From: Candidatus Bathyarchaeota archaeon
GTDB taxonomy: Archaea; Thermoproteota; Bathyarchaeia; Bathyarchaeales; Bathycorpusculaceae
Direction of reading: 5' to 3'
DNA: 38,322 nt
Assembly: GCA_017883615.1 (NCBI GenBank)
Contig: JADGNF010000002.1
Span: 1 to 38,322 of the forward strand
Shown here: positions 1 to 38,322 of the stretch, piece by piece
Layout: each line of letters starts with the position of its first letter
How positions within the stretch are numbered: position 1 is the first letter of the stretch
Made by a program: the position numbers and the translations under genes
The notes under the pieces: model-generated
Told to the model about the DNA's origin: nothing
Seen by the model: the letters and a program-made list of their open reading frames with translations, nothing else
Databases searched by the model: none

Positions 1-2549
1 AAGAATGCAAAAAACAGCAATGGAGGACGCACAAACAGGAAGTATTTGTCGCCTAGGATCGTATAGGGTATGGCTATTGCAACCGCAATAATGCTTAAGC
101 TGCTTATTGTGAGGAGTTTTCCGGGCTCGCTCTTCCAAAAGGGCGACTTACGTGTTCTAATGGCGAAGATAACTAAGGTTTGCGTTGCCAGAGACTCGAT
201 GAACCAGGCGGTTTGAAAAAGAGGCTGTTGCGGTACACTTGGGAACATTGGGAAGAAGATGAATAGCATTATGAAGAATGTCAAGAAGTCAAAAACGGAG
301 CTAACGGGACCTAGGTATATCATGAAGCTTCGTATGTAGCCGATGTCCCATCGCTTCGGCTTCTCAACATACTCGGGGTCAACGTTATCCGTCGTGATGG
401 TGGATTGGGACAGATCGTAGAGCAGGTTGTTAAGAAGAATCTGGATGGGCAGCATTGGAAGGAAATTGTAGCCCAGAAACGGCAACAGAAGCGATGCTCC
501 AGCTACACTGAACATGTTGCCAAAGTTGCTACTGACTCCCATCATAATGTATTTCATTGTGTTCCCGAAGGTTTTCCTGCCTTCCAGCACACCTTCAGCC
601 AACACGGTTAAGTCATTTTTCAAAAGAATGATGTCAGCAGATTCCTTTGCCACGTCCACCGCGTTGTCCACTGAGACGCCGACGTCGGAGGTTTTCAGGG
701 AAGGTGCATCGTTTATGCCGTCACCTATGAAACCAACCACGTGGCCGTTACCTTTTAGTAAGTTGATGATTCGGTCCTTCTGAACAGGTGTAACCCGGGC
801 AAAGAGATTTGCTTCCTCGACTACGCGGGCTAATGCGTCGTCGTGCATCTGGCTGATTTCGCTTCCTAATGCGACACCTTTTATTTCGAAGCCTAGTTGT
901 TCGCAGGTTTTTCTGGCGACGAGCTCGTTGTCGCCTGTCAGAATTTTGAGTTCAATTCCCGCTTGACCTAGTAACTTAAGTGATTCTTTTGCCGTTTCTT
1001 TTGGCGGGTCAAGAAAAGCTACGAACCCAAGGAAAACCATGTCGCTCTCGTCGTTTACGGAGTAAACAGCTTTTTCTTCGCGCAGTTTCCGGTAGGAAAC
1101 GCCTAAAACGCGGAAGCCTTCGGAACTCAAATCCAAGTATTTCTGTTCAGATTTCTTGCGTAACTCTTCGGTGAGGTCCACTGGTAAGCCGCCGATTTCA
1201 CAGAACGAGCAGACTTTGAGAATTTCTTCTGGGGCACCTTTAGCTATGAAGAAACGTTGCCGATCTTTTTCGACGACTACGCTGACGCGTCGACGTACAA
1301 AGTCGAAGGGGACTTCGTCGATTTTCTGGAATCCCGCTACATCCTGAGCTTCGTGACCTAGTATGGCTTCGTCGAGGGGGCTTTTTAGCCCAGTTTGGAA
1401 GTAACTGTTCAAGTATGAGTAGAGTAGAACTTTGTTGTCGTCTTTGCCTTCAGCGTCAACATGAAGCACAAGCGTGATTTTATTTTCCGTAAGTGTTCCT
1501 GTTTTGTCTGTGCAAAGTACGTTCATGCTGCCGAAGTTCTCTATTGAAGAAAGTCGCTTAACGATGACGCCTTTCTTAGACATAGAGATGGCTCCTCTGG
1601 AAAGATTCACCGTGATAATCATAGGCAGAAGCTCAGGAGTCAAACCTACAGCCAACGCCACGGAGAACAGCAAGGCTTGCAGGATGCCGTTGGTGTCGGG
1701 GTGAAGCAACGCGTTAACCAGAAAGACAAACAGCACAAGCAATATTGTGACTTGCATTATGAGGAAACCGAAGCCTTTGATGCCGCGCTCGAACTCGGTT
1801 TCCGGAACTGCTTCTACAAGTTTCTTTGCGATTTTGCCGTATTCGGTTAAGCCTCCTGTTCGGACGACTAGCGCGGTGGCTGTTCCGCTGACGACAGAGG
1901 TTCCCATGAAAAGGTAGTTGTTCCATTCGGAGATGGATGCATCTTTGACTTTTATGGGCGCATTTGTCTTCTCGACAGGGAATGATTCGCCTGTTAGAGA
2001 AGATTGGTTGATGAAAAGGTCTTTCGCGGAGATCACTCGAGCATCTGCAGGCGTTATGTCTCCGGCGGAAAGGTAAATGGTATCGCCAGGGACAATGTCG
2101 TGAAGTTTGATTTCTTTTTTGTTGCCGTCTCTGAGGACCGTGGCTGTTGTTGTTACTTTTTCTTTGAGGGTTTCGGCGGCTTTTTCGGCTTTTGATTCTT
2201 GATAGAAATCTAGAATTACGCTGAGGAAAACTATGCTGTAAATAATTATTGTGTTCGCCCATTCACCAAAGATGCCTGAGATTAAGCCCGCAACCATCAA
2301 GATGATAACTAAGGGGCTTTTGAAGTTCATCAGAAATTCTATGAGGGCACTGTGCTTTTTTCCTCGTGCAAGTTCGTTTGGACCGTAAACTTCCAAGCGG
2401 TTTTGTGCTTCTTCAAAAGAAAGCCCTGAAGGTGAAGCCTCGACCCGCTGGTAAAGATCTTCGATGGGAAGACCAAGGAGTTCTTCTGCGCTTAGCATAA
2501 GCTGCGGTTTTGGGACGGTTTCGCTTTGGGCGTTGTTGCCGGTTGCCAT
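1..2549 (-). CDS. mgtA: Magnesium-translocating P-type ATPase (MgtA-like), 3' end missing
   Basis: Membrane cation pump of the P-type ATPase superfamily, most like the type IIIB Mg2+ importers. The frame is open from ATG at 2549 to the window edge, giving about 849 residues, so only the extreme C-terminus is missing (family about 850-900). Visible motifs: an N-terminal cation-ATPase segment, the actuator TGES at 186-189, the membrane motif GLTPELLPMI typical of MgtA/MgtB, the phosphorylation site DKTGTLTENK with catalytic Asp348, TGDN, and the hinge GDGINDA at 609-615, followed by several hydrophobic C-terminal helices. A strong Shine-Dalgarno (AAGGAG) lies 8 bases before the ATG. It is divergent from ndk. 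A Ca2+ or H+ pump is less likely because of the LTPELLPMI motif. Substrate assignment is by family resemblance only. Confidence 0.9.
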   Translation of the reverse strand, partial: MATGNNAQSETVPKPQLMLSAEELLGLPIEDLYQRVEASPSGLSFEEAQNRLEVYGPNELARGKKHSALIEFLMNFKSPLVIILMVAGLISGIFGEWANTIIIYSIVFLSVILDFYQESKAEKAAETLKEKVTTTATVLRDGNKKEIKLHDIVPGDTIYLSAGDITPADARVISAKDLFINQSSLTGESFPVEKTNAPIKVKDASISEWNNYLFMGTSVVSGTATALVVRTGGLTEYGKIAKKLVEAVPETEFERGIKGFGFLIMQVTILLVLFVFLVNALLHPDTNGILQALLFSVALAVGLTPELLPMIITVNLSRGAISMSKKGVIVKRLSSIENFGSMNVLCTDKTGTLTENKITLVLHVDAEGKDDNKVLLYSYLNSYFQTGLKSPLDEAILGHEAQDVAGFQKIDEVPFDFVRRRVSVVVEKDRQRFFIAKGAPEEILKVCSFCEIGGLPVDLTEELRKKSEQKYLDLSSEGFRVLGVSYRKLREEKAVYSVNDESDMVFLGFVAFLDPPKETAKESLKLLGQAGIELKILTGDNELVARKTCEQLGFEIKGVALGSEISQMHDDALARVVEEANLFARVTPVQKDRIINLLKGNGHVVGFIGDGINDAPSLKTSDVGVSVDNAVDVAKESADIILLKNDLTVLAEGVLEGRKTFGNTMKYIMMGVSSNFGNMFSVAGASLLLPFLGYNFLPMLPIQILLNNLLYDLSQSTITTDNVDPEYVEKPKRWDIGYIRSFMIYLGPVSSVFDFLTFFIMLFIFFPMFPSVPQQPLFQTAWFIESLATQTLVIFAIRTRKSPFWKSEPGKLLTISSLSIIAVAIAIPYTILGDKYFLFVRPPLLFFAF

Positions 2550-2707
2550 GAAATTTCTCCTTTGGACGATTTGCTTTGTGCGCAGAACTATCAAGCATAC
2601 GGATGCATCATTCTTAAAGGGGTTTCTAGAACTTCTACAGCATCAAACTGGAAAAGCTTTCAAAAACCGTCTTTTTTACAACATCTCTTTGGAGAAAGAC
2701 AGTTTAG

Positions 2708-2716
2708 TTTATAAGA
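2708..2716 (+). promoter_or_regulatory. TATA box of ndk
   Basis: TTTATAAGA lies about 30-40 bases before the two possible ndk start codons. A start point about 25 bases downstream gives an almost leaderless mRNA, consistent with the lack of a clear Shine-Dalgarno sequence. Confidence 0.5.
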
Positions 2717-2743
2717 GTAGCAGATCCAGAAAAATTCAACGGG

Positions 2744-3205
2744 ATGAGAAAAATGGGTTTAGAAAAAACGTTCGTAATGCTCAAGCCGTCCACAGTTGCT
2801 AGAGCTATGATTGGAAAAGTCATCTGCCGAATAGAAGACAAAGGACTCAAAATCGTCGCCATGAAATTAACCTGCATAGCAAAGGAAGAAGCTGCAGAGC
2901 TATACGCGGTTCATAAAGGGAAACCGTTCTACGACGCACTGGTTCAGTTCATAACTTCAGGTCCAATTGTTGCAATGGTTATCGAAGGAGACGAAGCGGT
3001 GAAGGTCATGCGGAAATTCATCGGTGCCACCAACTCCAAAGAAGCAGAAGCAGGCACGATAAGGGGCGATTTTGCGTTGAGTAATCAGAAAAACGTTATT
3101 CACGCGTCGGATTCTGTAGAGAACGCGAAAATGGAGATGGAAATCTTCTTTGCACCAGAAGAAATTCTCAGCTACAAACGTGCTGACGATAACTGGATTT
3201 ATTGA
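2744..3205 (+). CDS. ndk: Nucleoside diphosphate kinase
   Basis: Transfers the gamma phosphate from ATP to nucleoside diphosphates through a phosphohistidine, balancing NTP and dNTP pools in the cytoplasm. The 153-residue protein matches the family length. It starts with the ETFVMLKP-like strand (Lys14 as the ATP-contacting lysine) and has the active-site signature NVIHASDS with catalytic His120. The start is either ATG 2744 or ATG 2753 (MGLEKTFVML); the second matches most homologues better, and the TATA box at 2708 allows either. The next feature downstream is a tRNA on the opposite strand, so transcription is convergent there. Confidence 0.95.
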   Translation: MRKMGLEKTFVMLKPSTVARAMIGKVICRIEDKGLKIVAMKLTCIAKEEAAELYAVHKGKPFYDALVQFITSGPIVAMVIEGDEAVKVMRKFIGATNSKEAEAGTIRGDFALSNQKNVIHASDSVENAKMEMEIFFAPEEILSYKRADDNWIY

Positions 3206-3249
3206 CCAACACCTTGACTTTTGATAAAGAAACGCAACAAATCGTATTA

Positions 3250-3327
3250 TGGTGCTCTGGCCGGGATTCGAACCCGGGTCCGTGACTCGAGAGGCCACTA
3301 TACTTGACCGGACTATACTACCAGAGC
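3250..3327 (-). tRNA. tRNA-Glu (anticodon CTC), CCA encoded
   Basis: A full cloverleaf folds on the minus strand. The acceptor stem is GCTCTGG/CCAGAGC; the D-arm is GTAT/GTAT, partly G-U paired, with AGTCCGGTCAA in the loop. The anticodon stem GTGGC/GTCAC encloses loop CTCTCGA, giving anticodon CTC. The variable loop has 4 bases, and the T-arm is CCGGG-TTCGAAT-CCCGG. The discriminator is A, followed by a genomically encoded CCA (3250-3252). No intron is present. Confidence 0.95.
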
Positions 3328-3508
3328 CAGCTTTGTAGATGTGAACATACTCAAATCGGTTTGGATTAATTTACTTTCCCCTACCAAACGCGCTGCTAAA
3401 CCTTCCCAGACAATCTCAAACAACAAACAGAGTGGTTGATAAGAAATAAAAAAACAAAATAGTCGAGCTGTTTTTGTGAGTTAAAACAAAAAGGAAATTG
3501 GGGGAAGT

Positions 3509-5158
3509 TTACTCTTCGCCGCCCATTCCGCCCATTCCGCCAGGACCACCTGGACCGCCCTTGGGTTTGCTGCTGGAAATGACGTCGTCGATGCGTAGGA
3601 TCATGCTTGCGGATTCGGCTGCGGATTTTATAGCTTGTTCTTTAACGACGATTGGTTCGATGACGCCGTTGTCGATGCTGTTTTGGATTTTACCTGTGAA
3701 AACGTTGATGCCAATGTATTGTCCGTCGGCTTTATCGTGTGCTTGTCTCAGAGAGACTAGGATGTCTATAGGGTCGAGTCCTGCGTTTTCTGCGAGCGCA
3801 CGTGGAATGACTTCCATAGCGTCTGCAAAGGCTTCTATGGCGAGTTGTTCTCTGCCGCCGACTTTGTTGGCGTATTTGCGTAGTTCTTTGGCTACTTCGA
3901 TTTCGACTGCTCCGCCGCCTGCGACGATTTTATTGTTTTCAATTACGTCTGAGACCACTGAGAGTGCGTCTGTCATGGCGCGTTCAGCTTCGTCGACCAT
4001 GCGTTCGAGTCCTGCGCGGATGAGGATTGCGACGCTGTGGGGATCTTTGCATTTTTCGACAAATATCATTTTGTCGTCGCCGATTTTGCGTTCTTCCACG
4101 TGGCCTGCAACGCCTAGGTCAGCTGCTTTGAGGTCGTCTAAGTTGCTTGTCACTTTTGCACCTGTTGCGCGCGCGAGTTTTTGCATGTCGGATTCTTTTA
4201 CGCGGCGTGCTGCCATGATGCCTTCTTTGGAGAGGTAGTGCTGGACCATGTCGTCTATGCCTTTTTGACAGAAAACGATGTCTGCGCCTGACTTTTTGAT
4301 TTGGGTTGCCATTTTCTGGAGCATGCTATCTTCTTGGTCTAGGAACGCTTTCATTTGGGTGGGGTCTTTGATGCGGATTTCAGCGCTCATTTCGGTTTTT
4401 TCGATTTCGAGGGCTGAGTCTAGAAGTGCGATTTTTGCGTTTTCTTTTTTGCGGGGCATGCCTGGGTGGACGATTTCTTTGTCGACGATGATGCCTTGGA
4501 CGAGTTCTGTTTCTAGAAGGCTTTTGCCTGCTTTTTTGATCATTTGGACGTTGTCTATGTCGGCGATTGTTTTGTCTCCGCGTTGTTCAGCGATTTGAGT
4601 GACTGCATCGATGGCTATTTCGGCTAGGTGCTCTTTGGCGCTGCCGACTGCTTTGCTGCCCATAGATGTTAGGGCGACTTTGAGCATGGCTTTTTTGTCT
4701 TTAACGTCGATTGGAACTGCGGTTTTTTGGACAACTTCGATTGCTTTTTGGGCTGCTTTGCGGTAGCCACTTACGAGGATAGTTGGGTGAATGTTTTGGT
4801 CGAGGAGTTCTTCAGCTTTTTTGAGGAGTTCGCTTGCTAGAACTACAGCTGTGGTTGTGCCATCGCCGACCATGTCATCTTGAGTTTTGGCGATTTCAAC
4901 CATCATTTTTGCTGCTGGGTGTTCAACTTCTATTTCGTTGAGGATGGTTGCGCCGTCGTTGGTTATTGTGATGTCGCCGAGGTTGTCGATTAGCATTTTG
5001 TCCATGCCGCGTGGACCGAGCGTGGTTTTTAGAACTTCGCCGACTACGCGTGCTGCCATAATGTTATTTCGTTGGGCTTCTTTGCCTCTGCTTCTTGTTG
5101 TTCCTTCTTTTAGAACCAGGACAGGTTGTCCCGAGTTTGTTGTTGTTAAGTATGCCAT
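3509..5158 (-). CDS. thsA: Thermosome subunit (group II chaperonin)
   Basis: ATP-driven double-ring cytosolic chaperonin that folds proteins in a closed cavity. The 549-residue protein has the family length. Visible are the N-terminal [12 protein letters not shown], the ATP-site NDGATIL at 67-73, GDGTTT at 98-103 with the expected ATPase aspartate, and a Gly/Met-rich tail ([11 protein letters not shown]) ending in EE. The ATG at 5158 gives the canonical short N-terminus. It is monocistronic, with its own TATA element at 5190. A single subunit is in this window; partners elsewhere cannot be excluded. Heat-shock control is usual for the family but no operator is evident. Confidence 0.97.
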
Positions 5159-5189
5159 ACCATTAACCTACCTTGTTTAAGTATAGAAC

Positions 5190-5201
5190 CTGTTTATATC
5201 G
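5190..5201 (-). promoter_or_regulatory. TATA box of thermosome gene
   Basis: On the minus strand it reads CCGATATAAACA, about 35 bases before the ATG at 5158. This predicts a transcript start near 5168-5172 with a leader of roughly 10 bases. Confidence 0.6.
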
Positions 5202-5635
5202 GATTTAAGCAAAAATCAAACGCAAATATAAACTTTAAGGCTTCTTTGGGTGGGGTTGTGGTTGTTTGTGTTGTTTTTGTCTTGCAGTAGTTGTGCACGA
5301 CAACTTCGTGAGCTTTGTTTTGGGTTGTAGTTTGTGTTTTCCTTTATTTAGGGTTTGTCGGTAGTGGGAGTTTTGGGGAGAAGCTTGTTTGTTTGCCAAG
5401 TGGGGTTGACTGGCGCGTCTCTTTCAGTTTCGTTGTTTTAGAGGTCTGTTGCGATTTTTCGTCTATACCCCCTCATTTTCTGGAGCGCCAGTTTTGAGTT
5501 GTTTTTTTGGTTCAGAGCTTGATTTGAGGTTATCTCACGGCTTAAAATGGGTTAAAAAGGGTGAAATTGGGTTATTTTGGATTAAATTGGGTGTAGGGCG
5601 GCACACATCCTGATATTTGAGGAAGATAAGAAGAA
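5202..5635. other. Gene-free GT-rich spacer between thermosome and kinase
   Basis: No convincing gene is seen. The plus strand is strongly rich in G and T (5245-5420), and the only open frames there give V/F/G/W-rich translations expected from such composition. A short inverted repeat GTTGT-GCACG-ACAAC lies near 5290-5305, and a second TATA-like AATATAAAC at 5225-5233. The 3' part (5541-5590) holds a 10-bp-periodic array listed separately. On the minus strand this is the region just downstream of the histidine kinase. Confidence 0.6.
5541..5590. repeat. Five 10-bp-phased A/T tracts separated by GG
   Basis: Five consecutive degenerate 10-mers, each ending in GG after a 4-6 base A/T run: CTTAAAATGG, GTTAAAAAGG, GTGAAATTGG, GTTATTTTGG, ATTAAATTGG. 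The helical-turn spacing suggests intrinsically curved or nucleosome-positioning DNA. Read as RNA from the kinase side (minus strand) it gives repeated T runs after C pairs, so it could also act as a T-rich archaeal terminator. Confidence 0.55.
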
Positions 5636-8275
5636 TCAAACGGGGAGTTCAATGACGAATTTAGTTCCTTTTCCAACCTCACTTTCAAACGTTACAGTCC
5701 CACCCAGCCCCTCTGTAAACCGCTTAACCACAGCCAACCCAAAACCCTGCCCCTTTGATTTCGTTGTCACCAGCGGCGTGAAAAGCTTGCTACGCACATC
5801 TTCCGGAATGCCTTCACCTGTATCCTGTACGGTAATGGTTGTTTTCCCGTCTTTGGAGGATGCCGCAATGGTCAATTTGCCACCCTTGGGCATAGCTTGA
5901 ATTGCATTGGTCGCGAGATTAGTCAGTATCCTTTGGATATATGATTGGTCAGCTTTGAGTTTGGGAAAATCTTTTTTGATGGAGTGTTTCACAGTTACGT
6001 TTCCGGGGATGTTAAGGTGGGCTAAGACTTGGTGAACGGTCGCTTCAAGGTCCACCTCTTCAAGTTTTGGCGTTAGCGGTCTGGCGAAGTCTTGCAGGTC
6101 AGCAACGATTTTGTTGATGTAATAGATGTTCTTCTCAATCTCGGTCAGGCTTTCTTGGACGTTTGTTTTCTCTTCACTGTCGGGCAGCGCGGTCAAATCT
6201 GTTCTCGCCAAGTAAACATCGCTGGTGATAGCCTGCAGTGGATTGCGGATGTCGTGTCCAACCATACCTGCGGTGGCGCCGATTGCGGCTAAGCGTTCAG
6301 AATCCTTCAGCTGCTTTTCTAGGCGTCTATGCTCAGAAATATCGTTGAACAGTATGCCTACTTTGCGGATTTTTTCTTCGCCGACTGGAAATGCATAGAC
6401 ATCGTAGTAACGGTTCAGCTCTTTTGCTTCGTTCTGGAAACGAACAGGCTGTGCTGATAAGGCCACATTACCGTAGGTTTCAAACCAGTAAGCTTCGTGG
6501 TTAGGGGCAAAACTGCTCATCAACTTGCCTTTCGCCTCATGCATTCCAGTTTGCCGCTCAAATGCGCCGTTGACTTCCAAAAAACGGTAATCAACAGGTT
6601 TGCCGTTGCTATCGAAGACCATTTCAATGAGGCAGAAGCCCTCGTCAATCGAGTCAAACAGCAGCCGGTACCGTTCTTCACTAACTTTCAAGGATAGCGT
6701 GCGTTTTTCAACTAAGTCTTCCAAATGGCGGCTGTATTCTTCAAGTTTAGCCTGCATCTGTTTACGCAAAGTGACGTCAATGAAGGTGTTGATAAGATGT
6801 TTTTGACCGTTAAGAGTGATTGTTTCCGACGAGGTGGGCACTGTTACGATTTTGCCCGATTTGGTTCTCACATTAGTTTCAAAGTCGCGCAGTTCGCCAT
6901 TTTCACCGACAATTTGGATTCCTTGGTTGCGTTTGCTGGAATCTAGGAGGTTCAACTCAGCTGAATTGTGACCCACGAATTCGTCACGGCTGTACTCAAG
7001 TAAATTCAGGACACTTTGATTTGCGTCAATATAACTAAAGTCGCTAAGTCTGGTGATAATTTGGGGAACTGGGCTTTTATGGAAGGCTTTGGAGAACCGC
7101 TCTTCGCTTTCCTTCACCGCCTCTTCTGCTTTCTTGCGTTCGGTAATATCTCGGAATATAAGCACTACTCCCGTGGTTTTGTCGTCTTTATCCTTTATGG
7201 GCGCACCACTGTCATCAATTGGCAGATCTGTTCCGTCCTTCCGGATCAAAATCGTGTGGTTAGCTAAACCTACAATCATGCCTTTCTCTAGCACTTTGCT
7301 GACCGGGTCTTCAACTCCCAGGCGGGTTTGCTCGTTAACAATGTTGAAAATTTCTTTCACTGGTTTTAGAGAAGCCTCAGTCAATGTCCAACCAGTCAGA
7401 CCCTCCGCAATGCCATTCATGAATACGATTTTTCCAAATACGTCGGTTGCGATAACAGCGTCGCCGATGCTTGCCAAAGTGGTTTCCCACCGTTGCTCGC
7501 TTTCCTTCAGTAAGGTTTGCGCTTTTTCCAGTTCTGTTTTGGAGGCAGTTACGTTTTTCAAGTTATTTGTCATTTGGTTGAAAGCGGTTGAGAGTACGGT
7601 TATTTCGTTTTTACCTTTGATTTCTATTGTGTAATCGAGGTTTCCGGAGCCGATTGTGTTTATTCCGTTTTGGAGTTTGCCAACAGATCTTAATGTGCCT
7701 CGGAAAACCATGAAGTAAATTGTGGCTAACAGTGCCCCGAATACAGCCACGAGTGAGACAATTAGTATAAGGTTTGTTTCATTTGTTTGGCGAGCTTGGT
7801 CATCAATTGAATTTGACAGCTGGGAGGAGTCAAAGGCAAGTGTCTGACCTTGAACTGCCATGCTGCTCCATCTGATTTGAAATGCGGGGTCAACCCTGAC
7901 GCTGACGTTTCGGGGAGCGCTTTGCAAATAGGTAACTACGTCGGAAAAAGTGGTGTTGAGTCTTTGCATGTCTCCTCCAACGGTGGTTACAAGGGTTTGC
8001 TGCGTTGGGGTGTTAGGTTTCAGAGTCGACAAATCTGTGGAGAGGGAAGAAAACGAGGATTGCCATCGGGAAAGCTGCAGGTTTTCTTGGTAGAGGAAGT
8101 AATCGATAGAGATGCTGTTTAGGCTGCTTGCCCCCTGCTCGATGTTGCCAGCTGTTTGTTCTTGCGTGTTAAGCTGACTCACCTGCTGCTCCGTGAGTGC
8201 AACTGAGGCAGCAATGAAAACCAGTATTATGCTGAAGACGACAACGCAGATCACAAACTGTGTTTTTATCTTCAT
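5636..8275 (-). CDS. Membrane sensor histidine kinase with HAMP and three PAS domains
   Basis: An 879-residue two-component sensor kinase. Order: membrane helix 1 (about 7-27); an extracytoplasmic helical region of about 140 residues; membrane helix 2 (about 168-191); HAMP (about 192-245); PAS 1 (258-380, ending IFRDITERKKAEE); PAS 2 (390-505); PAS 3 (532-655); HisKA with phospho-accepting His674 in GHDIRNP; HATPase with N-box Asn790, DTGEGIP at 818 and GQGFGLAVV at 842. All catalytic boxes are intact, so it should autophosphorylate. ATG 8275 follows GAGGG, which overlaps the stop of the upstream solute-binding protein gene, so the two are translationally linked. No response regulator or receiver domain is in the window; the output partner is unknown. 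Confidence 0.93.
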   Translation of the reverse strand: MKIKTQFVICVVVFSIILVFIAASVALTEQQVSQLNTQEQTAGNIEQGASSLNSISIDYFLYQENLQLSRWQSSFSSLSTDLSTLKPNTPTQQTLVTTVGGDMQRLNTTFSDVVTYLQSAPRNVSVRVDPAFQIRWSSMAVQGQTLAFDSSQLSNSIDDQARQTNETNLILIVSLVAVFGALLATIYFMVFRGTLRSVGKLQNGINTIGSGNLDYTIEIKGKNEITVLSTAFNQMTNNLKNVTASKTELEKAQTLLKESEQRWETTLASIGDAVIATDVFGKIVFMNGIAEGLTGWTLTEASLKPVKEIFNIVNEQTRLGVEDPVSKVLEKGMIVGLANHTILIRKDGTDLPIDDSGAPIKDKDDKTTGVVLIFRDITERKKAEEAVKESEERFSKAFHKSPVPQIITRLSDFSYIDANQSVLNLLEYSRDEFVGHNSAELNLLDSSKRNQGIQIVGENGELRDFETNVRTKSGKIVTVPTSSETITLNGQKHLINTFIDVTLRKQMQAKLEEYSRHLEDLVEKRTLSLKVSEERYRLLFDSIDEGFCLIEMVFDSNGKPVDYRFLEVNGAFERQTGMHEAKGKLMSSFAPNHEAYWFETYGNVALSAQPVRFQNEAKELNRYYDVYAFPVGEEKIRKVGILFNDISEHRRLEKQLKDSERLAAIGATAGMVGHDIRNPLQAITSDVYLARTDLTALPDSEEKTNVQESLTEIEKNIYYINKIVADLQDFARPLTPKLEEVDLEATVHQVLAHLNIPGNVTVKHSIKKDFPKLKADQSYIQRILTNLATNAIQAMPKGGKLTIAASSKDGKTTITVQDTGEGIPEDVRSKLFTPLVTTKSKGQGFGLAVVKRFTEGLGGTVTFESEVGKGTKFVIELPV

Positions 8276-8285
8276 TTTGCTTCCC

Positions 8286-9335
8286 TCAGTGAATTATGTT
8301 AACGGATTCGGGTTTTACAGACATTAAGCCCTGTAAGTATATATAATTGAGGAAATCTGGGACCGCGGTTTGGTTTGTGAGGTTGTTGCTGATAATCCAG
8401 CGTGCCTCATTTTCTAGGGTAGCAACAAGCGACTGGTCCAGTGAGAGGGAAAATGTGTGGTTAGGCCATATTTCCGCCATATAAGCATCGGTAGCATTGA
8501 TCCTGTTTCGGATAATAGATTCGGCTTGAGCAGGATGGATGTCAACGTAAGCCTCTGCTTGAGCTAACGACTTCAAAAATCGCGTGACCAATTCCGGATG
8601 CTGCGTGATCCAATCGTTCCTACATGAAACAACCATATCTAACAGTCGACCACTCTGCACAGACCAAATAACAATATCATCGGGAAGTTGGGCCTTAATT
8701 TGCGGAATACTTGACTCGGAAACCACCACAGCGTCTACGGTTCCGTTCACTATTGCACTAACATAGGCCGTTGTTGGAACATTCACTAGGGTTATGTTTT
8801 GTGTGTTTACGTTGTTTAGTTCCAGAAAGGTGGCGAGATAAAATTGGGGTGCAATTTGGAGGGAGAGCCCAATCCGTTTCCCCTCAAGATCAGATATGTT
8901 TTCAATACCACGATCCATTCGTCCAACAATAGAAACTGACTCCGACTTATCGACCGTTGCAATAACGTGCAGGTTTCCCTGTTTCAAAACATTAGTTGCA
9001 ACAAATGCATACTCTGACGAAATAGCCAAATTCACTTGATTACTTAAGGCCGCGTTGAGTGCGATTGTTGCTGAAGTATAATCTGCTATTGTCAAATTGA
9101 TTCCATTTTTGGCAAAATAATTTTGGTCTTGAGCAACATAAACAAGCCCCGCATAAGGTTCAGAACTGCCTAAAAAGTTTCCAAAAGAAACATTTTCTGT
9201 TTTACCCAAGTAAGAGTTTTGAGAACTCAAGTAAACGAACGAACTCAAAATCAACGATGCAGCCACAATGATAACAATTGCCGTAACGGCTATTTTCTTT
9301 CCGATTTTGATTTGCAGTTTGTTCTCTCTCCTCAA
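8286..9335 (-). CDS. Membrane-anchored NMT1/SsuA-type solute-binding protein 2
   Basis: A 349-residue type II periplasmic-binding fold protein of the NitT/TauT/SsuA (NMT1/THI5-like) group. Residues 14-35 form an uncleaved-looking membrane anchor with no lipobox cysteine. The fold signature follows: YAGLVYVAQDQNYFAKNGI at the first strand, ALSNQVNLAISSEY, then DLEGKRIGLS and NGTVDAVVV. The start is TTG 9335, overlapping the TGA of the upstream paralogue (TTGA). The C-terminus SVKPESVNIIH is almost identical to that paralogue's (SIKPESVNIIH), so the two arose by tandem duplication. It lies 10 bases from the histidine kinase. No permease or ABC ATPase is nearby, so a role as a receptor for the kinase is inferred. 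The ligand is unknown. Confidence 0.88.
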   Translation of the reverse strand: MRRENKLQIKIGKKIAVTAIVIIVAASLILSSFVYLSSQNSYLGKTENVSFGNFLGSSEPYAGLVYVAQDQNYFAKNGINLTIADYTSATIALNAALSNQVNLAISSEYAFVATNVLKQGNLHVIATVDKSESVSIVGRMDRGIENISDLEGKRIGLSLQIAPQFYLATFLELNNVNTQNITLVNVPTTAYVSAIVNGTVDAVVVSESSIPQIKAQLPDDIVIWSVQSGRLLDMVVSCRNDWITQHPELVTRFLKSLAQAEAYVDIHPAQAESIIRNRINATDAYMAEIWPNHTFSLSLDQSLVATLENEARWIISNNLTNQTAVPDFLNYIYLQGLMSVKPESVNIIH

Positions 9336-10357
9336 TGGATTATATTAACAGATTCGGGTTTTATCGACAGTAAGCCATTCAAATATAGGTAATTTAGGAA
9401 GTTTGGGATTGCGGTTTGATTGGTGAGTTTAACAATTATCATCCAACGAGCTTCGTTTTCCAGGGCAAGAACCAGAGACTGATCCAGAGAAAGCGCAAAT
9501 TGGTTTTGTTTCCATACTGTTTCCATGTAGGCGGCTGTGAAGTTCATCTGCTGCTTCACGATTGCTTTAGCCTGGGTTGGATTGCTGTTGATGAAGTCTT
9601 CCGCTTGATACAGCGCCTGCAGGAACTGCTTAACCAGTTGAGGGTTCGCGTTAATCCAGTCGGTTCTGCACGCTAAAACTCCAAAAGACTGCGGGCTACC
9701 CTGCACAGACCACGCCACTGCATTACTGCCCAACGCGCTGACAATCTCGTTAGTGTAAGGCTGCCAATTAGCTACCGCGTCAATGGTCCCATTCATGAGC
9801 GCATTTTCCGATTGAGACAACGTCATGTTCACAAAAGATACATCCGTCGTCTTAAGACCACTTAAGCTGAGGAACTGAGCAACATAATACTCCACAATCG
9901 TTCCCCAAGGAAGAGCAATAGTCTTTCCTTTAAGGTCAGAGGCATTTTCAATTCCGTGGTCTCTGCGGTCCACGAGGTATTCGAGTTCAGACTTGTTGAC
10001 GCCAGCAATGGCTTGGATGCTCTGATTTTGGAAGGCTGCATTAACTAACGGGTACTCTGAACCCCCAGCAATCTCCAACTGCCCACTGAGCAACGCATTT
10101 GTTGAAGCAATCCCGGTATCATAATTCCGCACAACCACATTCAACCCATTTTGACGGAAGAAACCTTGACTTTGAGCAACATAAATCAGCCCAGACGTTT
10201 CAAGAGGCAAATTACCATAGGTAACTGATTGGAGGTTCCCCGGAAACCTTTGAGAATTAAGGAAAAAGAAGGAGCTGAACGCTACCGCCAAAACCGCGAC
10301 AACAACAACGAAGAGTAAGACGACTCGTTTAGGCTTTTGCATGTTGAATCGCAGCAT
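9332..10357 (-). CDS. Membrane-anchored NMT1/SsuA-type solute-binding protein 1
   Basis: A 341-residue first gene of the three-gene operon, paralogous to the next gene. An N-terminal anchor (about 12-33) precedes the binding fold: TSGLIYVAQSQGFFRQNGL, LLSGQLEIAGGSEYP, DLKGKTIALPWGTIVEYYVAQF and NGTIDAVANWQPY. The last motif resembles ligand-contacting loops of SsuA/TauA proteins. The ATG at 10357 is used here; ATG at codon 6 is also possible. A TATA box sits just upstream at 10393. Pocket residues differ between the paralogues (PWGTIVEYY here against SLQIAPQFY), so the two may bind different ligands. Function as a transporter component with a distant permease remains possible. Confidence 0.88.
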   Translation of the reverse strand: MLRFNMQKPKRVVLLFVVVVAVLAVAFSSFFFLNSQRFPGNLQSVTYGNLPLETSGLIYVAQSQGFFRQNGLNVVVRNYDTGIASTNALLSGQLEIAGGSEYPLVNAAFQNQSIQAIAGVNKSELEYLVDRRDHGIENASDLKGKTIALPWGTIVEYYVAQFLSLSGLKTTDVSFVNMTLSQSENALMNGTIDAVANWQPYTNEIVSALGSNAVAWSVQGSPQSFGVLACRTDWINANPQLVKQFLQALYQAEDFINSNPTQAKAIVKQQMNFTAAYMETVWKQNQFALSLDQSLVLALENEARWMIIVKLTNQTAIPNFLNYLYLNGLLSIKPESVNIIH

Positions 10358-10392
10358 GCTTCCAATCTCTCTGTTAAAACGCCTTTGGTAAC

Positions 10393-10402
10393 CTTATAAA
10401 GC
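10393..10402 (-). promoter_or_regulatory. TATA box of the solute-binding/kinase operon
   Basis: Minus strand GCTTTATAAGG, about 40 bases before ATG 10357. It overlaps the palindrome GGTAACC (10387-10393) and lies next to ATGCATATGC, so regulation at the promoter is possible. Confidence 0.55.
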
Positions 10403-10498
10403 ATATGCATGTGAGCTACCAAAAACCCCAATTCAAATCAGATCACCGCGGAAATTTTCAAAACGAAAACGACATTCTCCAAGACAGGCTGACCGTTT

Positions 10499-11694
10499 TT
10501 AATCGATAATGTCTTCGGGAAGCTCCGTTTTTCTGAAGAAGTACCAGAACAACGTTATGGACGCGACGTAGAATGCTCCTGACAGAAAGAAAGGAGCCAC
10601 CAAGAGCCCCAGCCCCATCAAGTAGGCACCCACGAAACTGCTTAATGCGTTGGGCAGACTCCACAGCGCCGAGTTAATTCCCGAAGGCGCCCCACGCTCG
10701 TCCTCTACGACGATACCCGTTATCATCGACTGCTTAAGAGGCATGGCCATGTTCATCAGAAAACTCCTAAATGTGTAAGCAAACCCAGCCACAGCGTACC
10801 CCGGCGAGAGGGGAATGGCAAACATGAACACCGTGGAGAAACCCTGTGTAACCGTGATAGCCCTTACCAACCGATCCGTTTGGCAAGCCAAGGCCTACTC
10901 AAAGTAGCAAACCCAGCTATCAAACTCGCCACACCCAAAATCGGGCCGCTAACCGAATCGGAGACTCAATATTGCAGTCCCAGCCATGCAGACATCAACG
11001 GAACCACCATCCCTGCCCCAAAAGCAATCAAGCCACTGGCCAAAACGTACCGCACCAAAGGATCCCGCGACTTGTGCGGCAGTAGATTGCGCCAGGTAAC
11101 CCCATGCCGTTTATTCCTACGAGGTTCGCTAATTTTTAACATGAAAATCGTCGAGGACAAGCTCAGAAGGGCCAAAATCACATAAAGCAAAATGTGGCCT
11201 TCCTTGTTGGTGAACCCTGCGCCTTCAAAAATCATAACCAAAGGAATCATCAAGCTACCCACGCCAAACGCAACGCTCTGCACGAACCCAAACAGGGAAT
11301 ATGCGCCGGTCCGACGATGTTCCTCGACTTTCTCGGCAAGCAAAGCGTTTGCCGATGCTACGAAAGCGCCTTCAGCGATTCCTTCCAGAACAGCTGCCAC
11401 CAGAAGGATCGTTACGTTTGTGGTTAGAGCGAAAACTGCGATTATAAGACTGGCGATTATGTTTCCGATTATATGGAGTCTTTTTCTACCGTACTTGTCA
11501 GCTGCCGCCCCCAATGGAATGCTTGAAGCGAATGTGGAATTGCCCATCAACGGAATAGACAACCCCTGCACCGAAGTCAAAAAGTAGGATAGGTCAGTGT
11601 AGAACATGCCGTACGCGACAAACGGAAGTATCGCTGCGTAAATTAGCAATTTGGCTTCTTTGGGTAATCCCCGGTAACTGCTAAAGGGCACCAA
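10499..11694 (-). pseudogene. MFS transporter, disrupted by an in-frame TGA and a frameshift
   Basis: The N-terminal part (to 10966) and C-terminal part (10891-10499) together make one 12-helix major facilitator of about 400 residues. The first half has the MFS loop signature GAAADKYGRKR and a coherent helix pattern. It stops at TGA 10966-10968 right after WLGLQY. Reading on in the same frame gives a good MFS continuation (VSDSVSGPILGVASLIAG) down to about 10875, where one base appears lost (KRIG|LVRAITVTQ) and the rest continues in another frame to 10499. The start is uncertain; TTG 11694 or GTG 11691 lies just before SSYRGLPKEAKLL. Either it is a recent pseudogene or the assembly has errors here. 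Confidence 0.85.
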
Positions 11695-11838
11695 TTGACA
11701 ATCCGCCAAAACACATCTACAAATTAAATTCGCGCTTTTCGACTTATGCTTCACTGTCTGCAAACCCAAAACCACCCAAACCCAAAAAAAACCTCACCAA
11801 CCACCAACGCTGAACAAAGCCGCTTCTTAGGGAACTAG

Positions 11839-11848
11839 CCTATATAGG
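11839..11848 (+). promoter_or_regulatory. TATA box upstream of the OB-fold gene
   Basis: CCTATATAGG, itself palindromic. A start point about 25 bases downstream falls at the double ATG at 11864-11869, so the transcript would begin at the small leader ORF. Confidence 0.55.
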
Positions 11849-11863
11849 AAAACTGTGTATGTT

Positions 11864-11923
11864 ATGATGTCGGGATTCAAGAAAAAGAGACGTAAAGAAC
11901 GCCCTTTTCCTAGACATTTCTGA
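11864..11923 (+). CDS. Possible 19-residue basic leader ORF (leaderless)
   Basis: ATGATG opens a short frame encoding MMSGFKKKRRKERPFPRHF, ending in TGA 20 bases before the TTG start of the OB-fold gene. The TATA box at 11839 places the transcription start close to the ATG, as in leaderless archaeal mRNAs. The peptide is very basic. It may be a real leader peptide, a chance frame, or the displaced N-terminus of the next gene. Only position and frame support it. Confidence 0.3.
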   Translation: MMSGFKKKRRKERPFPRHF

Positions 11924-11943
11924 CACAACCTGAGGGGACAACA

Positions 11944-12615
11944 TTGAACCACAAAAAGCCGGTCTTAAGCGACCACCTCGCCTTCCTATCAGTGCGATAC
12001 AACGTTTACTTAGTGGAACTTTTTGAAGCCATCGTTGCTGCCAGAAAAAACGGGGAAGCCACCTGCACAAACCTGAAAATCGAGTATAGAGGAAACGCGG
12101 AAGGAGATGCCATATTCCTAATTACAAAAGACAACGCAGTAGTTACGCAGTTTCGGGCTCCCGAAGAGTTGTTGCTCCGAAAAAACATAGCTTTTGACAG
12201 TTGGCTGGATACAGACAAAATCCGCAAACAAATTGCCAGAAAAAACAATGCCGTAGGATACTCGCTTCAAATCCAGGATTTGCGGCATGGCATGAAAAAA
12301 GTCAATTTGGAAGCGCAGGTTCTTGAGGCTCCAGAACCTTCTCCGGTATATACGCGATACGGAAACAACGCTGTCGTCACTAACGCGTGGATCGCGGATG
12401 AAACGGGCAAAGTGAAGCTATGTTTGTGGAATGAGCAGACAAAATTCATCTCTGTAGGCAACATTATACAAATCAAGAACGCGTCAGTTTCGACATACAA
12501 AGGTGAAAGGCAACTGCGGTTGGGGAAAAACGGAACCGTCATCTTGCTGCAAAGCTTCTCGGCCAAAGCGAAACATAAACCGGAAATGCTCCAGCAAAAG
12601 CAAAGCTACGCTTAA
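11944..12615 (+). CDS. OB-fold nucleic-acid-binding protein (RPA/SSB-like)
   Basis: A 223-residue protein. The C-terminal half (about 97-200) reads as an OB fold of the RPA/tRNA_anti type: KKVNLEAQVLEAPEPSPVYTR, then AVVTNAWIADETGKVKLCLW, then FISVGNIIQIKNASVSTYKG and RQLRLGKNGTV. These are the alternating strands and the ETGxxxLxLW turn typical of archaeal single-strand-binding proteins. The N-terminal 95 residues are not recognised. The start is TTG 11944, chosen because GAGGGG sits 7 bases upstream. The tail is Lys/Gln-rich and disordered-looking. It probably binds single-stranded DNA or RNA. It is not a canonical full-length RPA, since no zinc finger is present. Confidence 0.75.
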   Translation: MNHKKPVLSDHLAFLSVRYNVYLVELFEAIVAARKNGEATCTNLKIEYRGNAEGDAIFLITKDNAVVTQFRAPEELLLRKNIAFDSWLDTDKIRKQIARKNNAVGYSLQIQDLRHGMKKVNLEAQVLEAPEPSPVYTRYGNNAVVTNAWIADETGKVKLCLWNEQTKFISVGNIIQIKNASVSTYKGERQLRLGKNGTVILLQSFSAKAKHKPEMLQQKQSYA

Positions 12616-12660
12616 CAAGTTTTTTGAACAATAAAAAATGTGGAGAACAAGGGTTTTTGT

Positions 12661-12786
12661 TCAGCGTTTAATCATAAGCATATGCCCTTTATGCTTGACC
12701 ATCCGGTGCTTTCTTAGTTCTTCGGGATCAGAAAAGCTGGCTTGACACAGCCTGCATTTAAAAGAGTCTAATCTCTGGTCGAACAT
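12661..12786 (-). CDS. Tiny C2H2 zinc-finger protein (41 aa)
   Basis: Encodes 41 residues around a textbook finger: FKCRLC, then 12 residues (QASFSDPEELRK), then H-x4-H with KH after it. This is C-x2-C-x12-H-x4-H with the conserved Phe and Leu of the fold. The rest is a short basic tail (GHMLMIKR). Single-finger proteins of this size are common in archaea and usually bind DNA or proteins. The ATG at 12786 has no clear Shine-Dalgarno, and it lies 17 bases after the stop of the small ORF upstream. The frame stays open well upstream of the ATG without another start, so it could be the C-terminal part of a frameshifted gene. Confidence 0.6.
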   Translation of the reverse strand: MFDQRLDSFKCRLCQASFSDPEELRKHRMVKHKGHMLMIKR

Positions 12787-12803
12787 TTGGACATGCCAAC
12801 AAT

Positions 12804-12950
12804 CTAAGCGGTCTTGGTGGCGCCTGAGGTTTTCTTGCTGTTGGTTGGGAAGATTTTCTTAGTTGTCTTTTTTCTTGCAGTGCAAGTGAGTCTGATAGAA
12901 GATTTGCATCTTCGACAATTTTTAACTAGTCCCGCTCTTAACATACACAT
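12804..12950 (-). CDS. Small basic CxxC protein (48 aa), function unknown
   Basis: Begins ATGTGTATG at 12950, with AGAAGGA 8 bases upstream as ribosome-binding site. It encodes 48 residues with CRRC plus a further Cys, followed by a Lys/Thr-rich tail (RKKTTKKIF). The TATA-like element at 13031 fits as promoter. It may share a transcript with the zinc-finger ORF just downstream. It may also be the 5' part of the same ancestral gene, split by a frameshift near 12870, because the zinc-finger frame opens there. I do not recognise the protein. Confidence 0.4.
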   Translation of the reverse strand: MCMLRAGLVKNCRRCKSSIRLTCTARKKTTKKIFPTNSKKTSGATKTA

Positions 12951-13188
12951 AGTAGTTTCCTTCTTGTTAATTCTTTTGAAAAGAATCAGTTACCTGAACC
13001 CAAAGCCCAGATCCTATAGAAACTCTTCGGCTTATAAAAGTCCCACGGCGCTTATAAACGCATTTGCCAAAAAAACCCTTTCTCAAGTTAAAAAACAATT
13101 CTGGTTGATTTTCTTGGAGAATCATAAAAAACACAAGCATCCAATCTTTGTAGAAGACCATTCAAAGTGCTGTTTTGTTGGAAGTATG

Positions 13189-13198
13189 CCTATATAGC
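13189..13198 (+). promoter_or_regulatory. TATA box of aIF1A operon
   Basis: CCTATATAGC about 120 bases before ATG 13314, giving a leader of roughly 95 bases. GGAGTGG, 9 bases before the ATG, is the likely ribosome-binding site. Confidence 0.5.
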
Positions 13199-13313
13199 GC
13201 CGCGCCCATTTCTATTGTGGGTTAGAATTCTTAGGGGAAGAGCATTCGGCTGGGCACATGGGTGCTTAACTTTTCTCAACTATTCTGATTACAAACTGGA
13301 GTGGTATTGAAGT

Positions 13314-13619
13314 ATGGGTAAACGAAAAATTACAAACGAGGGAAAACAGGATCAGATGATTCTGCCGTCTACCGGGGACATCTTCGGTGTAGCCATTAAG
13401 ATGCTTGGCGCTGACCGAATTATGGTTAAATGCCAAGATGGCAAAGACAGGTTATGCAGAATCCGTGGCAAATTGAAGCGGCGCGTCTGGATTAGAGATG
13501 GAGACATTGTTTTGGTTTCTCCATGGGATTTCCAGTCAGACACAAGAGGCGACATCTTCTGGCGATACAGACAAAATCAGGTAACTTGGCTGCGAGACCG
13601 CAAGTACCTAACAATATAG
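13314..13619 (+). CDS. eif1A: Translation initiation factor aIF1A
   Basis: Binds the A-site of the small ribosomal subunit during start-codon selection. The 101-residue protein has the S1/OB fold of the family: LPSTGDIFGVAIKMLGADRIMVKCQDGKDRLCRIRGKLKRRVWIRDGDIVLV, then the conserved PWDFQSDTRGDIFWRY helix. The ATG at 13314 has GGAGTGG upstream. The zinc-ribbon ORF follows after 13 bases with its own Shine-Dalgarno, so they form an operon. Confidence 0.96.
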   Translation: MGKRKITNEGKQDQMILPSTGDIFGVAIKMLGADRIMVKCQDGKDRLCRIRGKLKRRVWIRDGDIVLVSPWDFQSDTRGDIFWRYRQNQVTWLRDRKYLTI

Positions 13620-13632
13620 GAGAGGAAACAAT

Positions 13633-13806
13633 TTGATATTTAAATGTCCGGAATGCGGAAACACGTTCAAAGTCGAAAAGCTATCTGAGGACAATATAGC
13701 AGTTTGTCCAGTATGCGAAGCAGACTACATTGTTGTGGAAGAAAACGGGAAAATGAAGCTCAAAGAACACGTTTACGAAAGTAACGACATAGGCGAACTT
13801 TCCTAA
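13633..13806 (+). CDS. Small zinc-ribbon protein (57 aa)
   Basis: TTG 13633 follows GAGAGGAAACA and opens a 57-residue frame. It has two metal knuckles, CPEC near the N-terminus and CPVC about 20 residues later, with an acidic C-terminal half (EADYIVVEENGKMKLKEH). This is a rubredoxin-like/zinc-ribbon layout similar in size to LysW-type carrier proteins, but the LysW C-terminal Glu motif is absent, so that assignment is not made. Its place 13 bases after aIF1A suggests co-expression with a translation factor. Confidence 0.8.
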   Translation: MIFKCPECGNTFKVEKLSEDNIAVCPVCEADYIVVEENGKMKLKEHVYESNDIGELS

Positions 13807-13907
13807 ACCTCCAAGCGCAAACTTTTTGGAAAATAAAGATAAAGTTTGGATAACCAAACTCATTTTGTCTCAAAACGAATTGAAGAATAGAGGAAAAAAC
13901 TCTATTT

Positions 13908-14165
13908 CTAAACGGTGACTTGAACCATTGAGCCGATGGCTTGGCCGGGGACCCCGTGAACAAACTTTACACGGACCATGCCGTTCTTGCCATGTAGACC
14001 CATAACTCTGCCTGCTAGCTGGGTTTTACCTTGTGTCCAAACGACTTTTTTGCCGATGTATTGTGCGGGTGTAGTTCCTTCGAACTGGACCAAGCATTCT
14101 TTTGCGTTTTGCGATAGAGGACCTGTTCTGTAATTGGTTATTCTTCCGTTAATTTGTGGAGTCAA
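13908..14165 (-). CDS. rpl35ae: Large-subunit ribosomal protein eL33 (L35Ae)
   Basis: An 85-residue component of the 50S subunit. The characteristic segments are visible: CLVQFEG, YIGKKVVWTQGKTQLAGRVMG and GMVRVKFVHGVPGQAIGSMVQV. The start is TTG 14165, chosen because GGTGAG lies 7 bases upstream and no ATG is available. A TATA-like CTTTAAAT lies around 14208 on the minus strand. Divergent from the MoaD-like gene. Confidence 0.95.
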   Translation of the reverse strand: MTPQINGRITNYRTGPLSQNAKECLVQFEGTTPAQYIGKKVVWTQGKTQLAGRVMGLHGKNGMVRVKFVHGVPGQAIGSMVQVTV

Positions 14166-14336
14166 AATTACTCACCGTTCTGGAGGTTCCTTTAAGCTTT
14201 GTCTGCCATTTAAAGCTGCCCCATCAACTTCGCAAATGCAGACCTCCAAATACCGCCAATCCAACTCAAAAACGCTAACTTTTTTTGCAGAAGGGTTTAA
14301 TCCCGCCTGTTCACCGTTACTATCAAGGTGCCATTC

Positions 14337-14630
14337 ATGCAGGTTTCCGTTCGCTTATTCACGGTTCTCAGGGAAGTCGCAGGCAAAAAGGAGGAGACCC
14401 TTCAGTTTGATGAAAAAGAAAAAGTTACTGTGGCAGCCGTTCTCAAAACGCTGTCTGACATCTACGGCAAACCCTTCAACGACTACGTCTACGACGCGCA
14501 AACTGGCGCGGTTAAGGGGTTTTTGCATTTCTTTATAAACGGCAAAAACACCATGGGCATAAGTGGGCTAGAAACCGAGCTCAACGATGGGGATGTTTTG
14601 GCCATTGTTCCCCCAGTCGGCGGCGGCTAA
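14337..14630 (+). CDS. MoaD/ThiS-family ubiquitin-like sulfur carrier
   Basis: A beta-grasp protein of about 97 residues ending in the diagnostic Gly-Gly (PPVGGG), which is adenylated and thiocarboxylated by an E1-like enzyme for molybdopterin, tungstopterin or tRNA thiolation. The N-terminus QVSVRLFTVLREVAGKKEE and the C-terminal DGDVLAIVPPVGGG match MoaD. ATG 14337 is chosen; GTG 14328, three codons earlier, is the alternative. A TATA-like GGGTTTAATC at 14294 implies a near-leaderless transcript. An insertion (NDYVYDAQTGAVKGFLHFF) makes it longer than bacterial MoaD. No moaE or E1 gene is nearby, so the acceptor pathway is not decided. Confidence 0.88.
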   Translation: MQVSVRLFTVLREVAGKKEETLQFDEKEKVTVAAVLKTLSDIYGKPFNDYVYDAQTGAVKGFLHFFINGKNTMGISGLETELNDGDVLAIVPPVGGG

Positions 14631-14635
14631 AAAAC

Positions 14636-16420
14636 CTAGAAAGCGAAGAAAGGCGATTTCTTGCGCATTGCCAGTATGTATTGTTGGAGAGCTTCTTTTT
14701 CTTCTTCGGTGAGTTTGTCGGCGTAAACTCCTTGGAAGGCGCGTACGTCGGGTTCGGGGACTTTGGCCAAGAGGACGTCTTTTTCAAATATGTGCCTGCC
14801 CACAGTGGGTTTGTCCATGGAGGCAGCTACTTGCATACCTATGGTGGCTTCTTGTATTGCTTTGCCTTTGTCTTGGAGTTGGTTTAGTTCGCCCACGTCT
14901 TCGCCGTTGTCTGCCCTGATGAGGTTGATTTTGGGTTTGACGGTTCCAGCGAGGACTTCAACGCCGAATATGGCGGGTTTTGCTCTTCTGAAAATGTACC
15001 CGGACATGACCAGGATCTTTGCGGGTTTAACAAGTTTACTTAGTTCCGCCTCAATTTTAGCTTCGCTTCTTGATTTAACCCATTCTAGGTACTTTTCAAT
15101 CATGTGGTAGACTATTTGTTCCTTAAAGACCTGAACTCCACGTGATGCAGCTTCTTGTTCGATGTCAGGCAGAAGTTTAACGCCGAAAGCTAAAACAACC
15201 CCAAGCAACGGCTCATGAGCTTTAACCGCTGAAGCTTCTATAACATCACGTTTAGAAACGTCGCCAACATCTGCTATTCGAATCTGGACGTTGTTTTGCT
15301 TCAATATCTCCGCAACTGCTTCCAAAGAACCCAACGTATCCGCCTTAAGGATAACGCCGTCAATTTGTTTGGTTATACGGATTTTCTTGATTTCATCTTC
15401 GATTATTTTAGCGTACTTTTCAATTGTGTCAGATGGACCAACAGCGTACAACGGGGCTCCTGCAAGTGCACCTTCGATATCGGAAGCTACGATTTTTACC
15501 CCTGCAGCAGCAAAAACCGACTCTACCGACGTGAATTTGTCGCGTGGGTCACGCATCTCGTCCAGTGGCTTTGGAACTAGAATTGCCTTAATTCGGGTTA
15601 CAATGGGTTTCTCTTTGCCGCCGATGACAATGGTGTCATCCTTGTTTAGGGTGCCATCGAAGATTATAGCGTTAAGCGTTAAGCCCAAGCCGGGTTCGTC
15701 CTTAATTTCCAGCACGGAACCTTTCGCAGGACCCTCCGTTGTCTGTAGCTGTTTTTTGAGATACTGTTGAGTTAAGCCAATGAGGACCATGAGAAGTTCA
15801 GGGATGCCTTCGCCTGTTTTAGCGCTGACTGGCACAAGGGCGACGGTTTGGGTGAAGTCTTTTATGTGGTCAAATCGGTCAGTGTTGATTTTCAGACGTG
15901 AAAAAGTTCCCATGATGTCGTAAAGTTTGTTATCTAAGTCTTCTTTTACAAACGTGTTCTGTTTAGCGTAGGATTTGAGGAACGGTGAATCGGGCTCTGC
16001 AGTCCAGCCGGATATCCGGTCTATTTTGTTGACTGCAACGATGAACGGCGTCTTGCGCGTCTTCAATATCTCGATGCACTCATAAGTCTGAGTCTCAAAA
16101 CCCCTTAGCACATCCACCACCAGAATAGCGATATCTGCAACACTGCCGCCCCTGCGCCTCAAATTAGTAAAAGCCTCATGCCCAGGCGTGTCAATAACCA
16201 GCAACCCGGGGATTTCTATGCCTCCTTTCATCGCAGCGGAAAGTTGCGGTCCGATGAGTTGCTGGAGGGTTTCCACGGGGAAAAAGCTGGCGCCTATATG
16301 TTGAGTGATGCCGCCGACTTCACGAGCACCGACGCTAGTTTTGCGGATTTTGTCCAGTAGTAGGGTTTTGCCGCTGTCTACGTGTCCAAGAACGCAAACG
16401 ATGGGTTGACGAATAGGCAC
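14636..16420 (-). CDS. infB: Translation initiation factor aIF5B
   Basis: GTPase that promotes ribosomal subunit joining. The 594-residue protein has the archaeal length. G1 GHVDSGKT at 12-19, G3 DTPGH at 77-81 and G4 NKID at 131-134 are intact, followed by domain II, domain III and the C-terminal domain IV. No intein is seen, although this gene carries one in some archaea. The start is GTG 16420, with GAGGAG 12 bases upstream. Its 3' end meets the MoaD-like gene head-on with 5 bases between the stops. Confidence 0.96.
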   Translation of the reverse strand: MPIRQPIVCVLGHVDSGKTLLLDKIRKTSVGAREVGGITQHIGASFFPVETLQQLIGPQLSAAMKGGIEIPGLLVIDTPGHEAFTNLRRRGGSVADIAILVVDVLRGFETQTYECIEILKTRKTPFIVAVNKIDRISGWTAEPDSPFLKSYAKQNTFVKEDLDNKLYDIMGTFSRLKINTDRFDHIKDFTQTVALVPVSAKTGEGIPELLMVLIGLTQQYLKKQLQTTEGPAKGSVLEIKDEPGLGLTLNAIIFDGTLNKDDTIVIGGKEKPIVTRIKAILVPKPLDEMRDPRDKFTSVESVFAAAGVKIVASDIEGALAGAPLYAVGPSDTIEKYAKIIEDEIKKIRITKQIDGVILKADTLGSLEAVAEILKQNNVQIRIADVGDVSKRDVIEASAVKAHEPLLGVVLAFGVKLLPDIEQEAASRGVQVFKEQIVYHMIEKYLEWVKSRSEAKIEAELSKLVKPAKILVMSGYIFRRAKPAIFGVEVLAGTVKPKINLIRADNGEDVGELNQLQDKGKAIQEATIGMQVAASMDKPTVGRHIFEKDVLLAKVPEPDVRAFQGVYADKLTEEEKEALQQYILAMRKKSPFFAF

Positions 16421-16535
16421 CTTTGAAATGCACTCCTCAAGTTTCTCCGTACCCTTTAAACGTGGGTTTGAATGTTCAAAAATAATGAGGTTTACTGTTA
16501 ATAAACACTCAGCCGCTGAAAGGTCGAACCTGACG

Positions 16536-16844
16536 TTAGACTTTGTCGTAAGTTTCCAGCGTATTTGCCAACGCGGTGTTTATGCCCTTCAAACCAACGA
16601 CTGTTAGGGTTAGGAGGACGGTTTCTCGGATTTCCTCGCGAGTGGCACCCAACTTCTTCGCAAACGGAACATGGGCCAACGCAGCACCAACGTCGCCTGT
16701 CACTATCTTCATTGCAATGTATATCAGATGTTTAGTCTTCGAATCCAGCGCTGAAGGCTTTGCTATTGCCTCGATTAGTTTGTTGAAAGCTACGGCAACT
16801 TCGGGGGATTCTTCTTGGAAGAGTTGATAACCAGATTTATTCAA
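16536..16844 (-). CDS. Carboxymuconolactone decarboxylase (CMD/AhpD) family protein without the CxxC
   Basis: A 102-residue all-helical CMD-like protein: FNKLIEAIAKPSALDSKTKHLIYIAMKIV, then a segment ALAHVPFAKKLGATREEIRETVLL that corresponds to the CxxCHxxxAxxxGAT motif of AhpD. Here only the His and the GAT turn are kept; both redox cysteines are missing (VTGDVGAALAH). It is therefore unlikely to be a peroxidase of the AhpD type. The start is TTG 16844. Function is unknown; a non-redox CMD paralogue is the best description. Confidence 0.8.
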   Translation of the reverse strand: MNKSGYQLFQEESPEVAVAFNKLIEAIAKPSALDSKTKHLIYIAMKIVTGDVGAALAHVPFAKKLGATREEIRETVLLTLTVVGLKGINTALANTLETYDKV

Positions 16845-16899
16845 ATCGACACCAAACCTCTTTTGGAAATGTAATAAATATCTTTTGCTGAAAAACCGT

Positions 16900-17556
16900 T
16901 TAGTTCAAATTTTCTGATGTTTTCCTGCCAGGCGGAGGCTTTTGTGATTTACTCCACAACTCGATAAACATAGAGTAAGCAAACACGATTAACCAAAATA
17001 GGCTTGGAGGCACCAGCAGCGTTGGAAGAACTGATTCGAATCCGCCCGGGGAAAGCAGTGGACCCAGAACTGCACCGAACCCGATGAATAAAAGGAGATT
17101 GTGGTTCTTAGGGCGGAAAAGCTTCTGCAAATCGCCTGCCTTAAACATGATTGCTGTGGCAATTGCGAACAAGACGAGTTCAGCTATGACATCTGCTAAG
17201 CCTCCAATCGGCATCCAATAGTTGCCGAACCATTTTTGAGAAATCGGCCAAAACAACCCAACGCCTCCTGTGAAGAAGTCGCCTATTAGAGAATGGGAAA
17301 GTAAAACGGCGTAATATGGAATTGCTTGTCTTCCGTAAGCAATTAAGAAGGGAATTAGAACTACGGTGAATGTGATCAGTGAGTGGGTGAGTCCGCGGTG
17401 CATAAACACCGTCGGGTTCCAAATTTCTAGAAGCAGGTCGATGTCCGGGATGACTGAAAGAACAATCACCAAAGGCAGATTTATTCTTGTTTTTAGCGCC
17501 TTAGACGAGCCTTTACCTGCTAGGTATCCGAGAGCAAAGTGACCGATAGCAAACAT
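16900..17556 (-). CDS. DUF457 membrane-bound metal-dependent hydrolase
   Basis: A 218-residue polytopic protein of the YdjM/DUF457 group. Conserved metal-binding features are in order: His6 in GHFALGY, the DID motif in VIPDIDLLL, HRGLTHS and SHSLIGDFF. About five hydrophobic helices follow. The tail after residue 200 is basic and short. The family is annotated as putative hydrolases, sometimes linked to membrane lipid or DNA-damage functions, but the reaction is not known. Starts at ATG 17556. No operon partner is evident. Confidence 0.87.
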   Translation of the reverse strand: MFAIGHFALGYLAGKGSSKALKTRINLPLVIVLSVIPDIDLLLEIWNPTVFMHRGLTHSLITFTVVLIPFLIAYGRQAIPYYAVLLSHSLIGDFFTGGVGLFWPISQKWFGNYWMPIGGLADVIAELVLFAIATAIMFKAGDLQKLFRPKNHNLLLFIGFGAVLGPLLSPGGFESVLPTLLVPPSLFWLIVFAYSMFIELWSKSQKPPPGRKTSENLN

Positions 17557-17771
17557 AAAGCTTCACGAGGGATTACATCGGAAATGGATAAACGACTAAT
17601 TAAACTCAACCAACACAGATTCCGAAAAACGAAGGGTTTGGTAACGCAACTCACATTAGATTTAGGCCAAAAGTGATCTACTTTCATGGCGGGTAGGAAA
17701 CAATTTAGTTGAATAAGACTTTTATGTTTCCTTCAAGTCCATCATACATTGAGGTTTAGGAGTGTGGAAAG

Positions 17772-18089
17772 TTGGTTTACTGTACGAAGTGTGGAGCACC
17801 CTTAAAAGAAGGCGACAGATTCTGCCCCATCTGCGGTGCACCCGTAGCAAAGGTTATTCGTGAAGAATTTACTGTTTCAGGTAGCAATCTGGTGGATCGA
17901 GTTCGAGATCTTCTGCATGAAGGCAACGTAACGCGGGTTATTGTAAAAGATGAGAAAGGCAGCACTCTTCTGGAGATTCCTGCGACCGTTGGCGTTATAG
18001 GAACGGTTATTGCGCCTTGGTTGGCGGCACTTGGGGTTATTGCTGCTTTGGCGACGAAATGCACGATAGTTGTGGAAAGAAGAGAATAA
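17772..18089 (+). CDS. Zinc-ribbon protein with DUF4342 domain
   Basis: 105 residues. An N-terminal zinc ribbon (YCTKCGAPLKEGDRFCPICGAP, four cysteines) is fused to a DUF4342 domain: EEFTVSGSNLVDRVRDLLHEGNVTRVIVKDEKGSTLLEIPATVGVIG, then a Gly/Ala-rich hydrophobic stretch. DUF4342 proteins are small and widespread, and their role is not established. The start is TTG 17772, chosen because AGGAG lies 9 bases upstream. It ends 8 bases from the end of the convergent small membrane protein gene. Confidence 0.87.
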   Translation: MVYCTKCGAPLKEGDRFCPICGAPVAKVIREEFTVSGSNLVDRVRDLLHEGNVTRVIVKDEKGSTLLEIPATVGVIGTVIAPWLAALGVIAALATKCTIVVERRE

Positions 18090-18097
18090 GAAAGGTT

Positions 18098-18301
18098 TTA
18101 TTCTGGCGGTTTAACGACTATTAGAAATACGCCGCCCAGCAAAACCACAACACCCAAAAAAGCAAACAAGCCGGTGAATACGTTTAACGTGTCGGTGCTT
18201 GTGGCTGTGAAGTAAAACATTAAGATACTAACTATAATGAGGATTATGCCAACGAGTTTTTCTGTCAGAGAGATCCAGAATGATGATCCTTCTTCGCTCA
18301 C
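18098..18301 (-). CDS. Small two-helix membrane protein (67 aa)
   Basis: 67 residues with two clear membrane segments (about 15-33 and 40-62) joined by a short polar turn (TATSTDTLN). The N-terminus is polar and the C-terminus is KPPE. GTG 18301 follows GGACGG. No family is recognised. It is convergent with the DUF4342 gene, so a shared terminator region of 8 bases separates them. Confidence 0.7.
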   Translation of the reverse strand: MSEEGSSFWISLTEKLVGIILIIVSILMFYFTATSTDTLNVFTGLFAFLGVVVLLGGVFLIVVKPPE

Positions 18302-18607
18302 TTCAATCCGTCCTTTAAACTTTATTGCATTGCTACATTAAGCGACAGACTATTTTAAATTTCTCGTGCCATAGCCTTCGAAGGCTGTTTTCGGACTGTC
18401 CACCGGGATCCAAAACGGGTTTTTTGGTTGTTGGAATTGTGACGTGTTCATAGACAATTATATTCGCTGCAGATAATTTTCTGGCTGGCGAATAGTTTAA
18501 TGAATCAGAATATCCCCGATTTCTACAGCATCTAATACAAAGCATATATGCTCCGGAAACAAAAAGTATTTTCAAGCAAACCTTGGGTTTACGGAGAACC
18601 AAAAAAT
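18302..18607. other. Spacer upstream of the methyltransferase
   Basis: About 300 bases without a supported gene. It contains a palindromic TATA-like AGCATATATGCT at 18541-18552, which would serve the methyltransferase, and otherwise A/T-rich sequence. The minus-strand open frame over 18333-18689 overlaps the methyltransferase start and shows no domain. Confidence 0.5.
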
Positions 18608-19174
18608 ATGTCTCATAAAGGTGAAGCTTATTCAGCATCGGGCGCAATTTTCTTAGATAACCCAATAAGAAGGCTAATTCAGCCTCCATCTGAACTTATA
18701 GACAAACTTGGGATCGCCCCAAGCGATGTAGCCGTAGACTTCGGTTGCGGACCAGGATTCTTCACGACAGAATTGGCGAAAAGGACCAAAAAGGTGTTTG
18801 CTGTCGACATCTCATCTGAGATGCTCCTGAAAGTGAAGAATAAAGTTACCAAAGCCAAAGTAGCCAATGTGCAGTTTTTGCAGAGTGACGGAAAAAACCT
18901 TCAGCTAGAAGACAACTCAGTTGACCTGATTCTCCTCGTAACCGTTTACCACGAAGTGGGAGATAACGAAGCTGTCCTAAAAGAGTTCCATAGAATTCTG
19001 AAGCCAACGGGTAAATTGGCAATTGTTGAAGTCATCAAAAAAGGCGCCTTGCCCAGTGCGCCAGTGCAAATCCCGGAGGTTCTAAAAGCGGAAATTGAGA
19101 CTGAGGACTTTGAGCTTCAACAGATGCGGCCATACAAGAGTTATGGCATCTTCCTATTCTCCAAGAAAGCCTAA
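18608..19174 (+). CDS. Class I SAM-dependent methyltransferase
   Basis: About 188 residues. Motif I is VDFGCGPGFFT, with VFAVDISSEML as the acidic end of beta 2. Then come FLQSDGKNLQLEDNSVDLILL (motif post-I and beta 4), VYHEV, and EFHRILKPTGKLAIVEV, the Methyltransf_11/UbiE-like pattern. ATG 18608 is chosen over ATG 18548 because the latter lies inside the TATA element at 18541 and would precede the transcription start; GGAG sits 12 bases before 18608. The substrate is unknown. The C-terminal domain is short, so a small-molecule substrate is more likely than RNA, but that is a guess. Confidence 0.85.
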   Translation: MSHKGEAYSASGAIFLDNPIRRLIQPPSELIDKLGIAPSDVAVDFGCGPGFFTTELAKRTKKVFAVDISSEMLLKVKNKVTKAKVANVQFLQSDGKNLQLEDNSVDLILLVTVYHEVGDNEAVLKEFHRILKPTGKLAIVEVIKKGALPSAPVQIPEVLKAEIETEDFELQQMRPYKSYGIFLFSKKA

Positions 19175-19181
19175 CGATAGA

Positions 19182-20285
19182 TTAGCTACTTTTTGGTTTG
19201 CCTTCCAACTTGTTAGGCAAATACTCGTCAACGATGTAAGTTAAGCCGTATCTGCTGAAAGCTTCCTGTTCTGCCTTCTTCTTGATTTTCAGGAACATCT
19301 TGATTTCCCGCTGCCACAGAGGGTCGTTTTGGTAGCGTGGATCTTTTGCCAACTCGTATAGTCGCTTAATGTCCACCTCGTCAAGCGGGTCTGTGGGAAG
19401 CTTATATTCAACGATGTCGCTAGCCCAAACTCCACTCCAAACTGCGTCGGGTGTATTTAGGTCACGCAAGTGCGCTGCGTTTGCTGAACCTGAAATAATG
19501 ACTTGAGCAATGTGCATACCCCAAGGATCGCCATCAGTGAAAATGTAAACGGGCAAGTTCAATTCCTTCTGGAGTCTGCGTATGAAGCTTCGGGTTTGTC
19601 TTGGCGCCTGACCCCCGCAACTGATTAGGAGGGCGTTGTGTTTGTTGTGAACGTTTTCTTCAATGAATCTGGTGAAGAGAGCGCCTTTCTCGATGGCAAT
19701 GACTTTATTTGCTTTCGTGTTTATGAATTCGGAAGTAGTCAATGCGGGACCAATTAGAACGCCGTCTGGGTGGCTTGTTAAGTTTAGCTGTTTGCCTTCG
19801 TAGCCGGGTACGGTGTAGCCGATGGTTAAGTCTCCAAAGATGGCGCTACGTTCTTCGGGGAAGATGTGAAAATCCTCACGGGAAAAGCCAGTAACAGTTT
19901 CGAGATCGGTGATGATGTTGTTGGATTCTTGCTGGTCAGTAAAAGTCATCTCGTACGCCTGCGCAGAGTAGTACACGTCTCTGAGCGTTGAGGTCTTCTT
20001 CTTGGTTGTAAGCTCGTTGCTGAACATGGCAGCCCAAGCTAACTGGGTAAAGGGCTTTACGTGGCGAATGTTTCTGGCACTTCGACTGACCACTCTTTCG
20101 CCTAAAATGTACTGACGGGTGACTGGGTCGTAGTTGATGTTTTCGGTGCTGCGGCTAGGCATGTTAATCGTGGGGAAAACACCTTGGTCTAGCTGGTCGT
20201 AAATGTCCGTGCCTAATTTCTTTAAGCTGTTCACAACTTCCTGTTGCCGTTCCGCTACGCTGCTTTTACTCTTCTTCTGCACCAT
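19182..20285 (-). CDS. top6A: DNA topoisomerase VI subunit A
   Basis: DNA-cleaving subunit of the type IIB topoisomerase, the Spo11 relative. The winged-helix domain carries RDVYY; the second Tyr (residue 106 from the ATG used here) is the expected catalytic residue. The Toprim domain follows with Glu in VIAIEKGALF and the Asp pair in FTDGDPWG. About 367 residues, usual for the family. ATG 20285 is chosen; a GTG four codons upstream is also in frame. It overlaps the end of top6B by 20 bases, so the two subunits are made from one transcript. Confidence 0.97.
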   Translation of the reverse strand: MVQKKSKSSVAERQQEVVNSLKKLGTDIYDQLDQGVFPTINMPSRSTENINYDPVTRQYILGERVVSRSARNIRHVKPFTQLAWAAMFSNELTTKKKTSTLRDVYYSAQAYEMTFTDQQESNNIITDLETVTGFSREDFHIFPEERSAIFGDLTIGYTVPGYEGKQLNLTSHPDGVLIGPALTTSEFINTKANKVIAIEKGALFTRFIEENVHNKHNALLISCGGQAPRQTRSFIRRLQKELNLPVYIFTDGDPWGMHIAQVIISGSANAAHLRDLNTPDAVWSGVWASDIVEYKLPTDPLDEVDIKRLYELAKDPRYQNDPLWQREIKMFLKIKKKAEQEAFSRYGLTYIVDEYLPNKLEGKPKSS

Positions 20286-21792
20286 ACTTTTGCACACTCT
20301 TCAATAACTTTTCAATGTCGGGAATCCTCTCTCGCTGAGCCAAAATAGCTGCAAACTGGGCAATACGCGGCAAATACTTTGAGAAGATGCTGATGCGTTT
20401 CTTTTCGCGGTCCACATGTTCTTGGCGAGTCAGAAAATGGCCTAGCTGACGCGCAACTTCGCGTAGTTCGTTTGCAATTTCGCGTCGAATCTCAGCCCTA
20501 TCAGCAAGGAACTCTTTGCCCACGGTCTTGTATGGAACTTTAGTGCTGCACAAGTGCACGACAATAGCGATAGGCATATCGGGCGAAACTTTGTAGCGAC
20601 GCCAGTTCATGCTACCTATAACTCGGAAAGAAACATCACTTGCCTCATCGTAAAGCAAGGGAATACGGTTAGCAAATCGGTAAATAACAAAGCTGCCTGT
20701 TTTTGGCACGCCACCTCCATAAGCAATGCCCATTTCCACGATGAAAGGGTGACCACCATAAGTGGATGGTTTACGTTGATGAACCACGAGGTATTCGGGG
20801 TTCAGTTCCTTTGTAATGCCTGCTCGAAGCAGCTCTTCACCCAAAGGGGAAAGGCAGCTGGCATCGGGCGGAAGGAAATCCTTGAATTTCTTCAGGTTCT
20901 GAGTTAACTTGACGATTTCTTCGTGTGCCAGCTTCTTGGGGTTTTTGGATGGAGTTAAACCGCTGAATTCAAGGAATTTTTGTGCCGTGATTTCTCCGAC
21001 GCGGTGGAAATGGCGTCTCAGAAAATCAGTCATGTTCGTACATTCAGTTATTGCAATTAGTCGCTGCAGGAGTTCTACGTCTACGCCATATGGATGAGGG
21101 AGGGTTTCTTTTGGGGGTTCAGGCATTATTGTGGTGACTCGAGTAAACTTGTAAAGTCTTCCCTTTGGGTCCACGAAAGTGAGGTTTGCGTAGGGATTAA
21201 CCATAGCTGTTTGCTTGAAGTATTCCAGAATCTTGGGCATGGCGCGCAGGTAGTCGCCCTCCAGCGAGAACTCCACAATTGTTCCGCGCCAGCCGTCTTT
21301 GTTAATTAGAACTTTGCGGTCGATGATTATGGGTCGGTTACGCTGGATATCAATCATTAACTTGAACTGGTAAATCTTGTTAGTGTCCCCAGTGCTTGAT
21401 GTTATAGTGGCTGCCTGGTGGGTTGTAACCTGCCCATATAGCAGAGACATTTTGCCACCAAGACCGAACGTTCCCCGGGTCTGTTTGAGTTTGTATTTGG
21501 ACCCGTAGAGGATTTGCCCAAAAGCGGAGGGAATGAACCTTGGGGGAATACCGCATCCATTGTCTTCCACGTGAAGTTTGTAGATTTGGGTGTCCTTAGT
21601 TGCTTCTGACTCGAAGCTTAGACGGATAAAAATCTCAGGAGGAATTTTTTGGCTTTCCGCTGCATCGAGACTGTTTTCAACGATCTCGCGGATGGCAACA
21701 AAGATTGCTCGGCTGGGATTCGTGAAGCCCGCGATATCGCGGTTCCTGTAGAAGAAGTCTGATGCCGAAATCTCTTCGAATGTTTGTGCCAC
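20266..21792 (-). CDS. top6B: DNA topoisomerase VI subunit B
   Basis: ATPase subunit of Topo VI; it dimerises on ATP binding and drives strand passage. 508 residues: a GHKL ATPase (N-box EIVENSLDAAE, G1 DNGCGIP, G2 GTFGLGGKM), a helix-two-turn-helix segment (around ITAQKFLEFSGLTPSKNPKKL), and a transducer domain with the conserved GGGVPKTGSF-like and FANRIPLLYD segments. Starts at GTG 21792, with GGAG 9 bases upstream. A TATA-like TTAAATTATAGG lies near 21847-21860. Confidence 0.97.
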   Translation of the reverse strand: MAQTFEEISASDFFYRNRDIAGFTNPSRAIFVAIREIVENSLDAAESQKIPPEIFIRLSFESEATKDTQIYKLHVEDNGCGIPPRFIPSAFGQILYGSKYKLKQTRGTFGLGGKMSLLYGQVTTHQAATITSSTGDTNKIYQFKLMIDIQRNRPIIIDRKVLINKDGWRGTIVEFSLEGDYLRAMPKILEYFKQTAMVNPYANLTFVDPKGRLYKFTRVTTIMPEPPKETLPHPYGVDVELLQRLIAITECTNMTDFLRRHFHRVGEITAQKFLEFSGLTPSKNPKKLAHEEIVKLTQNLKKFKDFLPPDASCLSPLGEELLRAGITKELNPEYLVVHQRKPSTYGGHPFIVEMGIAYGGGVPKTGSFVIYRFANRIPLLYDEASDVSFRVIGSMNWRRYKVSPDMPIAIVVHLCSTKVPYKTVGKEFLADRAEIRREIANELREVARQLGHFLTRQEHVDREKKRISIFSKYLPRIAQFAAILAQRERIPDIEKLLKSVQKYGAEEE

Positions 21793-21985
21793 CCTAGCTC
21801 CACCAGTCTAGTCCTTTCTGCAGTTGTTTTTCTTACAATGTGTAGTGCCTATAATTTAAGTTACCTACACGTTTAAAGCAAAAATCGCCCTTTTTCTTAC
21901 GAGCAGACTCCAAAACGTTACGAAAATATGCACTATTAGAGTTCCAAAAATAAGGGGACAGCACGCTGCTTTTGCCATAATAGGC

Positions 21986-23827
21986 TCATTTTGGAGCTAC
22001 TTTTTGGGGCTTAGCAGCTACTGGTGGAGGCGATTCGGTTTGTGGGCGCACTCGGGTGTAGTAATATTCACCCAGGTCTTTTTGCATAACGTCGAGTCGT
22101 GACCCTTCTTTGTTGACTCGGGGTCTGCGAGTGACTGAGTCCCTGCGGAAAGTAACATCCATCTCTTTAAGGAACAGGTTCATGCCTTTGCGAAGGGTTG
22201 TCGGCGGGTTGGCTGTTCCTTGGACACCTGGTTCGCCGCTGAAAACCATCAGCCGATCTGCGATGAAATCCTGAGTAACCACATCGTGTTCTACAACGAA
22301 GGCGGGAATGCTGTGAGCTTCTACTACGCGGCGCAGAGCTTTAGCCATGTTTAGACGTTCCTCAACGTCTAAGTACGCGCTGGGTTCGTCAAGCAGAAAC
22401 AAGTCAGCTTTGCGGCTCAACGCAGCGGCTATGGCGACTTTCTGCAGTTCGCCCCCGCTGAGTTCCATAATATTATGGTCGAGCAGAGGTTCTACATGCA
22501 TGGGTTGAAGGATTTCCGTTTTGTACCAACTACTCGTATAATTCTCTTTGGCAACATTCATCAGCAGTTCCATAACAGTGCCGGTATAATCTGCGGCGAT
22601 GTATTGGGGTTTGTAGCTGACGGTTAATTCTCCGAACTTTTGTTTGTCGTCTGATTCTTCTAGACCGGCAAGGATTTTGACAAATGTAGTTTTGCCGATA
22701 CCATTTGGGCCTAGGATGCCAATGATTTCGCCGCGTCGGATTTCTCCGGGTTGGGCTGTGAGTCTGAACCCTTGGAATGTTTTTTCTACGGTTCCCCATT
22801 TGAGCAACACGTCGGCGGGTTCTGTGGTTGGAGCTGCTGGGGGTTTTTCGTGGAAGATTATGGATTCTTTGCGGAACATGATGTTTTCGTCGGGGATGTA
22901 TCCTTGGAGATAGATGTTGATTCCTGTTCGGACGCCGTGGACGTGGCTGACAACACCATAGACGCTTGGTTCCCCGTAGAACACGCAGATCTGGTCGGAG
23001 AGGTAGTCGATTATTGCAAGGTCGTGTTCGGCGACTACGACGGTTTTCTGTAGTTCTTTGAGGCCACGGATGGTTTTTGCCACCTGCAAACGTTGTTTCA
23101 CGTCCAAGTAGCTCGAAGGCTCATCGAACAGGTAAACGTCTGCTTCGCGGCACAACGCTGCCGTTACGGCGACCCGTTGCAGTTCGCCTCCGCTGAGAAT
23201 ATCTAGATTGCGGTCCCAGATTTTCTTAAGTTCCAGTTCCTCGGATAGTTTGTCGAGGACTTTGCGCTGGTCCACTTTTTCCAATATTTCGCTCACTTTG
23301 CCGTGGATGGCTTTGGGGATGCGGTCCACATACTGGGGTTTGTGGCTAACTTTCAAGTTGCCTACGCTCATCTTCTGGAAGTACTCCTGCAAAGAAGAGC
23401 CACGGTAAAACTGGATAATCGCATCCCATTCAGGCGGATTTTGGAAGTTGCCTAGGTTAGGTTTGATTTCGCCTGAGAACACTTTTAGGGTGGTGCTTTT
23501 GCCTATCCCGTTCTGACCAAGAAGCCCAAGTACGGTCCCTGGCGCAGGCATGGGTAGTCGGAAAAGTTTGAAGGAGTTTTCGCCGAAACGGTGGCTGCAA
23601 TCCTTTTCCAGCTCATCTGGCAGGTTGACGATGCTGATAGCTTTGAAAGGGCATTTTTTGACGCATATACCACAGCCGCTACACAGTTTTTCAGATATAA
23701 CGATTTTGTTTTCTTCGAATCGGATGGCTTCTATTCGGCTGCGAACCATGGGGCAGAATTTTATGCACATCTGGTTGCATTTTTTGGGTTTGCATTTGTC
23801 GTGGTTCATTACGGCGATGCGGGTCAT
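21986..23827 (-). CDS. abcE1: ABCE1/Rli1 ribosome-recycling ATPase
   Basis: Splits ribosomes after termination. 613 residues. The N-terminal iron-sulfur domain has two ferredoxin-type clusters (CKPKKCNQMCIKFCP and CSGCGICVKKCP). Two ABC domains follow: Walker A GQNGIGKST and GPNGIGKTT, and signatures LSGGELQRVAV and LSGGELQKVAI. The last 20 residues are a Pro/Lys tail. ATG 23827 is preceded by a TATA element at 23860, giving a leader of about 10 bases. Confidence 0.97.
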   Translation of the reverse strand: MTRIAVMNHDKCKPKKCNQMCIKFCPMVRSRIEAIRFEENKIVISEKLCSGCGICVKKCPFKAISIVNLPDELEKDCSHRFGENSFKLFRLPMPAPGTVLGLLGQNGIGKSTTLKVFSGEIKPNLGNFQNPPEWDAIIQFYRGSSLQEYFQKMSVGNLKVSHKPQYVDRIPKAIHGKVSEILEKVDQRKVLDKLSEELELKKIWDRNLDILSGGELQRVAVTAALCREADVYLFDEPSSYLDVKQRLQVAKTIRGLKELQKTVVVAEHDLAIIDYLSDQICVFYGEPSVYGVVSHVHGVRTGINIYLQGYIPDENIMFRKESIIFHEKPPAAPTTEPADVLLKWGTVEKTFQGFRLTAQPGEIRRGEIIGILGPNGIGKTTFVKILAGLEESDDKQKFGELTVSYKPQYIAADYTGTVMELLMNVAKENYTSSWYKTEILQPMHVEPLLDHNIMELSGGELQKVAIAAALSRKADLFLLDEPSAYLDVEERLNMAKALRRVVEAHSIPAFVVEHDVVTQDFIADRLMVFSGEPGVQGTANPPTTLRKGMNLFLKEMDVTFRRDSVTRRPRVNKEGSRLDVMQKDLGEYYYTRVRPQTESPPPVAAKPQKVAPK

Positions 23828-23859
23828 GGGTCTTCGCGGATATGAAAGGAAAACGGGGG

Positions 23860-23868
23860 TTATAAATC
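23860..23868 (-). promoter_or_regulatory. TATA box of abcE1
   Basis: Minus strand GATTTATAA about 35 bases before ATG 23827. It implies that abcE1 is transcribed separately from the acidic micro-ORF upstream. Confidence 0.5.
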
Positions 23869-23946
23869 ATAACCTGCAAAACAGAGAAGAATTTTTGGCC
23901 AAAGAGAAGTATAAGAAAATCAATAAAGAAAGACGTTAAGGCACTG

Positions 23947-23960
23947 AACCCACGCGGGTT
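23947..23960 (-). terminator. Hairpin directly after the acidic micro-ORF
   Basis: AACCC-GCGT-GGGTT forms a 5-bp stem and 4-base loop on the minus strand, touching the stop codon. T-rich sequence follows within about 20 bases. It could be a terminator or a 3' stabilising hairpin. Confidence 0.45.
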
Positions 23961-24031
23961 TACCATTCTTCTTCTTCCCACTCTTCTTCTTCGCCTTCTT
24001 CCCATTCTTCATCTTCTTCAATAAACACCAT
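23960..24031 (-). CDS. 23-residue Glu/Trp-rich micro-protein
   Basis: ATG 24031 is preceded by GAGGTGA with a 6-base gap, one of the best Shine-Dalgarno sequences in the window. The product begins MVFIEEDEEWEEG and is otherwise only Glu with Trp10, Trp18 and a C-terminal Trp23. A 5-bp hairpin follows the stop codon, and a TATA-like GTTTAAAC lies about 50 bases upstream. Short size alone would be weak, but the ribosome-binding site, promoter and hairpin together support a real gene. It resembles acidic tails that mimic nucleic acid or bind OB-fold or ribosomal proteins. No family is recognised, and function is unknown. Confidence 0.55.
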   Translation of the reverse strand: MVFIEEDEEWEEGEEEEWEEEEW

Positions 24032-24037
24032 GTTTTT

Positions 24038-24044
24038 TCACCTC
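24038..24044 (-). promoter_or_regulatory. Shine-Dalgarno of the acidic micro-ORF
   Basis: Minus strand GAGGTGA, 6 bases before ATG 24031. It fits the anti-Shine-Dalgarno end of archaeal 16S rRNA well and is the main reason to accept the start. Confidence 0.6.
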
Positions 24045-24096
24045 ACAAATAGACTGGTAAAAGACACCTCGCCTCGGAGCGGTTTAAACATTCGCA

Positions 24097-24112
24097 TACG
24101 TCAACTGACGTA
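24097..24112. promoter_or_regulatory. Inverted repeat TACGTCA-AC-TGACGTA
   Basis: A 7-bp perfect inverted repeat with a 2-base centre, just upstream of the TATA-like element that would serve the acidic micro-ORF. The position suits an operator for a dimeric regulator. A second hairpin CCTCTC-CGT-GAGAGG lies at 24124-24138. Confidence 0.4.
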
Positions 24113-24222
24113 GTTCAGAACCATCCTCTCCGTGAGAGGCAGGGGTTTATGCACCAGTTTTTCTCCAAAACGTCAATCACTTCAATCAAAATGGATAAAT
24201 CTTGTGCGCCTCAACCCTTCTA

Positions 24223-24297
24223 ATGGGAATGATGAGAGGCGACGGCTCGGAGCCCCGATAGGGGCAATGAAAACAAGCCAAACCAACACTGACCCAA
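24223..24297 (+). ncRNA. Candidate box C/D small RNA
   Basis: Box C ATGATGA (24229-24235) and box D CTGA (24289-24292) are flanked by a pairing terminal stem (TGGG/CCCA), and a TATA-like GATAAATC lies at 24193-24200, about 25-30 bases before the start. Internal boxes are weak: CCGA as D' and AATGAAAA as C'. Length of about 75 is slightly long. Guide-target pairing was not tested, so this is only a candidate. Confidence 0.35.
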
Positions 24298-24522
24298 CTA
24301 AGTTCACAACTCAGAAACCGCTGCGCCGTTTTTGGTTTCGCCTTAATATAAGGGAGGGGGTAGGTCTTGCACCAACTAACCCCAAGGCCTTGGTTGGCCT
24401 ATCGTTCTCTGAGAAACTGAACCTACAAATAGAGAGGGGTAGACGCGGTAGAGCAATAGAAAGAAAGAGGGAACAAACAGAAATAAACAGCGGCGCCACA
24501 CACCTAATGGAGATCCTAAAAA

Positions 24523-25047
24523 TTGCTGTCAGACTTTAACCTGCTTGCTTCGACCATGCGGGGAAACGAACGCCAAATGTGCTACGAACTCGCTTTCCTC
24601 CTTAAAGAGGCAGGGGATCCGGAGCCGAAATCGGACAAAACCGGAATACGCGGCTTAGTCGTAGCTAGAACCACGTTGGACCCAGTGGAAGCCGTGGAGA
24701 AATTCAAGGCTCTTTTGGTCGAGAAGCCCTATGAGTTCCGTTATTCGCTTCGGATTATTCCCATCCAGAAGGTTGTACACACGGAATTGGATGAGGTTAA
24801 GGAAGCAGCGTTGGAACTTGCTTCTAAACTCGGGGAGGAAGAGTCTTTCCGCATCACTGTTGAGAAGCGTTTCACTGGAATCCACAGCCGCGATCTCATT
24901 GAAGCTGTCGCCACCGAAGTCAAGAACAAAGTTGATCTCGAAAAACCCGACAAAATCCTACTCATCGAGGTTTTGGGCGGGTACACTGGAGTTGCTCTTC
25001 TTAAGCCCAGCGACATAATTTCAGTGCTCAAAGAGAAAATGCTCTGA
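24523..25047 (+). CDS. THUMP-domain protein (Tan1-like)
   Basis: 174 residues. The opening SDFNLLASTMRGNERQMCYEL and the THUMP domain with SFRITVEKRFTGIHSRDLIEAVATEVKNKVDLEKPDKILLIEVLGGYTGVALL match archaeal Tan1-like proteins. In eukaryotes Tan1 helps acetylate C12 of tRNA; here RNA binding, probably tRNA, is inferred from the domain. The start is TTG 24523, chosen from GGAG 10 bases upstream and the fit of the N-terminus. It converges with the KEOPS Cgi121 gene, whose stop is one base away. Confidence 0.88.
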   Translation: MLSDFNLLASTMRGNERQMCYELAFLLKEAGDPEPKSDKTGIRGLVVARTTLDPVEAVEKFKALLVEKPYEFRYSLRIIPIQKVVHTELDEVKEAALELASKLGEEESFRITVEKRFTGIHSRDLIEAVATEVKNKVDLEKPDKILLIEVLGGYTGVALLKPSDIISVLKEKML

Positions 25048-25048
25048 C

Positions 25049-25615
25049 CTAAAGCCTTGTTGACAATAACGCAACCCGTTCAATTATTATGTCCGCCAAA
25101 GCCTGATCGGGGTTGCCCCTTGAAGATACGGTCTGGAGTTCCGAGTCGCAAACATCAAACTCACTTTTTATTCTAAGTATTTTAATCTCTGACAATTCAA
25201 GAACCGTGTCGTCGGGGTTTAAGTCGAATAGTCGAGAAACCTCTTTAAAACCCAATTTCACCGAATCCCCATCTCCACCAATAACCAGCACTCCGGCGTT
25301 TTCCGAGTCCGTTTTTAAACCTATTTGATCGATGGCTTTCTTTATTTGTCTATGCGCCGAAGCATAAAGCGCCGTTTCCACTGCAAGGCTTTTGGAGATG
25401 TTGCGCTTGGTTTCGAAAGCGGAAAGAGCGTTTATCGCCGCGAAGTAAAGGTGCTGCCAACCTGCAACCAAGTCTGCATTGAACAGTTGAACCTCGACAC
25501 CTTGTGGCATTTGTTTGATGATTGTTTCTGCGAGAGCTTTAGCGTCCCCAATTTTGATGCCCCGAAACCCATTGATTTCTATCCATTTCCCAAATTCTCC
25601 CACCTGTCTTAGCAT
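25049..25615 (-). CDS. cgi121: KEOPS complex subunit Cgi121
   Basis: Subunit of the complex that makes t6A37 in tRNAs; Cgi121 binds the tRNA 3' CCA end and Bud32. 188 residues. The central signature is NADLVAGWQHLYFAAINALSAF, followed by SLAVETALYASAHRQIKKAIDQIG, both diagnostic. ATG 25615 lies inside the end of the phosphoribosyltransferase gene (7-base overlap), so they form an operon. Another KEOPS subunit, Pcc1, is encoded at 29665. Confidence 0.92.
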   Translation of the reverse strand: MLRQVGEFGKWIEINGFRGIKIGDAKALAETIIKQMPQGVEVQLFNADLVAGWQHLYFAAINALSAFETKRNISKSLAVETALYASAHRQIKKAIDQIGLKTDSENAGVLVIGGDGDSVKLGFKEVSRLFDLNPDDTVLELSEIKILRIKSEFDVCDSELQTVSSRGNPDQALADIIIERVALLSTRL

Positions 25616-26211
25616 GTCTTCGCCTCCGAGAACTCGCTCAGAAACCGCGTTATTAGCCGTTTAGAAACCCCAGCCTCTTGCAACGCGGCAAACTCTTTTT
25701 CCGCCTGCTCTGGAGTGGTTTTGTGGGATTCATAGATGGCGTGAACGGTTTCTTTGATTTCCCACGGAAAAATAACCCAACAGTCAGTTTGCTTCGGGCA
25801 GAAGTCAGGGATAAATGCGCTTTTGGGTTTGCTATACAAGGTCGCTGTTTTAACCACATTTGCGCCCTGCGCCAGAAGGTGGGCAACGACAAGTTGGAGG
25901 CTTTTTCCTGAATCGGCAATTTCATCCACGACCAGAACTTTCTTGCCGGCAACATCCACAGAAACGCATTGGGTTAGCTTAGGCTGATCGCGTGACTCGG
26001 CTATCCCAGTGTAACATTCTGTCTTGACGTTGGCGAGGTTCGAGTTCTCAAGAAGGTCCGACAAAACCCGTGCTGGAAGCCACCCTCCACGCGAAACGCC
26101 AACTATTATGTCGAGTTTGAAGCCGCTTCCGCAGATTTCCCTGCTCAGATTAAGCAGAAGGGTATAGATTTGGCTCCAGGTTGGAGCTTCAAACTTGGGT
26201 ATTCCAGTCAC
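25609..26211 (-). CDS. Type I phosphoribosyltransferase
   Basis: 200 residues. The PRPP-binding loop is VLVVDEIADSGKSL at 92-105, preceded by VGVSRGGWLPARVLSDLL, the pattern of archaeal Gpt/Hpt-like purine phosphoribosyltransferases. Base specificity cannot be read from sequence. The start is GTG 26211, with GAGG 8 bases upstream. It overlaps cgi121. The C-terminal 50 residues are helical and charged, longer than minimal enzymes of the family. Confidence 0.88.
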   Translation of the reverse strand: MTGIPKFEAPTWSQIYTLLLNLSREICGSGFKLDIIVGVSRGGWLPARVLSDLLENSNLANVKTECYTGIAESRDQPKLTQCVSVDVAGKKVLVVDEIADSGKSLQLVVAHLLAQGANVVKTATLYSKPKSAFIPDFCPKQTDCWVIFPWEIKETVHAIYESHKTTPEQAEKEFAALQEAGVSKRLITRFLSEFSEAKTC

Positions 26212-26306
26212 TGGGTTTGCCTCTATAGGTTTGTGATGCCAATTGAGAATTTAAGAGTTTAAAGGGTCGAAAAACGTTTTGCCTATCGTCGTCCCGACGT
26301 TAGGTA

Positions 26307-26324
26307 ACGTATATTAGGTTATAC
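26307..26324. promoter_or_regulatory. CGTATA-TTAGGT-TATACG inverted repeat
   Basis: A 6-bp inverted repeat around a TATA-like core, about 130 bases upstream of the imidazolonepropionase gene. It is a possible regulated promoter; only position and symmetry support it. Confidence 0.3.
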
Positions 26325-26450
26325 GATATAGACAGAGAGTTCGTTGCCAGGAGCTAAAAGTTTGGGAAAAGCAAACTCAACGTTCAACAGCCTCATCGGC
26401 CCATCAACAAACCTTCAATTCCAAAAATCCTTTTGGAGAAGCTGATCAAG

Positions 26451-27773
26451 TTGAGTAACCGAACCTCAAAGGGCAAAACACGCGAAATCGCCGACATCTT
26501 AATCGTGAACGCTGAAGAAATGCTCACAATCGCCGGTAGCAGCCAAAAACCTCGAACCGGCAGACAAATGCGGGAACTGGAAATCATCCGCGATGGAGCT
26601 TTAGCCATCAGGGAAGGCAAAATTGTAGCTGTAGGAAAAACCCAAGAAATCACCAAAGCGTTCCGAGGCAACTACGTTTTGAGCGCCAAGGGAAAAACTG
26701 TTCTGCCGGGATTTGTGGATCCGCACACGCATCTGGTTTTTGCAGGTTCACGCGAAGATGAATTCGAGATGTACGTAGAAGGCGCGTCTTTTATGGATCT
26801 CCTCAACAGCGGCGACGCCATCTTAAAAACGACAAGAGAAACGCGCAGAGCTCGTATCGAAAAGTTAGTAGAAACCGGATTGGAAAGACTCGATGCGATG
26901 CTATCTCATGGCACAACGACCGTGGAAACAAAGAGCGGTTACGGTTTAAACACAGCTGATGAAATCAAAATCTTGGAAGCCACAAAACGCATAAACCAAC
27001 TGCACAGCATTAACGTTGTACCAACTTTTATGGGCGCCCACGCAGTTCCCACCGAGTACAGACAAAACACAGACGAATATGTTGACATAATAACTCAAGA
27101 GACTATTCCTAAAATCGCTAAAGCGGGACTTGCAGAGTTCTGCGATGTTTTCTGCGACCGAGGAGTATTCAACACGGAACAGACAAAACGCATCCTAAAA
27201 GGCAGCCGACAAGCGGGGCTGAAACAAAAAATTCATGCAGACCATCTAAACAGATTGGGAGGCGCAGAAATCGCCGCAGAAATCAGTGCAACCTCCGCAG
27301 ACCACTTGAATTTCTCATCGCCAGAGGGCATCAAAGCCATGGCACAAAAAGGCGTAGTCGGGGTTTTGCTCCCAGCAGCTACCTTTAGCATGATGATGAA
27401 CAAGTACGCCGACGCGAGGCTCATGATTGATTCTGGGGTTGCTGTTGCTTTGGGAACAGATTTCAACGCAGGCAACTGGATATTAAACATGCAGTTGGCG
27501 ATTGCGATGGCTTGCCATTTTATGCGCTTAACCTCCGCCGAAGCCATCACGGCTGCAACAATCAACGCTGCCCACGCTATCTGCCGGGGAAACGAAGTGG
27601 GGAGCTTAGAAGTGGGCAAGCAGGCGGATGTCGCAGTTTTGAATGTACCAAACCACAAGTTTTTGGGTTACAGTTTTAGCGTAAACTTGGTTGAGAAAGT
27701 CATCGCCGATGGCAGGTTAGTTGTTGATAGAGAAAAACAGGACGAACCTGTGTTCCTCAGCAAAAACGAATAA
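26451..27773 (+). CDS. hutI: Imidazolonepropionase-like amidohydrolase
   Basis: Third step of histidine degradation: hydrolyses imidazolonepropionate to formiminoglutamate. About 440 residues. Metal-site motifs of the HutI amidohydrolase subfamily are in order: GFVDPHTHLVFAG, KSGYGL, VPTFMGAHAVP, IHADHLN, and GTDFNAGN at the end. TTG 26451 is chosen because GGAG lies 11 bases upstream; TTG 26433 is an in-frame alternative with no such site. No hutH, hutU or hutG is near, so either the pathway is dispersed or the enzyme has another substrate. Confidence 0.92.
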   Translation: MSNRTSKGKTREIADILIVNAEEMLTIAGSSQKPRTGRQMRELEIIRDGALAIREGKIVAVGKTQEITKAFRGNYVLSAKGKTVLPGFVDPHTHLVFAGSREDEFEMYVEGASFMDLLNSGDAILKTTRETRRARIEKLVETGLERLDAMLSHGTTTVETKSGYGLNTADEIKILEATKRINQLHSINVVPTFMGAHAVPTEYRQNTDEYVDIITQETIPKIAKAGLAEFCDVFCDRGVFNTEQTKRILKGSRQAGLKQKIHADHLNRLGGAEIAAEISATSADHLNFSSPEGIKAMAQKGVVGVLLPAATFSMMMNKYADARLMIDSGVAVALGTDFNAGNWILNMQLAIAMACHFMRLTSAEAITAATINAAHAICRGNEVGSLEVGKQADVAVLNVPNHKFLGYSFSVNLVEKVIADGRLVVDREKQDEPVFLSKNE

Positions 27774-27777
27774 TAAA

Positions 27778-28314
27778 CTATATTTTTGCGACTAAAGCTG
27801 TGGCGTCTTGCTTGATTTTAACCAGGTCTTTCGCACTAGGTTTTCCTCGGATGTCGCCCATCCTGCCTTTGGTATTATTTTCCAAGTTGCCCCGGAACTC
27901 GCTAAGTATGTACCATTCGTCCATTATGTTGAAGCCTAAGTGCTCAAAGAACTGAGTCATGTATTTGCCAGCGGGCGTGGCTTCGCTTAGTCCAGTGTGG
28001 GGTCCACTATACGTTACAAAGACTAAAGCGTTCTTGCCAGATACCTTCGGAGCTGAAGGCTTAATTTTGCCCTTTTTGCGGTGTTCGTCTAGTTTGGCTT
28101 TAAGAAAGTCATCCATCTTCGTTGTTGGATGCCACTGGATTGAAGGCGAACCCACACAGACAAGGTCGTAATCGAAATAGTCAACGGCACCAGCCGTTTC
28201 GGGCTTCTTCACCGTGACCTGCAAGCCCGCTTCCTCTAATCCTAAACGGATGGCTTGCGCGACCTTCTCGGTATTGCCCGTGTTCGAAGAGTATACTATT
28301 AGCGCAGTTTTCAT
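27778..28314 (-). CDS. Flavodoxin-family protein
   Basis: 178 residues with a flavodoxin fold. The FMN phosphate loop is YSSNTGNTEKVAQAI, followed by DYDLVCVGSPSIQWHPT and FVTYSGPHTG, the second and third flavin-contacting loops. Longer than minimal flavodoxin because of an insertion after residue 80 (DEHRKKGKIKPSAPKVSG) and an Arg/Lys-rich tail. ATG 28314 is chosen; GTG 28323 is also in frame. A TATA box at 28365 is shared in position with the divergent radical SAM gene, making an electron-donor role for that enzyme plausible. Confidence 0.9.
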   Translation of the reverse strand: MKTALIVYSSNTGNTEKVAQAIRLGLEEAGLQVTVKKPETAGAVDYFDYDLVCVGSPSIQWHPTTKMDDFLKAKLDEHRKKGKIKPSAPKVSGKNALVFVTYSGPHTGLSEATPAGKYMTQFFEHLGFNIMDEWYILSEFRGNLENNTKGRMGDIRGKPSAKDLVKIKQDATALVAKI

Positions 28315-28364
28315 GATTCCCACAACTTGGTTTCATAGTGATTTTTAGTTAAAAAACAATCGCT

Positions 28365-28375
28365 TCTATAAAGAA
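28365..28375 (-). promoter_or_regulatory. TATA box of flavodoxin gene
   Basis: Minus strand TCTTTATAGAA, about 55 bases before ATG 28314, giving a leader of around 30 bases. Confidence 0.5.
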
Positions 28376-28422
28376 AATCTGAGCAAGATACATGGTAGAT
28401 TTGGGCATCTTTTTGTGAAGAG

Positions 28423-28430
28423 TTAAATAA
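28423..28430 (+). promoter_or_regulatory. TATA box of radical SAM gene
   Basis: TTAAATAA, centred about 26 bases before ATG 28453. This matches a leaderless transcript starting at the ATG; no Shine-Dalgarno is present. Confidence 0.55.
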
Positions 28431-28452
28431 CATTTGAAGTTTTGATTTAAAC

Positions 28453-29523
28453 ATGCAACGAAAGGGACCTCTATACATTCTTCCTTGGCGATGCACTTTT
28501 GGATGCGAATTTAACTGTACTCATTGCATGTCAGCAAAAGAACCCTCTGCTCCCGACGAAATAGACACGGTTGCTGCAAAGAAGCTTGTTGACCAAGCAT
28601 ACGAGTTTGGCGCCACGTTTTTTGGGATAACGGGCGGGGAAGCCTTGCTGCGAAAAGACCTTTTTGAAATAATTGGTTACGCTCGGAAAATAGGGATGAA
28701 CGCAAGCATCATCACCGACGGCCGCCTCCTCGATGACAAAGCATTCGACGCCATTGTCAGAAACGAGGTTAAGGTTTCGGTCAGCATTGACGGTGGAGAA
28801 GCCACAAACGACGCGATAAGGGGGAAAGGCGCATATGCTGCATCCGTCAAAACGATAGAGCACCTCTCACGAGAAAAACTCCTTAACTGCCTCGTGTATA
28901 CGCTTGCAAACGTGAGCGAGTCTCTAACGAACGTTAATGAGAAAGACTTTGTGGATATTCTGTCCTTGGCTGAACAATTCGGCGCCAGATGGGTTATCTA
29001 CCATGGCATGATCCCGTACGGCAACAACGCAGCAAACCGCAAAGCGCGCCCCTCCGCAACTCAGTACGAGTGGGCATGGAATAAACTCTATGATCTTCGG
29101 GGCGTCTACAAAGGAAAACCAGACATCAACGTGTACTACCCCAGCTTCGCACGCGTCGCCAAACAGCGCGGTATCGCGGATTGGGACAATTGGTTTAACC
29201 ACTTCTTTCTGGGACGATGCTTCTTTGGCAAATTCATGAGCATCGCCGAGAACGGTGACGCTATTCCCTGTAGCTACAACGACGCCTACCGCTTCGGCAA
29301 CGTCAAAACCCAGAGCATACAAAGCATCTGGGACAACATGCAGAACAGCGAATTCTTCGCAAAAGCCCGAGACAAGTCTAACTTAAAGGGAAAATGCGGG
29401 ATCTGCGAATACAAGGAAATCTGCGGCGGCTGCCGAACATCAGCCCTATACCTCACTGGAGATATTTTAGGACCCGACCCCCAATGTGTCTACATTCCAA
29501 AAATTCTTCGAGAACAAAATTGA
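28453..29523 (+). CDS. Radical SAM enzyme with SPASM domain
   Basis: 356 residues. The radical SAM cluster motif is Cys18-x3-Cys22-x2-Cys25 (with an extra Cys14), followed by GITGGEALLRKD as the SAM-binding GGE motif. The C-terminal SPASM region contains GRCFFG, PCSYND, then CGICEYKEICGGC and a final Cys near PDPQC, enough for two auxiliary clusters. The CGxCEYxxxCGGC pattern recalls NirJ/AhbC-type haem enzymes and peptide-modifying enzymes such as PqqE. No precursor peptide or haem genes are adjacent, so the substrate is open. It is divergent from the flavodoxin gene. Confidence 0.9.
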   Translation: MQRKGPLYILPWRCTFGCEFNCTHCMSAKEPSAPDEIDTVAAKKLVDQAYEFGATFFGITGGEALLRKDLFEIIGYARKIGMNASIITDGRLLDDKAFDAIVRNEVKVSVSIDGGEATNDAIRGKGAYAASVKTIEHLSREKLLNCLVYTLANVSESLTNVNEKDFVDILSLAEQFGARWVIYHGMIPYGNNAANRKARPSATQYEWAWNKLYDLRGVYKGKPDINVYYPSFARVAKQRGIADWDNWFNHFFLGRCFFGKFMSIAENGDAIPCSYNDAYRFGNVKTQSIQSIWDNMQNSEFFAKARDKSNLKGKCGICEYKEICGGCRTSALYLTGDILGPDPQCVYIPKILREQN

Positions 29524-29664
29524 CAATTTTCCCCATACGAGAACTCTTTCTCCCTCGGGTGCCGATCGCCAAACGAAGATGCTTCAACGAGTGAACCTGC
29601 AATTACAAGCACTTACTTCCATAGAAATAGAACCAAGTTAATTGATAAAGCAAAGTGAAAGTGT

Positions 29665-29919
29665 TCAGGATTCTTGAGTTACCGCCTCAAGCACGTTTAA
29701 CGCCGAGCTCACCCATCTTAAGTAAGCATTCAAAGCTGCCCGCAAAGCCACCGTATCTTCCGCCTCAACCCCAAGCACCAAAACCTGCTCTTCCCCCGAT
29801 AACGTAACTTTGCTGCGAGCGCCGATTTGTCTTTGAACTTCAGGAGTCAAAGCTTTCATCAAAGCGTCCAACTGTTTCTCAGATTTCATCGGCAAACGAA
29901 CAGTAGCCTTAGCCTTCAC
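29665..29919 (-). CDS. pcc1: KEOPS complex subunit Pcc1
   Basis: 84 residues of the CTAG/Pcc1 family, the dimerisation subunit of the t6A-forming KEOPS complex. The pattern AKATVRLPMKSEKQLDALMKAL, then a VTLSGEEQVLVLGVEAEDTVALRAALNAYLRWV segment, is characteristic. GTG 29919 has GGGAG 8 bases upstream. It follows the exosome/eL43 genes by about 90 bases and may be cotranscribed with them. Confidence 0.88.
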   Translation of the reverse strand: MKAKATVRLPMKSEKQLDALMKALTPEVQRQIGARSKVTLSGEEQVLVLGVEAEDTVALRAALNAYLRWVSSALNVLEAVTQES

Positions 29920-30008
29920 AAATATGACTCCCTTTACGCAAGCAAAAGCATGACTAACCTAAAAAGATTGCAAAACAGAAAAGAAAAGGAAATAAAAGAA
30001 AGAAAAGC

Positions 30009-30308
30009 TTATGTGCTTTCTTCTTCAACTGGTTTGGCTGCTTCAGCTGCGACTTCGCCTTTAGCAGCACGCTTCGCGACGACGCCAAGCTTAGTTGCAG
30101 GCATGTAAGCTCCACCCGCAAAGGTGTAGTTACATTTGCCGCATTGCCACACGCCAACGCTCTTGCGTTTCACTTTTACGAACCCGCATTGTGGGCATCG
30201 GTGGGCAATTTTTAGGCCAGCAGTGACTGCCATGTATCGTTTGCGGACAGTGCCACCGTATCGTACTCCTAAACCGCCTGTATGACCAACTTTCTTTGTT
30301 CTTGGCAC
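30009..30308 (-). CDS. rpl37ae: Large-subunit ribosomal protein eL43 (L37Ae)
   Basis: 99 residues. The zinc finger CPQC-x14-CGKC is flanked by the family sequences KKVGHTGGLGVRYG and YTFAGGAYMPATKLG. The C-terminal 20 residues are an Ala/Glu-rich extension. The start is GTG 30308, 6 bases after the rrp42 stop, in the usual archaeal exosome operon position. Confidence 0.96.
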   Translation of the reverse strand: MPRTKKVGHTGGLGVRYGGTVRKRYMAVTAGLKIAHRCPQCGFVKVKRKSVGVWQCGKCNYTFAGGAYMPATKLGVVAKRAAKGEVAAEAAKPVEEEST

Positions 30309-30314
30309 CTATTT

Positions 30315-31106
30315 TCACCACTTAAGTTTCTTGCGTTGCTCATCTGCTTTTTCTCTTGCAAGCTTTGAGGCTTCTATTAACTGTTGTGGAGTAAAGTAGC
30401 CTGACAAGCCCTTCTGGATAGCGCATATGTTGCCTTCTTCGTTGATTGCCATGGTGAGTCTCGCGTCAATCACTTGCTCTTCCTCCATTGCAGCGTCCAC
30501 AATGAGTTTCTCGCCTATCTTTCCGATGGTGACTGTAACTGGATGGCTTTTCATTGGCAATTGAGTGTAGCCTTGTTTGAGTTTCAGTTCGCCGTCTTTA
30601 ATCTCGTAGTTTGGCATCTTTGTATTCATCAAAGCAGACATGGCAGCTAAAGCGGCAGCATCAATCAGGTTGCCATCGTAGTTAAGGACGTAGATGTCTA
30701 CGAAGACCACGAACACTTTCTTGCCAGGTTCAATGCAAAGCTTCTCGGTGTCTATGGCTTTTGATTCACGTATTCCTCGATCAACTATGCGTGCGAGTTC
30801 GATGCTTGTTTCGTCTGGTGGTCCTGTTTCATAAGTGGGTGAAGCTAGTGGTACGAGTTCTGCGTTAACGGTCATGACGCCTTCGTTTGGTGTATCTGGG
30901 AATGGTTCGCCGGTTTCAACTTTAATGCCGACAAGGATCTGAGTTTTGCCCAAGAAAACTCTGGCTGAACCTTCGGCTTTTTCGATGACGCCTTGCTCGA
31001 TTGTGAATTCGCGGTAGTCAGTTAATGTTCTGCCGTCCATGCGTTTCCCAGTTTCCATGGTTTGTGCGATTTGTCTTTGTCGAACTTTAGTTATTGGGCT
31101 TGACAT
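30315..31106 (-). CDS. rrp42: Exosome subunit Rrp42
   Basis: Non-catalytic RNase PH-like subunit of the archaeal exosome; with Rrp41 it forms the hexameric ring that degrades RNA 3' to 5'. 263 residues starting [28 protein letters not shown]. Conserved sections include GTG-type GETGPPDETSIELARIVDRGIRES-like sequence and DIYVLNYDGNLIDAAALAAMSAL. Its ATG overlaps the rrp41 TAA by one base (TAATG). Confidence 0.96.
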   Translation of the reverse strand: MSSPITKVRQRQIAQTMETGKRMDGRTLTDYREFTIEQGVIEKAEGSARVFLGKTQILVGIKVETGEPFPDTPNEGVMTVNAELVPLASPTYETGPPDETSIELARIVDRGIRESKAIDTEKLCIEPGKKVFVVFVDIYVLNYDGNLIDAAALAAMSALMNTKMPNYEIKDGELKLKQGYTQLPMKSHPVTVTIGKIGEKLIVDAAMEEEQVIDARLTMAINEEGNICAIQKGLSGYFTPQQLIEASKLAREKADEQRKKLKW

Positions 31107-31855
31107 TACTCTTCAGTCTCCTCTTTGGTTTCTACTTTTGTAGTCATGTACTTGTTCTTTAGGGCTTCCTTCTGAAGGGCGTAAATCTTCTTGCAGCCTT
31201 CCATCGCCATGTTCAAAGCTTTCTCGAATTCTTCAGGTGAGAGTTGACCGTCCATCTGTAGTAAAGTAACAGCATTCAAGTTTGGCATATATGCGACTGG
31301 GACATCTGCGGCGCCAAGTTTATCCTCGGCATCGTACAAGTCCAATACAACTGTGTCTTCCACTTTGCCTGCTGCACACGCGACTACAAGATCACGCATG
31401 GGTATGCCTGAATCAGCAAGGGCTAAAGCGGCAGCCGTGATGGCAGCGCATCTGGTTCCGCCGTCAGCTTGCAAAACCTCCACATACACATCGATTCCTG
31501 TGCGTGGGTAAAGTTCTGGGAACAATGCTGGTTCGAGAGATTCCCTGATGACTTTGCTGAGTTCCACTTCTCGGCGTGATGGGGCGGGAGATTTGCGTTC
31601 TGGCACGCTGAAAGGTGCCATGTGATAACGGCATTTGAGAACCATTCGGTCGGCTTTCATCAAGTGCTTCGGGTGTACTTCACGAGGTCCGAACACTCCG
31701 ACTAGAATCTTGTTCTTGCCGTGTTCAACGTAGGCTGATCCGTCAGCGTTCGGTAAGACGCCTACTTCAAGTTTTAGGGACCTCAACTCGTCGGCTTTTC
31801 TTCCGTCGAGCCGTATGCCTTTTTTGTCGATTAATTTTTCATGTTTTTCGCTCAT
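31106..31855 (-). CDS. rrp41: Exosome subunit Rrp41 (catalytic)
   Basis: Catalytic RNase PH-type subunit. 249 residues: the [19 protein letters not shown] opening, the phosphate-binding region around [18 protein letters not shown], and the active-site aspartates in [18 protein letters not shown]. The C-terminal 12 residues are acidic. Its ATG overlaps the rrp4 TGA. Confidence 0.97.
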
Positions 31856-32559
31856 TGTTTAATTTCCTCCGGTTTAGCTTTAGCTTCTTTCAGAAGCTGT
31901 GTGATGCGGTCGGTGAGACCGGTTGTATGGGATTCGTCTTCGATTTTCTTGATTGCTTTCATGGCAAGCTCTTCGTCTGCCGGGTTCTTGCCAGTGACTA
32001 AGATGACGCCGTTCAAGCCCAAGATGATTTGGCAGTTTGTCTCGGTCTTAATCATGCTGATCATGGAGCCTTTTCTGCCGATGACCCGCGGAATCTTGGT
32101 TGGGATAACACGCATCAGTTGTCCTCTTGTGATTTTGCCCAAGCCGGGTTCTCCGACGGTGAGTTGTGGGTCGTGTGCTCGGTCGAATGAGGCAATCTTG
32201 GCAACGATTAAGTCTCCTGCATCGAGAACTTGACTAAGTTCGTCGTTTTGGGGTTTGAAAGGTCTGCTAAGCACATCTGACGCCCGCAACATTGCTGTGT
32301 AGGGTGCTTTTATGTCGATTGTCCATCCGTTGAATCCGACTTCGATGACTGAGCCGATAACTATGTCGCCGGGTTTAGGAACGTAGAATGCTCTGAGGGC
32401 GACGACGTTGACTTTCTTGTTTTCTAAGTCTACGAGTCCGATTCGTGAGGCAAATATTTTCCCTGCCTCGACGTATGTGTTTTCTCCAGCTTGATATTCG
32501 CCTTCTGCTAGGAGTTCTCCAGGCGTGACAAGCTGCTTTGCTTCAAAGAATGTTGGCAT
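31852..32559 (-). CDS. rrp4: Exosome subunit Rrp4
   Basis: RNA-binding cap of the exosome. 235 residues: an N-terminal domain, an S1 domain ([25 protein letters not shown]) and a KH domain with [16 protein letters not shown]. The two together recruit RNA, especially A-rich ends, into the Rrp41/42 ring. Confidence 0.96.
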
Positions 32560-32600
32560 GATTCATTTTTTCCTCCATTATCTGTAGTTCAAGGTTTTGG

Positions 32601-33287
32601 TTAGATTGTTTTTGCTTCTCCGCTGCCCTTGGTTACTTCACCCAGTTTGTTGAGGAATGAAGCGTAAGAGCCAGCAGGCATTTCCAAGACGCCGTACCAG
32701 GAACCGTCGTTGCGCCATTCTTCGCGTTTGATTGCGCCATAAGTTTTAACTGAGCCATAAGCGCGTTGGGCGTATTGCGCGGGTATGTGTACGCCGACTG
32801 AGATTTGCTCTACCTTTAATGGCAGAATAGGCCTGAGGAGTCTAATTATGTCTCGGGCTTGTTCTTCCACGCTTTTGTATGGATCAATTGGAAAGCGGAT
32901 TTGTTCCATGGCGTTTTCGATGCGCATGGGTGGATGTGGTAGGTTGGTTTTGGGGTCAACCGCTTGACGGCTGATGTAGTCGACGATTTGTTTGTGTTTA
33001 TCTTCCACCATCTTGCGGCGTTGTTCGGTAGTGAGTTGCAGTTGTCCTTTCTTGATTATGACGTCGGCGATTTTGAGCGGGTCGGTTGTTCCGAAAGCTT
33101 TTTTGAGGTCGTCGTCTTTGACGCGGGTGCCTTTGTTGGCGTCTGCAAATATTGTTTCTGCTGCTAGGACTTCGGTTATCCCGGCGATTTTGCCGTTACG
33201 GTAGTCTAGGGCTTTGTTTGGTTTTACTAGAACTTCGAAATGTTCATTGTCTTTTGTGTAACGTGCGATGGTGAACTTTTCGCTCAT
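32601..33287 (-). CDS. sbds: SBDS ribosome maturation protein
   Basis: 228 residues of the Shwachman-Bodian-Diamond family, a large-subunit maturation and anti-association factor. Domain I (ARYTKDNEHFEVLVKPNKALDYRNGK), domain II (NLPHPPMRIENAMEQIRFPIDPYKSVEEQ) and the ferredoxin-like domain III are all present. It lies 7 bases after psmA and 41 bases before rrp4, the classic archaeal order. Confidence 0.96.
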   Translation of the reverse strand: MSEKFTIARYTKDNEHFEVLVKPNKALDYRNGKIAGITEVLAAETIFADANKGTRVKDDDLKKAFGTTDPLKIADVIIKKGQLQLTTEQRRKMVEDKHKQIVDYISRQAVDPKTNLPHPPMRIENAMEQIRFPIDPYKSVEEQARDIIRLLRPILPLKVEQISVGVHIPAQYAQRAYGSVKTYGAIKREEWRNDGSWYGVLEMPAGSYASFLNKLGEVTKGSGEAKTI

Positions 33288-33294
33288 TAGGGAT

Positions 33295-34023
33295 TCACTT
33301 TGCTGAGCTGAACTGTTTTACGTATTCGTCCACAGCGTCGTCTGGGAGCATTTCGAGTTTTTTGGTTTCGGTTGAGATTACTGCGATTTTTATTCTTGGC
33401 GGCAGTTGTCTTGCTTCGAGGGCTTTGACTAGGCATTTCACGGTGAGTTTTTTGGTTTCTTCTAGGCTAAGGTTTTCTTTGTATTCGTCTTTGAATATGC
33501 CAAGGACGGTTTCGCGTCCTGCGCCTAGGGCTGTTGCTTTGTAGCCTCGGTATGTGCCGCTTGGGTGGGTGCCAAAAACTCGTGGTCCGGTTTTGTCGAC
33601 GCCGCCAAAGATTAGGCTTACTCCGAAAGGTCTGACTCCTGCGTGTTGGGTGTACATTTGTTGGATGTCGCAGATACGTTTGGTGACGACTTCGGTGTCT
33701 ATGGGTTCGTCGTAGGTTAGTTTGTTGCTTTGGGCGTAGACGCGTGCTTGATCGATTAGGATGCGTGCATCGCTGGATAAGCCGACTATGGCTGCGCCGA
33801 TGTGTTCGTCGACGCGGAAGATTTTCCAGCTGTATCCTGCTTCTTCTAGGGGTTCGATTGATTCTTCTGCGCCAAGGACCACTCCTTCTGCGCATATGAT
33901 GCCAAGTATGGTTGCTCCCCGGTTGACGAGTTCCATGGCGTATTCGACTTGGAAGAGTCTACCATCTGGGCTGAAAACGGTAATTGCACGATCGTATGCT
34001 CCTGGTGCTGCAAATACGGACAT
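33295..34023 (-). CDS. psmA: Proteasome subunit alpha
   Basis: Forms the outer heptameric rings of the 20S proteasome, which gate entry. 242 residues: the N-terminal AYDRAITVFSPDGRLFQVEYAMELVNRG signature of alpha subunits, including the Tyr-Asp-Arg gate element, then the GATILGIICAEGVVLGAEE core. ATG 34023 is preceded by AGAGGT. It is the first gene of the superoperon, with a TATA element at 34096. The beta subunit is not in this window. Confidence 0.97.
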   Translation of the reverse strand: MSVFAAPGAYDRAITVFSPDGRLFQVEYAMELVNRGATILGIICAEGVVLGAEESIEPLEEAGYSWKIFRVDEHIGAAIVGLSSDARILIDQARVYAQSNKLTYDEPIDTEVVTKRICDIQQMYTQHAGVRPFGVSLIFGGVDKTGPRVFGTHPSGTYRGYKATALGAGRETVLGIFKDEYKENLSLEETKKLTVKCLVKALEARQLPPRIKIAVISTETKKLEMLPDDAVDEYVKQFSSAK

Positions 34024-34095
34024 AATTTATACCTCTTTTTGTACCTTTTCGCTATTCGCCAATTCTCATGGGTAAGCCACACTAAAAACCTTTCC

Positions 34096-34107
34096 TTTTA
34101 AATAGGT
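34096..34107 (-). promoter_or_regulatory. TATA box of psmA-exosome operon
   Basis: Minus strand ACCTATTTAAAAG, about 80 bases before ATG 34023; predicted leader of about 50 bases with AGAGGT near the start codon. Confidence 0.55.
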
Positions 34108-34108
34108 T

Positions 34109-34625
34109 AGATGAAGTCTCGTTGAACGGCTTAATTATTGTGTTGGTTAGGGTTATTTTTTGATAGAAGCAGTAGTGGGTGTTTTTGCAAATTACTACTT
34201 CTATGAAGCCGTTTTTTGGGTTGCGTTTTTGGTTTGGGTTGGTTTTTGGGTTTTTTGTAGAAGTGGAAGAGTGGGTTCATTCAACAACCTGCTGGGTGTG
34301 CGTGCGCAACTGGGAGAGGAGATAGGCTTTGCATATACATTTTGCATATACAATTGTACATACGTTTTGGGGTTTGGTTAAGGTGTGTTAGTTTTTGGAT
34401 GTTTCTTTTGACACTTCATTACTTTGAAAAAGCTATATCCCGTTCTCACCAGGTTTTTATAGCATCTATCAATTTTTTTGTCAAAATGATTTCTGAATTT
34501 TGCGCAAGTAATTGTAATATTTACTTAGTTAGGTCGACCCGCTCGTTAGTCCTGAACCTTTATTCTAATGGATAATGCTTATTTAATTGGGCGTGTTTTT
34601 CTCTGTTCATAAGTAAGGAATTGTT
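34109..34625. other. Gene-free divergent spacer between psmA and prefoldin beta
   Basis: About 500 bases. The first part (34160-34260) is GT-rich on the plus strand, like the spacer at 5245-5420; its open frames translate to V/F/W/G-rich sequence and are not accepted. A 13-bp-periodic repeat lies at 34328-34363. A TATA-like GCTTATTTAAT at 34577 fits the prefoldin gene. Confidence 0.5.
34328..34363. repeat. 13-bp iterated repeat TTTGCATATACA
   Basis: Two identical copies of TTTGCATATACA start 13 bases apart (34328 and 34341), and a degenerate third, TTGTACATAC, follows at the same period (34354). Iterated sites of this kind are typical of multimeric regulator binding. Confidence 0.5.
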
Positions 34626-35006
34626 ATGAGTGACGAACTATCCAAGTTACCCCAGCAAGTTCAAGAACGCCTCATGAGGCTCCAGCAACTTCAGCAAACC
34701 CTCCAAACCATTCTACAACAGAAACAGCAGGTAGACATGGAAGCATCCGAAATCGACCAAACCCTCACGGAACTAGGCAAAACCGCAGACGACGCAGTAA
34801 TCTACAAGACCGCAGGCAGCCTTCTCGTAAAAGCCGAGAAAGCAAAAGTGAGCGCTGAACTCACAGAACGCAAGGACCTACTTGCCACAAGACAAACCGT
34901 CCTTGCCAGACAAGAAGAACGCATGCGTAGCCAACTTAAAGATTTACAGACGCAACTTCAAGCTGACCTTAACCCCGCTTCTCAACCACAAGCACCATCG
35001 TCCTAA
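34626..35006 (+). CDS. pfdB: Prefoldin subunit beta
   Basis: 126 residues. Two long coiled-coil helices with a short hairpin between them (VIYKTAGSLLVKAEKAKV) are the prefoldin beta layout; the start LPQQVQERLMRLQQLQQTLQ is characteristic. It captures unfolded proteins and delivers them to the thermosome encoded at 3509. Alpha subunit not in window. The C-terminal tail is Pro/Gln/Ser-rich. Confidence 0.95.
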   Translation: MSDELSKLPQQVQERLMRLQQLQQTLQTILQQKQQVDMEASEIDQTLTELGKTADDAVIYKTAGSLLVKAEKAKVSAELTERKDLLATRQTVLARQEERMRSQLKDLQTQLQADLNPASQPQAPSS

Positions 35007-35027
35007 GCACGCTGGTGAAGAAATCTG

Positions 35028-35324
35028 GTGGATATTGGCATACCTGAATTGACCGACGAGCAAATCGAAGCGGTCAGTCAGGCAGCTGAGAACGCCGTCA
35101 GAAAACATGTTTTTTCCAAAATTAGCCAAAAACTTGTCGAAGACCTAACTGTCATTATTGAGGCTGAAGGCGGCAAACCTGTTTCGTTTACTGTTGAGGT
35201 GGATTTGGTTTTAATGCCTGAGACGAAAGGCTTGAGCGAGAAGGAACTGGTTCAGGAAGCTGTGAAAGCCGCGTTTGATGCTATAGAAAAAGAATTGAGA
35301 AAGCTATGTCCTTCAACGAAGTAG
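35028..35324 (+). CDS. DUF3194 family protein
   Basis: 98 residues, GTG 35028. The sequence LTDEQIEAVSQAAENAVRKHVFSKISQK, then VSFTVEVDLVLMPETKGLSEKELVQEAVKAAFDAIEKEL, fits the archaeal DUF3194 family, which is regularly found directly after prefoldin beta. Role unknown; the conserved neighbourhood suggests a link with protein folding or RNA processing. Its stop overlaps the next start by 19 bases. Confidence 0.8.
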   Translation: MDIGIPELTDEQIEAVSQAAENAVRKHVFSKISQKLVEDLTVIIEAEGGKPVSFTVEVDLVLMPETKGLSEKELVQEAVKAAFDAIEKELRKLCPSTK

Positions 35325-36301
35325 TCAAACTCTTAGACCAAACAGGCGCTGTTAACGTTCTTTTGGTATGTCACCATAACAGTGACCCCGACGCGGTATG
35401 CAGTGCGTATGCTTTTTTGGGGTTACTTAAGAAAATTCGTCCTAAGCTCAACGTTGAGATTGGCACGGGGCAGGGCGTGAGCAAGCTTACCAAAAATCTG
35501 TTTCGATACATACCTATCACTGTGAACTTGCAGCCAAACGTAGAGAAGGCCCAAGCTATCATCATGCTCGACACCAACACGATTCAACAGCTCGATGATT
35601 TAGCGGAGAGGGTCACCAAAACAAAAGCACCCATAATCGTCATAGACCACCACATTGCGCATCCTGAAACCCAAGCCCTCTGCAAACTCTGCATAACCAT
35701 CGAGGAAGCCTCAAGCACATGTGACATCGTTTATGGCTTTTACAAGGAACAAAACCTCAAACCTGAACCCAACGAGGCAAAAGCGCTCTTTCTGGGAATG
35801 GCGTTTGATACGCGCCACTTCGTTTTGGCGAGTTCTGCCACATTTAAAGCTGTTGCGGACCTGGTAGATAGCGGTGTAAACGCTCAGGAAGCTCTCTCGA
35901 TGCTTGCATTACCCATGGATTTTTCGGAGCGCGTCGCGAGAGTCAAAGCCTGCCGGAGAGCCAAGATTGTTCGGGTAGACAACTGGATATTGGCTTTTAG
36001 CCATGTTAGCGCTTTTGAAGCCTCCGCGGCGCGGGCATTGGTTGATTTGGGGGCACACATGGCGGCTGTTGCAGGCGAAAAAGGCGACGGCATAGAACTA
36101 AGCCTCCGATGCACCCGCGAATTCACGGAAAAAACGGGTGTCCACCTTGGCAGAGATATTGCAAAGCCGTTAGGTGAAGCGTTACAGGGTCAGGGCGGTG
36201 GGCACGCGATGGCGGCAGGCGTCAACGGCAAAGGCGACATAAAAGCCGGATTAAAGCGTTGCCTGCGACTCTTGAAGGAAAACTTGGCTAAGCCTGAGTA
36301 G
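35306..36301 (+). CDS. DHH-family phosphoesterase
   Basis: 331 residues of the DHH/DHHA1 superfamily (RecJ/NrnA-like). Metal-binding motifs are in order: CHHNSDPDAV, MLDTN, the name-giving IDHH, and near the C-terminus the DHHA1 motif GQGGGHAMAAG. Likely cleaves phosphodiester bonds in short oligonucleotides or cyclic dinucleotides; archaeal members near prefoldin are common but little studied. ATG 35306 overlaps the DUF3194 gene, so translation is coupled. Confidence 0.92.
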   Translation: MSFNEVVKLLDQTGAVNVLLVCHHNSDPDAVCSAYAFLGLLKKIRPKLNVEIGTGQGVSKLTKNLFRYIPITVNLQPNVEKAQAIIMLDTNTIQQLDDLAERVTKTKAPIIVIDHHIAHPETQALCKLCITIEEASSTCDIVYGFYKEQNLKPEPNEAKALFLGMAFDTRHFVLASSATFKAVADLVDSGVNAQEALSMLALPMDFSERVARVKACRRAKIVRVDNWILAFSHVSAFEASAARALVDLGAHMAAVAGEKGDGIELSLRCTREFTEKTGVHLGRDIAKPLGEALQGQGGGHAMAAGVNGKGDIKAGLKRCLRLLKENLAKPE

Positions 36302-36351
36302 TTACTCTTAAATGATGCATCCGCGTGCCTATTTCAGGCAGGCATAAAAGG

Positions 36352-37200
36352 ATGGCACTCATCGAAACCAAAAGCCTAACCTACTCGTACCCTGGCGCGA
36401 CGAAGCCGTCAATCAGCGATGTCTCCATAAAAGTGGAGAAAGGCGAATTCGTCCTCATCACGGGTCCAAGCGGCTGCGGAAAAACAACCCTGTGCCGAAC
36501 ATTCAACGGATTAATCCCACAATTTTATCAAGGCGAGCTCAAAGGCGAAATCACTGTCGCCGGGTTGGACGCCGCCAAGCATCCCACCTACGAAATGGCG
36601 AGGCATGTGGGTCTGGTTTTCCAGAACCCAGAAAACCAGCTATTTGCGTTAAGTGTGGAAAAAGACGTGGCTTTTGGATTGGAGAATCTGGGTTATCCAC
36701 GCGACGAGATGCGCAAACGTGTCGATTGGGCTCTGAACTTAACAGGCATTTCTGACTTACGTGACCGCTCCCCGCATGAAATGTCTGGAGGCCAACAGCA
36801 ACGGGTAGCCATAGCCGCCGTCCTCGCCATGCAACCCGAAATCATAGTTCTCGACGAACCAACCAGCTTCCTCGACCCGCTAAGTGCACAAAAAATATTC
36901 GACGTCATCCACGAGCTCAACAAGAACCTGGGTTTAACCGTTATCCTCGTTGAACATCGTCTGGACCTGACGGCTAAGTACGCAAACCACATCATAATCA
37001 TGGACCAAGGCAAAGTCCGCTTCGACGGCGAAACCCGTAGAATCCTAAGCAACGAAGAAACCCGCCTAATCGGCGTAGGCATCCCCAAGGCAACCCTGCT
37101 CTATGAAATGCTCAATAAAGACGGAGCAAACCTGGGCACTGTAACCCCGCTATCATCTGATGAACTCGCCAAGATGCTTCTGGAGGTAATGAAGCACTAA
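36352..37200 (+). CDS. ecfA1: Energy-coupling factor transporter ATPase EcfA1
   Basis: First ABC ATPase of an ECF vitamin or metal importer. About 282 residues. Walker A GPSGCGKTT, Q-loop VFQNPENQLF (the two motifs typical of ECF ATPases), signature MSGGQQQRVAIA, Walker B IIVLDEP. ATG 36352 is chosen from homologue N-termini (ALIETKSLTYSYPG); GTG 36325 is an in-frame alternative. The stop overlaps ecfA2 by one base. Confidence 0.93.
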   Translation: MALIETKSLTYSYPGATKPSISDVSIKVEKGEFVLITGPSGCGKTTLCRTFNGLIPQFYQGELKGEITVAGLDAAKHPTYEMARHVGLVFQNPENQLFALSVEKDVAFGLENLGYPRDEMRKRVDWALNLTGISDLRDRSPHEMSGGQQQRVAIAAVLAMQPEIIVLDEPTSFLDPLSAQKIFDVIHELNKNLGLTVILVEHRLDLTAKYANHIIIMDQGKVRFDGETRRILSNEETRLIGVGIPKATLLYEMLNKDGANLGTVTPLSSDELAKMLLEVMKH

Positions 37201-38021
37201 TGCTCACAGTCGAAAACATCCATTATGCTTATGCAAGCGGGGTGGAAGCACTCAAAGGCGTCTCCCTAACCGTCAAAGACGGGGAATTCGTGGCGGTTAT
37301 GGGACAAAATGGCGCCGGAAAAACCACGCTTGTCAAGCATTTCAACGGTCTTCTCAAACCCAGCAGCGGCAGAGTCCTAATAGACGACGTAGAAACAACC
37401 AAAACCAGCGTCGCTGCCCTCGCTAAAACCGTGGGTTTCGTTTTCCAGAATCCTGACCATCAGCTCTTCAGCGAAACCGTTGAAGAAGAAATCGCTTTTG
37501 CCCTTAAAAACTTCGGGTACGAACCGGCTGTCATCGAAGATCGCATTACGTGGGCAGTTAACCTGTTAGGGTTGACTCAGTATCGGAAGACGTCGCCGTT
37601 TATGCTTAGCGGTGGAGAACGCAAACGCGTTGCCCTCGCTTCGGTCCTATCTTGGGACCCAAAGGTGTTGGTTTTGGATGAACCCACAATCGGGCAGGAC
37701 CATCAGCAGAAAGAGAACTTGCGCCAATTTATCATGCAGTTACAGACACAGGGAAAGACTATCGTCGTAGTTACACACGATGTGGAGTTTGTAGCAGAAT
37801 GCAACCCGCGTGTGGTTCTCATGCGGGAAGGCAAAATCATAGCGGACGGCGAGGGCAAAAACATCCTCACCGACCCTCAGATGCTGGAACAAAGCTCAAT
37901 AGTGTTACCTCAAGTCGCCCAAGTTTTCACTTACCTGAACCTGCCTGGGCTGCCAAAAAACGTCATCGACCTTTACGAAGCAAAGCGGCTACTGCTTAAA
38001 ATGTTGGAGACGTCGCAATGA
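37200..38021 (+). CDS. ecfA2: Energy-coupling factor transporter ATPase EcfA2
   Basis: Second ABC ATPase of the heterodimer. 273 residues: Walker A GQNGAGKTT, VFQNPDHQLF, signature LSGGERKRVALA, Walker B VLVLDEP, switch His in THDVEF. The ATGA junction with ecfT (38018) indicates translational coupling. Confidence 0.93.
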   Translation: MLTVENIHYAYASGVEALKGVSLTVKDGEFVAVMGQNGAGKTTLVKHFNGLLKPSSGRVLIDDVETTKTSVAALAKTVGFVFQNPDHQLFSETVEEEIAFALKNFGYEPAVIEDRITWAVNLLGLTQYRKTSPFMLSGGERKRVALASVLSWDPKVLVLDEPTIGQDHQQKENLRQFIMQLQTQGKTIVVVTHDVEFVAECNPRVVLMREGKIIADGEGKNILTDPQMLEQSSIVLPQVAQVFTYLNLPGLPKNVIDLYEAKRLLLKMLETSQ

Positions 38022-38322
38022 GCAAACGGTTAGGCGGAAGCGTCTTTGACGGGTTAAAGTTCCGCAAAGTCTCCTCACCCATCCACAACTTGGACCCCCG
38101 CATGAAATTCGTCTATGTCATCGCAGTATTCATAGCAGCCATCCTGTTTAGCCAAATCATCCCGCTCCTGATCCTTTTCGCCATGCAGCTCCCGTTCGTG
38201 CTGCTGGCAAAAGTCCAGAAACAGTGGCTTCGCAGCCTCCGAGGCGCAGCCTTTTTGGCGATGTTCATTTTTGTTGTGAACGTTGGAAGCAACTTCCTGA
38301 CCCAAGGTTACACTTTGTCAGC
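38018..38322 (+). CDS. ecfT: ECF transporter T-component EcfT, cut by the window end
   Basis: The first 101 codons are seen. SPIHNLDPRMKFVYVIAVFIAAIL is the conserved N-terminus of EcfT, followed by at least two membrane segments. It couples the ATPases to a substrate-binding S-component, not present in the window. The remaining 150 or so residues lie beyond 38322. Confidence 0.9.
   Translation, partial: MSKRLGGSVFDGLKFRKVSSPIHNLDPRMKFVYVIAVFIAAILFSQIIPLLILFAMQLPFVLLAKVQKQWLRSLRGAAFLAMFIFVVNVGSNFLTQGYTLS

Follow-up and report, generated by a model that had tools for sequence, protein, structure and literature searches.

NMT1-type solute-binding proteins encoded beside a histidine kinase in a Bathyarchaeota genome: a probable ligand-sensing operon

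In the genome of a Candidatus Bathyarchaeota archaeon (assembly GCA_017883615.1; 1.73 Mb in 79 contigs, 95% complete), two solute-binding proteins (SBPs) of the NMT1/SsuA type are encoded directly ahead of a sensor histidine kinase, and judging from sequence comparisons they are very likely receptors for this kinase and not parts of a transporter. In the genomes surveyed, the close relatives of these SBPs are mostly linked to kinase genes, have no importer permease next to them and form a clade separate from the SBPs found with transporters; the linked kinases share one type of extracellular domain. We think it quite probable that the locus is a dedicated ligand-sensing operon, in which tethered SBPs dock on the four-helix bundle of the kinase and set its activity. 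The initial annotation had proposed that anchored SBPs serve as receptors for the kinase, and this proposal is now supported: no member of the clade comes with an importer, and the conserved external domain travels with the SBPs and resembles a domain seen in complex with an SBP.

The gene trio and its surroundings

The stretch of DNA analysed here, called the window, covers 38,322 nucleotides of contig JADGNF010000002.1. It contains three genes arranged head to tail on the minus strand in the order SBP1, SBP2, kinase (Table 1), at the positions first annotated. The ATG of the kinase lies 10 bases past the stop of SBP2, and its GAGGG ribosome-binding site overlaps the TGA, as had been read earlier. 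The TTGA overlap that was proposed for SBP1 and SBP2 is uncertain. The TTG at 9335 is a possible start of SBP2 and abuts a GAGGAG, but it is not the sole candidate. A CTG in the same frame, at 9317, lies about 8 bases past the GAGGAG; it is better spaced and an equally good start. From the TATA-like box before SBP1 and the gap of about 480 bases between the kinase and the thermosome gene, we infer that the three genes look like a single transcript.

Table 1. Features of the SBP1-SBP2-kinase locus, in positions of the window
Feature	Position	Strand	Basis
SBP1, NMT1/SsuA-type solute-binding protein	9332..10357	-	ORF, Pfam, structure model
SBP1 anchor helix (likely), residues 10-35	about 10253-10330	-	SBP1 model
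SBP2, paralogous NMT1-type solute-binding protein; start TTG 9335 or CTG 9317	8286..9335	-	
Sensor histidine kinase, 879 aa: four-helix-bundle sensor, HAMP, PAS repeats, HisKA, HATPase_c	5636..8275	-	
Kinase extracellular four-helix-bundle sensor domain, residues 28-166	7778..8194	-	model; no Pfam family over cut-off
Kinase HAMP linker, residues 192-240	7556..7702	-	
Kinase HisKA, residues 670-732; phospho-acceptor His674 in GHDIRNPL	6080..6268	-	
Kinase HATPase_c, residues 776-878; N and G boxes present	5642..5950	-	
TATA-like box TTTATAAG, 36-43 bases 5' of SBP1 ATG; possible operon promoter	10393..10400	-	sequence reading, inferred

The two SBPs are tandem paralogs, as originally described: both match Pfam NMT1 at an E-value of about 1e-29, both have SsuA/TauA as the closest NCBIfam families, and they are 42-44% identical to each other. 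A family search of the source genome returned these two NMT1 proteins and no others. The model of SBP1 (pLDDT 92.5) has a long N-terminal helix at residues 10-35, a lipobox-like Cys is missing from both window SBPs, and the SSFxxLNSQ motif right after the helix is kept in the sequence alignment of near relatives. With these features, the helix is likely to be an uncleaved membrane anchor. Of the earlier description of the anchors, the helix itself has stood up, and the uncleaved state is likely only.

The best structural matches of the SBP1 model are TauA and SsuA (E about 1e-21). The residues of TauA that contact taurine (PMC6906117) are mostly changed, T132 being replaced by I154 and D205 by G226 in SBP1; E106 is retained as E126 in SBP1 only. 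Taurine or another sulfonate was considered as the ligand and rejected on account of these unconserved contacts, and the ligand is thus left unnamed. The two pocket segments pointed out in the initial annotation, PWGTIVEYY and SLQIAPQFY, do differ between the SBPs; this divergence and the arrays of up to five SBPs found in relatives only suggest that the window SBPs bind two ligands. A special C-terminal docking tail was also considered and set aside. SBP residues 281-341 rank among the most conserved stretches and fall outside the local matches to importer proteins, and they are probably the ordinary C-terminal part of the fold.

In the kinase, the H, N and G boxes are all intact. Neither next to the trio nor elsewhere in the window is there a response regulator, as noted before; the three receiver domains or response regulators of the source genome are all elsewhere, one of them near another kinase. 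Pfam and NCBIfam searches also found no NitT/TauT-type permease or ATPase in the whole window. The earlier annotation was incorrect in denying the window any permease or ABC ATPase at all, since there is an adjacent pair of ECF/CbiO-type ABC ATPases at the window end (36325-37200 and 37200-38021, plus strand) and an MFS permease at about 10499-11775 (minus strand), just upstream of SBP1. The permease gene is apparently disrupted: it is split into two pieces by an internal stop and a frameshift, the result of gene decay or of assembly errors. Neither the ECF ATPases nor the MFS permease is of the NitT/TauT type, and the conclusion of a transporter-free locus therefore survives. Elsewhere in the window, at 26433-27773 (plus strand), this archaeal genome carries a gene for the imidazolonepropionase HutI that scores over the NCBIfam cut-off.

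Relatives of the binding proteins

Our first survey covered 163 genomes of the order and separated two classes of relatives. The close ones (36-48% identical) are all but one located directly 5' of a kinase with a homologous external domain, while the distant NMT1 relatives (under about 28%) are usually beside importer ATPase or permease-like genes. The hosts of the close relatives are Candidatus Bathyarchaeota, Methanoregula, a Methanomicrobiales archaeon and a Chloroflexi bacterium. Profile A1 detected the SBP clade in 25 of 199 Methanoregula-order genomes and in 2 of 298 from a Chloroflexota class. A later search through 394 genomes of one phylum added three new genomes, and in all three the SBP gene overlaps the kinase gene by four bases. 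When 398 genomes sparsely sampled from the source phylum were searched, the clade matched only the source genome, and the SBP-kinase pair was absent from all six same-genus genomes; the distribution is therefore patchy.

Altogether, 48 clade SBP genes from Bathyarchaeia, Methanomicrobiales and Chloroflexota were compared, some of them close relatives and hence not independent events. The next gene on the same strand is a kinase in 34 cases and another SBP in 10; two genes are at a contig end, one is followed by a receiver-domain gene, and one is isolated, the matching kinase of its genome (G056) sitting on another contig. None of the 48 has an importer permease beside it. The refuting case named at the outset, homologous loci with a NitT/TauT permease and ATPase, was thus found beside no clade member, and such genes are usual for the distant NMT1 proteins. 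The search for the same arrangement in related genomes recovered the SBP-kinase linkage many times, again without an importer permease, and the arrangement is not due to chance because it recurs in so many genomes. Receiver-domain genes adjoin the SBP or the sensor kinase in some of these relatives.

The largest array has five SBPs per kinase. It is found in the Chloroflexota genome G164 (L142, G164:C134; 11915-17500), where five tandem clade SBPs are directly 5' of one kinase with a four-helix sensor. An apparent SBP-kinase fusion in G047 was rejected as a candidate, being really a broken SBP C-terminus, with a stop and a frame change, beside an assembly gap (L050 7700-8100, G047:C27).

A tree of 42 kinase-linked and 14 transporter-context SBPs is divided between the two contexts by a single change, with support of 92/95. 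Shuffling the contexts required 12.6 changes on average, and none of 500 shuffles gave as few as the one observed. Inside the kinase-linked clade, sequences of Bathyarchaeia, methanogens and Chloroflexota are interleaved, which suggests lateral transfer of the SBPs between these groups. Four of the five SBPs of the G164 array were placed on the tree; they lie apart, on separate branches, which means that the array did not arise simply by recent local multiplication. Nor are the window's SBP1 and SBP2 sisters.

The sensor domain and competing readings

The SBP-linked kinases match one common profile for the extracellular domain. Its model, a confident one, is a four-helix bundle (helices 3-62, 65-84, 90-119 and 130-198; pLDDT 89.8, pTM 0.77). 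The best Foldseek match of the model is the sensor of the kinase Adeh_2942 (E 1.1e-3); among the next matches is the LytS domain of XylFII-LytS (PDB 5xsj; E 0.021, TM 0.86 over the target, rmsd 2.2). Searching the PDB by sequence with the sensor gave no match below E 0.05. The domain thus has a fold of a kind known to bind SBPs, as a match of fold only. Four-helix bundles are common, and the likeness to LytS is best taken as a hint of what the domain could do, not of common descent.

The association of sensor and SBP is tight in the Methanoregula order, where 26 of 28 sensor domains adjoin a clade SBP; of the other two, one is truncated by the end of its contig and the second is an orphan. It is looser in Bathyarchaeia, where an SBP adjoins six of the 17 sensor domains and a broken SBP end at an assembly gap adjoins another. 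The remaining ten are orphans, and six of their genomes carry no clade SBP at all. These ten orphan kinases, which have the same sensor domain, argue against an obligate pairing. The nearest relatives of the window sensor are themselves two orphans, at L195 and L196. At these loci (5778-9585 and 595-4393, respectively), the orphan kinase gene is followed by one for a lone receiver and one for a further kinase. The latter begins with a receiver domain, and its C-terminal half closely resembles that of the window kinase; each set looks like a phosphorelay.

Linked and orphan sensors alike conserve L52, Y59, W71 and L153. Another set of residues, S137, R138, V141 and F/Y75, is kept mainly in SBP-linked sensors and mostly lost in orphans; S137 is present in 31 of 34 linked sensors against two of ten orphans, and the residue at position 75 in 34 of 34 against three of ten. 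On the tree, the comparison yields no more than four independent contrasts, a number too small for statistics; where they differ, nearly all do so in the expected direction, and the four residues make a suggestive candidate for an interface signature. The window sensor keeps S137 and V141, unlike its relatives at L195 and L196, and like them is without Y54 and N57.

Could the SBPs still be receptors for transport, sharing a permease and ATPase encoded elsewhere, with the kinase co-transcribed to regulate uptake? There are BPD_transp_1 permeases at eight places on four other contigs of the source genome, and some bacterial SBPs are known both to transport and to signal (PMC10384115). The clade of the window SBPs is nevertheless separate from the SBPs in transporter context, and no genome surveyed has an importer permease beside a clade member, so we judge this reading improbable. 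We give similarly little credence to the idea that the kinase itself senses a solute or the state of the membrane through its four-helix bundle, the SBPs being modulators only or co-expressed for another purpose. The orphan kinases with intact sensor domains would fit it, as would the residues conserved in linked and orphan sensors alike, and the two-component form of Cua perceives its signal without its SBP too (PMC10384115). On the other hand, the linkage has hardly any exceptions in methanogens or in the Chloroflexota genomes recovered, the SBPs have been multiplied in tandem and kept through apparent lateral transfer, and the signature residues are retained mainly where an SBP is linked.

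The preferred reading, that of a ligand-sensing operon, would work as follows. SBP1 and SBP2, held at the outer face of the cell by the helices at their N-termini, would catch small solutes and would no longer serve a transporter. In one ligand state, they would dock on the extracellular four-helix bundle of the kinase, and the movement upon docking would pass via the transmembrane helices and HAMP to set the autophosphorylation of His674. The phosphate may then go to a response regulator encoded elsewhere. It is also conceivable, although we hold this more ambitious proposal only tentatively and at less than even odds, that the locus represents a laterally mobile, transporter-free receptor module whose sensor domain is of an undescribed family. 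In such a module, one kinase would be shared by several anchored SBPs (two here and five in one Chloroflexota genome), each for its own ligand, as interchangeable input heads.

Known systems and implications

The adjacency of the SBP and kinase genes is conserved across genomes, as it is in the SBP-dependent histidine kinase, or three-component, systems. A cognate response regulator beside such a system is usual, not universal. XylFII is a sugar-type binding protein and not an NMT1 protein, and XylFII-LytS controls xylose uptake genes. Like the trio described here, XylFII-LytS of Clostridium beijerinckii combines a sensing SBP with a histidine kinase that has a four-helix bundle as its external domain; unlike it, the trio has no transporter near and has two SBPs per kinase. 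LytS was crystallised with XylFII, which is reported to contact its helices 3 and 4 (PMC9769921, where the system is cited from Li et al. 2017). In CuaDSR of Ruminiclostridium cellulolyticum, the SBP gene is likewise directly beside the kinase gene, and its SBP is for sensing, distinct from the transport SBP (PMC10384115); that SBP is a lipoprotein for cellobiose, a response regulator is encoded next to the system and an importer operon lies close by, all features absent here. TauA and SsuA of the NitT/TauT importers share both fold and sequence family with SBP1 and SBP2, yet the window SBPs have no partner permease or ATPase and mostly do not keep the taurine contacts. BasB/BasT and CosB/CosT of Halobacterium are also archaeal binding proteins with membrane signalling receptors (PMC3579733). 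Their partner is a chemotaxis transducer, while here it is a histidine kinase, in which Pfam finds HisKA and HATPase_c but no MCP signalling domain.

Kinases activated by SBPs are established in bacteria, where the two genes are neighbours in 10 of the 11 characterised couples (PMC11113362), and a census of archaeal two-component systems does not mention binding-protein inputs (PMC5847659). We found no description of an NMT1-kinase family in the open-access papers searched. What we describe is an archaea-centred variant of the bacterial SBP-kinase three-component system; the system as such is already known, and the NMT1-kinase form is new.

Clade SBPs that carry an importer annotation should be re-read as receptors. 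For most archaeal histidine kinases the signal has yet to be identified, and the NMT1-linked family offers a definable input for a class of kinases in methanogens and Bathyarchaeia: the identity of an SBP ligand would reveal the signal of the linked kinase, and the tandem arrays provide a testbed for signalling from many receptors to one kinase.
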